Shown here: piece after piece, positions 1 to 64,000 of the stretch
Layout: every line of letters begins with the position of its first letter
How positions within the stretch are numbered: the stretch's first letter is position 1
Source: Azotobacter chroococcum
GTDB taxonomy: Bacteria > Pseudomonadota > Gammaproteobacteria > Pseudomonadales > Pseudomonadaceae
Length of the DNA stretch: 64,000 bases
NCBI RefSeq assembly: GCF_004339665.1
Contig: NZ_SMMU01000005.1
Location: forward strand, 124,001-188,000
Reading direction: 5' to 3'
Program-made: the position numbers and the translations under genes
Notes under the pieces: generated by a model
The model's database searches: none
What the model was told of the DNA's origin: nothing
The model's input: the letters and a program-made list of their open reading frames with translations, nothing else

Positions 1-509
1 TGGCCGAAGCCCTGCCCGAGGCCGACGGCTATGCCCTGGACATCTCCCGCGAGGCGGTCAAGCGGGCCTGCCGCCGGGCCCCGCAGCTGACCTGGCTGGT
101 CGCCAGCATGGCCCGGGTGCCGCTGGCCGACGCCAGCTGCGGGCTGCTGGCCAGCGTGTTCAGCCCGCTCGACTGGCAGGAGGCCCGCCGCCTGCTGGCC
201 CCCGGCGGCGGCCTGCTGCGCATGGGACCGACCCGCGAGCACCTGCTGGAGCTGCGCGGCCTGCTCTACGACGAGGTGCGCGAGTACGACGACGCCAAGC
301 ACCTGTCGCTGATTCCGCCGGGCATGCATCTCGCGCACAGCGAAACGCTGAGCTACCGGCTGCGGCTGGACAACGCCGAGGACCGCGCCGACCTGCTGGC
401 GATGACCCCGCACGGCTGGCGCGCCAACGCCGAGCGCCGCGCCGCGGTGATCGCCGCGCCCTTAGAGGTCACCATTGCCATACGCTACGATTGGATCGAA
501 CGAAACTAG
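1..509 (+). CDS. rlmA: 23S rRNA (guanine-N1)-methyltransferase RlmA, C-terminal part
   Basis: Only the last ~168 codons are in the window; the gene begins to the left. The frame opens in the SAM-binding Rossmann domain: DGYALDISREAVK resembles the acidic strand that binds the SAM ribose. It continues through the LLAPGG segment and the family's C-terminal region (HLLELRGLLYDEV, then MTPHGWRA). RlmA-type enzymes methylate N1 of guanine 745 in 23S rRNA using S-adenosylmethionine; the N-terminal zinc-binding part would lie outside the window. It stops 18 bases before the next gene on the same strand, so the two may be co-transcribed. The family call rests on the whole C-terminal pattern; the exact methylated base is inferred. 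Confidence 0.85.
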   Translation, partial: AEALPEADGYALDISREAVKRACRRAPQLTWLVASMARVPLADASCGLLASVFSPLDWQEARRLLAPGGGLLRMGPTREHLLELRGLLYDEVREYDDAKHLSLIPPGMHLAHSETLSYRLRLDNAEDRADLLAMTPHGWRANAERRAAVIAAPLEVTIAIRYDWIERN

Positions 510-527
510 CCGGAGAGTCCGCCAGCC

Positions 528-902
528 ATGCGCCAACCCGATATCGAGATCTACCTGAAGGACGGCGATCAGCAGGCAGTCACCGACTGGCTGAACGCGA
601 CGATCGGCCCCTGCACGCCCTGGCGCCGCCAGGGCCAGACCTTCAAGTGCCAGGCCGCCAACGGCGCGCCCGTCACCTGGCTGCCGAACGCGGTGGGCAA
701 GTGGCACACCCTGTTCATCGAGAGCGAGCGGACGCCCTGGGAGGACGACCTGGCCTTCGCCCGCGCCGCCTTTGCCGCACTGGGCGTGGAGATCCGCTGT
801 GCGCCGGGAGGCTGGCAGGAAGAGGACGGCATCGATGCCGCCGACCGCTGGATCAAGATCAACGGCGAGGGTGAGCAGGAGTTTATCTGGCGGACCCAGT
901 GA
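528..902 (+). CDS. conserved hypothetical protein, 124 aa
   Basis: Small soluble acidic protein that I recognise only as a pseudomonad conserved hypothetical. There is no signal peptide or membrane segment. It is rich in Trp (seven or so) and has a C-terminal stretch WIKINGEGEQEFIW that looks like paired beta strands. It starts with ATG 18 bases after the rlmA stop, and AGTCCGCC-like sequence rather than a strong Shine-Dalgarno precedes it, which suggests translational coupling to rlmA. No function can be assigned. Coding is supported by GC3 bias and by the clean fit between rlmA and the hairpin at 946-970. Confidence 0.75.
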   Translation: MRQPDIEIYLKDGDQQAVTDWLNATIGPCTPWRRQGQTFKCQAANGAPVTWLPNAVGKWHTLFIESERTPWEDDLAFARAAFAALGVEIRCAPGGWQEEDGIDAADRWIKINGEGEQEFIWRTQ

Positions 903-945
903 GGGTCCCGGGAAGGCACCGGCGGCAGCCGGAAGCCGGAAGCGA

Positions 946-970
946 ACAGGCCCGTCGCTGACGGGCCTGT
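946..970. terminator. hairpin between convergent genes
   Basis: Perfect 11-bp stem (946-956 with 960-970) around a 3-base loop, between the plus-strand gene ending at 902 and the cold-shock gene ending at 977. No long T tract follows on either strand, so it is only a probable bidirectional terminator. Confidence 0.55.
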
Positions 971-976
971 CGGGTA

Positions 977-1186
977 CTACACTCTGGAGACGTCTTCCGC
1001 CTGCAGGCCCTTCTGGCCCTGGATCACCGAGAACTCCACCTTCTGTCCCTCGATCAGGGAGCGATGACCTTCGCCGCGGATGGCGCGGTAATGGACGAAC
1101 ACGTCCGGGCCGCTCTCGCGCTGAATGAATCCATAGCCTTTGGCATCATTGAACCACTTGACGGTTCCGACCTCACGATCAGCCAT
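977..1186 (-). CDS. cold-shock domain protein (CspA family)
   Basis: A 69-residue single-domain cold-shock protein. The five-stranded OB fold carries RNP1 (KGYGFI, about residues 15-20) and RNP2 (VFVHY, about 27-31), the aromatic patch that binds single-stranded RNA and DNA. An upstream in-frame ATG would add 18 residues that do not belong to the family. The start at 1186 is preceded by GGAGAGAG at good spacing and gives the usual length. Family members act as RNA chaperones and antiterminators; whether this one is cold-induced cannot be read here. In the second motif HYRAI replaces the common HFSAI. The long upstream region (1187-1482) could supply a structured leader as in other csp mRNAs. 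Confidence 0.92.
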
Positions 1187-1322
1187 TACCACTCTCTCCA
1201 AACATGCAATTTTGTTGTTTGCCTTACCAGAGGCCACCAAGGCCCGCGGACGTGCTCCAAACCCTCAAACATGCTCGATCACTAGGGTGTTGAAGGCGCA
1301 TCCCTGGAAGCACCGCTTCGGC

Positions 1323-1328
1323 AGTATA
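1323..1328 (-). promoter_or_regulatory. candidate -10 box for the cold-shock gene
   Basis: On the minus strand this reads TATACT, five of six to consensus, about 137 bases upstream of the csp start. No convincing -35 element sits 16-18 bases further up. If used, it would give an untranslated leader of roughly 130 bases, as is common for csp mRNAs. The rest of 1187-1482 holds only this candidate and the palindrome at 1390-1425. Confidence 0.35.
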
Positions 1329-1389
1329 AAGCAACCGTCAGGGCTGGAAAGGACTTTTTGTCGCAGGCACGCAACCCCTCCAGATCAAT

Positions 1390-1425
1390 AAATCAGTCGA
1401 AAATCTGAGTATTTTCGACTGATTT
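1390..1425. repeat. perfect 15-bp inverted repeat, 6-base loop
   Basis: Bases 1390-1404 pair without mismatch with 1411-1425 around CTGAGT. The arms are AT-rich compared with the surrounding DNA. It lies between the end of the ABC operon (1483) and the csp gene. On the minus strand it could end ABC-operon transcription, but only a short run (TTTATT) follows the stem, so a protein-binding operator is an alternative. Confidence 0.7.
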
Positions 1426-1482
1426 CAGGCTTTTCGCCCACTCCACCAGCAATAACCCTATGTTTGATAGGCGATTTTCCCC

Positions 1483-3318
1483 TCAGACCCAGCGCCGACG
1501 ACGCCACAGCCAGACTGCCAGCACGCCCAGGGTCAGCAGCAGCGGCACCAGGGCGATGTTGAGGAGCTTGAGGGTGCGCCCGAGGGCCTCGATGTCGGCG
1601 TTGAGCTGGTAGCGCACCTCGCGCAGCTCCTTGCGGATGCGCAGCTTCTCCTGCATGAACTGCTGCAGCGTGGCCTGCTGCTCGGCGTTCAGTTCCAGGG
1701 CCTTGCCCGGCTCCTCGCTCTGCTGCAGGGCGGCGAGCTGCTGCTCGGTCTGCGCCAGGCGCTGCTGCAACACCTCCTCCTTCTTGCGGAAGCGCGCCTC
1801 GGCCTCGCGCTGCAGCGCCTCGACCACCACGAACGGACGGCTGAAGCGGCCGCGCGAACGCACCTCGATCAGCGCGTCGGAGCCGGCCAGGTTGTCCAGC
1901 GCGTTGATCGCCAGGCTGGCATTGTCGGCGAACGGCTGCGGGATGCGCTGGCCGAAGAAGTCCTGCACCCGCACCCACATGCGGTCGCTGAGCAGGTCGC
2001 TGTCGGCGACCACGATCAGGTTGATGTTGTCGGCCGCCTTGAGACCGTCCTTGCGTCCCTCGATGCCACCCGGATAGGCCGACCTGGCCGGCCCGCTGAT
2101 CCGCGCGGCCAGGGTGTAGCGCTCGCCGGTCGGCTGCAGGTCGCCGAGCAGGGTCTGCGGATCGTCGACGGCGGCGACCCGCTCGGCATCCAGCGGCATG
2201 GCGTAGGCGGAGCTGTGGATCAGCGGCACGAAACGGGTCGAGGCGCCCTCCACGGGGTCGAGGATGCCGGCGCTGGCGACGGTCAGGGTTTCCAGCCCGG
2301 CGGTGCTGACGTCCTGCTCGTCCAGCGCCGCGGCCGGCAGGCTCAGCCAGGCGGGATGGCGCACCGCCCGCTGGCCCTGGCCAACGCTCACCGCCATGGC
2401 GTAGGCGGCATCGCCGAGCACCTCGCCGGGGCGCAGGCGCAGGCCCCAGGCCTTGAACAGCGGCTCCAGGTCGGAGGCCCGGCCAGCGCCCATCTCGCCG
2501 CTCAGGCTCATGCCCGTGTCGGTCTCGCTGAGCGGATCGACGAAGGCCAGCAGCTTGCCGCCGCGCAGCACGAACTGGTCGATGGCGTAGAGGGTCTGCT
2601 CCGGCAGCTGCTTCGGGTGCACCAGCAGCAGCACCGAAACCTCCTCGGGAATCTGGTCGATGCCGGTCTCCAGGCTTTCGATGTGGAACAGCTGGCGGAT
2701 CTCCTCGAGCACCATCCAGGGCGGCGTCGGCTGCCCGGCCAGCATGTCGAAGCCACCGTTCAGCTGCAGCCCGGAAAGCACCCCGACCACCGGCAGCGCG
2801 GGATGCGCCAGGCTCTGCACCAGGCGGCTGATCTCGTACTCGAGGAATTCCTCCTGGTCCAGCGGGAAGAACGGGATCGCCTGGGTGTTGCCCGCCGGAT
2901 TGCGGCCGGCCAGGCCGAAGTAGATCTGCTCGCCGCCCTGGTTCAGCGGCACCGCCTGCAGGCCGAACTCGGCGGCGCGGTCCTCATCCTCGGAGAACGG
3001 CTCGGGATCGACGATGTGCAGGCGCAGCCTGCCGTCCGCGACGCGCTCGTAGGCCTTGAGCATTTCCTCGACGCGCCGGGCGTAGTTGCGCAGCGGCGCC
3101 AGCTCGCGGGTGGCCTGGTCGGAGTAGAAGAAGTACAGGTCGAGCGGCTCGTCCAGCTCGGCGAGGACCCGCTCGGTGCCGGCGGACAGGGTGTAGAGCT
3201 TCTGCTCGGTGAGGTCCAGGCGGGCGTTGCCGAGCAGCTGCCCGGAGAGGATGTTGAAGACGAGAAACGCCGCGGCGATGAGCAGCAGCCCGGCGCCGGA
3301 ATACAGGATCTTCTTCAT
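1483..3318 (-). CDS. GldG-like ABC transporter auxiliary protein
   Basis: 611-residue membrane-anchored protein of the ABC_transp_aux (GldG) family. An N-terminal transmembrane helix (about residues 7-27) is followed by a large extracytoplasmic region with the typical opening LDLTEQKLYTLSAGT. A coiled-coil stretch rich in Glu, Gln and Arg lies at about 500-580, and a C-terminal helix LVPLLLTLGVLAVWLW leads to an Arg-rich cytoplasmic tail. It is the last gene of a three-gene operon; its ATG follows the permease stop by one base. In gliding bacteroidetes GldG works with GldA and GldF. In pseudomonads the same trio is present without gliding motility and its substrate is unknown. Confidence 0.85.
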   Translation of the reverse strand: MKKILYSGAGLLLIAAAFLVFNILSGQLLGNARLDLTEQKLYTLSAGTERVLAELDEPLDLYFFYSDQATRELAPLRNYARRVEEMLKAYERVADGRLRLHIVDPEPFSEDEDRAAEFGLQAVPLNQGGEQIYFGLAGRNPAGNTQAIPFFPLDQEEFLEYEISRLVQSLAHPALPVVGVLSGLQLNGGFDMLAGQPTPPWMVLEEIRQLFHIESLETGIDQIPEEVSVLLLVHPKQLPEQTLYAIDQFVLRGGKLLAFVDPLSETDTGMSLSGEMGAGRASDLEPLFKAWGLRLRPGEVLGDAAYAMAVSVGQGQRAVRHPAWLSLPAAALDEQDVSTAGLETLTVASAGILDPVEGASTRFVPLIHSSAYAMPLDAERVAAVDDPQTLLGDLQPTGERYTLAARISGPARSAYPGGIEGRKDGLKAADNINLIVVADSDLLSDRMWVRVQDFFGQRIPQPFADNASLAINALDNLAGSDALIEVRSRGRFSRPFVVVEALQREAEARFRKKEEVLQQRLAQTEQQLAALQQSEEPGKALELNAEQQATLQQFMQEKLRIRKELREVRYQLNADIEALGRTLKLLNIALVPLLLTLGVLAVWLWRRRRWV

Positions 3319-3319
3319 G

Positions 3320-4054
3320 TCAGTCGGCCTTCTTCAGATCGACCACCACGGCGGTGGCGGCCAGCCAGGCGGCGATCAGGGAGACGAAGTAGAGCAGGTC
3401 GCGCAGGTCGAGCACGCCCTTGCTGATCGCATCGAAACGCACCAGGAAGCTCAGCGAGGCCACCGCGTCGAGCAGCCACTGCGGCGCCCAGCCGGCGAAG
3501 GCGTCGAGCACCAGCGGAAAGCCGCTGACGACGAACAGGAAGCTCAGGCTGACGGCGAGGATGAAGGCGATCACCTGGTTCTTCGCCAGCGCCGACATGC
3601 ACGAGCCGATCGCCAGGTAGGCGCCGGCCAGCAGCCAGCTGCCGAGGTAGCCGGTGAGGATCGCGCCGTTGTCCGGCTCGCCCAGATAGTTGACGGTGAG
3701 CACCAGGGGAAAGGTCAGCAGCAGGGCCAGGCCGGCGAACGCCCAGGCGGCGAGGAACTTGCCGGCGACCGCCTCGAAGCGGCTGATCGGCAGGGTCATC
3801 AGCAGCTCGATGGAGCCCGACTTGCGCTCCTCGGCCCAGAGGCGCATGGCGATGGCCGGCACCAGGAACAGGTAGAGCCAGGGATGGAAATTGAAGAAGG
3901 GCGCGAGACTCGCCTGGTTGCTCTCGAAGAAGCGCCCCAGGTAGAAGGTGAACACCCCGGAGAGGACCAGGAAGATCAGGATGAACACGTAGGCCAGGGG
4001 CGTGGCGAAATAGCTGCCCAGCTCGCGCCTGAAGACCGCCGGTAGCTGTCTCAT
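3320..4054 (-). CDS. ABC-2 type permease, GldF-like
   Basis: 244-residue integral membrane protein with about six transmembrane segments (for example VFILIFLVLSGVFTFYLG and GLALLLTFPLVLTVNYL) and the conserved cytoplasmic loop RLWAEERKSGSIELLMTLP that couples ABC-2 permeases to their ATPase. The start codon overlaps the ATPase stop by four bases (ATGA) and the stop lies one base before the GldG-like gene, so the three products are made together. The protein should form the membrane channel of an exporter. The substrate is unknown. Confidence 0.88.
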   Translation of the reverse strand: MRQLPAVFRRELGSYFATPLAYVFILIFLVLSGVFTFYLGRFFESNQASLAPFFNFHPWLYLFLVPAIAMRLWAEERKSGSIELLMTLPISRFEAVAGKFLAAWAFAGLALLLTFPLVLTVNYLGEPDNGAILTGYLGSWLLAGAYLAIGSCMSALAKNQVIAFILAVSLSFLFVVSGFPLVLDAFAGWAPQWLLDAVASLSFLVRFDAISKGVLDLRDLLYFVSLIAAWLAATAVVVDLKKAD

Positions 4055-4971
4055 GCCGCCTCCCCCCGGGTCAGGGCGCGGAACACCTCATCGAGGCGGC
4101 CGCGCTCCACGTCCAGCTCGCGCACCTTCCAGCCGCGCTGGTGGATCAGCGCATTGATCTGGGGAAAGATCACCTCGCCCGGCCTGGCCAGCACGGTGAG
4201 GCTGCCCTCCCGGGAATTGGCCTCGACCCCGGCGACGCCCGGCAGCGCCGCCAGTGCGTCCTGCTCCAGGCCCTCGCCGACCAGGGTCACCGCCTGGTGG
4301 TAGCGCGAGCGGCTTTCCAGCTCCAGCGGCGTACCGTCGGCCACCAGCCGGCCGGCGGCGATGATCAGCGCGCGGCTGCACACCGCCGCCACCTCCTCGA
4401 GGATATGGGTGGAGATGATGACGATGCGGTCGCGGGCAAGCTCTGCGATCAACTGGCGCACCTGGTGCTTCTGGTTGGGATCGAGGCCGTCGGTCGGCTC
4501 GTCGAGGATCAGCACCGGCGGCTCGTGGAGGATCGCCTGGGCCAGGCCGACCCGGCGCTTGAAGCCCTTGGAGAGGGTGTCGATGGTCTGGCCGAGGACC
4601 ATCTCCAGCTCCAGCCGGGCCACCGCCGCCTCGACCCGGCGCCGCTTCTCCGCGCCGCGGAAGCCGCGCACCTCGGCGATGAAGCCGAGGAAGCCGGCCA
4701 CGCGCATGTCGCCATAGCAGGGCGCGCCCTCCGGCAGATAACCGATCTGCCGCTGGGCCTGGAGGGTCTGGCGCTGAATGTCGAAGCCGAGGATGCGCGC
4801 GCTGCCGGAGGTCGGCGCGAGAAAGCCGGTGAGCATCTTCATGGTGGTGGACTTGCCGGCGCCGTTGGGGCCGAGAAAGCCCAGCACCTCCCCCGGCTGG
4901 ACGCGGAAGGACAGGTTGTCCACCACGGTGTGCTGCGCGAAGCGCCTGGTCAGGTTGTCTATCTCGATCAT
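4051..4971 (-). CDS. ABC transporter ATP-binding protein, GldA/CcmA-like
   Basis: 306-residue ATPase that powers the adjacent permease. All nucleotide-binding motifs are visible: Walker A GPNGAGKST (34-42), signature LSKGFKRR, Walker B LILDEPTDGLDP and the switch histidine in IISTHI. After the ~220-residue ABC core a C-terminal extension (GVAGVEANSREGSLTVLA) resembles the accessory domain of export ATPases. It is the first gene of the operon. A good promoter lies at 5132-5160 and a terminator-like hairpin lies in the leader at 5047-5066, so expression may be attenuated. Confidence 0.92.
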   Translation of the reverse strand: MIEIDNLTRRFAQHTVVDNLSFRVQPGEVLGFLGPNGAGKSTTMKMLTGFLAPTSGSARILGFDIQRQTLQAQRQIGYLPEGAPCYGDMRVAGFLGFIAEVRGFRGAEKRRRVEAAVARLELEMVLGQTIDTLSKGFKRRVGLAQAILHEPPVLILDEPTDGLDPNQKHQVRQLIAELARDRIVIISTHILEEVAAVCSRALIIAAGRLVADGTPLELESRSRYHQAVTLVGEGLEQDALAALPGVAGVEANSREGSLTVLARPGEVIFPQINALIHQRGWKVRELDVERGRLDEVFRALTRGEAA

Positions 4972-5046
4972 GGCCTCTCATCCGTGTGGTGAGGCCCTCC
5001 CGCCAGCCGGCGGCCTTGGGCGGGAAGCGCCTCGTTCGATCCGTTG

Positions 5047-5066
5047 AAAAACCCGGCGTGCCGGGT
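5047..5066 (-). terminator. terminator-like hairpin inside the ABC operon leader
   Basis: On the minus strand a perfect 7-bp GC stem (5060-5066 with 5051-5057) with a 2-base loop runs straight into five T residues (5047-5051). It sits 75 bases before the ATPase start and about 60 bases after the predicted transcription start. A 9-base segment at 5100-5108 is exactly complementary to 5041-5049, which covers the T tract. This is the layout of a transcription attenuator, or of the end of a small RNA. The rest of the 326-base gap (4972-5297) shows only the promoter below. Confidence 0.5.
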
Positions 5067-5131
5067 CGGCCCGGAAGCCGATGGCCGCCTAAGGACGCGT
5101 TCAACGGCCGATGTAGTGAATGCCGGCGGAC

Positions 5132-5160
5132 TATAAGGAGTCGGTCGACGGCCTGGCAAG
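5132..5160 (-). promoter_or_regulatory. candidate sigma-70 promoter of the ABC operon
   Basis: Minus-strand TTGCCA (5155-5160) and TTATAG (5132-5137) are separated by 17 bases. Transcription would start near 5125, giving a ~150-base leader that contains the hairpin at 5047-5066. Confidence 0.5.
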
Positions 5161-5297
5161 AGACTGCCCGGCGCCGTGGACTGTCGCCACGCAGCCGCTC
5201 TGCCACACGGTCGGGAAGCGTTTCGCGATGCGCCCGGATGTTCCGCCCCACCCGCCTCGGCTAAGCTGGCCGCCCCTTTTCCGCACGGAATGCCATC

Positions 5298-5975
5298 ATG
5301 CGTCGCCTCGTCCCCTTGCTCGCCGGCCTCATGCTGAGCGCCAACGCCCTCGCCCTCACCCTCGCCGATCTCACGCAACAGGACGCCAGTGGCGGACTCA
5401 AGGATACGCTCAGCCAGGGCGCCCAGCTGGCAGTGCAGCAACTGGGCCGGCCCGGCGGTTTCAGCAACGACCCCGAACGGCGCATCGAACTGCCGGGCAA
5501 GCTCGGCAAGATCGCTCAGACCATGAAGATGATGGGCATGGGCAGCCAGGTCGAGCAGCTCGAGACCCGCATGAACCAGGCCGCCGAGGCCGCCGTGCCA
5601 CAGGCCCAGGCCCTGCTGCTGGACGCCGTGCGCCGGATGACCGTGACCGACGCCAAAGCGATCCTCGCCGGTCCGCAGGATGCGGCCACCCAGTACCTCG
5701 ACCGCAGCAGCCGCGAGCAGATCCGCGCCCGCTTCCTGCCCATCGTCAAGCAGGCGACCGACCAGGTCGGCCTGGCCCAGAAGTACAACGCCTTCGCCAG
5801 CCAGGCGGCGAGCTTCGGCGCGATCGATGCGAAGAGCACCAACCTCGAGGGCTACGTCACCGACCAGGCGCTCGACGGCCTGTTCGAGGTGATCGCCGCG
5901 GAAGAGGCGAAGATCCGCGAGAACCCGGCCGCGGCCGCCAGCAGCCTGGCGAAGAAGGTGCTCGGCGCGCTGTGA
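5298..5975 (+). CDS. DUF4197 exported protein
   Basis: 225-residue protein with a cleavable signal peptide (basic RR, hydrophobic LVPLLAGLMLSANALA). The mature part is almost entirely helical and matches the DUF4197 family: LSQGAQLAVQQL near the start, the Met-rich KMMGMGSQ stretch, and the C-terminal VTDQALDGLFEVIAAEEAKIRENP. Family function is unknown; location should be periplasmic. It is transcribed away from the ABC operon and ends nine bases before the convergent rsmJ stop. There is no operon partner, and no lipobox or metal-binding motif was seen. Confidence 0.85.
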   Translation: MRRLVPLLAGLMLSANALALTLADLTQQDASGGLKDTLSQGAQLAVQQLGRPGGFSNDPERRIELPGKLGKIAQTMKMMGMGSQVEQLETRMNQAAEAAVPQAQALLLDAVRRMTVTDAKAILAGPQDAATQYLDRSSREQIRARFLPIVKQATDQVGLAQKYNAFASQAASFGAIDAKSTNLEGYVTDQALDGLFEVIAAEEAKIRENPAAAASSLAKKVLGAL

Positions 5976-5984
5976 CGCGCGCGC

Positions 5985-6764
5985 CTATCCCTTCAGCGAC
6001 TGCAGGGGGTAGATGTCATAGCGGCTCGACTTGCCGTCCAGACTGTAGCCTGGCTTCGGCCCCTCGATGCAGGGCGCCTTGCGCGGGCGCTTGACCACCA
6101 CCCGGTGGCTGGCCAACGCCAGGGCGCCCGCGAGCAGGGCCGGCGCGTCTGGATCGTCGCCGACCAGCGGGCGGAACAGGCGCATCTCCTTCTTCACCAG
6201 GGCGCTCTTGTCGCGGTGGGGGAACATCGGATCGAGATGGATCACCTGCGGCGGCTCGTCCTGCCACTGGCGCATCAGCGCGATGGCGTCGCCCTGCAGC
6301 AGGCGCATGCGCGCGACGATGGGAGCGATCTCCGGGTCCCGGGCGGCACGGGCCAGGCCGTCCGCGAGCAGCGCGCCGATCAAGGGCTGACGCTCGATCA
6401 GGGTCACCTCGCAGCCCAGGCAGGCGAGCACGAAGGCGTCGCGTCCCAGCCCGGCGGTGGCGTCGAGAACCTTCGGCCGCACGCCCGGCTGCACGCCGAC
6501 CGCCCTGGCGATCATCTGCCCGCTGCCGCCGCCGAACAGCCGCCGGTGCGCCGCCGCCCCCTCGACGAAGTCGACCCGCACCGGCCCGGGCGCCTGCGCT
6601 CCCAGTTCGGCCAGTTGCAGCCCCTGCTCGCCGAGCTGCAGGGCGAACTGCGCCTCGCCGCCGAGCGGCAGGCCCAGGCGCTCGGCCAGGGCCTGTGCCG
6701 TCTGATCAAATACCGGGTCCAGGGCCTCGACCCGAACGCATACCGCAGGGCTTTCGTCGATCAT
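5985..6764 (-). CDS. rsmJ: 16S rRNA (guanine1516-N2)-methyltransferase RsmJ
   Basis: SAM-dependent methyltransferase that modifies G1516 of 16S rRNA in E. coli. Diagnostic segments are [17 protein letters not shown], the SAM-binding [16 protein letters not shown], the catalytic [19 protein letters not shown] and a C-terminal RYDIYPL. The open frame continues upstream into the extensin-like gene. The start at 6764 ([15 protein letters not shown]) gives the normal ~260 residues; ATG at 6818 is the alternative, and neither has a strong ribosome binding site. It is last in the minus-strand run that starts with adk. Confidence 0.9.
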
Positions 6765-6871
6765 CACCACACGCTCGAAAAGGGCCGCCGCGGCGGCCGT
6801 CAACTCCAGGCCCGGCATTCTGCCAGAGTCGGGGCCATTCCCGGCGCTTCGGAAGGCTGAAGCCTCCGGTT

Positions 6872-7561
6872 CTAGCGGCAGAGCCGTCCCGGCCCCATGT
6901 CGACGTGCAGGTGGTCGCGGTGGGCGGCGTTGTAATCCGGGCCTAGGGTGACGTTGAAGAAGCGGCAAGCGGCATCGCGCACCAGGCGCAGAAAGCGTGC
7001 CGCCTCGTCATCGCCGCCCCAGTCGCGGGCCACGGTGATGCGCCGGCCGTCACCCAGGCGGAAACCGGCGATGTCCAGGGCATTGGCGCTGGCATGCTGA
7101 CTGCGCCTGGCACTGCGCGCGATGTTGCGGCAGGCGAAGCTGCCATAGTGATCGATGCGCACTACCGGCTGGCCGAACACCTGCCGGGCCGCAGGCTGCA
7201 GGCCATGGCGCTCGAACAGGGCATAGCCGACGGCGAGCGGGCAGGTGACCGTGAAGCTGGCATTGAAGGCAACCTCGGCGGAATACAGGCGCACGCTGTT
7301 CTCGATCGGGCAGTCGGGCGCCGGCCGAGTGTCGGCCAAGGCAGTGTAGCGCAGTGCGGAGCTGGCCAGCGCCGCGGCGCAGAGCGCGGGATCATGTCGC
7401 AGACGCCACTGCTTGAAGGGGGTGAGCAGGTTCGGCGGGGCCCGCACATCCAGCGGCGCCCAGGGATTCCAGCGGGGCGGCACGGCCGGCCAGGCCTGCC
7501 AGCCGATCCAGACGATCCCTGCCAGCAGCGCGCACATCAAGAGCCAGAGAACGAAGGGCAT
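6872..7561 (-). CDS. extensin-like C-terminal domain protein
   Basis: 229 residues with one N-terminal transmembrane helix ([17 protein letters not shown]) and an extensin_C domain. The conserved metal-site segments are visible: [14 protein letters not shown] (about residues 163-176) and DHLHVDMG near the C-terminus. These resemble the His/Asp ligands of the M15 (D-Ala-D-Ala carboxypeptidase) fold, so the protein is probably a periplasmic peptidoglycan-related hydrolase or binding protein anchored in the inner membrane. Four or more conserved Cys (PALCAA, APDCPIE, FACRNI, AACRFF) could form disulfides. It lies 35 bases downstream of the DUF72 gene in the same direction. Confidence 0.82.
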
Positions 7562-7596
7562 GTCCTTGAGGCAACGAACAAGCGGCTTGGTTGCAC

Positions 7597-8451
7597 TTAA
7601 AGCAGATCGAGCTGAGAACTCCCAACTGCTGGCGGGTCCGTCAGCGGCGGCAGTCCCGGCAGACGTGTCCTCAGTTGCTCATGGAAGCGCCGCGCCAGCT
7701 CGGGAGCCAGGAGGTTGTCCGGGGTGTGCAGAAAGACGTAGGGATGCCGGCCCTCCTCGATCCAGGCGGCGATCTTGTCCACCCAGGGCGCCATGAAGGG
7801 GTCATTGGCGGCGAGCACGGGATGGCCGATGAAGCGCACCTGCGGGAATGCGCTGAGGGCAGCCGGGCGCACCGGCAACCGCGGCTTCTTCGCCTGGGCG
7901 TGGCGCACCGCCGGCGTGTCATCGTGGCAGCTGAACAGGGCCCGGGAATCCAGGCACAGGCGCTCGACGCCGGCATCGCGCAGCAGGCGGTTCAGCGCCC
8001 GCTCCTCCGCGCCGCGCTGGAAGAAGGCCGGATGGCGGACCTCCACCGCCAAGGGGCGCTCGAACCGGGCGAGAAAATCCGTCAGCTCGCCGAGGCGCGC
8101 CGGGCCGAAACTGGCCGGCAGTTGCAGCCAGAACGGCGTGACCCGCTCGCCCAATGGCGCCAGCAGCGCGACGAAGGCCCGGGTAGCCGATATCTGCTGA
8201 CGCAGGTCGGCCGAGTGGCTGATGTCCCGCGGCAGCTTGGCGCAGAAGCGGAAATGCGCCGGCATGCGCTGCGCCCAGCGCTGCACGGTGACCGCCGAGG
8301 GCCGGGCATAGAAGGTGGTGTTGCCCTCGACCGCGTTGAACACCCGCGCGTAGAGGGCCAGGTAGTCGGCCGCCGGCGCGCCGTCCGGGTAGAGGCCGCC
8401 GCGCCAGGCCGCCTCGCTCCAGGAGGGACAGCCGAGACAATAGGGCAGCAT
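7597..8451 (-). CDS. DUF72 family protein (YecE-like)
   Basis: 284-residue TIM-barrel protein of the DUF72/YecE family. Diagnostic motifs are the opening GCPSWSE, the NTTFYARP loop, FRFCAKLPRDISH, and AVEVRHPAFF. Molecular function has not been established for the family; an enzymatic role is likely from the barrel fold. The start at 8451 was chosen because the frame upstream runs into tsaB. The ATG lies eight bases after the tsaB stop, so the two are translationally linked. An upstream in-frame extension was rejected because it only mirrors tsaB codons. Confidence 0.85.
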   Translation of the reverse strand: MLPYCLGCPSWSEAAWRGGLYPDGAPAADYLALYARVFNAVEGNTTFYARPSAVTVQRWAQRMPAHFRFCAKLPRDISHSADLRQQISATRAFVALLAPLGERVTPFWLQLPASFGPARLGELTDFLARFERPLAVEVRHPAFFQRGAEERALNRLLRDAGVERLCLDSRALFSCHDDTPAVRHAQAKKPRLPVRPAALSAFPQVRFIGHPVLAANDPFMAPWVDKIAAWIEEGRHPYVFLHTPDNLLAPELARRFHEQLRTRLPGLPPLTDPPAVGSSQLDLL

Positions 8452-8459
8452 CGGCGAAG

Positions 8460-9137
8460 CTACCGGGCGCCCTTGGGGGTGGCGACCTTGTCGCGCAGGT
8501 AGATCGGCTGCGCCTGCTCGGCCGGCACGCCCTCGCCACGCTGCCAGGCGAAGCCGGCCAGGATCAGCAGATCGCGGGCATCGGGCAGCAGGCTGGCGCC
8601 CACGGCGGCCGGCACGACCGGCATGCGCCTGGCATGGACCCAGCCGGTGCCGGCGCCGAACCAGTCGCCGGTCGCCAGGCGCGGCAGCTCGACCTGCTCC
8701 GGCGGCAGCACCGCCTCGGCGCCGGCCAGGCGCATCTCGCCGGCCTCCAGGCGGTAGCAGCCCCAGTAGACCTCGTCCATGCGCGCGTCGATGGCTGCCG
8801 CCACCTGACCAACGCCCTGCTCGCGATGGGCGCGCTGGGCCAGCAGCGCCAGGTTGGAGACCGGCAGCACCGGCCGCTCGAGGGCGAAGGCCAGCCCCTG
8901 AACCACGCCGACGGCGATGCGCACCCCGGTGAAGGCGCCCGGGCCGCGGCCGAAGGCGATGGCGTCGACCGCCGAGAGGGCGATGCCCGCCTCGCCCAGC
9001 AGCTCCTGCACCATGGGCAGCACGCGCTGGGCGTGCACGCGTGGAATCACCTCGCAACGGCCGAGCACACGCCCTTCGTGCAGGAGGGCGACGGAACAGG
9101 CTTCGGTGGCGGTATCCAGGGCCAGCAGAGTGGTCAT
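8460..9137 (-). CDS. tsaB: tRNA threonylcarbamoyladenosine biosynthesis protein TsaB
   Basis: 225-residue ASKHA-fold protein that, with TsaD and TsaE, transfers threonylcarbamoyl to A37 of tRNAs reading ANN codons. Family signatures are LALDTATEACSVAL at the N-terminus, HAQRVLPMV, the FGRGPGAFTGVRI loop (about residues 61-73) and YLRD near the C-terminus. It lies between adk and the DUF72 gene on the minus strand, as in other pseudomonads. The gap to adk (110 bases) holds a hairpin, so tsaB may be expressed by readthrough or from its own promoter. Confidence 0.95.
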   Translation of the reverse strand: MTTLLALDTATEACSVALLHEGRVLGRCEVIPRVHAQRVLPMVQELLGEAGIALSAVDAIAFGRGPGAFTGVRIAVGVVQGLAFALERPVLPVSNLALLAQRAHREQGVGQVAAAIDARMDEVYWGCYRLEAGEMRLAGAEAVLPPEQVELPRLATGDWFGAGTGWVHARRMPVVPAAVGASLLPDARDLLILAGFAWQRGEGVPAEQAQPIYLRDKVATPKGAR

Positions 9138-9198
9138 CGGGTCATCCGGGCAGGAGAAGAAGGGCGAACATTATAAACGCCACCCGACCAGAAGCCGA

Positions 9199-9228
9199 AA
9201 AGCAGACGGCCCGCACAGGGCGGGCCGT
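9199..9228 (-). terminator. probable adk terminator
   Basis: A perfect 9-bp GC stem (9206-9214 with 9220-9228) followed on the minus strand by CTGCTTTTC. It sits 20 bases after the adk stop. The T tract is short, so termination may be partial, leaving tsaB readthrough possible. Confidence 0.55.
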
Positions 9229-9247
9229 CCGTTGCAGGCATTGCGGA

Positions 9248-9946
<699 letters not shown>

Positions 9947-9986
9947 TCATCTAAACAACGAATTTGGCGCTTTCGGGCAGCCAAAA

Positions 9987-10024
9987 GGGTGCACAAGATA
10001 CACAGCCGACCCTGGGTGCACAAG
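9987..10024. repeat. pair of 11-bp direct repeats upstream of adk
   Basis: GGGTGCACAAG occurs at 9987-9997 and again at 10014-10024, 27 bases apart, in the adk-ppc gap. The core GTGCAC is palindromic. Spaced sites like these can bind a dimeric regulator, but no known operator is recognised. Confidence 0.4.
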
Positions 10025-10136
10025 TCAGACAAAACCGTAACGAACTTGCCGCAAACGACAGAAAACCTCGGCGAAAAGCATGACGGCAAATGCATGCCGA
10101 AGCTCCATCCGCCAGCCCCTTCGCACCTGCCGTTGG

Positions 10137-12773
10137 TCAGCCCGTATTGCGCAGACCGGCGGCGATGCCCGCCACGCTCACCAGCAGTGCCTGTTCCAGC
10201 GGGCTGCCGGCCTGCTCCTGATGCTGCCGATAGCGCGCCAGCAGCTCGACCTGCAGCAGGTGCAAGGGATCCAGGTAAGTATTGCGCACGCTGAAGGCGG
10301 CACAGACCTCCGGATTGTGGCCGAGCAGACGCTCCTGCCCCGTCAATTCGAGAACCGCATCACAGGCTTGCGACAAAAGGCCGCGCAACTGCTGCCCCAG
10401 GGGGCGCAGGTGCGGCTCCACCAGACGCTCGTCGTAAAGCCAGGCGATGGAGGCGTCGGACTTGGCCAGGACCATCTCCAGCATGTCAATGCGCGTGCCG
10501 AAGAACGGCCAGTGCTGGCGCATCCGCTCGAGCAACTCGCCCTCGCCGCGCGCCAGAGCATTGCCCAGGGCCGTCTCCCAGCCCAGCCAGGCCGGCAGCA
10601 TCAGACGGGTCTGGGTCCAGGCGAAGATCCAGGGAATCGCCCGCAGACTCTCGATCCCGCCGGCCCGCCGCTTGGCCGGACGACTGCCCAGCGGCAGGCG
10701 CCCGAGCTCCTGCTCGGGAGTGGCCTGACGGAAATACTCGACGAACTGCGGATGCTCGCGCACCACGCCGCGATAGGCAGCCAGACCCTCGGCGGCCAGG
10801 CGGTCCATCAGTGCGCGCCAGGCCGGCTCCGGCGTCGGTGGCGGCAGCAGGGTGGCCTCGAGAACGGCGGCCAGGTAGAGATTGAGGTTCTGCACGGCGG
10901 TGTCCGGCAGGCCGAACTTGAAGCGGATCATTTCGCCCTGCTCGGTGGTGCGGAAGCGTCCGGCCACCGAACCCGGCGGTTGCGACAGGATGGCCGCATG
11001 GGCCGGACCGCCACCGCGGCCGACGGTGCCGCCGCGGCCATGGAACAGCAGCAGCTCGACACCCTGCCGCCGGCAGACCTCCACCAGCCCCTCCTGGGCG
11101 CGGTACTGCGCCCAGGCGGCGGCCGTGGTGCCGGCGTCCTTGGCCGAGTCGGAGTAGCCGATCATCACCTCCTGCGGGCCGTGCAGGCGGGCGCGGTAGC
11201 CCGGCAGCAGCAGCAGCCGCTCCACCGTCGGCGCGGCCTGCTCCAGGTCGCCCAGGGTCTCGAACAGCGGTACCACACGCATCGGCCGCTGCAGCCCGCA
11301 CTCCTTGAGCAGCAGCTGCACGGCCAGCACGTCGGAGGGCGCGCCGGCCATGGAAATGACGTAGGAGCCCAGCGAGGCCGCCGGCGCCAGCGCCACCTCG
11401 CGGCAGGTGGCGAGCACCTCGGCGGTCTCCTCCGTGGCGGGAAAGTGCACCGGCAGCAGCGGCCGGCGACTGTCCAGTTCGCGCCCCAGAAAGGCGGTGC
11501 GGGCCTCCTCGTCCCAGTCGGCGTAGCGGCCGAGCCCGAGGTATTCGGTGATTTCGCTGAGCGCCGCGGCATGCCGGGCGGCGTCCTGACGGATGTCCAG
11601 GCGCACCAGAAACAGGCCGAAGGTGGCCGCCCGGCGCAGGCAGTCGAGCAACGGACCGTCGGCGATCAGCCCCATGCCGCAGGCATGCAGCGAGCGGTAG
11701 CAGAGCTCCAGCGGTTGCAGGAGTTCGCGGTTGCTCTGCAGCACCGCCGGCGGACGCACCGTCTCGTCGTGCAGGGCTGCCGCGGCCCAGTCGCGGGTGA
11801 CCAGCAGGCGCTCGCGCAGCTGCTTGAGCAGAGCCCGGTAGGGCTCGTCGACCTCGCCGACCCGGGCACGCAGCTCGCTGTTCGCCTCCTGCATGGACAG
11901 CTCGGCGGCCAACTGGTCGATGTCGCGCAGATAGAGATCGGCGGCCGCCCAGCGCGCCAGCAGCAGCACCTCGCGGGTAATCGCGGCGGTGACATTGGGA
12001 TTGCCGTCGCGATCGCCGCCCATCCACGAGGAGAAGCGGATCGGCGCCGCTTCCAGCGGCAGATGCAGCCCGGTGGCCTGGTGCAGCGCCCGGTCGACCC
12101 CGCGCAGGAAGGCCGGCACGGCCTGCCAGAGGGAGTGCTCGATCACCGAGAAGCCCCATTTGGCCTCGTCCACCGGGGTCGGCCGGCTGCGGCGGATCTC
12201 GTCGGTATGCCAAGCCTCGGCGATCAGCCGGCGCAAGCGCTCGCGCACCGCCTCGCGCTCGGCCGGCAGCAGGTCGCTGTGGTCCAATACGGCAAGCTCG
12301 GCGGCGATCGCCTCGTATTTGCGGATCAGGGTACGGCGCGTCACCTCGGTGGGATGGGCGGTGAGCACCAGGTCGATCTCCAGCCGCCCGAGCTGGCGGG
12401 CCAGCGCGTCGGCGGCATGCCCGCCGGCGAGCAGCCGGCCGAGCAGCTCGGGCAGGGCGCGCAGCGCGAAGGGCGGCGGCTCCTCGGCAGCGCGGCGGCG
12501 GATCTCGTGATACTGCTCGGCGATGTTGGCCAGGTTGAGGAACTGGTTGAAGGCCCGTGCCACCGGCAGCAGCTCGTCCTCCTGCAGCTCGCCCAGGGTG
12601 CGGGTCAACTGCTCGGCGCCCTCCTCCGAGCCGAGGCGGCCGGTCTTGGCCCCCAGGCGGATGCGCTCGATCTTGTCGAAGAAGTCCTCGCCGCACTGGG
12701 CGTGGATGTATTCGCCGAGCAGCTCGCCAAGCAGGCGGACCTCCTCGCGCAGACGGGCGTCAATCTCCTCCAT
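10137..12773 (-). CDS. ppc: phosphoenolpyruvate carboxylase
   Basis: 878-residue anaplerotic enzyme that makes oxaloacetate from PEP and bicarbonate. Catalytic motifs are present: [11 protein letters not shown] (His active site, about residues 137-147), the [10 protein letters not shown] segment and [14 protein letters not shown] (the glycine-rich PEP loop). The C-terminus ends RNTG as in other family members, which is part of the allosteric site. A GTG at 12791 is in frame, but ATG at 12773 follows GGAGG at ideal spacing and gives the conserved beginning MEEIDARL. It is monocistronic, divergent from the small gene at 12983. Confidence 0.97.
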
Positions 12774-12982
12774 CGCAACCTCCAGCAGCACTAGGGGAAC
12801 AGGCAGCCGACCGGACCTCCGGCGGCCTCTCCGTCGTGCCGGATCGCTTGCCGTAGAGTGCCCAGCATGCCGATTTCTGACAAGAGGCAGCGCTACTGAG
12901 CTAGTCTGAAGTCATACCCAAGCACGATCCGTCACTGCCCGACAGGTCGTCCGGCAGCCCGTGCAGCAGGATGAGGTGCCTC

Positions 12983-13327
12983 ATGAAGATCCGCGAACTG
13001 CTCCAACACTGGGAGCGCGGCGCCAGAGGACGTCTGACGCCCAGCAACTATCAGATCCGGCTCGATCTGGAGTCCGCCGCGCGCCTTGCCGCGCTGACCG
13101 AGATGTACCCCAGACGCAGCGTCGAGGAACTGCTCGGCGAGCTGATCGGCGCCGCTCTCGAGGAGCTGGAAACCAGCATGCCCTATGTGAAGGGCAGCCA
13201 GGTCGTCTCCACCGACGAGCAGGGCGACCCCCTCTACGAGGACATCGGCCCGACGCCGCGCTTTCTCGCCCTGTCGCGCCGCTACTTGCAGGAGATGGCC
13301 GTCCAGACCGACAGCGCCAGCCACTGA
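12983..13327 (+). CDS. small conserved pseudomonad protein, 114 aa
   Basis: Soluble, mostly helical protein with a conserved centre (LAALTEMYPRRSVEELLGELI) and a tail DPLYEDIGPTPRFLALSRRYL. I recognise the pattern as a pseudomonad-specific family next to ppc but not its function. Two ATGs are in frame: 12971 and 12983. The second has GAGGTG upstream and matches the family opening MKIRELLQHW, so it is preferred. The N-terminal half resembles a ribbon-helix-helix-like segment, but this is weak. It ends four bases before the convergent macro-domain gene stop. Confidence 0.75.
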   Translation: MKIRELLQHWERGARGRLTPSNYQIRLDLESAARLAALTEMYPRRSVEELLGELIGAALEELETSMPYVKGSQVVSTDEQGDPLYEDIGPTPRFLALSRRYLQEMAVQTDSASH

Positions 13328-13330
13328 GGA

Positions 13331-13834
13331 TCAGGCGTCCAGCAGGCGCCGATAGAGCGTGGCCATGTCCGCCGAAAAGGCCACCAGCAGCGCCTGGCGC
13401 AGGGAACTGTCGTCCGGTCGTGGGCGACGCAGCTCGGCCAGTGCGATGGCCGCCGCTTGCTCCGGCGGGTAGCCATAGATGCCACAGCTGATCGCCGGAA
13501 AGGCGATGGTCTCCAGCCCGTGCCGCTCGGCCAGCGCCAGGCTGTTGCGGTAGCAGGCGGCGAGCAGCTCCGCCTCTCCCCGGCCGCCGCCCTGCCAGAC
13601 CGGGCCGACCGTGTGGATCACGTAGCGTGCCGGCAGGCGGAAGCCCGGGGTCAGGCGTGCCTCGCCGGTCGGGCAGCCGCCCAGCTGGCGGCAAGCGGCG
13701 AGCAGCTCGGGGCCGGCGGCGCGATGGATGGCGCCGTCCACTCCGCCGCCACCGAGCAGGCTGGAGTTGGCGGCATTGACCAGCGCATCCACCGCCAGGC
13801 GGGTCAAGTCGCCCTCCCAGAGCTCGACCTTCAT
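13331..13834 (-). CDS. macro domain protein (O-acetyl-ADP-ribose deacetylase-like)
   Basis: 167-residue stand-alone macro domain of the YmdB/MacroD type. It binds ADP-ribose and in relatives hydrolyses O-acetyl-ADP-ribose or mono-ADP-ribosylated protein. Key sites are [29 protein letters not shown] (the ADP-ribose loop with the catalytic Asn-Asp pair; residues about 8-36) and [12 protein letters not shown]. The ATG at 13834 overlaps the stop of the upstream membrane-protein gene by four bases, so it is the last of four linked genes (15787 to 13331). Upstream in-frame residues are only the shadow of that gene. Confidence 0.9.
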
Positions 13835-14154
13835 CGCTCGGCCTGCGGGGCTTCCTGGCCGAAGCAGCGCACCGCCTGCCGGCGCTGGTCCACCAGCACA
13901 CCGGTGAGGCCCTTCTGTTCGGTGTCGAACAGCACCAGCACGCCATCGATGCACTGCGCCACCTGGCTGGCCGGCTTCAGGGAAAGCCGGTAATCCTCGC
14001 CGGGAATGGTCTTGAGCATGGTGAACTCCGCCAGCAGCAGGGCGTCCTCCGGCCTGGCCACATGCAGATAGCCGTAATAGCCGAGCGCCGCCACCGTGGC
14101 GGCGACGCTGCCGACGGCAGTGAGGATCAGGTGAACGGGATTGGTCGCAGTCAT
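13831..14154 (-). CDS. hypothetical single-pass membrane protein, 107 aa
   Basis: One N-terminal hydrophobic helix ([24 protein letters not shown]) is followed by a ~75-residue soluble part with the segment [18 protein letters not shown]. No family is recognised. Both ends overlap the neighbouring genes by four bases (ATGA at each junction), which makes it a firm member of the AIM24-hydrolase-macro-domain operon. Orientation of the soluble part cannot be told with confidence; the short N-terminus before the helix suggests the C-terminal part is exported. Confidence 0.7.
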
Positions 14155-15041
14155 CGGGAAATCTCGTCAGGGGAAGATTCGGCCAGCCCGCCCGCCGCCT
14201 GCGGATCGGCGAGAAAGCGCAGCATCAGCGCCCGCCACGCCGGCTCGGCGAAGGTCTGCACATGGCCGCCGCGGGTCGGCTGGAAAAGCCGGGGCGGAGC
14301 GGCGGCCCGGTACAGGCGCAGGCCGTTGGCAAGAGGCACCAGCGCATCGTCGCGGCTATGGTAGATCAGCACGGGCAGGCCCTGCAGCTGCGGCATCGCC
14401 TCGACCGCACTGTCGCCGTCCGGCACCAGCCAGGACAGCGGCACCTGCAGCGGCCAGGTCAGCCAGGCGCTGCCCAGCATGTGCCGCGCCACCTCCCGAT
14501 AGCTGGCCGGCACGCCGTCGAGCACCAGCGCCGAAACCTGGCCCCGGCGCTCTCGCTGCTGCGCGAGGAAACGCACCGCCAGGGCGCCCCCAAGACTCTG
14601 GCCGAGCACGGCGAGCGGTTTGCCGCGCACCGCCGGCTCCGCTTCCAGCCAGGCGAAGGCCGCCTCCAGATCGCCATACACCTCCGGCAGCGCGGGCGAG
14701 CCCTCGGAGAGCCCGTAGCCGCGGTAATCCAGCAGCAGCACCTGCCAGCCCTGCTCCGGCAGCCACCAGCTGCCGCCCAGATGCCAGGCCAGGTTGCCAC
14801 CGTTGCCGTGCAGGTGCAGCACGGTGCCGCGCACCTCCTGCCCGGCCTTGGCCGGCAGCCACCAGGCGTGCAGGCGCGTGCCGTCGGCGGCGCGCAACTC
14901 GACGTCGCGATAATCCAGCCCGGCGGCCCGCGGCGTGAGGGGCTGGCCGGGCTCGGGATAGAACAGCAGGGAGCTGCAGCCGCTGCCGGCCAGGACCAGA
15001 GCGAGCAGGGCCAGGCGCAGCGCGCGCCTCGGCTGCAGCAT
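14151..15041 (-). CDS. lipoprotein alpha/beta hydrolase
   Basis: 296-residue serine hydrolase with a signal peptide ending in SGC (Cys22), so probably a membrane-anchored lipoprotein, although the lipobox is not canonical. The hydrolase domain has the oxyanion HGNGGN turn, nucleophile elbow GQSLGG (Ser149), acid residue in HSRDDALVP (Asp231 or 232) and catalytic His in GGHVQ (His260). It belongs to the BEM46/YfhR-like group, whose natural substrates are unknown. ATG at 15041 shares one base with the stop of the AIM24 gene (TGATG) and the stop overlaps the membrane-protein gene, which indicates a coupled operon. Confidence 0.87.
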
Positions 15042-15787
15042 CAGTCGCCTCCGCCGCGCACGTCCTCGCGGGCCTTGACCGTCGCCTCGTAGACCCGCTC
15101 GGCCAGCCGCGAGAACGGCAGGCTCTGCAGCCACACGGTGCCGGTGCCCTTGAGGGTCGCCAGGAGAATGCCCTCGCCGCCGAACAGCATGCTCTTCAGC
15201 CCGCCAGCCAGCTGGATGTCGTAGTCGATGCCCTCGCTGAAGCCCACCAGGCAGCCGGTATCCAGGCGCAGGGTCTCGTCATGCAGTTCCTTGCGGATCA
15301 CCGCGCCGCCGGCATGCAGGAAGGCCAGGCCGTTGCCGGACAGCCTCTGCAGGATGAAGCCCTCGCCGCCAAAGAAGCCGGCGCCGATGCGTTTGCTGAA
15401 GGTGATGCCGATCTCGGTGCCGCGGGCCGCGCAGAGGAAGCTGTCCTTCTGACAGACCAGGGTGCCGCCGATCTGGGCGAGGTCCACCGGCACCACGGTC
15501 CCCGGATAGGGCGCGGCGAAGGCGACCCGCGCCTGCCGCTTGCCCTGGTTGGAGAAGTGCGTCATGAACAGCGACTCGCCGGTCAGCATGCGCTTGCCCA
15601 TGCCCCACAGCTTGCCCAGCACTCCGTCTTCGGAGCCGTCGCCCATGCGGGTCTCGAAGCGCACGCCCTCGGTCATGTAATTCATCGCGCCGGCCTCGGC
15701 GACCACCGTCTCGCCGGGATCGAGGATGATCTCCACCGACTGGGCGTGGGAACCGAGGATTTCGTAGTCGAGCTGATGGCTGGCCAT
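15041..15787 (-). CDS. AIM24/TIGR00266 family protein
   Basis: 248 residues with the AIM24 beta-helical fold pattern: many Gly-rich repeats such as [19 protein letters not shown] and [19 protein letters not shown], and the conserved opening [21 protein letters not shown]. Bacterial members have no settled function; a scaffold or tolerance role is only a guess. The ATG at 15787 is preceded by AAGGACAG; in-frame codons further up lack a site. It is the first gene of the four-gene minus-strand operon that ends with the macro-domain gene. Confidence 0.87.
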
Positions 15788-15883
15788 GGAAACTGTCCTT
15801 ATCGAGGCAGGAGGCCTGCAAGGATACTCCGCGAGCCTGCCGGCGCGGCGCACGGCGACGTGAAGCGCCGCACGCCGCGCGCC

Positions 15884-17182
15884 TCAGAGAATGTTGGCGT
15901 AATCCGCCTCGATCCGCTCCATGCTGAGGTGGTTGAGGAAGTTGGAGAAGCACATCCAGGCCGACAGGGCATTGAGATCGCGGAACTGCTCCGGCAGGTA
16001 CTTCGGCGGCACCACCAGGCCCTGGTCGACCAGCTGGCGCAGGGTGCGCATGTCCTCCAAGGTGGTCTTGCCGCAGAACAGCAGCGGGATCTGCTCCAGC
16101 TTGCCCTTGCGCACCGCCAGCTGGATATAGTTGTAGATCAGGATGAAGCCCCGCAGATACGACAGGTCCTTGGTGAAGGGCATGCCGTCCGGCCGCGAGC
16201 CGCGGAACACGCGACTGACGTTGGTGTAGCTGTCCTCGTCGCTCAGTCCCTGATCGCGGAAGAACTCGAAGATGTCCAGGAAGTTCGCCCCCTGCTCGGC
16301 CATGTGGATGGCGCGGGTGCGGTTGGTCAGCTTGCGCAGGCGACTCGGATAGGAGGCGAAGGCGATCACCTCCATCAGGATCGCCAAGCCTTCCTGGGTC
16401 ACTGTGGAGGACGGCGGGCCCTTGGCCAGAAAGGTGCAGATCGGCTGGCTCAGCCCGTTGAGCGTGGTGGCCACGTGAACCAGCCCCTCATGCACCTCCA
16501 AGGCGCGCACGTCGCGCTCGTTGAACAGCGCGTCGCTGCGGATCTTGATGTAGTCGGCGCCGGCCGCGGCGTCGGCGACGATGCCATCGGACTCGAACAC
16601 GCGCACCGTCGACTCGCTCTCGCCGAACACCCGGTTCAGGCGCTCCTGGAGCATCTGCACGGCAGTGCTGGCGTTGAGGGTCTTGGGCTCGTCCTTGAGG
16701 TCGCCGCGATCGGCGATCTGGTTCAGGTAGTCGGACAGCATCAGGCCGAAATCGGCCAGGGTCGGGTCGCCGGCATGGAAGGCATCCGAGGCGGCGCCGT
16801 AGAGTTCCTCGGAAATCAGCCCGAAATCCGCGGTGCCGCGCGCCTCGAGCATGCGGATGACCATGCGGTATTCCTTGCACATGCGCCGCATGATCTGCCC
16901 GACCGGACTGAACTGGCCGAGCTGGCGGGTGATGTCCCGTTCGATGCCCTGGAATTCCTGCTTCTTCGCCACCGGATCGAAGGATAACGGGCGACTTTCG
17001 TAGTAGGCCCGGTCCACCGGCGGCAGCTTGCGGCAGCCGGCGGCGAAGAAGCGCTGGCGCACCTCGTCGTCCCATTTCACCGCATCCAGCACGCGGATCG
17101 GCATCTGCGCCTCGACCAGCCGGTCGGAGAGACTGCGGATGATCTGCTGGTAATCGTCTTTCTGCTTGTTGCGTCTGCTCAT
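15884..17182 (-). CDS. DUF1704 protein (flavohemoglobin expression-modulating QEGLA motif family)
   Basis: 432-residue protein of the TIGR02421/DUF1704 family. It carries HEGLVH at 231-236 (an HExxxH metal-site motif) and the family-naming QEGLA at 263-267, whose Glu could be a third ligand. DUF1704 is the domain of the mammalian tubulin tyrosine carboxypeptidases (MATCAP), which use HExxxH plus Glu, so a zinc metallopeptidase fold is a reasonable inference. No signal peptide or membrane helix is seen, so it is likely cytoplasmic. It starts seven bases after the stop of the lipoprotein gene at 17190 in the same direction. Confidence 0.85.
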   Translation of the reverse strand: MSRRNKQKDDYQQIIRSLSDRLVEAQMPIRVLDAVKWDDEVRQRFFAAGCRKLPPVDRAYYESRPLSFDPVAKKQEFQGIERDITRQLGQFSPVGQIMRRMCKEYRMVIRMLEARGTADFGLISEELYGAASDAFHAGDPTLADFGLMLSDYLNQIADRGDLKDEPKTLNASTAVQMLQERLNRVFGESESTVRVFESDGIVADAAAGADYIKIRSDALFNERDVRALEVHEGLVHVATTLNGLSQPICTFLAKGPPSSTVTQEGLAILMEVIAFASYPSRLRKLTNRTRAIHMAEQGANFLDIFEFFRDQGLSDEDSYTNVSRVFRGSRPDGMPFTKDLSYLRGFILIYNYIQLAVRKGKLEQIPLLFCGKTTLEDMRTLRQLVDQGLVVPPKYLPEQFRDLNALSAWMCFSNFLNHLSMERIEADYANIL

Positions 17183-17189
17183 CGAGCTC

Positions 17190-17744
17190 TCACTGGCCGA
17201 CGCGCTGATAACGCGCCACTTCGCTGAAAACGTCGGAATGGGCAGGATCGTCCAGATAGGCGAAGACCCTGTCCAGCGGGCTGAGGACGCGCACCCCGGG
17301 CCCCCCTGCGGTGGCGATCGGCTTGCCGGCCAGCGCGCCCCGCTCCAGCGCCTGGCGAATCCGGGCCGGCTCCAGGTTGTAGAGCACCAGCTCGTTCTGC
17401 GCCGTCAGCTCGAAGCCGAGGATGAGGAAACCACCACCGAGATCGTCCGGCAGCCCGGCGGAAAGATACCAGCGCCGGCCATGGCGGGCCACGGTGAATT
17501 CGGCCTGCAGCAGAGCCTGCCCGTCATCCGCGCCTTCCTGGTACTGGTGGGCGCGATAGCGGTCGGGACCGGCCTGGCGAATCTCCAGGGCCAGCTGCTC
17601 GCCCCATTCGTTGCGCCGGCTCCACTGGCCGAGCAGCGGAATCGGCGCCGCCTCGCCGGGGACGATCCGCTCGGTGAAGCTCACCAGGCAGCCGGCGAGC
17701 AGGAGGAAGCACAGCAGGAGGACCGGAAGACGCCAGGCTTGCAT
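17190..17744 (-). CDS. hypothetical lipoprotein, 184 aa
   Basis: Signal peptide with a clear lipobox (LLLAGC, Cys at about 19) and a soluble domain of mixed strands. The distinctive features are LGQWSRRNEWGEQLALEI early and a C-terminal VLSPLDRVFAYLDDPAHSDVF. The pattern WSxxNEW...LxI resembles small outer-membrane-linked lipoproteins of pseudomonads; no named family is recognised. A strong GGAGG lies eight bases before the ATG. Its stop is seven bases upstream of the DUF1704 gene, so both are probably translated from one mRNA, initiated just after the TetR terminator. Confidence 0.78.
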   Translation of the reverse strand: MQAWRLPVLLLCFLLLAGCLVSFTERIVPGEAAPIPLLGQWSRRNEWGEQLALEIRQAGPDRYRAHQYQEGADDGQALLQAEFTVARHGRRWYLSAGLPDDLGGGFLILGFELTAQNELVLYNLEPARIRQALERGALAGKPIATAGGPGVRVLSPLDRVFAYLDDPAHSDVFSEVARYQRVGQ

Positions 17745-17765
17745 AACGCTTTCCTCCGTCCGAAA

Positions 17766-17799
17766 GGGCCGTCCCCGATGTCCGCACCGGGGACGGCCC
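17766..17799 (-). terminator. terminator after the TetR gene
   Basis: Perfect 11-bp GC stem (17766-17776 with 17789-17799) five bases after the TetR stop; the minus strand continues CTTTCGG. The T tract is short but the stem is very stable. Confidence 0.6.
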
Positions 17800-17803
17800 A
17801 CCT

Positions 17804-18481
17804 TCAGAGCCCGAGCACCAGGTACATGTAGCGACTGAGAATGGCCAGCATCTCCCCGTCGTCCAGGCGTCCCGGACCGTCGAGCAGGCCCTGGTACTCC
17901 ATGCGTCCGATGATCCCGGTCAGCACGCTGGCATCCTGTTCCGGATGCTGCGAACCGAGCACCTGGAAGAACTGGATGGCCCCCTGCTGGAGGATGCGCC
18001 GGTGGGAACGCGCCAGCTCGTGCAGACGCGGGTTGATCAACGCCTCCTGCTGGAAGGCCTGCTCGGCGATCAGCTCGTCGCGGCGGAAATGCAGCTGGTG
18101 GCGCACGTAGCCCACCGCCAGCCGGGCGATCTCCTCGGCCAGTTGGCGGCGCGACTCGCCGCTGTCCTCCAGGCGGTCGACCTGCTCCAGCAGAAGCCCC
18201 TGGGTTCGCTCCCAGAAGCCGGCCATGTAGGCCGCGCTGCGTGCGACGAACAACGCGAAGGTGTCCGTCAGCAGGTCGTCGATGTCCTTGAAATAGTAGG
18301 TGGTCGCCGACAGCGGCACGCCGGCCTCGGCGGCTACCGCCCGGTGGCGCACGGCACGCACGCCGTCGCGGATGATGATGCGCATGGCGGCGTCGAGAAT
18401 CGCCTGGCGGCGCTGTTCGCTGCCGCGCCGGCTGGTCTTGCGACCTTGATACTGGACACTGTGGGCGACAGCGCTGGCCAT
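17804..18481 (-). CDS. TetR family transcriptional regulator
   Basis: About 225 residues with an N-terminal TetR helix-turn-helix (RRQAILDAAMRIIIRDG, then VAAEAGVPLSATTYYFKDIDDLL). The larger C-terminal half is an all-helical ligand domain. The effector is unknown. Start choice is uncertain: 18481 (MASAVAHSVQYQG) fits the usual length, while 18526 has a GGAAAAGG sequence directly before it. The gene is read away from nothing divergent, lies downstream of the lysS terminator, and is upstream of the lipoprotein-DUF1704 pair, which could be its target. Confidence 0.85.
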   Translation of the reverse strand: MASAVAHSVQYQGRKTSRRGSEQRRQAILDAAMRIIIRDGVRAVRHRAVAAEAGVPLSATTYYFKDIDDLLTDTFALFVARSAAYMAGFWERTQGLLLEQVDRLEDSGESRRQLAEEIARLAVGYVRHQLHFRRDELIAEQAFQQEALINPRLHELARSHRRILQQGAIQFFQVLGSQHPEQDASVLTGIIGRMEYQGLLDGPGRLDDGEMLAILSRYMYLVLGL

Positions 18482-18637
18482 GCGGGCGGCACTGTTCAGA
18501 GCGATGAACTGGGTCAAGACGGGCATCCTTTTCCAACTAAGACCTGCCCCCATTGTTAGGGCTTTCGGCGCAGGAAGCAATCCATCATGGCACTTCAATG
18601 CCAAAATGTGCAGCCGGCCGGATGCATCCGCCAGCAA

Positions 18638-18671
18638 CGAAAAGGCCCGCAGCGGAGTGCGGGCCTTTTCG
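18638..18671. terminator. bidirectional terminator downstream of lysS
   Basis: Perfect 13-bp stem (18638-18650 with 18659-18671) whose arms begin with CGAAAAGG and end in CCTTTTCG, so each strand has a short T run. It lies 24 bases after the lysS stop. Confidence 0.8.
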
Positions 18672-18694
18672 GGAAGCGGCTACGCGACGCCGGA

Positions 18695-20197
18695 TCAGAG
18701 CTCCGGGCGCATGTGCGGGAAGAGGATCACATCGCGGATCGACGGCGAATCGGTCAGCAGCATCACCAGGCGGTCGATGCCGATGCCTTCACCGGCGGTC
18801 GGCGGCATGCCGTATTCCAGGGCGCGCACGAAGTCGGCGTCGAAGTGCATGGCCTCGTCGTCGCCGGCATCCTTGTCCCGGACCTGCTGCATGAAGCGCT
18901 CGGCCTGGTCTTCGGCGTCGTTCAGCTCGGAGTAGGCGTTGGCGATCTCGCGGCCGCCGATGAACAGCTCGAAGCGGTCGGTGACGCTCGGGTCGTCATC
19001 GCTGCGCCGCGCCAGCGGCGAGACCTCGAAGGGATAGCGGGTGATGAAGGTCGGCTGTTCCAGGCGGTGCTCGACCAGTTCCTCGAAGATCATCGTCTGC
19101 AGCTTGCCGAGGCCCTCGAAGCCCTTGACGTCGGCACCGGCCTTCCTGGCGATGACGCGACATTTCTCGATGTCGCGCAGATCCTCGGCGGAGATTTCCG
19201 GGTTGTAGCGGAGGATCGAGTCGAACACCGACAGGCGGGTGAAGGGCTCGCCGAAGTGGAACACCTTGCCCTGGTAGGGCACGTCCGTGGTTCCCAGCAC
19301 CAGCTGCGCCAGCTCGCGGAACAGCTGCTCGGTGAGGTCCATGTTGTCCTCGTAGTCGGCGTAGGCCTGGTAGAACTCGAGCATGGTGAACTCGGGGTTG
19401 TGGCGGGTCGAGACGCCTTCGTTGCGGAAGTTGCGGTTGATCTCGAAGACCCGCTCGAAGCCGCCGACCACCAGGCGCTTGAGGTAGAGTTCGGGCGCGA
19501 TGCGCAGGAACATCGGCAGGTCCAGCGCGTTGTGGTGGGTCTGGAAGGGCTTGGCCGCGGCGCCGCCGGGGATGACCTGCAGCATCGGCGTTTCCACTTC
19601 GAGGAAATCGCGCTCGGCGAGGAAGCGGCGGATGTAGCCGATGATCTGCGAGCGCACGCGGAAGGTGTGGCGGGTTTCCTCGTTGACCATCAGGTCGACA
19701 TAGCGCTGGCGGTAGCGCTGCTCGGTGTCGGTCAGGCCGTGGTGCTTGTCCGGCAGCGGGCGCAGCGACTTGGTCAGCAGGCGCACGCTCTGCATGTGCA
19801 CGTAGAGGTCGCCCTTGCCGGAACGCGCCAGGCTGCCCTCGGCGGCGATGATGTCGCCAAGGTCCCAGTGCTTGACGGCTTCCAGGGTCTCGGCCGGCAG
19901 AGTCTTGCGGTCGACGTAGACCTGGATACGCCCGGTCATGTCCTGGATGACCATGAAGGCGCCGCGGTTGAGCATGATGCGTCCGGCCACCTTGACCGGG
20001 ATCGCCGCCGCTTCCAGCTCCTCCTTGCTCGCCTCGGCATAGCGCTTCTGCAGGTCGGCGCAGTGGCTGTCGCGGCGAAAATCGTTGGGGAAGGCGTTGC
20101 CCTTCGCCCGCTCGGCGGCAAGCTTTTCCTTGCGCAGGGCGATCAGCTTGTTTTCTTCTTCGTGGAGGGCATGCTGGTTCAGCGGTTGTTCGCTCAT
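18695..20197 (-). CDS. lysS: lysyl-tRNA synthetase, class II
   Basis: 500 residues, the standard length for bacterial class II LysRS, which charges tRNA-Lys. The N-terminal OB-fold anticodon-binding domain ([12 protein letters not shown], about residues 65-150) precedes the catalytic core with motif 2 ([20 protein letters not shown]) and motif 3 ([10 protein letters not shown]). The start at 20197 (MSEQPLNQH) has the conserved beginning; upstream in-frame codons fall in a repeat-like leader. It lies downstream of prfB in the classic prfB-lysS order, 122 bases apart. Confidence 0.97.
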
Positions 20198-20225
20198 GGT
20201 CGTGTCATGTTCCTGATAGGTTGCA

Positions 20226-20310
20226 TCCCCTCGCCGCGCCGGGGAGAGGGTTCGGAAGAGGTGCAGCAAGCCCCTCCCCCCTGCCCCCAGCCCGCCCGGC
20301 GGAAGGGGGC
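20226..20310. repeat. C/G-tract intergenic repeat-like element
   Basis: The prfB-lysS gap is filled by alternating runs such as CCCCTCGCC, GGGGAGAGGG, CCCCTCCCCCC and GGAAGGGGGC that can fold on themselves. The pattern looks like the CCCTCTCC-type repeats scattered through many proteobacterial genomes. Copy number cannot be judged from this window. Confidence 0.45.
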
Positions 20311-20319
20311 GTCAAGGCT

Positions 20320-21415
20320 TCAGAGCCCCTGCTTGAGGCTGGCCTCGATGAAGTCGTCGAGATCGCCGTCCAGCACCGCATCGCAGTTGCTGTTCTCGAT
20401 GCCGGTGCGCAGATCCTTGATCCGCGACTGGTCGAGCACGTAGGAGCGGATCTGGTGGCCCCAGCCGATATCCGACTTGGTGTCTTCCAGGGCCTGGGCC
20501 GCGGCATTGCGCTTCTGCACCTCCAGCTCGTACAGCTTGGCGCGCAGCATCTTCATCGCCGTGTCCTTGTTGGCGTGCTGGGAACGCTCGTTCTGGCAGC
20601 TCACCACGGTGTTGGTCGGCAGGTGGGTGATGCGCACGGCGGAGTCGGTGGTGTTCACGTGCTGGCCACCGGCGCCGGAGGAGCGGTAGGTGTCGATGCG
20701 CAGGTCGGCCGGGTTGATATCGATCTCGATGTTGTCGTCGATTTCCGGCGAGGCGAACACTGCGGTAAACGAGGTATGCCGGCGGTTGCCGGAATCGAAC
20801 GGGCTCTTGCGCACCAGCCGGTGCACGCCGATCTCGGTACGCAGCCAGCCAAAGGCATATTCGCCCTTGACATGCACGGTGGCGCCCTTGATACCGGCGA
20901 CCTCACCTTCGGAGAGCTCCATGATGGTGGCGTCGAAGCCGTGCTTGTCGGCCCAGCGCAGGTACATGCGCAATAGCATGTTGGCCCAGTCCTGGGCCTC
21001 GGTGCCGCCGGAGCCGGCCTGGATGTCGAGATAGGCGTTGTTGGCATCCATCTCGCCGCTGAACATGCGGCGGAACTCCAGCTTTTCGAGGATCCCGCGC
21101 AGGCGCTCGACTTCGCTGGCGACGTCGTTCACCGCGCCCTCGTCGCTCTCCTCGGCGGCCATCTCCAGCAGGTCACGGGAGTCGGCCAGGCTGCCGGTGA
21201 GTTCGTCCAGGGTTTCGACGATCTGCGCCAGCTGGGCGCGTTCGCGGCCCAGATTCTGCGCGTATTCCGGATTGCTCCAGATGTTCGGGTCTTCCAGCTC
21301 GCGGTTGACTTCAATCAGGCGGTCATGCTTCTGATCGTAGTCAAAGATACCCCCGAATGGTCTGGGTGCGTTCGGACAGGTCCTTGATGCTGTTGACGAT
21401 CGGGTTGATTTCCAT
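20320..21415 (-). CDS. prfB: peptide chain release factor 2 (programmed frameshift)
   Basis: RF2 releases peptides at UGA and UAA. Translation starts at 21415 ([10 protein letters not shown]), reads 24 codons to CTT (21346-21344), shifts +1 at the in-frame TGA (21343-21341) and continues from 21342 to 20320, for about 364 residues. The body has the SPF anticodon-like tripeptide (RKSPFDSG) and the catalytic GGQ in [10 protein letters not shown] (about residue 250). The frameshift lets RF2 regulate its own level. It is the upstream gene of a prfB-lysS operon. Confidence 0.96.
21340..21355 (-). promoter_or_regulatory. prfB +1 programmed frameshift site
   Basis: The minus strand reads CGGGGGTATCTTTGAC: an internal Shine-Dalgarno-like GGGGG three bases before the CTT slippery codon, then TGA followed by C, the weak stop context. 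It is essentially the E. coli site. Confidence 0.95.
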
Positions 21416-21521
21416 GGTGGGCAGCACTCGCGGTCGGACAGTTCGAAAAGCCGGGGAGTATAACGCAGCGGGCCGTGACTGACAGCCCGCGCGTCCGCAC
21501 GCCGTGCCGCGCCAGCCGGGC

Positions 21522-22223
21522 TCAGGCGGCCCTGGCCTGAGCCTCCAGCTCCGCCTGGAGCTGCGGGTCGAGCCTCAGCTGCCGGGCCAGCTCGTCGAGG
21601 TAGGCACGCTCCATGAACTGCTCCTCGTCGACCGCCAGGAGGCTCGCGAGGTAGATCTCCGCAGCCAGTTCCGGCGTGTCGGCGGCCCTGGCCACCTCGG
21701 CCGGGTCCAGCGGCCTGTTCAACTCGGCATGCAGCCAGCGTTGCAGCTCGTCATCCTCAGCGACCTTCGCCAGCTCGCTCTCGATCAGCTGACGCTCGCG
21801 CTCGTCCACATGCCCGTCGGCCTTGGCCGCGGCGACCAGCGCCCTGAGCAGTGCCTGACTGTGCTCCTCGGCCTTTTCCGGCGGCAGGCGGTCGAGGGTC
21901 TGCGGCTCGCGCCGGGGAGCGCCGGCCTGCCGTGCCTGCCAGTTGCTGAAGGCCTGGTAGGCCAGCACCCCGAGAGCGGCGAGACCGCCATAGGCCATGG
22001 CGTTGCCGCCCAGCTTGCCGAGTCGCCGCTTGCCGAGCAGCAGGCCGAGGGCGCCGGCTGCCAGCGCGCCCTTGCCTTTGCCGCCCATCAGGGCGCCGCC
22101 GGCACCGCCGAGAAGATCGCCGAGCCCGCCAACCCCGCTTCCACTGCCGGGCAGTGGCTGCCCCTGGCGGCGAAAGCCCTGGGCGGACCTGAGCAGTTGA
22201 TCGAGCAATCCACTGGTGTTCAT
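21522..22223 (-). CDS. DUF533/TerB-like inner membrane protein
   Basis: 233 residues. The N-terminal third is a low-complexity Gly-rich segment ([20 protein letters not shown]) followed by a hydrophobic stretch ([16 protein letters not shown]). The C-terminal DUF533 domain (about 105-225) is helical and TerB-like, with the acidic segment [21 protein letters not shown] that resembles the divalent-metal-binding part of TerB. The function is unknown in this family; YebE of E. coli is a relative. It lies 38 bases downstream of the Old Yellow Enzyme gene in the same direction. Confidence 0.83.
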
Positions 22224-22261
22224 CGCGCAGTCTCCTCTGGTCGAAGCGCGAGACCGGCGGA

Positions 22262-23479
<1,218 letters not shown>

Positions 23480-25192
23480 TCAGCGGGCCTCGAGATGCAC
23501 CACCACCAGCTGCACGCTCTCCTGCCCGCGGTATTCGTTGACGTCCAGCCGGTAGGCCAGCTCGATCCAGCGCACCGTGGGGTTCGGCCATTGCTCGCGG
23601 TCGATGTTGAAGGCGATGGCGTCGAGCTGCAGCGCGCCGCACTCGCTGCGTACCACCAGCTTCAGATGACGCTCGCCGACCAGGCGCTGCTGAACGACCT
23701 GGAACATTCCATGGAACAGCGGCTCGGGAAAATGCTGGCCCCAAGGGCCGGCCTGGCGCAGGGCGCGGGCCAGGTCGAGGTGAAACTCCTCGACGCCGAG
23801 CTGGCCGTCGGAGAGCAGCCGTCCGGTCAGATCGTCGGCGCAGAGCTGGCGGCGCACCTCGGTGTCGAAGGCGGCGGCGAAGGCAGCGAAGTTCTCCTCC
23901 GGGAGCGACAGCCCGGCGGCCATCGCATGCCCGCCGAACTTGCTGATCAGACCCGGATGGCGGGCCGCCACTGCATCCAGCGCATCGCGGATGTGGAAGC
24001 CCGGCACCGAGCGCGCCGAGCCCTTGAGCAGGCCGTCGCCCGCATCGGCGAAGGCGATGGCCGGACGGTGATAGCGCTCCTTGAGACGCGAGGCGAGAAT
24101 GCCGATCACCCCCTGGTGCCAGTCCGGCTCGAACAGACAGAGGCCGAAGGGCAACTCCTCGACCGGCAGCTCCTTGAGCTGGGCCAGCGCCTCGCGCTGC
24201 ATGCCCTGCTCGATGGCCTTGCGGTCCTGGTTGAGCTGGTCGAGCTGTACCGCCATGTCGCGGGCCAGCCCCTCGTCCTCGCAGAGCAGGCATTCGATGC
24301 CGAGGGACATGTCGTCGAGCCGCCCGGCGGCGTTCAGCCGCGGTCCGAGAATGAAGCCGAGGTCGGTGGAGGTGATCCGCCGGTAGTCGCGGCCGGCCAC
24401 CTCGAGCAGCGCGCGCAGCCCCGGCCGAGCCCGTCCGGCACGGATGCGCGCCAACCCCTGGTGGACCAGGATGCGGTTGTTGGCGTCCAGCGGCACCACG
24501 TCGGCGACGCTGCCCAGGGCGACCAGATCGAGCAGCTCGGCCAGGTTCGGCTCGCTTCGCGCCCCGGCGAACCAGCCCAGCTCGCGCAGCCGGGCGCGCA
24601 GCGCCAGCAGCACGTAGAAGATCACCCCAACCCCGGCCATGGCCTTGCTGGAAAAATCGCAGCCCGGCTGGTTGGGATTGACGATGGCGTCCGCCGCCGG
24701 CAGCTCGCGGCCCGGCAGGTGGTGGTCGGTGACCAGCACGCGCAGGCCGGCAGCCCTGGCCGCGGCCACGCCATCGAGGCTGGAGATGCCGTTGTCCACC
24801 GTCACCAGCAGCTCCGGCCGGCGCTCCAGGGCCACGGCGACGATCTCGGGGGTCAGCCCGTAGCCGTACTCGAAGCGGTTCGGCACTAGGTAGTCGACAT
24901 GCGCCGCGCCGAGCAGGCGCAGACCGAGCACGCCGACCGTGCTGGCGGTGGCGCCGTCGGCGTCGAAGTCGCCGACGAAGAGGATGCGCCGGCGCTCGCG
25001 CAACGCCTCGATCAGCAGCTCCACCGCCGTCTCGATGCCCTTGAGCTGGCGGAAGGGCAGCAGCCGTGCCAGCCCCTTGTCCAGTTCGGCCGCGGACTGC
25101 ACGCCGCGGGCGGCGTAGAGGCGGGTCAGCAGCGGCGGCAGGTCGCCCAGCGCGGGCAGTCGTTCGGGCAGCGGGCGGGGTTCGATACGCAT
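23480..25192 (-). CDS. recJ: single-stranded-DNA-specific exonuclease RecJ
   Basis: 570-residue 5'-3' ssDNA exonuclease of the DHH superfamily, acting in RecF-pathway recombination and mismatch repair. Metal-binding motifs appear in order: VGDFDADGATAS (about residues 73-84), the DNGIS segment, DHHLPG (DHH) and LGFILGPRLNAAGR. The DHHA1 domain has GGHAMAAGLSL, and a C-terminal OB-like part follows. Length matches E. coli RecJ (577). It reads in the same direction as yaeQ upstream, with a 91-base gap. Confidence 0.96.
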   Translation of the reverse strand: MRIEPRPLPERLPALGDLPPLLTRLYAARGVQSAAELDKGLARLLPFRQLKGIETAVELLIEALRERRRILFVGDFDADGATASTVGVLGLRLLGAAHVDYLVPNRFEYGYGLTPEIVAVALERRPELLVTVDNGISSLDGVAAARAAGLRVLVTDHHLPGRELPAADAIVNPNQPGCDFSSKAMAGVGVIFYVLLALRARLRELGWFAGARSEPNLAELLDLVALGSVADVVPLDANNRILVHQGLARIRAGRARPGLRALLEVAGRDYRRITSTDLGFILGPRLNAAGRLDDMSLGIECLLCEDEGLARDMAVQLDQLNQDRKAIEQGMQREALAQLKELPVEELPFGLCLFEPDWHQGVIGILASRLKERYHRPAIAFADAGDGLLKGSARSVPGFHIRDALDAVAARHPGLISKFGGHAMAAGLSLPEENFAAFAAAFDTEVRRQLCADDLTGRLLSDGQLGVEEFHLDLARALRQAGPWGQHFPEPLFHGMFQVVQQRLVGERHLKLVVRSECGALQLDAIAFNIDREQWPNPTVRWIELAYRLDVNEYRGQESVQLVVVHLEAR

Positions 25193-25283
25193 GACGGGGA
25201 AAGGGACTCAAATTCTATGGCGGTGAGCGCATTTGGGAGCAAAGCCGATCGCAAATGAATGGGCTCCCACGAAGAAACGGCGA

Positions 25284-25823
25284 TCAGCGCTCGCCGAGCA
25301 GCCACTCCAGGGGGACCTCGTGCTGGCCGCGCTCGTCGGTGACGAACAGTTCGCCGTCGCTGATCATCACGCTCCACTGGATGCTGCGCGGCAGGTCCCG
25401 AGCCAACGCGCCCAGCGCCTCGGCATCGACGGCGGCGATGGAGAGGTTCTTCAGGCCCTTCACCGCGTCCACGACCTTGCCCTGCCAGACCCGCAGGCTG
25501 CCATAGGCCAGCAGGCTGACCCGCTCGGCGCGGCGCGAGCACCAGGTCAGACGCTCGGCGTCCGGCTGGCCGACCTCGATCCAGTGCAGGATGCGGTCAT
25601 CGAGGCTCTTCTGCCACAGCGCCGGCTCGTCGACGTCCGACAGGCCGCGGCCGAAGGCCAGCTGCTCGTCGTACCAGAGGGCATAGGCGATCAGCCGCAC
25701 GGCCAGACGTTCCTCGGTCTCCGAGGGATGCCGGGCGACGGTGAAGCGCAGGCTCTCGTAGACCCCGCGATCCAGGTCGGTGAGGTTGAGTTCGACTTTG
25801 TAGGGGGTGGCTTGCAGGGCCAT
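25284..25823 (-). CDS. yaeQ: YaeQ family protein
   Basis: 179-residue protein with the YaeQ pattern: MALQATPYKVELNLTDLDR at the N-terminus, ARHPSETEERLAVRLIAYAL and ISDGELFVTDE near the end. The fold resembles PD-(D/E)XK nucleases; E. coli YaeQ was once tied to RfaH-independent hemolysin expression, but no enzymatic role is established. The start at 25823 was preferred over 25856 because the family begins there. It sits between the diguanylate cyclase gene and recJ, all on the minus strand. Confidence 0.9.
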   Translation of the reverse strand: MALQATPYKVELNLTDLDRGVYESLRFTVARHPSETEERLAVRLIAYALWYDEQLAFGRGLSDVDEPALWQKSLDDRILHWIEVGQPDAERLTWCSRRAERVSLLAYGSLRVWQGKVVDAVKGLKNLSIAAVDAEALGALARDLPRSIQWSVMISDGELFVTDERGQHEVPLEWLLGER

Positions 25824-25890
25824 GGCAGGCGTCCGGTCCGATCCGAGGGGCGGCAAGTGTACCCCGAATCAGGACACCGGACTGCAGCAC

Positions 25891-27036
25891 TCAGTCGGCG
25901 AACCGCTCGACCCGGTTGCGGCCCTTGGCCTTGGCCCGGTACAGCGCCTGATCGCCCAGCGCCAGCAGGCGCGACAGCTCGTAACCGGCCTGCGCCGTGG
26001 AGGCGATGCCGATGCTGACGCTGACGCGCACCTCCGTCCCCAGCAACAACTCGCTGCAGGCCCGGCGGATGCGCTCGGCCACCTGCAGCGCCGCCATCTC
26101 GTCGGCCCCGGGCAGCAGGCAGGCGAACTCCTCGCCGCCGATGCGCCCGCAGATATCCTGCTGGCGGATGCCCAGCGCCAGCAGACGGCCGAAGGCGATC
26201 AGCGCCGCATCGCCCATGGCGTGGCCATGGGTGTCGTTCAAGCGCTTGAAGTGATCGAGGTCGCAGAGCAACAGGGTCGCCGGCCGCCCCTCGGCGGCGC
26301 AGCGAACCAGCAGGGCCTCGCTGCCGACGGTGAAGGCCCGGCGGTTGCCGATGTCGGTGAGCGGATCGCGATAGGCCACCGCGCGGTAACGCAGCTCGGC
26401 GCGCTCGCGGACCATGGCCAGGGTGGCGAAGGCCATGCCGATGACGAACAGGAAGGCCTCCAGCAGCCGCCAGGTCAGGAAGCCGCCGTCCAGTCCGCCC
26501 CATATCCAGTCGATGTCGTGCCTGCCGCTCAGCAACAGAAGCCCGCTGCAGAAGAGTGCGTGCGCCAGCAGCAAGGCCAGTACCGGACCAATGGCGACCT
26601 CCAGCAGCCGGCGCGCGCCCCACAGCTCCCCAGCCGTCAGCAGGGTATAGAGGATCGTGAGCAGGGTGGCGACCGTCAGCCGCAACGATACCGTGCTCAT
26701 GAAGTACGGCCACTGGCAGAGTAGCGCCCACAGCAGCGCACCGCCGGCAATGCCCGGCCACCAGAGGCGCCGCCCGACGAATATGCGCATGGTCGCCCAG
26801 CCCAGGCCGCTCGCCAGCTGCAGCAGCATATGGCCAAGCATGATGGACAGGGTGTCCATCCCCCGGCCACGCAAGCCGACCACCAGCACGCCCAGCCCCG
26901 CCAGCAGGAGCGTTCCGGCCGAGCAGCCGAGGGTCAACTCGCCATCACTGCGCCACCATACATGCAGCATCAGGCAGCCCAGCAGGGTGAGCACGTAGAC
27001 ATTCAGCAAAAACAGCGTGGGCAGATGCAGGCTCAT
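25891..27036 (-). CDS. membrane diguanylate cyclase (GGDEF)
   Basis: 381 residues. About six or seven transmembrane helices fill residues 5-205 (for example LFLLNVYVLTLLGCLML). The C-terminal GGDEF domain (about 220-378) has DPLTDIGNRRAF, the active-site GGEEF and, five residues before it, RQQD, which fits the RxxD inhibitory site. It should make cyclic-di-GMP from two GTP and be product-inhibited. The N-terminal region is not a recognised MASE domain. It is divergent from the CoA transferase gene at 27182 and followed by yaeQ. Confidence 0.92.
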   Translation of the reverse strand: MSLHLPTLFLLNVYVLTLLGCLMLHVWWRSDGELTLGCSAGTLLLAGLGVLVVGLRGRGMDTLSIMLGHMLLQLASGLGWATMRIFVGRRLWWPGIAGGALLWALLCQWPYFMSTVSLRLTVATLLTILYTLLTAGELWGARRLLEVAIGPVLALLLAHALFCSGLLLLSGRHDIDWIWGGLDGGFLTWRLLEAFLFVIGMAFATLAMVRERAELRYRAVAYRDPLTDIGNRRAFTVGSEALLVRCAAEGRPATLLLCDLDHFKRLNDTHGHAMGDAALIAFGRLLALGIRQQDICGRIGGEEFACLLPGADEMAALQVAERIRRACSELLLGTEVRVSVSIGIASTAQAGYELSRLLALGDQALYRAKAKGRNRVERFAD

Positions 27037-27181
27037 GGGCGGGCCGGAAGCGGTACCGGAAGGCGAAACTCTACGTGCGCCACCGGCCGGGCGCCAGAGC
27101 CTGGATGCCACGCCCGGACTGTTCGGGTCCGGCGGCACGGGGTAGAGTCGCCGCCATCGCCAGCCCGACGGACCCCACGCC

Positions 27182-28381
27182 ATGCCCAGCCCAGCCAAAC
27201 CTCTCGCCGGCCTCAAGGTGATCGAACTCGGCAGTCTGATCGCCGGCCCCTTCGCTGCGCGCCTCTGCGCGGAGTTCGGCGCCGAGGTGATCAAGGTCGA
27301 ATCACCCGACGGCGGCGATCCGCTGCGCAAGTGGCGCAAGCTCTACGAGGGCACCTCACTGTGGTGGTTCGTCCAGGCGCGCAACAAGAAGTCGCTCACC
27401 CTCAACCTCAAGCATCCGGACGGCCTGGCGATCCTCAGGCAGCTCTTGGCCGATGCGGACATCCTGATCGAGAACTTCCGTCCCGGCGTGCTGGAGAAGC
27501 TCGGCCTCGGCTGGGAGGTACTGCATGAACTCAACCCGAAGCTGGTGATGGTGCGCCTGTCCGGCTTCGGCCAGAGCGGGCCGCTGAAGGAGCAGCCGGG
27601 CTTCGGCGCGGTCGGCGAGTCGATGGGCGGCCTGCGCTACATCACCGGTTTCGAGGACCGTCCGCCGGTGCGCACCGGCATCTCCATCGGCGACTCCATC
27701 GCCGCGCTCTGGGGGGTGATCGGCGCGCTCATGGCGCTGCGCCATCGCGAGGTCGGCGGCGGCCAGGGCCAGGTGGTGGACGTGGCGCTCTACGAGGCGG
27801 TGTTTGCCATGATGGAAAGCCTGGTGCCGGAGTTCGACGTGTTCGGCTTCATCCGCGAGCGCAGCGGCAACATCATGCCCGGCATCACCCCCTCCTCCAT
27901 CCACACCTGCGCCGACGGCCGCCATCTGCAGATCGGCGCCAACGGCGATGCGATCTTCCGGCGCTTCATGCGGGCCATCGGCCGCATTGATCTGGCCGAC
28001 GACCCGACGCTCGCCGACAACGCCGGCCGCGATGCGTGCCGCGACGAACTCTACGGGGTGATCGACCGCTGGGCCGCGTCCCTGCCGGCAGACCAGGCCA
28101 TGGCCCTGCTCAACCGCGCCGAGGTACCGGCCAGCCGCATCTATTCGGTGGAAGACATGGTCGCCGACCCGCAGTTTCTCGCCCGCGAGATGTTCCTCTC
28201 CGCCCGCCTGCCGGACGGCAAGCAGTTCAAGATGCCCGGCATCGTGCCCAAGCTGTCGGACACGCCCGGCTCGGCGGACTGGGTGGGGCCGGCGCTGGGC
28301 GAGCACACGGCCGAGCTGCTGCAAGCGCTCGGTTACAGTGCAGAGCGGATCGCCGCCCTGCGCGAAAACGGAGCGGTCTGA
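27182..28381 (+). CDS. CaiB/BaiF family CoA transferase
   Basis: 399-residue class III CoA transferase, which moves CoA between carboxylic acids through an aspartyl-CoA intermediate. The opening LAGLKVIELGSLIAGPFAARLCAEFGAEVIKVE is the family signature. The catalytic Asp should be in GISIGDSIAALWG (about residue 173). Later, QVVDVALYEAV and the C-terminal MPGIVPKLSDTPG complete the pattern. No dehydrogenase, hydratase or ligase gene is beside it, so the acid it activates is unknown. It is the only plus-strand gene between 13.3 and 38 kb and ends at a strong terminator. Confidence 0.9.
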   Translation: MPSPAKPLAGLKVIELGSLIAGPFAARLCAEFGAEVIKVESPDGGDPLRKWRKLYEGTSLWWFVQARNKKSLTLNLKHPDGLAILRQLLADADILIENFRPGVLEKLGLGWEVLHELNPKLVMVRLSGFGQSGPLKEQPGFGAVGESMGGLRYITGFEDRPPVRTGISIGDSIAALWGVIGALMALRHREVGGGQGQVVDVALYEAVFAMMESLVPEFDVFGFIRERSGNIMPGITPSSIHTCADGRHLQIGANGDAIFRRFMRAIGRIDLADDPTLADNAGRDACRDELYGVIDRWAASLPADQAMALLNRAEVPASRIYSVEDMVADPQFLAREMFLSARLPDGKQFKMPGIVPKLSDTPGSADWVGPALGEHTAELLQALGYSAERIAALRENGAV

Positions 28382-28412
28382 CCTCCGGCATTGCCCTGTC
28401 CGGGGCCCCAAA

Positions 28413-28445
28413 CGAAAGGCCCCGCAGTCGTCGCGGGGCCTTTCG
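28413..28445. terminator. terminator downstream of the CoA transferase
   Basis: Perfect 13-bp stem (28413-28425 with 28433-28445) with arms CGAAAGGCCCCGC and its complement, 7-base loop, between the convergent CoA transferase and DUF3509 genes. It can serve both. Confidence 0.8.
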
Positions 28446-28458
28446 TCGCTCGCAGGGC

Positions 28459-28743
28459 TCAGAACACGGCGCTCTGCCGAGCGCACTGCCCCCGCTCCAG
28501 CGCCGCGATCACCTTGGGCGAGAGACGCCCTTCGAGGATGCGCAGGTCGCGATGGAGACCATCCACCACATCGATGAGCAACCACTTGTCCATCAATTGC
28601 ACCGGACGGAGCAGACGCTCGATCAGGATCTCGCCTGCTCCATTGTGCAGGGTCAGCAGCCGACTTCCATCCGGGCGAACCGCTCCTATATCGATCTTGT
28701 AAGGCGCCAGCGCCTCGACCAGCAACGCACGCGTGCTCTCCAT
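28459..28743 (-). CDS. DUF3509 protein, 94 aa
   Basis: Small soluble protein of the pseudomonad-specific DUF3509 family. Its conserved elements are LVEALAPYKIDI, the RPDGSRLLTL strand, and VVDGLHRDLRILEGRLSPKVI. Function is unknown; no cofactor or DNA-binding motif is seen. The start at 28743 removes a 37-residue upstream extension that has no family match, and a GAGGTG sits nine bases upstream. Its promoter was not identified in the 186 bases up to the thrC terminator. Confidence 0.82.
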   Translation of the reverse strand: MESTRALLVEALAPYKIDIGAVRPDGSRLLTLHNGAGEILIERLLRPVQLMDKWLLIDVVDGLHRDLRILEGRLSPKVIAALERGQCARQSAVF

Positions 28744-28930
28744 ATCCAAACACCTCAGGTGATGAGAAGGCTGCTTACAGCCTGCAAATGACTTGCCAGC
28801 ACGCGGAAAGTTTCCGCCCGGCCTGTTCTCCAGGCATCGGGGCACGGCGCTCATGGAAAGCAGAGAGACCCGCGAGCGGTCGCCATGACCGGCCCGCGAT
28901 GCACAGAACAGGCTACGGAGGGAATATGAA

Positions 28931-28964
28931 AGAAAAAAGCCGCCTCCCTGCCGGGAGGCGGCTT
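28931..28964 (-). terminator. terminator of the hom-thrC transcript
   Basis: 12-bp GC stem (28937-28948 with 28953-28964), 4-base loop, followed on the minus strand by CTTTTTTCTTTC. It lies 43 bases after the thrC stop and is a textbook intrinsic terminator. Confidence 0.92.
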
Positions 28965-29007
28965 CGTAGCTCGAGCGTCAGCGCGCTTCAGTGGCCAGCG
29001 GCACGCC

Positions 29008-30417
29008 TCACAGCGGCTTGCCGCGGTTGCCGTGCTGGCCGACGAAGGCCTGTACCGCCTTGAGGTCGTTGGGCAGCACGGTGCAGCGCTCTGCGCGCTG
29101 GAACAGGTCGGCCAGGTGTGCCGGCAGCTGCGGAGCTGCGCCGATGCCGGCCTTCTCCACCGCTTCCGGGAACTTGACCGGATGGGCGGTGCCGAGGATC
29201 ACCATCGGCAGGGCCAGGCTGCGGCGGCATTCGCGGGCGGCCTTGACGCCGATCGCGGTGTGCGGGTCGAGCAGATAGCCGGTCTCGCCGTGCACCTCGG
29301 CGATGGTGGCGCAGGTGCCTTCGTCATCCACCGCCAGCGAGTCGAACAGGCGGCGCGCCTCGGTCCAGCGCTCGTCCTCCACCGTCAGCTTGCCGGTGGC
29401 CTTGAAGCTGTCCATCAGCGCGCTCACGGCGGCGCCGTTGCGGCCGTGCAGATCGAACAGCAGGCGCTCGAAGTTGGATGACACCATGATGTCCATCGAC
29501 GGCGACAGCGACGGGTGCAGGGTGTCCTTGTCGTAGCGGTTGCCGGACATGAAGCGGTGCAGGATGTCGTTGCGGTTGGTGGCGACGATCAGCTGGTTGA
29601 CCGGCAGGCCCATGTTGCGCGCCAGATAGCCGGCGAAGATGTCGCCGAAGTTGCCGGTCGGCACCGAGAAGGCCACCGAGCGGTGCGGCGCGCCGAGCTG
29701 CAGGGCGGCGTGGAAGTAGTAGACGATCTGGGCCATGATCCGCGCCCAGTTGATCGAGTTGACCGCCACCAGCCGGGTGCCCTTGAGGAAGCCCTGGTCG
29801 GCGAAGCTGGCCTTGACCATCTCCTGGCAGTCGTCGAAGTTGCCTTCGATGGCGATGTTGTGGATGTTGTCGCCGAGGATGGTGGTCATCTGCCGGCGCT
29901 GCACCTCGGACACGCGGTTGTGCGGGTGCATGATGAAGATGTCGACGTTGTCGCAGGCCTTGCAGCCTTCGATGGCGGCCGAGCCGGTGTCGCCGGAGGT
30001 GGCGCCCATGATCACCACGCGCTCGTTGCGCCTGGTCAGCACGTGGTCGAGCAGGCGGCCGAGCAGCTGCAGGGCGAAGTCCTTGAACGCCAGGGTCGGT
30101 CCCTGGAACAGCTCGAGCACCCACTCGTTGGCGCCCAGCTGGGTCAGCGGGGCGACCGCCTTGTGGGCGAACACGCCGTAGGTTTCTTCCAGAATCCGCT
30201 TGAAGTCGGCGTCCGCGATGCTGCCGGCGACGAACGGGCGCATCACACGGAAGGCCAGCTCGTGGTACGGCAGGCCGGACCAGGAGGCGATTTCCTCGAC
30301 GGTGAAGCGCGGCAGGTTTTCCGGCACGTAGAGACCGCCGTCGCTGGCGAGGCCGGCCAGCAGCACGTCTTCGAAATTCAGGGCCGGCGCCTGGCCGCGG
30401 GTGCTGATGTAGCGCAT
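29008..30417 (-). CDS. thrC: threonine synthase
   Basis: 469-residue PLP enzyme that converts O-phosphohomoserine to threonine. The PLP lysine is in LAFKDFALQ (about residue 110). GATSGDTGSAA binds the cofactor phosphate, and PTGNFGDIFAGYLA follows. The opening MRYISTRG is the family N-terminus, so the start at 30417 is firm. It lies 85 bases downstream of hom on the same strand and shares its terminator, forming the homoserine-to-threonine branch without thrB nearby, as is normal in pseudomonads. Confidence 0.97.
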   Translation of the reverse strand: MRYISTRGQAPALNFEDVLLAGLASDGGLYVPENLPRFTVEEIASWSGLPYHELAFRVMRPFVAGSIADADFKRILEETYGVFAHKAVAPLTQLGANEWVLELFQGPTLAFKDFALQLLGRLLDHVLTRRNERVVIMGATSGDTGSAAIEGCKACDNVDIFIMHPHNRVSEVQRRQMTTILGDNIHNIAIEGNFDDCQEMVKASFADQGFLKGTRLVAVNSINWARIMAQIVYYFHAALQLGAPHRSVAFSVPTGNFGDIFAGYLARNMGLPVNQLIVATNRNDILHRFMSGNRYDKDTLHPSLSPSMDIMVSSNFERLLFDLHGRNGAAVSALMDSFKATGKLTVEDERWTEARRLFDSLAVDDEGTCATIAEVHGETGYLLDPHTAIGVKAARECRRSLALPMVILGTAHPVKFPEAVEKAGIGAAPQLPAHLADLFQRAERCTVLPNDLKAVQAFVGQHGNRGKPL

Positions 30418-30502
30418 GTGTGCAAACCTTCGGTTCGGGCCGCAGGCCCCAGGCCGCAGCGACGTGGGCACTGGCGGCGGGCGGCGGGCGGCTTGTAGCG
30501 GA

Positions 30503-31807
30503 TTAGTTGAGCTGTTCGACGCGGATGCGGACGACCTTGCCGACCACGCCCTCGAGCGCCTCCATGGCAGCGATGGCCTCGTCGATGCAACGCTCCCGGA
30601 CCCGGTGGGTGACCAGGATCATCGGCACCAGGCCGTCGTGCTCCTCGGCTTCCTTCTGCATGATGGATTCGATGTTGATGCCGCGCTCGGAGAGGATGCT
30701 CGCCACCTGGGCCAGCACGCCCGGATGGTCCTTGGCCTGGATGCGCAGGTAGTAGGCACTCTCGCAGGCGGCAATCGGCAGGATCGGGTGGGCGGACAGC
30801 GCATCGGGCTGGAAGGCCAGGTGCGGCACGCGGTTCTCCGGGTCGGAGGTCATGGCGCGAACCACGTCCACCAGATCGGCCACCACCGCCGAGGCGGTCG
30901 GCTCCATACCGGCGCCGGCGCCGCAGAACAGGGTCGAACCGACCGCGTCGCCGTTGACCATCACCGCGTTCATCACGCCGTTGACGTTGGCGATCAGGCG
31001 TTCGGCGGGGATCAGTGTCGGATGCACGCGCAGCTCGAAGCCCTCGCTGGTGCGCCGGGCGATGCCCAGATGCTTGATGCGATAGCCCAGCGCCTCGGCA
31101 TAGTTGACGTCGGCGCTGGTCAGCCTGGAGATGCCTTCGGTGTAGGCCTTGTCGAACTGCAGCGGGATGCCGAAGGCGATCGAGGCGAGGATGGTCAGCT
31201 TGTGGGCGGCATCGATGCCTTCCACGTCGAAGGTCGGATCGGCCTCGGCATAACCCAGCGCCTGGGCTTCCTTGAGCACGTCGGCAAAGGCCCGGCCCTT
31301 CTCGCGCATTTCGCTGAGGATGAAGTTGCCGGTGCCGTTGATGATGCCGGCCACCCAGTTGATGCGGTTGCCGGCCAGCCCCTCGCGAATGGCCTTGATC
31401 ACCGGGATGCCGCCGGCCACCGCCGCCTCGAAGGCGACGATCACGCCCTTCTCGCGGGCCTTGGCGAAGATCTCGTCGCCATGCACGGCGATCAGCGCCT
31501 TGTTCGCGGTGACCACGTGCTTGCCATTGTCGATGGCCTTGAGCACCAGCTCGCGGGCCAGGCCGCAACCACCGATCAGCTCGACGACGACCTCGATCTG
31601 CGGATTGTCGACCAGCTCGAAAACATCGGCGGCGATGGGGGTGCCGGCGATATCGCATTTCGGGTTGGCGCTGCGCATGGCGATCTGGGCAATCTCGATT
31701 TCGCGCCCGGCACGGCGGGCGATCTCCTCAGCATTGCGTTTGAGCACATTGAAGGTGCCGCCACCGACGGTACCCAGTCCACAGATGCCTACTTTGACCG
31801 GTTTCAC
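30503..31807 (-). CDS. hom: homoserine dehydrogenase
   Basis: 434 residues. The NAD(P)-binding Rossmann GLGTVGGGT (about 10-18) is followed by the catalytic core (VVTANKALIA, GTGNFIL, YAEADPTFDVEG) and a C-terminal ACT domain (YYLRIQAKDHPGVLAQVASIL) that senses threonine. It reduces aspartate semialdehyde to homoserine. A GTG start at 31807 follows GGGGAG at good spacing and yields the conserved VKPVKVGICGLG opening; an upstream ATG at 31822 has its site too close. It is downstream of dsbC and upstream of thrC. Confidence 0.96.
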   Translation of the reverse strand: MKPVKVGICGLGTVGGGTFNVLKRNAEEIARRAGREIEIAQIAMRSANPKCDIAGTPIAADVFELVDNPQIEVVVELIGGCGLARELVLKAIDNGKHVVTANKALIAVHGDEIFAKAREKGVIVAFEAAVAGGIPVIKAIREGLAGNRINWVAGIINGTGNFILSEMREKGRAFADVLKEAQALGYAEADPTFDVEGIDAAHKLTILASIAFGIPLQFDKAYTEGISRLTSADVNYAEALGYRIKHLGIARRTSEGFELRVHPTLIPAERLIANVNGVMNAVMVNGDAVGSTLFCGAGAGMEPTASAVVADLVDVVRAMTSDPENRVPHLAFQPDALSAHPILPIAACESAYYLRIQAKDHPGVLAQVASILSERGINIESIMQKEAEEHDGLVPMILVTHRVRERCIDEAIAAMEALEGVVGKVVRIRVEQLN

Positions 31808-31953
31808 GCTGAAACTCCCCATCCTCACCGCAGAAAACGACCGGGCATGCCCCGGGCGCAGAGAAAAGAGCCGCACATTACGAAGCACTCAGCCTTTAGT
31901 CAATTGGCGCACCGCCCGCAGGGCGCCGGCGGCGCGACCCGACGGCTGCACGG

Positions 31954-32688
31954 TCAGTTGGTCGCCTGGGCGGCCAGCGCCTGCTTGGCCAGTTGCGGCG
32001 CCGGCTGGTAGCCTGGGATCATCTGCCCGTTGGCCAGCACCACGGCGGGGGTGCCCTGCACGCCGACCATCTGGCCCAGCTCGAACTGCCTGGCGACCGG
32101 GTTGTCGCAGGTGGCCGCCGGCACCTTCTCGCGCGCCTTGGCCTTGTTCATCGCCGCCTGGCGGTCCTTGGCGCACCAGACGCTGACCAGGTCCCCATAG
32201 CCATGGGAGCCGACGCCCTGGCGCGGGAAGGCCACGTAGCGCACCTCGACACCGAGCCGGTTAAGCTCCGGCACCTCGCTGTGCAGCTTCTGGCAGTAGC
32301 CACAGTCGGTGTCGGTGAAGACGGTGATGTGGGTCTTCGGCTCCTTGGGCGCGAAGATCACCATCTCGCTGGCCGGAATGCCATTGATGGTCTTCGCCAC
32401 GGCCTGGCTTTCCGCCTTCTCGGTGAGGTTGAGCGGCTTGCCGCCCTTGAGCTGATACAGGTAGCCCTGCATGACGAACTGACCATCGGCACTGGCATAG
32501 AGCATCCGCCCACCCTTCAACTGGACCTGGTAGAGCCCTGCCATCGGACTTTCGGCAATGGACTCGATCGGCAGCCCCGGCTGCATCTGCTGCAGGGCCT
32601 TGCGAATGGCCTGGTCGGGATCGGCAGCCAGGGCCAGAGTGCTTGCCAGGCCGAGCGCCGCGACGGCGAAAAGGGAGGAAACGCGCAT
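31954..32688 (-). CDS. dsbC: thiol:disulfide interchange protein DsbC
   Basis: 244-residue periplasmic disulfide isomerase. The signal peptide (MRVSSLFAVAALGLASTLALA) precedes an N-terminal dimerisation domain (about 25-85) and a thioredoxin domain with active site CGYC in TDTDCGYCQKLH. A second Cys pair (WCAKD and TCDNP) is the structural disulfide. The cis-proline is in VQGTPAVV. It corrects wrong disulfides in secreted proteins and is kept reduced by DsbD. It sits between xerD and hom in the same direction. Confidence 0.95.
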   Translation of the reverse strand: MRVSSLFAVAALGLASTLALAADPDQAIRKALQQMQPGLPIESIAESPMAGLYQVQLKGGRMLYASADGQFVMQGYLYQLKGGKPLNLTEKAESQAVAKTINGIPASEMVIFAPKEPKTHITVFTDTDCGYCQKLHSEVPELNRLGVEVRYVAFPRQGVGSHGYGDLVSVWCAKDRQAAMNKAKAREKVPAATCDNPVARQFELGQMVGVQGTPAVVLANGQMIPGYQPAPQLAKQALAAQATN

Positions 32689-32760
32689 GGATACTCCGGA
32701 GGGATGGGATGGTGCGAATGGGCAGAGCCTATCACAGGCGGGACACGCCGAACGGTCTAT

Positions 32761-33657
32761 TCAGCCGCGTGGATGATGCCGCGCGTGCAGCTCCTGCAGG
32801 CGTGCCCGGGCGATGTGAGTGTAGATCTGGGTGGTCGACAGGTCGCTGTGGCCGAGGAGCATCTGCACCACGCGCAGGTCGGCGCCGTGGTTGAGCAGAT
32901 GGGTAGCGAAGGCATGGCGCAGGGTGTGCGGCGACAGGCTCTTGTCGATCCCCGCCACCCGGGCGTGATGCTTGATGCGGTGCCAGAAGGTCTGCCGGGT
33001 CATCTGCTCGCCGCGCAGGCTGGGAAAGAGCACGTCGCTCGGCCGGCCACCCAGCAACAGCGACCGGCCCTCGGCCAGATAGCGCTCGAGCCAGACGATG
33101 GCCTCCTCACCCAGCGGCACCAGGCGCTCCTTGCTGCCCTTGCCGAACACCCGCACCACGCCCTGGCGCAGGTTCAGTTGCTCCAGGCGCAGGCCGACCA
33201 GCTCGCTGACGCGCAGGCCGCAGGCATACAGCACCTCGAGCATGGCCCGGTCGCGCAGGCCGAGCGGGTCGTCGCTTTCCGGAGCAGCCAGCAGCGCCTC
33301 GACATCGGTTTCGGAGAGGGACTTGGGCAGGGGACGGCCCAGTTGCGGCAGATCCACCTGCAGGGTCGGATCGCTGGCGATCACCCCCTCGCGCAGCAGG
33401 TAGCGGAAGAAGCCGCGCAGACCGGAGAGGAAGCGCGCCGTGGAGCGGGCCTTGTAACCGGCATCGACCCGCCAGGCCAGATGATCGAGGATCAGCTCGC
33501 GCCCCACCCCGATCAGTTCCAGACCGCGCTCGCGCAGCCAGCCGTTGAACAGCTCGAGGTCGCTGCGATAGGCCGCCCGGGTATGCGCCGACAGGCCCTT
33601 CTCCAGCCAGAGGACCTCGAGAAAACGCTCGATCTGTGGATGCTCGACGGCGGTCAT
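32761..33657 (-). CDS. xerD: site-specific tyrosine recombinase XerD
   Basis: 298 residues, exactly the usual XerD length. With XerC it resolves chromosome dimers at dif. The N-terminal SAM-like domain is followed by the catalytic domain with the full set: Arg in ACGLRVSEL, Lys in GKGSKERLVPL, His and Arg in HTLRHAFATHLL, His in LGHSDLSTTQIYTHI and the nucleophilic Tyr in the same segment. The start at 33657 (MTAVEHPQI) drops a 23-residue extension that is only shadow of the intergenic region. dsbC follows 72 bases downstream. Confidence 0.97.
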   Translation of the reverse strand: MTAVEHPQIERFLEVLWLEKGLSAHTRAAYRSDLELFNGWLRERGLELIGVGRELILDHLAWRVDAGYKARSTARFLSGLRGFFRYLLREGVIASDPTLQVDLPQLGRPLPKSLSETDVEALLAAPESDDPLGLRDRAMLEVLYACGLRVSELVGLRLEQLNLRQGVVRVFGKGSKERLVPLGEEAIVWLERYLAEGRSLLLGGRPSDVLFPSLRGEQMTRQTFWHRIKHHARVAGIDKSLSPHTLRHAFATHLLNHGADLRVVQMLLGHSDLSTTQIYTHIARARLQELHARHHPRG

Positions 33658-33726
33658 GCTGCTCCTTGCCAACAAGACGGACAGAGAAGAGCCGCCAGCG
33701 GCGGCCCGCTGGCAGCGGCAGTCCAA

Positions 33727-34158
33727 TCAGGCTGCCTCGTCCTTTTCCATGGGGAAATCGGGCAGTATCGCCCGCGGCCGCCTGTCCTCGTCGATGGCGA
33801 CGAAGCTGAAGACGCCGGTGATCGCCTTCTTGCGGCTGCCGCAACACATGCCTTCGACGAAGATCTCTCCCTCGACCTTGCAACTGGTGTTGCCGACCTT
33901 CACCACCCGACCGACCCGTTCGACGATTGAGCCGCCTGGAATCGGATGCTTGAAATCGACCCGGTCCGAAGAGACCGTGACGGGCGGCAGACGGCGGAAG
34001 CGCGTCGCGGGGATGAACGAGATTTCGTCCATCCAGCCCAGCGCGGTGCCGCCGAACAGGGTGTTGTGGTGGTTAGTGGTGAACGGAAAGACCACTTTGG
34101 TGATGCGGGTTTCGGATGACGCGATCCGACGCTGGATTTCTTGCTCTCTAGGGGTCAT
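33727..34158 (-). CDS. acyl-CoA thioesterase, hotdog fold (YciA-like)
   Basis: 143 residues. The hotdog domain has the pattern TNHHNTLFGGTALGWMDEISFIPATR, whose Asn/Asp and Gly residues form the catalytic site in YciA-type enzymes. A second strand block (DFKHPIPGGSIVERVGRVVKVGNTS) and the short C-terminal tail complete the family. It should hydrolyse medium- or broad-range acyl-CoA to free acid. The start at 34158 matches the family start; it ends 69 bases upstream of xerD, so they may be co-transcribed. Confidence 0.87.
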   Translation of the reverse strand: MTPREQEIQRRIASSETRITKVVFPFTTNHHNTLFGGTALGWMDEISFIPATRFRRLPPVTVSSDRVDFKHPIPGGSIVERVGRVVKVGNTSCKVEGEIFVEGMCCGSRKKAITGVFSFVAIDEDRRPRAILPDFPMEKDEAA

Positions 34159-34256
34159 GCCACTACTTCCTGATAAAAATAGGTGGCTGCCACTGGCGGG
34201 ATGTTGCCTTTGTGCGCGGCAAGGCAGGACTACGTGCCACACAACGCCGCACAAAC

Positions 34257-34284
34257 GAAAAAGCAGCCTTTCGGCTGCTTTTTC
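34257..34284 (-). terminator. terminator of the rpsP-rimM-trmD-rplS operon
   Basis: Perfect 12-bp stem (34257-34268 with 34273-34284) around TTTC, with A- and T-rich outer arms giving a T run on either strand. It lies 17 bases after the rplS stop. Confidence 0.9.
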
Positions 34285-34301
34285 GAGGTGAAAAGCGCTG
34301 A

Positions 34302-34652
34302 TCAGGAGAGCTTTTCCTTGATACGTGCCGCTTTGCCGGACAGGTCGCGAAGATAATACAGCTTGGCCTTGCGCACGTCACCGCGACGCTTGACGGAAAT
34401 GCTGTCGACCAGCGGGCTGTAGGTCTGGAAGGTACGCTCGACGCCCACACCGCTGGAGATCTTGCGCACGGTGAAGGCGCTGTTCAGGCCGCGGTTGCGC
34501 TTGCCGATGACCACGCCCTCGAAAGCCTGCAGACGCTGGCGCTCGCCTTCCTTCACCTTAACCTGCACGATCACGGTATCGCCCGGGGCGAAGGCCGGAA
34601 TCTCTTTGCTCATCTGCTCGGCTTCGAGCTGCTGAATGATCTTGTTGGTCAT
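34302..34652 (-). CDS. rplS: 50S ribosomal protein L19
   Basis: 116 residues, the standard length. L19 sits at the 30S-50S interface. Conserved segments are [46 protein letters not shown] and the basic end [19 protein letters not shown]. It is the last gene of the rpsP operon, 42 bases after trmD, and ends just before the strong terminator at 34257. Confidence 0.98.
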
Positions 34653-34694
34653 CTGAGTGCTCCTGAGACAGACCCCTGGCCTGCCATCGATACG

Positions 34695-35438
34695 TCAACT
34701 ATCGTCCCGCTGGCGAAGGTATTCCGCCAACAGCTTTTGCTCTTCTCCAGAAAGCGAGCGGCTATCCAGAAGATCGGCACGGCGCTCCCAGGTCCGCCCA
34801 AGGGACTGCTGCAAGCGCCAGCGCCGGATGTGCTCGTGATTGCCGCTGAGCAGCACCTCAGGAACACCTTTACCCTCATACACCTCCGGTCGGGTGTAGT
34901 GCGGGCAGTCGAGCAGGCCGTCGGTGAACGAGTCCTCCTCGGCTGAATCGGAATGCCCCAGCGCACCGGGCAACAACCGCGTAACCGCATCGATCAGCAC
35001 CATGGCCGGCAGCTCGCCGCCGGACAGGACGTAGTCGCCGATCGACCATTCCTCATCCACGTGCGCTTCGATGAAGCGCTCGTCGATGCCCTCGTAACGA
35101 CCAGCGATGAGGATCAGAGCCTCCTCCCGCGCCAGCTCGCGCACCGCCTGCTGCTTCAGCTGGCGGCCCTGCGGCGACAGGTAGATCACCTTCGCCCGCC
35201 CCCCGACGGCCTCCCTGGCAGCAGCCAGCGCACGCTCCAGGGGTTGAATCTTCATGACCATGCCCGGGCCGCCGCCGAACGGACGATCATCCACCGTCTG
35301 GTGGCGGTCCTCCGTGAAGCTCCGGGGATTCCAGCAGTTGAGCCTGAGCAGCCCTTGCTTGACCGCGCGGCTGGTTATGCCGAAATCACGGATGGCGGCA
35401 AACATCTCCGGAAAGATGCTGATGACTTCGACTTGCAT
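34695..35438 (-). CDS. trmD: tRNA (guanine37-N1)-methyltransferase
   Basis: 247-residue SPOUT enzyme that makes m1G37 in tRNAs and so prevents frameshifting. The knotted SAM site is visible in [24 protein letters not shown] and [13 protein letters not shown] (about residues 85-145). The conserved [13 protein letters not shown] precedes it. The C-terminal domain has [12 protein letters not shown]. The start follows the rimM stop by two bases. The gene order rpsP-rimM-trmD-rplS is universal in gammaproteobacteria. Confidence 0.98.
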
Positions 35439-35440
35439 GC

Positions 35441-35977
35441 TCAGAAATCCGCATCCCAGTCCACCTGCATCTCACCGGCGGCCAGATCCACCCGCAGCAC
35501 GCACTGCTCCGTATAGGGCAGCAGGCGCTCGCGATCATCCAGACTGCCAGCACAGGCCCTGACCACCAGCACATCGTTGGCGCCGGTTTCCAGCAGATGG
35601 TCGACCCTGCCGAGCAAGCGGCCCGCCTGGTCGATTACCCGCAAGCCTTCAAGCTGATGCCAGTAGTACTCGCCTTCATCCAGCCGGGGCAGCTGAGCGA
35701 GGGGAATGAGAATTTCGAAGTCCGCCAAGGCGCGCGCCTCGTCGCGATCATCGACCCCCCTCAGCTTGGCTACCAGGACCCTGCCCTGCAGGCGGCCCCC
35801 GACCAGCTCTGCCTGCCGCCACTCATCGCCGCGCCTGAGCGTCCAGCGACGATAGTCGAGCAGGTTGTCGATCGGATCGGTGAAGGAATAGACCTTCACT
35901 TCCCCGCGGACGCCGTGCACCGAAGTGATCTTGCCGAGAACGATCAGCTCATCGGCGGATGCAGGCGTCGTGTCCAT
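35441..35977 (-). CDS. rimM: 16S rRNA processing protein RimM
   Basis: 178 residues. The N-terminal RimM beta-barrel carries the family signature [21 protein letters not shown], and the C-terminal PRC barrel carries [12 protein letters not shown] and [14 protein letters not shown]. RimM assists maturation of the 30S head by binding S19. The start at 35977 ([11 protein letters not shown]) follows rpsP by seven bases; an upstream in-frame extension overlaps rpsP and was rejected. The last residues (WDADF) are close to the consensus end. Confidence 0.96.
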
Positions 35978-35984
35978 AGCGAAC

Positions 35985-36236
35985 TCAGGCAGTCGCCTTG
36001 GCCGCTTCCTTGAGCAGCTGGGCAACGCGCTCGGACGGCTGGGCGCCCTGGCTCAGCCAGTAGGTGGCACGCTCCTGATCCACGGACAGCTTGACTTCGG
36101 CACCCGAGGCGACCGGATTGAAGAAGCCGATGCGCTCGACGAAACGACCGTCGCGGGCGTTGCGGCTGTTGGTCACGGTCAGGTGGTAGAAGGGGCGCTT
36201 CTTGGAGCCGCCACGGGCAAGACGGATGGTTACCAT
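35985..36236 (-). CDS. rpsP: 30S ribosomal protein S16
   Basis: 83 residues. S16 is an early assembly protein of the 30S body. [30 protein letters not shown] is the family hallmark, split here only by codon usage typical of highly expressed genes. It is the first gene of the four-gene ribosomal/tRNA-modification operon. A candidate promoter lies at 36309-36337, giving a leader of about 65 bases. Confidence 0.98.
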
Positions 36237-36308
36237 GTGAACATCGTTCCTGTAGTCGGTGCTGCAAAACCAGATTGCATACTGGGCTCATGGCCCGAAA
36301 GGCCGCAG

Positions 36309-36337
36309 ATTCTAAAGGTTATGCAGCGTTTTGCAAA
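36309..36337 (-). promoter_or_regulatory. candidate promoter of the rpsP operon
   Basis: Minus-strand TTTGCA (36332-36337) and TAGAAT (36309-36314), 17 bases apart, about 75 bases upstream of rpsP. The -10 matches five of six positions, the -35 four. Confidence 0.5.
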
Positions 36338-36427
36338 CGGCTTTTCACCAGACGGCCGACGAACCTCGCCCCGAACCGCCCAGGGCCCCAGGAACCGGCG
36401 GGGCAACCGGGCCGGCCAAACCGGCCA

Positions 36428-37804
<1,377 letters not shown>

Positions 37805-37858
37805 GCGCGTTCCTTTCGGGCTCTGAAGAGCCTGGGGTGGGCTTGCAGCGGGCCGACA

Positions 37859-37864
37859 ATTATA
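37859..37864 (-). promoter_or_regulatory. -10 element of the ffh promoter
   Basis: Minus-strand TATAAT, perfect consensus, 55 bases upstream of the ffh start. No good -35 is seen at 16-18 bases. Confidence 0.5.
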
Positions 37865-37960
37865 AACGAAGGCACTTGGAGCCGACACCGCTGGCGGTCT
37901 TTCGTGAGAAGCCCGTTATATGCCACACTCCGGGCTTTAGGACCTGCCAGACACGGACTC

Positions 37961-38761
37961 ATGCACCCACTGCTGCCCAGCCTCGCCGCCGCCGGTCTAT
38001 ACGCCTCCGCCACGCTCTACCAAGGCGTGCGCTTGGCCAGACGCAGCCTGCCGGACAAGCGCCTGCTGCTCCTGCTGGGCATCCTGGCCCTGATCGCCCA
38101 CGGCATCAGCCTGGTTCCGCAACTGCTGGGGCCGAACGGCCTGACCCTGCACTTCTTCAATGCCTCCAGCCTGGTTGCCGCCTCGGTGATCGCCCTGACC
38201 CTGCTCGCCAGCTGCTACATGCCGGTGGAGAACCTGTTGCTGCTGCTGCTGCCGCTGAGCGCACTCACCGTGCTGCTGGCCCAGTTCATGCCGGTCGGCA
38301 CCCTGCAGGGAATCGACGAGGACCCCGGGATTCTCGCCCATATCCTGCTGTCGATCCTCGCCTACGGCATGCTCACCATCGCCATGTTCCAGTCCCTGCT
38401 GCTGCTGTTGCAGGATCACCAGCTGAAGCACAAGCATCCCTCCGGCCTGACCCGCAACTTCCCGCCGCTGCAGACCATGGAGAGCCTGCTGTTCAGCTTT
38501 CTCTGGGCCGGCTGGGGACTGCTCTCGCTGTCGCTGATCTCCGGCTGGCTGTTCCTCGACGACCTGTTCGCCCAGCATCTGGTGCACAAGACCCTGCTCG
38601 CCTGCCTGGCCTGGCTGGTCTTCGCCGCCCTGCTGGTCGGCCGCCACCGGCTCGGCTGGCGCGGGCACACGGCGATCCGCTGGACTCTGAGCGGCTTCTG
38701 CCTGCTCATGCTCGCCTACTTCGGCAGCAAGCTGGTCCGCGAATTCATCCTGCATGTCTAG
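37961..38761 (+). CDS. CcsA/YpjD-like cytochrome c assembly membrane protein
   Basis: 266 residues, eight hydrophobic helices, no signal peptide. It matches the YpjD/CcsA branch of the heme-handling protein family. The conserved tail region SLLFSFLWAGWGLLSLSLISGWLF resembles the WWD-related domain, and the HKTLLACLAWLVFA segment carries a His of the type that coordinates heme in CcsA. The second His is in DPGILAHILLSILAYG. The exact role (heme export or Ccs-type assembly) is not established for this branch. It is divergent from ffh and followed by the CNNM/CBS transporter 105 bases later. Confidence 0.82.
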   Translation: MHPLLPSLAAAGLYASATLYQGVRLARRSLPDKRLLLLLGILALIAHGISLVPQLLGPNGLTLHFFNASSLVAASVIALTLLASCYMPVENLLLLLLPLSALTVLLAQFMPVGTLQGIDEDPGILAHILLSILAYGMLTIAMFQSLLLLLQDHQLKHKHPSGLTRNFPPLQTMESLLFSFLWAGWGLLSLSLISGWLFLDDLFAQHLVHKTLLACLAWLVFAALLVGRHRLGWRGHTAIRWTLSGFCLLMLAYFGSKLVREFILHV

Positions 38762-38866
38762 CGCTCCATCCCGAAAGGCCGCCCGACGCAAGGGCAGTCC
38801 CAGCCAGCAGGCAGGCCGGCAGGAGGCATGCCTCGTCCACTCTCCCGCGCACACCCCGGACCACCC

Positions 38867-40153
38867 ATGGACGCCCTGCATCCCGGTTACCTGATCGGAC
38901 TGCTGATTTTTCTGCTGCTGTGCTCGGCGTTCTTCTCCAGCGCCGAAACAGGTCTGCTCAGCCTCAACCGCTATCGCCTGCGTCACCGCGCCAGTGAGGG
39001 GCATCGCGGCGCCCAGCGCGCCAATGCGCTCCTTAAACGTCCCGACCGCCTGCTCGGCACCATCCTGATCGGCAACAACTTCGTCAACATCCTCGCCTCC
39101 GCCATCGCCACCGTGCTGGCCACGCGCCTGTGGGGCGAGGCCGGCATCGCCATCGCCACCCTCGGCCTGACCCTCGCCCTGCTGATCTTCGGCGAGATCA
39201 CCCCCAAGACCCTGGCCGCCGTACGCCCGGAAATGGTGGCCTACCCTTTCAGTCTGCCGCTGGCACAGCTGCAGAAGATCCTCTACCCGCTGGTAGTCCT
39301 GCTCGGCTGGATCAGCAACGGTCTGCTCCGCCTGGTCGGCATCGCCCCGCACAGCCAGGGCAGCGAGAGCCTGACCAGCGAGGAGCTGCGCAGCATGCTC
39401 CACGAGTCCGGCGAAGCGCTGCCGTTGAACCGGCAGGGCATGCTGCTCGGGATCCTCGATCTGGAGAGGGTCAGCGTCAACGACATCATGATCCCGCGCA
39501 ACGAGGTCGTCGGCATCGATCTGGACGATACGCTGGAAGCCATCGTCGACCAGCTGCGCAGCACTTCGCACACACGCCTCCCGGTGTTCCGCGGAGACAT
39601 CAACCAGATCGAGGGCGTGGTGCACATGCGCCACATCGCCCGCCTGCTCACCCGGGACCAGTTGACCAAGGAGAATCTGCGCGAGGCCTGCCAGGAACCC
39701 TACTTCGTCCCGGAGAACACGCCGCTGGCCACCCAGTTGATCCATTTCCAGCAGCAGAAGCGGCGCATCGCCATAGTGGTCGACGAATACGGCGACGTGC
39801 AGGGCATCGTCACCCTCGAGGACATCCTGGAGGAGATCGTCGGCGAGTTCACCAACCGCGACAGCCTGCTCGGTCCGGACATCCAGCCGCAGGAAGACGG
39901 CGCCCAGATCATCGATGGCGCCGCCCACATACGCGAAGTGAACAAGGTGCTCGGCTGGCAGCTGCCGAGCGACGGCCCGCGGACCCTCAACGGACTGATC
40001 ACCGAAGCCCTGCAAAGCATGCCCGAGTGCGGGGTCTGCCTGAGCATCGGCGCCTATCGCCTGGAGATCCTCGAAACGACGGGGAACCGGGTGAAAAACG
40101 TGCGCATCTGGGAGGCCGAAGCGCAGCCTTCGTCGACACCGACGACCGAATGA
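38867..40153 (+). CDS. CNNM/CorC family transporter (HlyC/CorC, CBS domains)
   Basis: About 428 residues. An N-terminal DUF21 membrane domain with four helices has the motif FSSAETGLLSLNRYRL (about 22-37) and LIFGEITPKTLA. A pair of CBS domains (VNDIMIPRNEVVGIDLDD and RRIAIVVDEYGDVQGIVTLEDILEEIVGE) and a C-terminal CorC_HlyC domain (LGWQLPSDGPRTLNGLI) follow. Relatives bind adenine nucleotides and export or control Mg2+. The start is uncertain: an upstream ATG at 38828 has GGAGG too close, and 38867 (MDALHPGYL) fits the family start better. Confidence 0.88.
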   Translation: MDALHPGYLIGLLIFLLLCSAFFSSAETGLLSLNRYRLRHRASEGHRGAQRANALLKRPDRLLGTILIGNNFVNILASAIATVLATRLWGEAGIAIATLGLTLALLIFGEITPKTLAAVRPEMVAYPFSLPLAQLQKILYPLVVLLGWISNGLLRLVGIAPHSQGSESLTSEELRSMLHESGEALPLNRQGMLLGILDLERVSVNDIMIPRNEVVGIDLDDTLEAIVDQLRSTSHTRLPVFRGDINQIEGVVHMRHIARLLTRDQLTKENLREACQEPYFVPENTPLATQLIHFQQQKRRIAIVVDEYGDVQGIVTLEDILEEIVGEFTNRDSLLGPDIQPQEDGAQIIDGAAHIREVNKVLGWQLPSDGPRTLNGLITEALQSMPECGVCLSIGAYRLEILETTGNRVKNVRIWEAEAQPSSTPTTE

Positions 40154-40159
40154 CGGGAA

Positions 40160-40178
40160 GGCGGCCCCGCGGGCCGCC
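40160..40178. terminator. hairpin between convergent corC-like and purT
   Basis: Perfect 8-bp GC stem (40160-40167 with 40171-40178) with a CGC loop, seven bases after the upstream stop and eight before purT's. No T tract follows; termination is plausible but not certain. Confidence 0.45.
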
Positions 40179-40186
40179 TGGAGCCG

Positions 40187-41368
40187 TTACAGCAGCACCT
40201 CGACCGCCTGCGCGGCGTGCGTTGCCTTCTGCCGTGCAGCCTCCACCGAAGCGTCCCGCGCCAGGGCCACGCCCATCCGCCGCTGCCCTGCCACTTCCGG
40301 CTTGCCGAACAGGCGCAGTGCCGTATCCGGCTCGGCGAGCGCCGCACCCAGATTGGCGAAGCTCACCTCGCGGGAGTTGCCCTCGACCAGGATCACCGCC
40401 GAGGCGGCCGGCCCGAACTGGCGGATCGCCGGGATCGGCAGGCCGAGAATGGCCCGTGCGTGCAGGGCAAACTCGGAGAGATCCTGGGAAATCAGCGTCA
40501 CCAGCCCGGTGTCGTGGGGACGCGGCGAAACCTCGCTGAACCAGACCCGGTCGCCCTTGACGAACAGCTCGACGCCGAACAGCCCGCGCCCGCCCAGCGC
40601 CTCGGTGACCGTCCTGGCGATGCGCTCGGACTCGGCCTGCGCCGCGGCGGTCATCGCCTGCGGCTGCCAGGACTCCTGATAGTCGCCCTTCTCCTGGCGG
40701 TGACCGATGGGCGCGCAGAAGGTGGTACCGCCTGCATGGCGCACGGTGAGCAGGGTGATTTCGTAGTCGAAGTCGATGAATCCCTCGACGATCACCCGCC
40801 CCTTGCCGGCACGCCCGCCCTCCTGGGCATAGTCCCAGGCAGCCTGCAGCTGCTCCGGCCCTTTCAGCAGGCTCTGCCCCTTGCCGGAGGAACTCATGAT
40901 CGGCTTGACCACGCAGGGGAAGCCGAGCGCTTCCGCCGCCGCACGGTACTCCTCGAAGCTGTCGGCGAACCGGTAGGGCGAGGTCGGCAACCCCAGCTCT
41001 TCCGCGGCCAAACGGCGGATACCCTCGCGGTTCATGGTCAGATGGGCCGCACGCGCGCTGGGAATCACCGTAAAGCCCTCGCGCTCCAGCTCGAGCAGGG
41101 TCGCGGTGGCGATGGCTTCGATTTCCGGCACGATGTAGTGCGGTCGCTCCTGCTCGATCACCGCGCGCAGGGCGGCACCATCGAGCATGTTGATCACGTG
41201 ACTGCGATGGGCGACCTGCATGGCCGGAGCATCGGCATAACGATCCACGGCGATCACCTCCACACCGAAACGCTGCAGCTCGATCACCACTTCCTTGCCC
41301 AGCTCGCCTGAGCCACAGAGCAATACACGGGTCGCGCTCGGCGACAGCGGAGTTCCAATACGGGACAT
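40187..41368 (-). CDS. purT: formate-dependent GAR transformylase
   Basis: 393 residues, the standard PurT length. It makes formylglycinamide ribonucleotide from GAR, formate and ATP, bypassing folate at the third step of purine synthesis. N-terminal Rossmann-like [15 protein letters not shown], then the ATP-grasp domain with [13 protein letters not shown] (about 155-167), [11 protein letters not shown] and the metal-binding [22 protein letters not shown]. Start 41368 (MSRIGTPL) is the family N-terminus. It is the downstream gene of the DUF1289 gene on the minus strand. Confidence 0.96.
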
Positions 41369-41426
41369 GGATTTTCCTTCAACATGAGGGGACCTGCCCA
41401 CGCCCGGAGGCACGAACAGGTGCAAT

Positions 41427-41615
41427 CTACGCGATCAGGCCCTTGGCGCGGGCCCGTTCGGCGCACAATGCCAGTATCTGGCGACGTTCAAAATTGTCCA
41501 ATCGTCGCCAGCATCTGATTTCATCCACCGTACGCTGGCAGGCGAGGCAGACATCATGCTCGTCCAGGGCGCACAACTGCACACAGGGCGAAGGGACGGG
41601 TCGTTCGTCGTTCAT
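41427..41615 (-). CDS. DUF1289 Cys-rich protein, 62 aa
   Basis: Small protein of the DUF1289 family with the pattern [25 protein letters not shown]: four Cys spaced like a metal or iron-sulfur ligand set. A later Trp-Arg-rich segment ([13 protein letters not shown]) is also typical. No molecular function is known for the family. It starts with ATG, is transcribed toward purT (58 bases apart), and is too short to judge codon usage well. Confidence 0.82.
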
Positions 41616-41690
41616 CAGTCTTTAACCGCGAAATCACGACCTTCGCCACGCACCGGGCACGCGGCGGCAGGAGGCGTCATTGTCACATCC

Positions 41691-42299
41691 TCAGCTCAGC
41701 TCGACGAAGCTCGCCGGCTGATGTCCGGTTTCGATGCCTGCATCGAACAACAGATTCACCAGCTCGACCACCATCATCGCCGTCAGCCCCCAGATCTTGT
41801 ACGGGCCATAGCGGTAACAGGGCACATAGTAGCTGCGCCCCTCGTGATCGATGCGGTGGGTGGTTTCTCGAGGATCTTCGCAGAAGAACGCCAGGGGCAC
41901 CGAGAAGAGCGCGGCGATCTCGCCATCGTTGGGCCGGTATTCGACGTAGTCGGGCACCAGCGCCACGTACGGGGTGACCTGGATGCCGTGACGCGACACC
42001 AGCTGGCTGAGCGGCCCCACCACCTCGACCAGCCCCGGCGGCAGGCCGATCTCCTCCTCCGCCTCGCGCAGGGCGGTGCGGACCAGATCGAGATCTTCCG
42101 GATCGCGGCGCCCGCCGGGAAAGGCCACTTCGCCGCCGTGGGTGGACAAGCCGCTGGCGCGCAGGGTCAGCACCAGCTCGGGCTCGTCGCTGCGGGTGAT
42201 CGGCATCAGCACCGCCGCTTCGGAAAAACGCCCAGCGGACTCCAGGAGCCGGGGCGAATAGCTGCGCACGCGTCGGAGTAGATCTTCCTGCATCGTCAT
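41691..42299 (-). CDS. Nudix hydrolase, CoA pyrophosphatase type
   Basis: About 202 residues. The UPF0035/NudL hallmarks are present: LRASGLSTHGGEVAFPGGRRDPEDLDLVRTALREAEEEIGL combines the CoA motif before the Nudix box with the box itself (GX5EX7REUXEEXGU). It should cleave CoA and its derivatives to adenosine 3',5'-bisphosphate plus phosphopantetheine. Two Met codons two residues apart could start it (42299 or 42293). It is divergent from a second Nudix gene at 42412. Confidence 0.87.
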   Translation of the reverse strand: MTMQEDLLRRVRSYSPRLLESAGRFSEAAVLMPITRSDEPELVLTLRASGLSTHGGEVAFPGGRRDPEDLDLVRTALREAEEEIGLPPGLVEVVGPLSQLVSRHGIQVTPYVALVPDYVEYRPNDGEIAALFSVPLAFFCEDPRETTHRIDHEGRSYYVPCYRYGPYKIWGLTAMMVVELVNLLFDAGIETGHQPASFVELS

Positions 42300-42411
42300 T
42301 CTCTATCTTTACTCCATGAAAACATCATGACACGAACCGCACAGCCCGCCCAAGCCTCGCTCCACCCGCGGCGTCGGCGGCGGCCGACAACCAATGCTCG
42401 GGAAAGCCCCC

Positions 42412-42978
42412 ATGAAATTCTGCAGCCAATGCGGCAGCTCGCTGAACTGGCAGATACCCAGCGGCGACCATCGTCCGCGCTTCGTCTGTCCCGCCTGCCA
42501 CACCGTGCATTACCAGAACCCCCGGATAGTCGCCGGCTGCCTGCCGCTCTGGGACGGGCAGCTCCTGCTGTGCCGGCGGGCCATCGAACCGCGCCGCGGC
42601 TTCTGGACGCTGCCCGGCGGGTTCATGGAGAACGACGAAACCATGGAGCAGGCAGCGGCCCGGGAAACCCTGGAGGAGGCCTGCGCGCGCGTCGAAGGAC
42701 TCGCGCTGTATACCCTGTTCGATCTACCACACATCCAGCAGGTGCATGTATTCTTCCGCGCCCGCCTGGTCGCTGCCGACTTTGCCGCCGGCGCGGAGAG
42801 CCTTGAGGTGCGTCTCTTTGATGAAGCTGACATCCCCTGGCCAGAGCTGGCTTTTCCGACGGTCGGTCATACCCTAGAATATTTCTTCAAGGACCGGGTT
42901 CGGCAGTTCTACCCGGTGCGCAACGAACCGCTTGCGCCCTTGCACACACTCCTGACGAACCCCCTGGAACAATCCTGA
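42412..42978 (+). CDS. Nudix hydrolase with N-terminal zinc ribbon
   Basis: 188 residues. An N-terminal four-Cys zinc ribbon (FCSQCGSS and VCPACHT) is followed by a Nudix box, GGFMENDETMEQAAARETLEEAC (about residues 67-89). Zn-ribbon Nudix enzymes of this sort act on NADH-like or nucleotide-sugar substrates; the specific substrate is not predictable. Start 42412 (MKFCSQCG) is preferred over 42394 since the family begins here and GGGAAAG lies upstream. The L,D-transpeptidase gene follows after 20 bases. Confidence 0.87.
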   Translation: MKFCSQCGSSLNWQIPSGDHRPRFVCPACHTVHYQNPRIVAGCLPLWDGQLLLCRRAIEPRRGFWTLPGGFMENDETMEQAAARETLEEACARVEGLALYTLFDLPHIQQVHVFFRARLVAADFAAGAESLEVRLFDEADIPWPELAFPTVGHTLEYFFKDRVRQFYPVRNEPLAPLHTLLTNPLEQS

Positions 42979-42998
42979 TCGCTGATAGGGAACTTTCG

Positions 42999-43502
42999 AT
43001 GCGCTGGTTGCTTGCATTCCTTTGCCTGTTTCTTGCCGGCCTCTCGCAGGCCAGCGTGCCCGTTGCCGGCGATGGACGAGTCGTCGACAAGGTGCTGGTG
43101 GTGAAATCCGAGCGCAAGCTGCACCTGCTCAGCAAAGGGCAGCCGCTCAAGTCCTACAAGGTTTCCCTGGGCAAGCAGCCCAGAGGCCCCAAGCTGCGCG
43201 AAGGCGACCAACGCACCCCGGAAGGCCTCTACTGGCTCGACTGGCGCAAGGCCAGCGACAAGTTCAACCTGTCCATGCACATTTCCTACCCCAACGTCCG
43301 CGACCAGGCCCGCGCCCGCGCCGAAGGCGTGTCGCCCGGCAGCATGATCATGCTCCATGGCACGCCACTGGACGAGCACTATCCCGAATGGTACTTCCAC
43401 GGGCTCGACTGGACCGAGGGCTGCATCGCCATGCGCAACGACGACATGCGCGAGGTCTGGAGCCTGGTCAGGGACGGCACCCTGATCGAAATCCGCCCCT
43501 GA
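42999..43502 (+). CDS. L,D-transpeptidase (YkuD family)
   Basis: 167 residues with a signal peptide (MRWLLAFLCLFLAGLSQA). The YkuD domain has the catalytic triad segment: His120 in MLHGTPLDE, and Cys142 in WTEGCIAM, a minor variant of the usual SxGCIRM. A YkuD enzyme would make 3-3 cross-links or attach lipoproteins in peptidoglycan; this short form with one domain is close to ErfK-like periplasmic enzymes. It is 20 bases downstream of the Zn-ribbon Nudix gene, probably one transcript. Confidence 0.9.
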   Translation: MRWLLAFLCLFLAGLSQASVPVAGDGRVVDKVLVVKSERKLHLLSKGQPLKSYKVSLGKQPRGPKLREGDQRTPEGLYWLDWRKASDKFNLSMHISYPNVRDQARARAEGVSPGSMIMLHGTPLDEHYPEWYFHGLDWTEGCIAMRNDDMREVWSLVRDGTLIEIRP

Positions 43503-43516
43503 TCCCGAAAGACCAA

Positions 43517-43549
43517 AAGCCCCGACTCGTCAGCGACGGGCTGGGGCTT
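43517..43549 (+). terminator. probable terminator after the L,D-transpeptidase
   Basis: AAGCCCC (43517-43523) pairs with GGGGCTT (43543-43549) around a GC-rich interior that can form more pairs; the plus strand continues CTCTC. It lies between the convergent L,D-transpeptidase and NIF3-like genes. Confidence 0.55.
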
Positions 43550-43565
43550 CTCTCGTCCGGACGGA

Positions 43566-43883
43566 TCAGAACTGCATGTCGGACAGCCGCCAGACCTCGA
43601 AGGCCGGCGTCTCGTAGGGATGGGCCTTTTTCAGCGCCTTGACGGCATCATGAATGCGCTCGTCGGCGACCACCATTTCCACCTTCCACTCGGCCACCTG
43701 CTCCAGCTTGCCGACCTGCCCCTGGTACGGCTGGCTGCCCTCGAGCGGGCGGTACTGTCCCTGCCCCAAGGCTTGCCAGCAGCAACTGTCGTAAGCGCCG
43801 ATACGCCCGCCTCCGGCGGCAAACACGGCATCCTTGACCGCTTCCACATGACTCTCCGGTACGTAAAAGCACAGCTTGTACAT
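43566..43883 (-). CDS. NIF3/YqfO-like PII-fold protein, 105 aa
   Basis: Single ferredoxin-like/PII-type domain like the insert of YqfO (NIF3 family). Characteristic parts are MYKLCFYVPESHVEAVKDAVFAAGGGRIGAYDSCCWQ, GSQPYQGQVGKLEQVAEWKVEMV, and HPYETPAFEVWRL at the end. Members are found as stand-alone CutA-like proteins of unknown role; binding of a small ligand or metal is possible. The ATG at 43883 follows GGGAGATT; codons upstream in the same frame only mirror purL. It is downstream of purL on the same strand. Confidence 0.85.
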   Translation of the reverse strand: MYKLCFYVPESHVEAVKDAVFAAGGGRIGAYDSCCWQALGQGQYRPLEGSQPYQGQVGKLEQVAEWKVEMVVADERIHDAVKALKKAHPYETPAFEVWRLSDMQF

Positions 43884-43990
43884 CGGAATCTCCCGAAGGC
43901 GAGGCAGGCCCGGCATCGCGACGCGCCCGGCCAGCGTCTCCCGTGATGGAAAGGGGCGAGCGTCGGCGCCCCCGAAAAAACACCGTCCGG

Positions 43991-49517
<5,527 letters not shown>

Positions 49518-49529
49518 AACCCGCCGGCC

Positions 49530-50006
49530 TCAGCCACGCCGCGCCTTGAAGAAGGCCTTGAGGATCGCCCCGCACTCCTCCGCCAGCAGCCCGCCCTCAA
49601 CCAGCACCCGGTGGTTGAGAAAGTCCTGGGCGAAGAAGGCCCCGCGACTGACCGCCACCCCGGCGCGCGGCTCGCTAGCGCCGAACACCACCCGTGCGAC
49701 GCGCGCATGGACAATCAGCCCGGCGCACATGCTGCAGGGCTCCAGCGTCACGTACAGGGTGCTGCCGGGCAACCGGTAGTTGTCCAGCACGGCGGCGGCG
49801 GCGCGGATCGCCACCATCTCGGCATGGGCACTGGGATCGCGGCGGGAGATCGGGCAATTGAAGCCGCGCCCAACGATCTCGCCGCCCCGCACCAGCACGG
49901 CGCCTACCGGCACCTCGCCCAGCCCGGCGCCTTCGGCGGCCAGGACCAGCGCCTCGCGCATGAAACGCTCGTCCTGACTACGGTCGATGATCTGCAGGTT
50001 TTTCAT
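49530..50006 (-). CDS. tadA: tRNA-specific adenosine deaminase TadA
   Basis: 158 residues. It deaminates A34 to inosine in tRNA-Arg(ACG). The zinc site is complete: HAEMVAIRAAA (His and the proton-shuttling Glu, about residues 61-71) and the Cys pair in TLEPCSMCAG. Family context FMREALVLAAEG at the N-terminus fits. It is convergent with mltF (12 bases between stops) and downstream of the multicopper oxidase on the same strand. Confidence 0.96.
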   Translation of the reverse strand: MKNLQIIDRSQDERFMREALVLAAEGAGLGEVPVGAVLVRGGEIVGRGFNCPISRRDPSAHAEMVAIRAAAAVLDNYRLPGSTLYVTLEPCSMCAGLIVHARVARVVFGASEPRAGVAVSRGAFFAQDFLNHRVLVEGGLLAEECGAILKAFFKARRG

Positions 50007-50045
50007 GAATAAGCATCAGATCGGGAATCACGGAAAGGGGTGTCC

Positions 50046-51416
50046 CTACGCCACCTTGATCGCCGCCATCAGCCCCGTCTCCATGTGGTCGACCACATGG
50101 CAGTGGAACATCCATAGCCCGGGATTGTCCGCCACCAGGGCGACCTGCGCGGTTTCGTTGCGCCCCAGCAGATAGGTGTCGGTGAAATACGGGTCGATCT
50201 TCCGGCGATTGGAATCCAGCACCTTGAAGGTCATTCCGTGCAGATGGATCGGATGCTGGTACTGGCTGACGTTGCGCAGCTCGAAGATGTAGCTGCGGCC
50301 CTGCTGCAGGGTGGCGATGGGCCGCTCGGCGCAGCTCCTGTCGTTGATGTCCCAGGCCTGGCCGTTGATCTGCCAGAACTTGAAGGCCCCGCCCTGCTCC
50401 ATGTTCGTCGACAGGGCGCCGGCCCACTCGAAGTTGAAGCGCAGGCTCTCTGCAGCGGCCAGATCGGGCTCCGGTATGGGATTGGCCGGCAGCGCGGCCG
50501 GCCAGTCGCCGGGCGCCTCGCCGCCGTCCACGCTCTTCAGGGTCGCCAGGCGCAGCGGACCGTTGCGCAGCGGCAACTCCACCCCGGCCGCCGGCACCCG
50601 GAGGCCCAGCTCGATGCGCATGCCCGGGCCCAGCCAGTACTCCTTGCCCAGCGGGCGCGGCGCGACGGGGTTGCCGTCCAGCGCGTAGATGCGCGCCTCG
50701 GCATCCGGCAGGTTGAGGCGATAGGTCAGGGTATTGTCGAGGTTGAGAATACGCAGGCGCACGATCTGCCCGGCGGGCAGCTCCAGGGTCGGCGCCGCCT
50801 CGCCGTTGACCGTGGTCAGCCGCCCCGGCGTGCCGCCGCGGGCTGCCTCGCGCGGCACGCTGAACTCGCCGAAGACGCCCTGCCCGTCGACATGCCAGCT
50901 CTTCAGGCTCAGCGTGCGCTCATGGCGGAAACCGCTGGGCTCGCGCTCCTCGACGATCAAGGGACCGACCAGCCCGCGGCCGAGCTGCTCGCCGCTGGCG
51001 GTGTGCGGGTGGTACCAGAAGCTGCCGGCGTCCGGCAGCCGGAAGCGGTAGTCGAAATACTCGCCCGGCAGCACCGGCAGCTGCGACACATAGGGCACGC
51101 CGTCCATCTCCAGCGGCAGACGGATGCCGTGCCAGTGGATGGTGCTCGGATCGGGCAGGCGGTTGACGAAGCGCACCCGCAGCCAGTCGCCCTGCCGCGC
51201 GCGCAACTCCAGCCCCGGCGCCTGGCCGCCGTAGGCCCAGACGGAGGTCCTGTGTCCCGGCACCAGTTCCACGTCCAGCGGTGCGGCGATCAGCTCGTAG
51301 TCGTGGGTTCTCGCCTCCTCCGGCCGCCCCAGCCAGTAGCGCGCGCCGCCGGCGCCCAGGCCGAGCACGGAAACGCCGGCCAGGCCGGCGAGGATCTGTC
51401 TGCGGGTAAAACTCAT
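50046..51416 (-). CDS. Tat-exported multicopper oxidase
   Basis: 456 residues with a Tat signal (TRRQILAGL followed by a hydrophobic core) and three cupredoxin domains. All copper-binding blocks are visible: IHWHGIRLP and WYHPHTASG in domain 1, and HPIHLHGMTF and MFHCHVVDHMETGLM near the C-terminus, which supply type 1, 2 and 3 ligands. It could be a ferroxidase, a cuprous oxidase or a laccase-like phenol oxidase; the substrate cannot be read from the sequence. A Fur-box-like sequence lies 76-94 bases upstream, which favours a link with iron. Confidence 0.93.
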   Translation of the reverse strand: MSFTRRQILAGLAGVSVLGLGAGGARYWLGRPEEARTHDYELIAAPLDVELVPGHRTSVWAYGGQAPGLELRARQGDWLRVRFVNRLPDPSTIHWHGIRLPLEMDGVPYVSQLPVLPGEYFDYRFRLPDAGSFWYHPHTASGEQLGRGLVGPLIVEEREPSGFRHERTLSLKSWHVDGQGVFGEFSVPREAARGGTPGRLTTVNGEAAPTLELPAGQIVRLRILNLDNTLTYRLNLPDAEARIYALDGNPVAPRPLGKEYWLGPGMRIELGLRVPAAGVELPLRNGPLRLATLKSVDGGEAPGDWPAALPANPIPEPDLAAAESLRFNFEWAGALSTNMEQGGAFKFWQINGQAWDINDRSCAERPIATLQQGRSYIFELRNVSQYQHPIHLHGMTFKVLDSNRRKIDPYFTDTYLLGRNETAQVALVADNPGLWMFHCHVVDHMETGLMAAIKVA

Positions 51417-51491
51417 GAAGTCGGTCTCCTGCCCGGCCGGGCACCGCCCTCATCAGGCGGTCGTTCGTGGGCACGGTATTCGGCGATGGAT

Positions 51492-51510
51492 GAAATAGTT
51501 TCTCATTATC
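51492..51510. promoter_or_regulatory. Fur-box-like site upstream of the multicopper oxidase
   Basis: Read on the minus strand, these 19 bases match the classical 19-bp Fur consensus at 14 positions, including the first eight (GATAATGA). It lies 76-94 bases before the oxidase start. No other known operator is closer. Confidence 0.4.
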
Positions 51511-51588
51511 CAGCGAGATCAACCATCGCCGCATCAACGATCCGCCCGCTTCGCCCGAGCTGCAACCTCGCCTGCAGATCCAGAAACG

Positions 51589-51623
51589 AAAAACCCCATG
51601 GCCGCAACGGCCATGGGGTTTTT
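51589..51623. terminator. strong bidirectional terminator between fesII and the multicopper oxidase
   Basis: Perfect 16-bp stem (51589-51604 with 51608-51623) with a three-base loop, arms starting with five A and ending with five T. It lies 17 bases after the fesII stop, so fesII transcription should end before the oxidase gene. Confidence 0.95.
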
Positions 51624-51640
51624 GGCGAAGACCGGGGCGA

Positions 51641-52009
51641 TCAGGCGCCGCCCGGCTCTCCGGTGAACTCGACCAGCAGGTCTTCGTCGGTGACGATGGT
51701 CTGGCAGGCCAGACGGTAGGTCGGCGGGATATCACGCACGGCAGCGCGCTCCTCTTCGGACTTCGGCAGCTTGCCGACGGACTTGAGAACATTCCGCTCC
51801 TTGTCGGTCAGCATCATGCCCTTGATACGCTCGCCATCGAGGTGGGTGATCTTGACCAGACAGGAACCACACTTACCATCCTGGCACTCGAAAGGGATCT
51901 TGATGCCGTTTTCCTGGGCAACGCCCAGCAGCGTGGAACGCTTGCCGGCGACTGCTTCGACTTTCTTGTTATGCGGCATGAGCGGCGAAGAGAAATAAAT
52001 CGTAGCCAT
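51641..52009 (-). CDS. fesII: 2Fe-2S ferredoxin FeSII (Shethna protein II), nitrogenase protection
   Basis: 122-residue [2Fe-2S] ferredoxin. Under oxygen stress FeSII binds the Fe and MoFe proteins of nitrogenase and locks them in a protected inactive complex. The cluster ligands are Cys42, Cys47, Cys50 and Cys102. The N-terminal PHNKK stretch gives Lys14-Lys15 in mature numbering, the pair reported to matter for complex formation. The segment about 64-82 ([19 protein letters not shown]) corresponds to the mobile loop. AAGGA lies eight bases before ATG. It is a single gene with its own terminator. The identification rests on memory of the A. vinelandii protein; a few residues seem to differ. 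Confidence 0.95.
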
Positions 52010-52345
52010 ACAAAAATCCTTTCCGTAATTAATTACCAGACCAACTCACGTGCATCCGCCACATTAATCGCGGAGGCGCGGCAACACTGAATAGCAACTT
52101 GCAAAAGTTGTAAATCACTGTAGAGACAGCCCTTTATCCTCAAGGACCGTGAGGACGATAGTACTTATAGAAATCCTCCAGCACAATGATTTTAATCATG
52201 GAAATTTTTCAAAAAAGTTTCCATGCAAATCATTAGCAAAGTATCTAAATAACTTTCACGGCTGTCTCGCCGGGACTTTTATATACTTCTTACTTGCACT
52301 GATTTCTCAAATGCGAATAACAACTTCATGTCGCACAGCATAGTT
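52010..52345. promoter_or_regulatory. AT-rich island upstream of fesII
   Basis: About 335 bases of visibly low-GC DNA in a high-GC chromosome, ending about where the guaA downstream region begins. It has no credible gene. It contains a 16-bp palindrome CAACTT-N4-AAGTTG at 52095-52110 and the long dyad at 52185-52234. A possible sigma-70 -35/-10 pair on the minus strand (TTGAGA about 52305-52310, TATATA about 52280) would give a ~270-base leader. No sigma-54 -24/-12 pair was found. From 52346 to 52512 the sequence returns to high GC. Confidence 0.6.
52185..52234. repeat. long imperfect dyad in the fesII upstream island
   Basis: CATGGAAA (52197-52204) pairs with TTTCCATG (52218-52225); inside it TTTTT faces AAAAA, and outside it AATGATTT (52185-52192) faces AAATCATT (52227-52234). 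ATGATTTTAATCAT (52186-52199) is itself a palindrome. This can form a ~20-bp AT-rich stem in RNA, or bind a dimeric regulator. Confidence 0.6.
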
Positions 52346-52431
52346 CCGCGCTACGGAGGGCATGGACGAGGAAGGCAGCACAACTGCCCGAAGCGGAAGG
52401 AGCTGTGGAAAGGGAACGTCCGGAAAGGACG

Positions 52432-52459
52432 CTGCCGACGCCCAGAGGGGCATCGGCAG
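52432..52459 (-). terminator. probable guaA terminator hairpin
   Basis: Stem of 7 + 4 bp (52432-52438 with 52453-52459; 52440-52443 with 52448-52451) and one mismatch, 54 bases after the guaA stop. No long T tract follows on the minus strand, so it is a weak candidate. Confidence 0.45.
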
Positions 52460-52512
52460 CAGACAGCAGGCGGGGAAGCGCGATGACGGACGCCGGGCGA
52501 CGGGCCGGCGCC

Positions 52513-54093
52513 TCACTCCCACTCGATGGTTGCCGGCGGCTTGCTCGACACGTCGTAGGTGACGCGGGAGATGCCGTCGATCTCATTGATGATGCGGTTG
52601 GAGACCTTCTCCAGCAGCTCGTAGGGCAGGTGCGCCCAGCGCGCGGTCATGAAGTCGACGGTTTCCACCGCGCGCAGGGCGACCACCCAGGCGTAGCGGC
52701 GGCCGTCGCCGACCACACCCACCGACTTCACCGGCTGGAACACCACGAAGGCCTGACTGGTCTTGTGGTACCAGTCGAAGTTGTGCAGTTCCTCGATGAA
52801 GATGTGGTCGGCGCGGCGCAGCAGGTCGGCGTACTCCTTCTTCACCTCGCCGAGGATGCGCACGCCCAGGCCCGGGCCGGGGAACGGGTGGCGGTAGACC
52901 ATGTCGTAGGGCAGGCCCAGCTCCAGGCCGATCTTGCGCACCTCGTCCTTGAACAGTTCGCGCAGCGGCTCGACCAGCTTGAGGTTCATGTCCTCGGGCA
53001 GGCCGCCGACGTTGTGGTGCGACTTGATCACGTGGGCCTTGCCGGTCTTGGCGCCGGCCGACTCGATCACGTCGGGGTAGATGGTGCCCTGGGCGAGGAA
53101 CTTGATGCCCTCGAGCTTGGCCGCCTCGGCGTCGAACACCTCGATGAAGGTGCGGCCGATGATCTTGCGCTTCTGCTCCGGGTCGGAAACGCCGGCCAGG
53201 TTGTCGAGGAACTGCGCCTCGGCATCGGCGCGGATTACCTTGACGCCCATGTTCTCGGCGAACATGGCCATCACCTGGTCGCCCTCATGCAGACGCAGCA
53301 GGCCGTTGTCGACGAACACGCAGGTCAGGCGGTCGCCGATGGCGCGGTGCAAGAGCGCGGCGACCACCGAGGAATCGACGCCGCCGGAAAGGCCGAGCAG
53401 CACGTTGGCGCCGCCGACCTGGGCGCGCACCTGGGCGATGGCGTCCTCGACGATGTTGGACGGCGTCCACAGCGCCTCGCAGCCGCAGATCTCGCGCACG
53501 AAGCGGGAGAGGATGCGCAGGCCCTGCTTGGTGTGGGTCACTTCCGGGTGGAACTGCACGCCGTAGTAGCCGCGCTTGTCGTCGGCCATGGCGGCGATCG
53601 GGCAGCTCGGGGTGCTGGCCAGCACATGGAAGCCTTCGGGAATCCCGGTGACCTTGTCGCCGTGGCTCATCCACACGTCGAGGCCGAGCACGCCGTCGTC
53701 GTCCACGTGGTCCTCAATGCCGTCGAGCAGGCGCGCCTTGCCGACCACATCGACGCGGGCGTAGCCGAACTCGCGCAGGTCCGAGCCCTGCACCTTGCCG
53801 CCGAGCTGCTCGGCCATGGTCTGCATGCCGTAGCAGATGCCGAAAAGCGGCACGCCCAGGTCGAACACCGCCTGCGGCGCACGCGGGCTGTCAGCCTCGT
53901 GCACCGACTCCGGCCCGCCGGCGAGGATGATGCCGCGCGGGGCGAAGGCACGGATGTCCTCGTTGCTCATGTCGAACGGATGCAGCTCGCAATAGACGCC
54001 GATCTCGCGCACCCGGCGGGCAATCAGCTGGGTGTACTGGGAGCCGAAATCCAGGATCAGGATGCGGTGGGCGTGGATGTCTTGGTGGGCCAT
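52513..54093 (-). CDS. guaA: GMP synthase (glutamine-hydrolysing)
   Basis: 526 residues. It aminates XMP to GMP. N-terminal glutaminase domain: Cys nucleophile in [10 protein letters not shown] (about residue 85), His and Glu in [14 protein letters not shown]-pyrophosphatase domain: P-loop [12 protein letters not shown] (about 233-244), and a C-terminal dimerisation domain ending ATIEWE. Two ATGs (54099, 54093) are available; GAGAG lies at better spacing for the second. It is downstream of guaB but separated from it by a 141-bp structured repeat, so co-transcription may be reduced. Confidence 0.97.
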
Positions 54094-54178
54094 GGCCATC
54101 TCTCTTGGCGGAATTCACAAACGACGCGGGGCTGTCCCGTTTTTTCACAACAGCAGCAGCCCCGTGTCTTCAGTTCTT

Positions 54179-54318
54179 AAAAATCGATTTGCCGCGTCGC
54201 GAGCGCAGGTCAGGCAAGGTGGAAAGAGGCGAGGAAGCGGAGTTTGCTGAAGCAAATGAGCATTCCGAACCTCTTTCCAACGCGGCATGGCCAAGTGCAG
54301 CAGCGTCAAATCGATTTT

Positions 54319-54319
<1 letters not shown>
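54179..54319. mobile_element. MITE-like structured repeat, 141 bp, between guaB and guaA
   Basis: Terminal inverted repeats of 13 bp are perfect (54179-54191 with 54307-54319: AAAAATCGATTTG and its complement) and extend to 16 of 17. Inside, GGAAAGAGG (54221-54229) pairs with CCTCTTTCC (54270-54278), and within that TTTGC-TGAA-GCAAA (54243-54256) forms a small hairpin. No open frame is present. The right end touches the last base of the guaB stop codon. I think I have seen similar core sequences in pseudomonad intergenic regions, but cannot verify it. Confidence 0.6.
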
Positions 54320-55827
<1,508 letters not shown>

Positions 55828-55851
55828 TTATACCCAGCCCCCCACCTCGGC

Positions 55852-57660
55852 TCAATGTGCGTAACGGCTCAGTTCGCCGCCGCTCAGCGCCCGGGCAACC
55901 GCGTTGTTGCGGTGGAAGCCGACCAGCAGCTGCTGCCTGGCCCGGGTAATGCCGACATAGAGCAGCCGCATCCGCTCGGGCAGCGAGCTGTCGGCTTCCT
56001 CGCCCTGGGCCACGAAAGAGGCATCGAGCAGCACCACCCGGGAAAACTCCAGGCCCTTGCTGCCGTGGATGGTCATGATCGCCACCTGGTCGGTTTCCGC
56101 GCAGCAGGCCTCGCCGCTACCCAGCCAGACGTGGGGAATGCCGAGTGCGGCCAGCGCCTCGCCCATCGCCCGGCCGGCGCCGCCGTCCGGATAGAGCACC
56201 GCCATGTCCTTCCAGGCCACGCCCTCGGCATGCCATTGCTGCAGGCAACCGGCGGCATGCCCGATCTCCCCGGCCTGCCGCTCGAAGCGCCGCACCACCG
56301 GCAGCGGCCCCGACACCCCGGCCGCCTGCGGTTCGACCAGCGGAATGTCGCCCTTGCCTTCGGGCAGATGATCCCTGGCCAGACAGCAGGCGAACTCGAG
56401 GATTTCCCGGGTATTGCGGTAGTCGAGGCACAGCACGCTGCTACGGCCCCGGGCCTGGATGCCGACGCTGGCCAGGCTGAAGCCCAGCGCCGAGCGCTTC
56501 CTGTAGATCGCCTGGGCATCGTCGTAGAGCAGCAGCAGCGAATTGCTGTGCGGATCGACCATCCGGGCCAGCAGACGCAGCCATTCCGGCTCGAAATCGT
56601 GCCCCTCGTCGATCAGCAGGGCGCCGTACTGGCCCCGCGGAATCTGCCCGCGCTCCACAGCGCCGATCACCGAGTCGGCCAGGCGCCAGTAGTGCTCGTC
56701 CTCGCCCTCCAGCACCTCGACCTGCCAGGTCTTGAGCTGCTGCTCGCACCAGTCGTGGAAGTGGTGGACCTGCACCCGCCCGCCGAGGCTGCGCGAGTCG
56801 ACGAAGCGGCGCAGCCTGGCCGCCAGGCCGATGTTGAAGCACAACACCAGGATCGGCTTGTCCAGCGTCCCGGCCAGTTGCAGGCAGCGGTAGCCGAGGA
56901 TCAGCGTCTTGCCGGAGCCGGTCGCCCCGTGGATGACCCGGTGCCCCTCGCCCAAGCTGCGGGCCAGCCGCTCCTGCTGCAAGTCCATGACCCGCGCACC
57001 ATCGGGCGCCGGCAGGCCGTCGGCGCCGATGCGCAGCTCGGGAAACAGGTGCCAGCGGATGCGCTCGATCTGCGCCCGCGTCAGCCGGCAGGGAAAGTCC
57101 GGCCCGGAGATCCGCCACAGGCGCTGGCGGAAGGCCTCGGACGCCGCCTCGCGCAGATCGTCCCGGTAGAGCACCTGCCGCTCCGGCAGCAGCCGCTCGC
57201 GCGCCTCGGGCGGGATGCCCTGCTCCACCTGGGCACGGGAGATATCGCTGAACACCAGGCCCCAGCCAATGGGGCAGGCCAGCCGGCCGGCGTCACTGCC
57301 CTCGCCCCGGCGCAAAGATGGGCTGCGCAGCAGCGTCTGCAGCGCCTGCACGGCGAACTGCCGCCCGAGAGCCAGAGGATGCGCCAGCTCCCGGCGCCCC
57401 TCGGCGGTTTCCAGGATGCAGGTGGCGCGGGACATCCGCTTGAGGCTGCCCGCCGTCCAGTCGCGCACCTCGAGGAACAGCAGGCCGTGTTCGGGATGCA
57501 GGACGATGAAATCGGGCTGGCGCTGTTCCCCGCCGGAAGGCAGGCCGCACCAGACCAGGCAGTCGTCGGCGAGGCTGTCCTGCAGGGCGCGGGCGACCTG
57601 CCGCTGCCCCGCCGTCAGGCGGGCAAGGCAGGCGCCGAGCGGCGGAATGAATACGGCCAT
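55852..57660 (-). CDS. NERD-domain UvrD/Rep-like helicase
   Basis: 602 residues. An N-terminal NERD-like nuclease-related domain (about 15-110) is followed by a superfamily 1 helicase: Q-motif region VMDLQQERLARSLGEG, Walker A GATGSGKT (245-252), Walker B LLIDEGHD, YDDAQAIYRKR, LDYRNTREI, TIHGSKGLEF and a late VGITRARQQL. In NERD the expected metal-site ExK is EVR here (Asp50, Glu64 and Arg66), so nuclease activity may be lost. Function is probably DNA repair. It is divergent from the dehydrogenase at 57854. Confidence 0.88.
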   Translation of the reverse strand: MAVFIPPLGACLARLTAGQRQVARALQDSLADDCLVWCGLPSGGEQRQPDFIVLHPEHGLLFLEVRDWTAGSLKRMSRATCILETAEGRRELAHPLALGRQFAVQALQTLLRSPSLRRGEGSDAGRLACPIGWGLVFSDISRAQVEQGIPPEARERLLPERQVLYRDDLREAASEAFRQRLWRISGPDFPCRLTRAQIERIRWHLFPELRIGADGLPAPDGARVMDLQQERLARSLGEGHRVIHGATGSGKTLILGYRCLQLAGTLDKPILVLCFNIGLAARLRRFVDSRSLGGRVQVHHFHDWCEQQLKTWQVEVLEGEDEHYWRLADSVIGAVERGQIPRGQYGALLIDEGHDFEPEWLRLLARMVDPHSNSLLLLYDDAQAIYRKRSALGFSLASVGIQARGRSSVLCLDYRNTREILEFACCLARDHLPEGKGDIPLVEPQAAGVSGPLPVVRRFERQAGEIGHAAGCLQQWHAEGVAWKDMAVLYPDGGAGRAMGEALAALGIPHVWLGSGEACCAETDQVAIMTIHGSKGLEFSRVVLLDASFVAQGEEADSSLPERMRLLYVGITRARQQLLVGFHRNNAVARALSGGELSRYAH

Positions 57661-57853
57661 GGCGGCTCCCGGTATCCGGTGGCGACGGATTCCGCCCGGG
57701 CGGGGCGGGACGAAAGCCGCCCATGGTAGAGGATTTCTCGCACGAACGTCTCACTTCGCCACCGGCTCGCTTCCGGCTCAATGCCCTGCCGACCGTGGCG
57801 GCCCCGGACGCTCTCTGCTAGAAATCGGCCTCCCCCGCCAAGGAATCACCGCC

Positions 57854-58831
57854 ATGCACATCGTCATCCCCGACGATTACCAGGACGCCATCCGCCGCCT
57901 CGACTGCTTCGCCCGGCTGCGCGACTCCGGCCACAGCGTCGAGATCTTCCACGACGCCGAGAGCGATCCGCAGCGCCTCGCCGAGCGCTTCGCCAGCGCC
58001 GACGCGCTGGTGCTGACCCGCGAGCGCACGCGCATCGACGAAGCCCTGCTGGTCCGCCTGCCCAGACTCAGGCTGATCAGCCAGACCGGCAGGATCGCCG
58101 CCCACCTCGACCTCGACGCCTGCACCCGCCACGGCGTCGCCGTGGCCGAGGGGCGCGGCTCGCCGGTCGCCCCGGCGGAACTGGCCTGGGCGCTGATCCT
58201 CAACGCCCGCCGCCAGCTGCTGCCGGCCATCGCCGCCTTCCACGAAGGCCGCTGGCAGACCAACCTCGGCGAGCGCCTCGCCGGGCTGACCCTGGGCATC
58301 TGGGGCTACGGCAAGATCGGCCAGCGCCTGGCCCGCTACGCCCAGGCCTTCGAGATGCCGGTACTGGTCTGGGGCAGCGAGGCCTCGCGCCAGGCCGCCG
58401 TCGCCCATGGCCACCGCGCCGCTGCATTCCGCGAGGCCTTCTTCGCCGAGGCCGACGTGCTCAGCCTCAACCTGCGCCTGGCGCCCGCCACCCGGCACAT
58501 TGTCGGCTTCGACGACCTAGCGCGGATGAAGCTCGACGCCCTCCTGGTCAACGTCAGCCGCGCCGAACTGATCGCCCCCGGCGCCCTGCTCCGCGCCCTG
58601 GACGCCGGCCATCCCGGCTTCGCCGCCCTCGACGTGTTCGAGCAGGAACCGATCCTCGATCCCGCCCACCCGCTGCTGAACCACCCGCGGCTGCTCTGCA
58701 CCCCGCACCTGGGCTACGTCGAGAAGCACAGCTACGAGCTGTACTTCGGCGACGCCTTCGACAACCTGCTGGCGTTCTTCGCCGGCGAGCCGCGCAACCT
58801 GGCCAATCCGCAGGTGCTGGCGGGGCACTAG
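57854..58831 (+). CDS. D-2-hydroxyacid dehydrogenase family protein
   Basis: 325 residues. The NAD(P)-binding Rossmann fold is visible as GIWGYGKIGQRLARYAQ (about 148-164). Catalytic residues are Arg in VNVSRAELI, Glu in FEQEPILD and His in TPHLGYV, the standard set for reducing 2-keto acids to D-2-hydroxy acids. The sequence resembles phosphoglycerate/glyoxylate reductase-like members but the substrate cannot be fixed. The start at 57854 was chosen because longer upstream frames are only a helicase-gene shadow. The flanking 58832-59001 holds no gene that I can see. Confidence 0.88.
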   Translation: MHIVIPDDYQDAIRRLDCFARLRDSGHSVEIFHDAESDPQRLAERFASADALVLTRERTRIDEALLVRLPRLRLISQTGRIAAHLDLDACTRHGVAVAEGRGSPVAPAELAWALILNARRQLLPAIAAFHEGRWQTNLGERLAGLTLGIWGYGKIGQRLARYAQAFEMPVLVWGSEASRQAAVAHGHRAAAFREAFFAEADVLSLNLRLAPATRHIVGFDDLARMKLDALLVNVSRAELIAPGALLRALDAGHPGFAALDVFEQEPILDPAHPLLNHPRLLCTPHLGYVEKHSYELYFGDAFDNLLAFFAGEPRNLANPQVLAGH

Positions 58832-59001
58832 GCGTACGAGGGCTCCGCCCTTTCATGCATGGGAAACATCCGCATGGATGCAGAAGGCCAAAGCCGAGGA
58901 GCCGGGAAGAAGGAAGTTGGCCAAGATGCCAGCTTCCCCCAGCGGGGAGAGGGTGTTGAAAGACATTCCGCTCCGTTGCCCCCTTGGGCAAGACCAACCG
59001 T

Positions 59002-59658
59002 TCAGGGGACTGATCGGGTATTGCACTCAATCTTCGCGATCGACTTCATGATGCTGCCTGCAGTCAATTTGAAGGCAGGAAATATATCCACTCCGGCGCT
59101 TCTCAAACCCTTCGCCGTCCACTTATTGCAAGTATTCATCAGGTGATATTCACCCACCCCCTTGTAAAACTGGCTATCCCCATAGATGCCATCTCCCAAC
59201 CTGCGTATTTCCCCCCTTTCATCCTTGTAAAAACTGCCTTCGATAAAGTCCACCAATGATCGAAGCTCGCCATCGGTGAGACACAACTTCGCCATCTCAT
59301 GGCCGGAAAAGTACTCATCGGCCGCAACCGGCACAGCAACCACATGCATCACAGACTCGCTCGGCCAGAGTATTGCCTTCAGCATTAGCCTTGAGGTGAC
59401 CTCTTCAGCCTGATAAAATCCCTCGTCCCCCCAGCCAAACTCGATATAGGCCGTGTTTCCAAACCGCTTCTCCAGTTCCGGAAGCCGTCTTTGCACATCG
59501 TCTGCCGGAAGAACGAAGCCCGTATGCCATCCATGACTCACTATATATATTTCGTTATCCCCCTTCCCCGCACTGCCCTCTAAAGAGGGAACCACGGCTG
59601 GTTTCACCGAACATCCCGCGATAAGCATCAGCAGTATCACCGACAGAATATTCTTCAT
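59002..59658 (-). CDS. DUF2459/TIGR02117 lipoprotein, atypical base composition
   Basis: 218 residues. A lipoprotein signal (LMLIAGC, Cys at about 16) leads into the DUF2459 domain: VSHGWHTGFVL, IEFGWGDEGFYQ, and YHLMNTCNKWTAKGLR near the end. The HGWHTG and NTCN elements look like a catalytic or metal site; the family is often found near urease genes but no function is known. GC content is obviously lower than the flanks, with AT-ending codons, which suggests recent acquisition. No mobile element is attached. The flanking 58832-59001 and 59659-59819 contain no detectable genes. Confidence 0.83.
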   Translation of the reverse strand: MKNILSVILLMLIAGCSVKPAVVPSLEGSAGKGDNEIYIVSHGWHTGFVLPADDVQRRLPELEKRFGNTAYIEFGWGDEGFYQAEEVTSRLMLKAILWPSESVMHVVAVPVAADEYFSGHEMAKLCLTDGELRSLVDFIEGSFYKDERGEIRRLGDGIYGDSQFYKGVGEYHLMNTCNKWTAKGLRSAGVDIFPAFKLTAGSIMKSIAKIECNTRSVP

Positions 59659-59819
59659 GGCATGGCTTTCATGAGCGGTACTTCAGCATAAGACACGGAC
59701 AACCCCGGAGCGCTACGGCCTTCCCGGCCGCTCCGCCATGAGCACACCGCTACATCCAGGCCGGAACGCGGGTGCCAGCGCGGTTCCCGCCGCCGCCGTG
59801 GCGGCTTATCATGCCGGCC

Positions 59820-61190
59820 ATGCTCACCGATCCCTTCCAACGCCTCGGCCTCGACCGGGAAATCCTCACCGTCAGCCAGCTCAACGGCCGCGCCCGCCTG
59901 CTGCTGGAGGACGTGTTCGCCCAGGTCTGGGTCGAGGGCGAGATCTCCAACCTCGCCCGTCCGGCCTCCGGCCACCTCTACTTCACCCTCAAGGACCGCC
60001 AGGCCCAGGTGCGCTGCGCGCTATTCCGGCAGAACGCCCTGCGCGTGCGCGAGATCCTGCGCGACGGGCTGGCGGTGCGGGTGCGCGGCAAGGTCTCGCT
60101 GTACGAGGGGCGCGGCGATTTCCAGCTGATCCTCGACCTGGTCGAGCCGGCCGGCGACGGCGCCCTGCGCCTGGCCTTCGAAGCGCTCAAGGAAAAGCTC
60201 GCCGCCGAAGGCCTGTTCGCCGCCGGGCGCAAGCGTCCGCTGCCGGCCCATCCGCAGCGCATCGGCATCGTCAGCTCGCCGACCGGCGCGGTGATCCGCG
60301 ACATCGTCTCGGTATTCCGCCGCCGCGCGCCGCAGGTCGAGCTGACCCTGGTGCCCACGGCGGTGCAGGGCCGCGAGGCGGTCGCACAGATCGTCCACGC
60401 CCTCGAGCTGGCCGACCGCCAAGGCTTCGACGCGCTGATCCTGGCCCGCGGCGGCGGCTCGCTGGAGGACCTCTGGTGCTTCAACGAGGAGGCCGTGGCC
60501 CGCGCCGTCGCCGCCTGCGCGACGCCGCTGGTCAGCGCCGTCGGCCACGAGACCGACGTGACCATCGCCGACTTCGTCGCCGACCTGCGCGCGCCGACCC
60601 CCTCGGCCGCCGCCGAACTGCTGGCTCCCGACAGCAGCGACCTCGAACGCCGCCTCGACGGTCTGCAGCGCCGCCTGCAGCTGCGCATGCAGCACCTGCT
60701 CGCCGCCCGCCGTCTGCAGCTCGACGGCCTGCGCCGGCGCCTGCGCCATCCCGGCGAGCGCCTGCAGCAGCAGGCCCAGCGTCTTGACGACCTGGAGCTG
60801 CGCCTCAGGCGCGCCATGCAGCGCCGTCTGCAGGACGGCAGCGAGCGCCTGGCACGCCTCGACACCCGCCTCGCCGCCCGGCATCCCGAACGCCTGCTCG
60901 GCCTCCTGCGCCAGCGCCTCGAGCACCTGGGCGAGCGCCTGCCACGCGCCATGCAGGGCGCCCTGCGCGAGCGGCGCCAGCGTCTCGAAGCCGCCGCGCA
61001 GACCCTGCAGGCGGTCAGTCCGCTGGCGACCCTCGGCCGCGGCTATGCGATCCTCCTCGACGACCAGGGCCGGGCGATCCGCGCCGCCGCCCAGACCCGC
61101 CCCGGCCAGCACCTGCGCGCACGCCTTGCCGAGGGCGAGCTGGACTTGCGGGTCGAAGCCCCTCCTTCCCTCCTGCCGCAGCCGGACTGA
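59820..61190 (+). CDS. xseA: exodeoxyribonuclease VII large subunit
   Basis: 456 residues. With XseB it degrades ssDNA bidirectionally. N-terminal OB fold (VWVEGEISNLARPASGHLYFTLKD, split by its first strands) is followed by the catalytic region (RIGIVSSPTGAVIRDI, ARGGGSLEDLW, SAVGHETDVTIADFVADLRAPTPSAAAE) and a long Arg/Leu-rich coiled coil (about 270-380). The C-terminal segment VSPLATLGRGYAIL is conserved. Start is unclear (59811 or 59820, no strong Shine-Dalgarno); 59820 (MLTDPFQRLG) matches the family. The dipeptidase gene follows after four bases. Confidence 0.95.
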   Translation: MLTDPFQRLGLDREILTVSQLNGRARLLLEDVFAQVWVEGEISNLARPASGHLYFTLKDRQAQVRCALFRQNALRVREILRDGLAVRVRGKVSLYEGRGDFQLILDLVEPAGDGALRLAFEALKEKLAAEGLFAAGRKRPLPAHPQRIGIVSSPTGAVIRDIVSVFRRRAPQVELTLVPTAVQGREAVAQIVHALELADRQGFDALILARGGGSLEDLWCFNEEAVARAVAACATPLVSAVGHETDVTIADFVADLRAPTPSAAAELLAPDSSDLERRLDGLQRRLQLRMQHLLAARRLQLDGLRRRLRHPGERLQQQAQRLDDLELRLRRAMQRRLQDGSERLARLDTRLAARHPERLLGLLRQRLEHLGERLPRAMQGALRERRQRLEAAAQTLQAVSPLATLGRGYAILLDDQGRAIRAAAQTRPGQHLRARLAEGELDLRVEAPPSLLPQPD

Positions 61191-61194
61191 ACCG

Positions 61195-61959
61195 ATGAAC
61201 GAGCCGAACCGGGCGATCCCGGCCTTCGCCGAACCCGACTGGGCGCAGGTCGCCCGCATCCCCGTGGCCGAATGCGGCGAGGCGCTGAGCAGCCTGCGCC
61301 TGGCCCCCGCACTGCGGATCTACCCGGCCTACCGCCATCTCGGCATCCCCCAGGCGGTCGACGACTGCCAGGTGCGCCAGGAGGTCTTCGAGCGCCTTCT
61401 GCGCGCCGCCGAATGCCTGCCCGCCGGCCTGGTGCTGGTGGTGCTCGACGGCTGGCGGCCGATCGCCGTGCAGCAGCATCTGTACCGCACCCTGGAAGCG
61501 GCCATGGCCCGCCATCATCCGCAGACCGACGCGGCGACCCTGCAGCGCCTGACCCGCCAGTTCGTCTCGCCGCCCAGCAGCGATCCAGAGGCGCCGAGCC
61601 CGCACCTGACCGGCGGCGCGGTGGACGTGACCCTCTGCGACGCCCAGGGCCGCTGGCTGGACATGGGCTCGCGCTTCGACGAGGTCGGCCCGCGCTCGTT
61701 CAGCGCCCACTACGAGAGCGCGGCCGCCGGCGACAGCGTTGCGCTGGCGATCCGCGACCACCGCCGCCTGCTGCACAACGCCATGCTCGCGGCCGGCTTC
61801 AGCAACCTGCCGAGCGAGTGGTGGCACTACGACTACGGCGACCAGCTGTGGGCCTGGTATCGCGGCCAGCCGGCGGCGCTCTACGGCCCGACCGCACCGC
61901 CGACCCTGGAAGGCCTGTGGCAGCAGCAACTGGCCGAACGCTTCGCCAGCCCCACCTGA
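61195..61959 (+). CDS. D-alanyl-D-alanine dipeptidase (VanX/DdpX family)
   Basis: 254 residues. VanX-type zinc peptidase (M15D). The zinc site is SPHLTGGAVDVTL (His and Asp ligands, about 139-151) and EWWHYDYGD (catalytic Glu and His ligand, about 204-212). There is no signal peptide, as in DdpX of E. coli, so it should act in the cytoplasm, recycling D-Ala-D-Ala. There are no vanH/vanA genes nearby, so it is not a resistance cassette. It starts four bases after the xseA stop and is followed by the M23 peptidase gene. Confidence 0.9.
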   Translation: MNEPNRAIPAFAEPDWAQVARIPVAECGEALSSLRLAPALRIYPAYRHLGIPQAVDDCQVRQEVFERLLRAAECLPAGLVLVVLDGWRPIAVQQHLYRTLEAAMARHHPQTDAATLQRLTRQFVSPPSSDPEAPSPHLTGGAVDVTLCDAQGRWLDMGSRFDEVGPRSFSAHYESAAAGDSVALAIRDHRRLLHNAMLAAGFSNLPSEWWHYDYGDQLWAWYRGQPAALYGPTAPPTLEGLWQQQLAERFASPT

Positions 61960-61980
61960 ACCCGACCGCCGGAAGCCACC

Positions 61981-62805
61981 ATGTCACGCCTGCTCGCCGC
62001 CTGCTGCGCCCTGCTCCTCGCCCTGCCCGCCCACGCCGACGGCTTCATCTCCCGCCTGCTGGACAAGCCGGTCCCCGGCGGCGTGGCGGTCATCGAGCTG
62101 GGCGACGGCCCCACGGCGCCGAAGGTGCGCTACCAGGACAAGCCGGTGCTGACGGTCCGCGAGGACGGCAAGCGCTGGCTCGCCATCGTCGGCATCCCGC
62201 TGGCGGTCAAGCCGGGCGAGCAGCGCATCGAGGCGGACGGCCGCAGCCTCGCCTTCCGGGTCGAGCCGCGCCACTACCGCGAGCAGCGCATCACCTTGAA
62301 GAACCAGCGCCAGGTCGACCCGAACCCGGAGGACCTTGCGCGCATCGAGCGCGAGCTGGCCGAGCAGACCGACGCCTACCGGCGCTTCGACCCGCGCCAG
62401 CCGAGCAATCTGCTGTTCGACAAGCCGGTCGCCGGCCCCCTCTCCAGCCCCTTCGGCCTGCGCCGCTTCTTCAACGGCGAGGAACGCAACCCGCACTCCG
62501 GGCTGGACTTCGCCGTGCCGGCGGGCACCCCGGTCAAAGCCCCGGCGGCCGGTCGGGTGACCCTGGTCGGCGACTACTTCTTCAACGGCAGGACGGTGTT
62601 CGTCGACCACGGCCAGGGCCTGGTGAGTATGTTCTGCCACCTTTCCAGGGTCGAGGTGAAAACCGGCGACGAACTGCCCCGCGGCGCCGTGCTCGGCCGG
62701 GTCGGCGCCACCGGCCGGGCCACCGGGCCGCACCTGCACTGGAACGTCAGCCTCAACGACGCGCGGGTCGATCCGGCGATCTTCATCGGGAAGTTCGAGA
62801 AGTGA
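61981..62805 (+). CDS. M23 (LytM) family peptidase
   Basis: 274 residues with a signal peptide (MSRLLAACCALLLALPAHA). An N-terminal beta-sandwich (about 20-110) is followed by a helix-turn and the M23 domain. The zinc ligands His and Asp are in HSGLDFAVPAG and His in HLHWNVS, with the partial GLVSMFCHL between. All three ligands are kept, so endopeptidase activity on peptidoglycan is expected. It reads on from the dipeptidase gene (21 bases), so xseA, dipeptidase and M23 form one transcription unit. Confidence 0.91.
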   Translation: MSRLLAACCALLLALPAHADGFISRLLDKPVPGGVAVIELGDGPTAPKVRYQDKPVLTVREDGKRWLAIVGIPLAVKPGEQRIEADGRSLAFRVEPRHYREQRITLKNQRQVDPNPEDLARIERELAEQTDAYRRFDPRQPSNLLFDKPVAGPLSSPFGLRRFFNGEERNPHSGLDFAVPAGTPVKAPAAGRVTLVGDYFFNGRTVFVDHGQGLVSMFCHLSRVEVKTGDELPRGAVLGRVGATGRATGPHLHWNVSLNDARVDPAIFIGKFEK

Positions 62806-62890
62806 GTGCGGACGCGGCAATCGAGCGAATCCCCGGCCCTGCTGCACGGACTACGGAGCGATCCAGAGGCGTCGCGCGTCCTCCAGCCAC

Positions 62891-63259
62891 TCAGTAGCGG
62901 TATCCGCGTGCGAGCCAGTAGTGCCAGTCGGCAACCGCCTCGCAGGTCGCCTCGTCGCCCGACTGGCACTCCAGCTGGCCGAGAGGCACCGCGAGTTCGG
63001 AATCGCCGTACCGCACGAGAACAAGAATTTCGGACATGCAGTCGTCCGCCTCCGCCATGCCGACGACCTGCACCACTTCGCCGACCTTCAGCGGCGAGAT
63101 CCTGCGCTTCGTCGTGCAGCGGGCCTTGAACGGCACGTGCAGCCGGTCCTGCAAGTAGCAGTGCCAGCCTATCGCGCATTCAACTTCGTCATAGGCATCC
63201 ACGACAATTTCGTCGGAAATGCGTCTTTCGCGATCGGGTTGCTCTGGCGTCTGTGGCAT
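62891..63259 (-). CDS. CcbP-like calcium-binding protein
   Basis: 122 residues, acidic. The pattern DEIVVDAYDEVECAIGWHCYLQDRLHVPF, then the Cys pair and short strands (KVGEVVQVVGMA, ILVLVRYGDSELAVPLGQLE), matches the Calci_bind_CcbP family, first described in Anabaena where CcbP binds Ca2+ during heterocyst development. Here calcium binding and a role are inferred only from the family. It lies just upstream of a convergent gap to the M23 gene and 55 bases downstream of the GNAT toxin gene, possibly as an accessory gene. Confidence 0.75.
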   Translation of the reverse strand: MPQTPEQPDRERRISDEIVVDAYDEVECAIGWHCYLQDRLHVPFKARCTTKRRISPLKVGEVVQVVGMAEADDCMSEILVLVRYGDSELAVPLGQLECQSGDEATCEAVADWHYWLARGYRY

Positions 63260-63314
63260 GGTTACTCCTCTGGGGTCGGCTGCCCCGAATGCCTCGCGAA
63301 CACCCAGGCAGGAC

Positions 63315-64000
<686 letters not shown>

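Follow-up and report, generated by a model that had tools for sequence, protein, structure and literature searches.

The locus raises the question of why FeSII, the ferredoxin that acts as an oxygen shield, is encoded on its own among housekeeping genes in Azotobacter, and which signal its gene answers to. The protein, its function, its structures, its stand-alone position (PMC4465626) and its expression pattern are already known. In passages of the A. chroococcum genome paper, fesII is described as monocistronic and unlinked to nif genes, and surprise is expressed there that none of the nif or vnf clusters contains the gene for a protein which copurifies with nitrogenase (PMC4465626); the same lack of linkage, also pointed out in an earlier sequence-only reading of this DNA, is therefore a published fact. 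According to passages of PMC8907163, FeSII and the cyd genes belong to a set raised more than 1.5-fold at 20% O2 compared with 5%, and likewise when fixed nitrogen is lacking.

The window (the whole stretch of A. chroococcum DNA that was analyzed, 64 kb in length, at 124001-188000 of contig C5 in genome G000) contained the following features around fesII:

50046-51416, minus strand: multicopper oxidase gene, downstream of fesII.
51589-51623, minus strand: intrinsic terminator of fesII with a 16-bp stem, a 3-nt loop and a T run (from fold and conservation).
51641-52009, minus strand: fesII (FeSII, or Shethna protein II), a [2Fe-2S] ferredoxin of 122 aa (from phmmer, Pfam Fer2 and Cys positions).
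52010-52345, minus strand: AT-rich upstream island, 39.6% GC, found in Azotobacter only.
52395-52512, minus strand: guaA-fesII spacer with a strong hairpin, a possible guaA terminator (fold z -5.36, matched by none of 200 shuffles).
52513-54099, minus strand: guaA, upstream of fesII.

The position of fesII between a multicopper oxidase gene and guaA, as given in the sequence-only reading, was borne out both by the flanking genes and by the product of the ORF at 51641-52009, which matched solved FeSII chains such as 5ffi (phmmer, E=1.2e-77) as well as Pfam Fer2. Its cysteines lie at residues 42, 47, 50 and 102, exactly the expected cluster positions (passages of PMC3045800), and the basic pair is present as HNKK at residues 13-16 with Met counted, taken as K14-K15 without Met; Lys14-Lys15 is described as required for the interaction with nitrogenase in passages of the same paper (PMC3045800). 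The gene was the single match in its genome. It encodes the same protein as A. vinelandii FeSII (Avin_39700; AcP, Achr_10540 in A. chroococcum), in the same stand-alone arrangement and with 96% identity to A. vinelandii, the small changes including a Lys in place of Asn46, next to Cys47 of the cluster.

Along the minus strand the order is guaB, guaA, fesII, multicopper oxidase and tadA; mltF lies on the plus strand, and purL comes after these. The short names and purL were assigned from the translations, and Pfam matches supported the neighbours as GMP synthase, IMP dehydrogenase, multicopper oxidase, deaminase and transglycosylase. The strong terminator previously ascribed to fesII was confirmed (-36.5 kcal/mol for 71 nt, z -4.45, 0 of 200 shuffles as low), and its hairpin is kept in all four Azotobacter species, although it was absent from the list of a simple terminator scan. 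The hairpin behind guaA is not followed by a T run and is possibly the guaA terminator, though fesII transcription might still begin further upstream. Upstream of the multicopper oxidase gene, GATAATGAGAAACTATTTC was found at 51492-51510 on the minus strand and in 4/4 Azotobacter species with one variable base; it resembles a Fur box, and the oxidase may accordingly be under iron regulation.

The base composition of the locus was only partly as the sequence-only reading had described it. The coding part, held to be of normal GC, in fact has 59.3% GC and a GC3 of 76.4%, compared with GC3 values of 87-94% in seven neighbour genes; nifH of the same genome is like fesII in this respect (77.8%), and either a shared history with the nif genes or shared codon selection would explain the low value. 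The AT-richness of the upstream region stood, since the 336 bases of the island are the lowest-GC stretch of that length among 395,184 sampled bases (66.6% GC; genome of 4.86 Mb), in which only three 200-bp regions are as low as 35.5% GC. In a DNA search of 398 Pseudomonadaceae genomes the island was matched in four, all of them Azotobacter, and was absent from the other 394. Across the four Azotobacter species it consists of invariant blocks at fixed spacing with diverging flanks, and this conservation within a single genus agrees with the dedicated regulatory region that had been proposed for fesII.

The view that guaA and the oxidase gene are neighbours in other pseudomonads held for 4 of the 15 relatives without fesII at the locus, where the two genes adjoin with gaps of 242-1043 bp; in a fifth the oxidase gene lies about 4.2 kb from guaA, and in the other ten no oxidase was found within about 7-8 kb beyond guaA (among them G013, which has a fesII-like gene elsewhere). 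Within the Pseudomonadaceae, fesII occurs in the guaA-oxidase-tadA neighbourhood in three lineages and in three different slots, namely guaA-fesII-oxidase-tadA in Azotobacter, guaA-fesII-(2.3 kb)-oxidase-tadA in the MAG CSMAG_1280 and tadA-fesII-mltF in P. oryzagri. The suggested insertion at this site is supported only in part, given the presence of fesII in the same neighbourhood in P. oryzagri and CSMAG_1280; the island is the Azotobacter-only part of the locus. Because these two other lineages share the neighbourhood, in different exact slots, the history of fesII at the locus may be older than Azotobacter. Only 3 of the 19 inner branches of the FeSII tree were well supported, so that the tree does not decide between an old site and its reuse, or between transfer and loss in Pseudomonadaceae. 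Between guaA and the oxidase gene of P. oryzagri, the ORF that was tried had no Pfam match. At the guaA locus of CSMAG_1280, an opposite-strand ORF adjoining fesII (L053:8694-9281) matched Nitro_FeMo-Co (PF02579, E=1.3e-16), a domain of NifX-type proteins, and fesII may not be wholly without nif-type company there.

A fesII or fesII-like gene was present in 8 of the 398 Pseudomonadaceae genomes (E<=1e-12), six at 90% identity or more and two at 50-54%, while nifH was present in 23 (E<=1e-60), including all eight with fesII and 15 without it. This association (hypergeometric p about 3e-11, uncorrected for relatedness) assumes that the same 398 genomes were covered by both searches, the handles agreeing wherever they are listed in both; in one of the eight (G061), nifH is in two fragments on different contigs. 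The combination of island and fesII in a non-diazotrophic pseudomonad, which according to the sequence-only reading would speak against its proposal, was not found among the 398, as 8/8 fesII-positive genomes have nifH. Two side observations concern nifH-family genes: G013 and G029 have three each over the cut-off, and the matches G003:C1:4961279-4962100 and G013:C8:108908-109729 (464-467 bits) have one TGA in the matched stretch each, possibly just the end of the gene.

Outside the family, close FeSII relatives were found in Marinobacterium, Amphritea, Thalassolituus, Gynuella, Hahella, Neiella and Fluviicoccus, as well as in an Alteromonadales MAG and two MAGs labelled Methylocystaceae. In a search that left out L038, nifH was over the cut-off in 11 of 13 fesII genomes outside the family, the two without it being MAGs (G420, G425), whose labels and completeness limit the count. 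The surroundings of fesII are varied. In Amphritea it follows a cluster of genes for a nitrogenase-associated protein (TIGR01616), a SagB-like dehydrogenase, and rhodanese-, ankyrin- and Grx4-like proteins (neighbours named in L037, the other two loci by clustering); in both Methylocystaceae MAGs and Gynuella it lies near rnf genes (rnfB named in L032, the rest by clustering); in Hahella it stands after a ClpX-like gene and before a gene for a solute-binding protein, in Marinobacterium after syd (named in L029, others by clustering), and in Thalassolituus between a peroxidase and a DUF6055 gene. Unlike the stand-alone Azotobacter gene, a FeSII-like gene on a plasmid of Methylococcus sp. EFPC2 (51% identity over 98% of the protein) lies between nifK and nifE, within a nifHDK-X-nifEN run. 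The surroundings of Amphritea fesII and the flanks of the plasmid nifHDK (L037, L042, L168) have in common genes for an ArsC-like nitrogenase-associated protein, a SagB/nitroreductase-like enzyme, a rhodanese and an ankyrin-like protein. A nif cluster with FeSII has been published for Planctomycetota (in passages of PMC12628686). FeSII-like ferredoxins at 50-55% identity without the GEPGGA tail were also observed (L054 and L055, from G029 and G013, and L177-L179). A mobile origin of fesII was considered and rejected, with one plasmid record holding a relative and zero phage records.

The very low GC of the island, its restriction to Azotobacter, a GC3 of fesII under that of its neighbours and the occurrence of close fesII relatives in distant genera would also be compatible with foreign DNA that arrived together with fesII, the AT content then tracing origin and not regulation. 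This explanation appears quite unlikely, as the only plasmid record matched by the 941-base query shared 87 bases of the coding end, and phages yielded no fesII relative. It would also have to account for invariant blocks at fixed spacing between drifting flanks over four species, as in regulatory sequence, for two other Pseudomonadaceae with fesII but no island in the same neighbourhood, and for a GC3 of nifH equal to that of fesII.

The upstream regions of fesII were then compared for sigma-54 promoters, the -24/-12 score being the number of positions, out of 11, that agree with TGGCAC-N5-TTGCW, and only sites with GG and GC being counted. A site of at least 8/11 was present at -75 to -45 in 14 of 16 non-Azotobacter fesII loci; the corresponding counts within these loci were 355 of 20000 for random anchor points and 11 of 152 for other ORFs, a contrast somewhat inflated by the fact that the interval was set after a first look at the loci. 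The control ORFs have several possible starts each, and some of their hits are next to fesII in a nitrogen-fixation setting. Of the 16 loci, three are from Amphritea, three from Marinobacterium and two from Methylocystaceae, and the 14 positives span nine genera or lineages. With G544 added, the fesII relatives outside Azotobacter number 17 (68-94% identity), of which 14 have the site, located -51 to -66 relative to the start codon; the independent set consisted only of G544, which was a miss, and a Gynuella duplicate (L175, identical to L039), which was dropped. NifA-type upstream activator sequences (UAS, TGT-N10-ACA) were present at -240 to -80 in 11 of the 16 scored loci, against 3.5% of random points. 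As a positive control, 12 of the nifH loci at hand from other genomes were used, of which 10 scored 9 or 10 and 11 had a UAS within 400 bp. The relatives without a sigma-54 site were CSMAG_1280, the Hahella MAG and G544 (68% identity), hence its loss is not unique to Azotobacter. The FeSII-like genes (50-55%) of G013, G029, G577, G612 and G687 and that of the Methylococcus plasmid, none with a credible sigma-54 site, were excluded from the 17, and L044-L047 (32-41% identity, short matches) and weak hits were left out of the relatives.

In most of the examined relatives outside Azotobacter (14/17), NifA and sigma-54 thus probably activate fesII along with the nif genes, as at nifH. The Azotobacter genes are unlike such promoters: with GG-N10-GC required, the best scores within 400 bp of fesII were 7 (at -380), 0, 4 and 0 of 11, and a UAS within 400 bp was lacking in all four species, while nifH in the same four genomes scored 10/11 with two UAS. 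Azotobacter fesII might still be driven by NifA and sigma-54 through a degenerate site such as AGGCACGCGAGTTGGT, at -46 in A. beijerinckii, which scores 9/11 once the GC requirement is dropped, and the reported induction of fesII without fixed nitrogen (passages of PMC8907163) would fit such control. Yet the GC of the -12 element is GG in AGGCACGCGAGTTGGT, the other three species reach 8 at most and a UAS is missing in all four, which makes continued control of this kind very unlikely.

The promoter difference between Azotobacter and most relatives, as judged from these comparisons, is likely real. We consider it probable, if only slightly so, that Azotobacter fesII lost its NifA/sigma-54 promoter and that the AT-rich region, with a different promoter, took its place. 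A literature search returned no title on the fesII promoter. To judge by the titles found, it is new that fesII has a sigma-54/NifA signature upstream in other genera but not in Azotobacter, and the same holds for the AT-rich island of this genus, for the fixed module within it and for the three fesII slots in one neighbourhood.

Within the island, the elements relevant to such a promoter are as follows:

52187-52198, minus strand: palindrome TGATTAAAATCA (TGAT-N4-RTCA), with Fnr-like half sites lacking the outer T...A, in 4/4 species.
52181-52186, minus strand: -35-like hexamer TTGTGC, a poor match, with TTGT invariant in 4/4 species and a 17-bp spacer.
52158-52163, minus strand: -10-like hexamer TACTAT, within the invariant 15-base block TAAGTACTATCGTCC.
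52010-52151, minus strand: putative 5' leader of about 142 nt (from the alignment), with a hairpin CAACTT...AAGTTG and the Shine-Dalgarno sequence AAAGGA.

The Azotobacter module therefore reads TGAT-N4-RTCATTGT followed by TAAGTACTATCGTCC, and the centre of its palindrome lies 35 bp upstream of the end of TACTAT in all four species. Judging by spacing, transcription would start near 52151; if the start is seven bases past TACTAT, the palindrome is centred at -41.5, for a core that ranks low in two species. Ranked among sigma-70 matches, the core came first in A. vinelandii and sixth in A. beijerinckii but fell below the top eight both in the window species and in G001, so that the case for it rests on conservation and not on score; a sigma-70 scan gave no promoter on the fesII strand. 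Of 174 loci, the 22 that matched the 46-base module were without exception copies of the four Azotobacter fesII regions, and the palindrome core with up to two mismatches had two further sites in the four Azotobacter genomes and one in P. oryzagri. The leader hairpin is small and weak (z -1.55), and no known RNA element came near a gathering score in the fesII region. IHF sites, considered in place of the palindrome, were rejected (none at 9/9 in Azotobacter; present in 3/16 others). A second palindrome, conserved in Azotobacter, is located near the upstream end of the island at 52304-52317, as TTCTCATTTGAGAA in A. vinelandii and A. beijerinckii and as TTCGCATTTGAGAA here and in G001.

CydR, the Fnr homologue of Azotobacter, is a candidate reader of the palindrome. 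In passages of PMC2885672 it is described as a repressor of cydAB acting via CydR boxes, the letters of the boxes used here coming from outside those passages. Against TTGAT-N4-ATCAA, the fesII palindrome scored 7-8/10, with the inner half sites matching and the outer bases differing in all four species; the window holds 14 sites of at least 8/10, the palindrome included, and none that fits TTGAY-N4-RTCAA exactly. Each of the four Azotobacter genomes has a cytochrome bd locus with upstream boxes of 9 and 8 of 10 (TTGACCTGGATCAA, with one base different in A. beijerinckii, and TTGACCTGCGTCAA); a second bd locus was found in three of these genomes, and no box there exceeds 8/10. Direct repression of fesII by CydR at low oxygen, as said for cydAB, would be in keeping with the common inner half sites TGAY...RTCA, the place of the palindrome beside the -35 region, and the occurrence of FeSII and the cyd genes in one published expression set (passages of PMC8907163); the CydR-controlled cydAB promoter and fesII accordingly share Fnr-like inner half sites and a similar published expression pattern. 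Unlike cydAB, fesII has one palindrome and not two boxes, and, given the differing outer bases, the match of only 7-8/10 and the lack of any TTGAY-N4-RTCAA in the window, binding by CydR itself is rather doubtful.

Control could also be mainly post-transcriptional, through pairing of the fesII leader with ArrF, a small RNA repressed by Fur; ArrF is reportedly named as a regulator of feSII in the title of a 2008 paper, and an RNA of the PrrF family is present in all four Azotobacter species. The computed pairing at the ribosome-binding region was no better than chance, with shuffles as low in 539/1000 cases in the window and in 460, 363 and 160/1000 in G001, G002 and G003, and 201 of 217 other gene starts paired equally or more strongly (28 of 36 control starts with unrestricted duplexes). 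The cited target sodB did somewhat better (74 and 177 of 1000 shuffles at the likely start), a modest control for a crude test that ignores internal folding. ArrF as the main control of fesII is considered unlikely. A second, weaker PrrF/ArrF-like RNA was observed in G000 and G002 (L061, L062; 84 bits, family cut-off 90), with a Fur-box-like stretch near its start.

Returning to the replaced promoter, we infer the following regulator, direction of control and evolutionary order. The replacement promoter would combine a sigma-70-like core (TTGTnn-N17-TACTAT) with a palindromic operator near -41.5, beside the -35 region, a position that would fit a dimeric regulator of the Crp/Fnr type. Such a regulator could be a repressor that oxygen releases, the role ascribed to CydR at cydAB, or else a class II activator. 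Production of the oxygen shield would in that case follow oxygen and not strictly the nif signal, although some nitrogen control remains, since fesII is reported to be induced without fixed nitrogen (passages of PMC8907163). It is tentatively proposed, as plausible but short of probable, that in the Azotobacter ancestor FeSII left the NifA-sigma-54 regulon when the region upstream of its gene was replaced, and came under a Crp/Fnr-type promoter that responds to oxygen, so that the shield could be produced before nitrogenase or irrespective of it.

For this gene there is now a defined element of 46 bases, along with candidate regulators. The comparison offers a reason for the unlinked position of fesII, which seems to answer to another signal in Azotobacter than in most of the examined diazotrophs, and it suggests that, in moving oxygen-tolerant nitrogen fixation to other hosts, fesII need not sit under a nif promoter. 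If the proposal is true, the swap of promoters would have been a regulatory step toward nitrogen fixation in full air.
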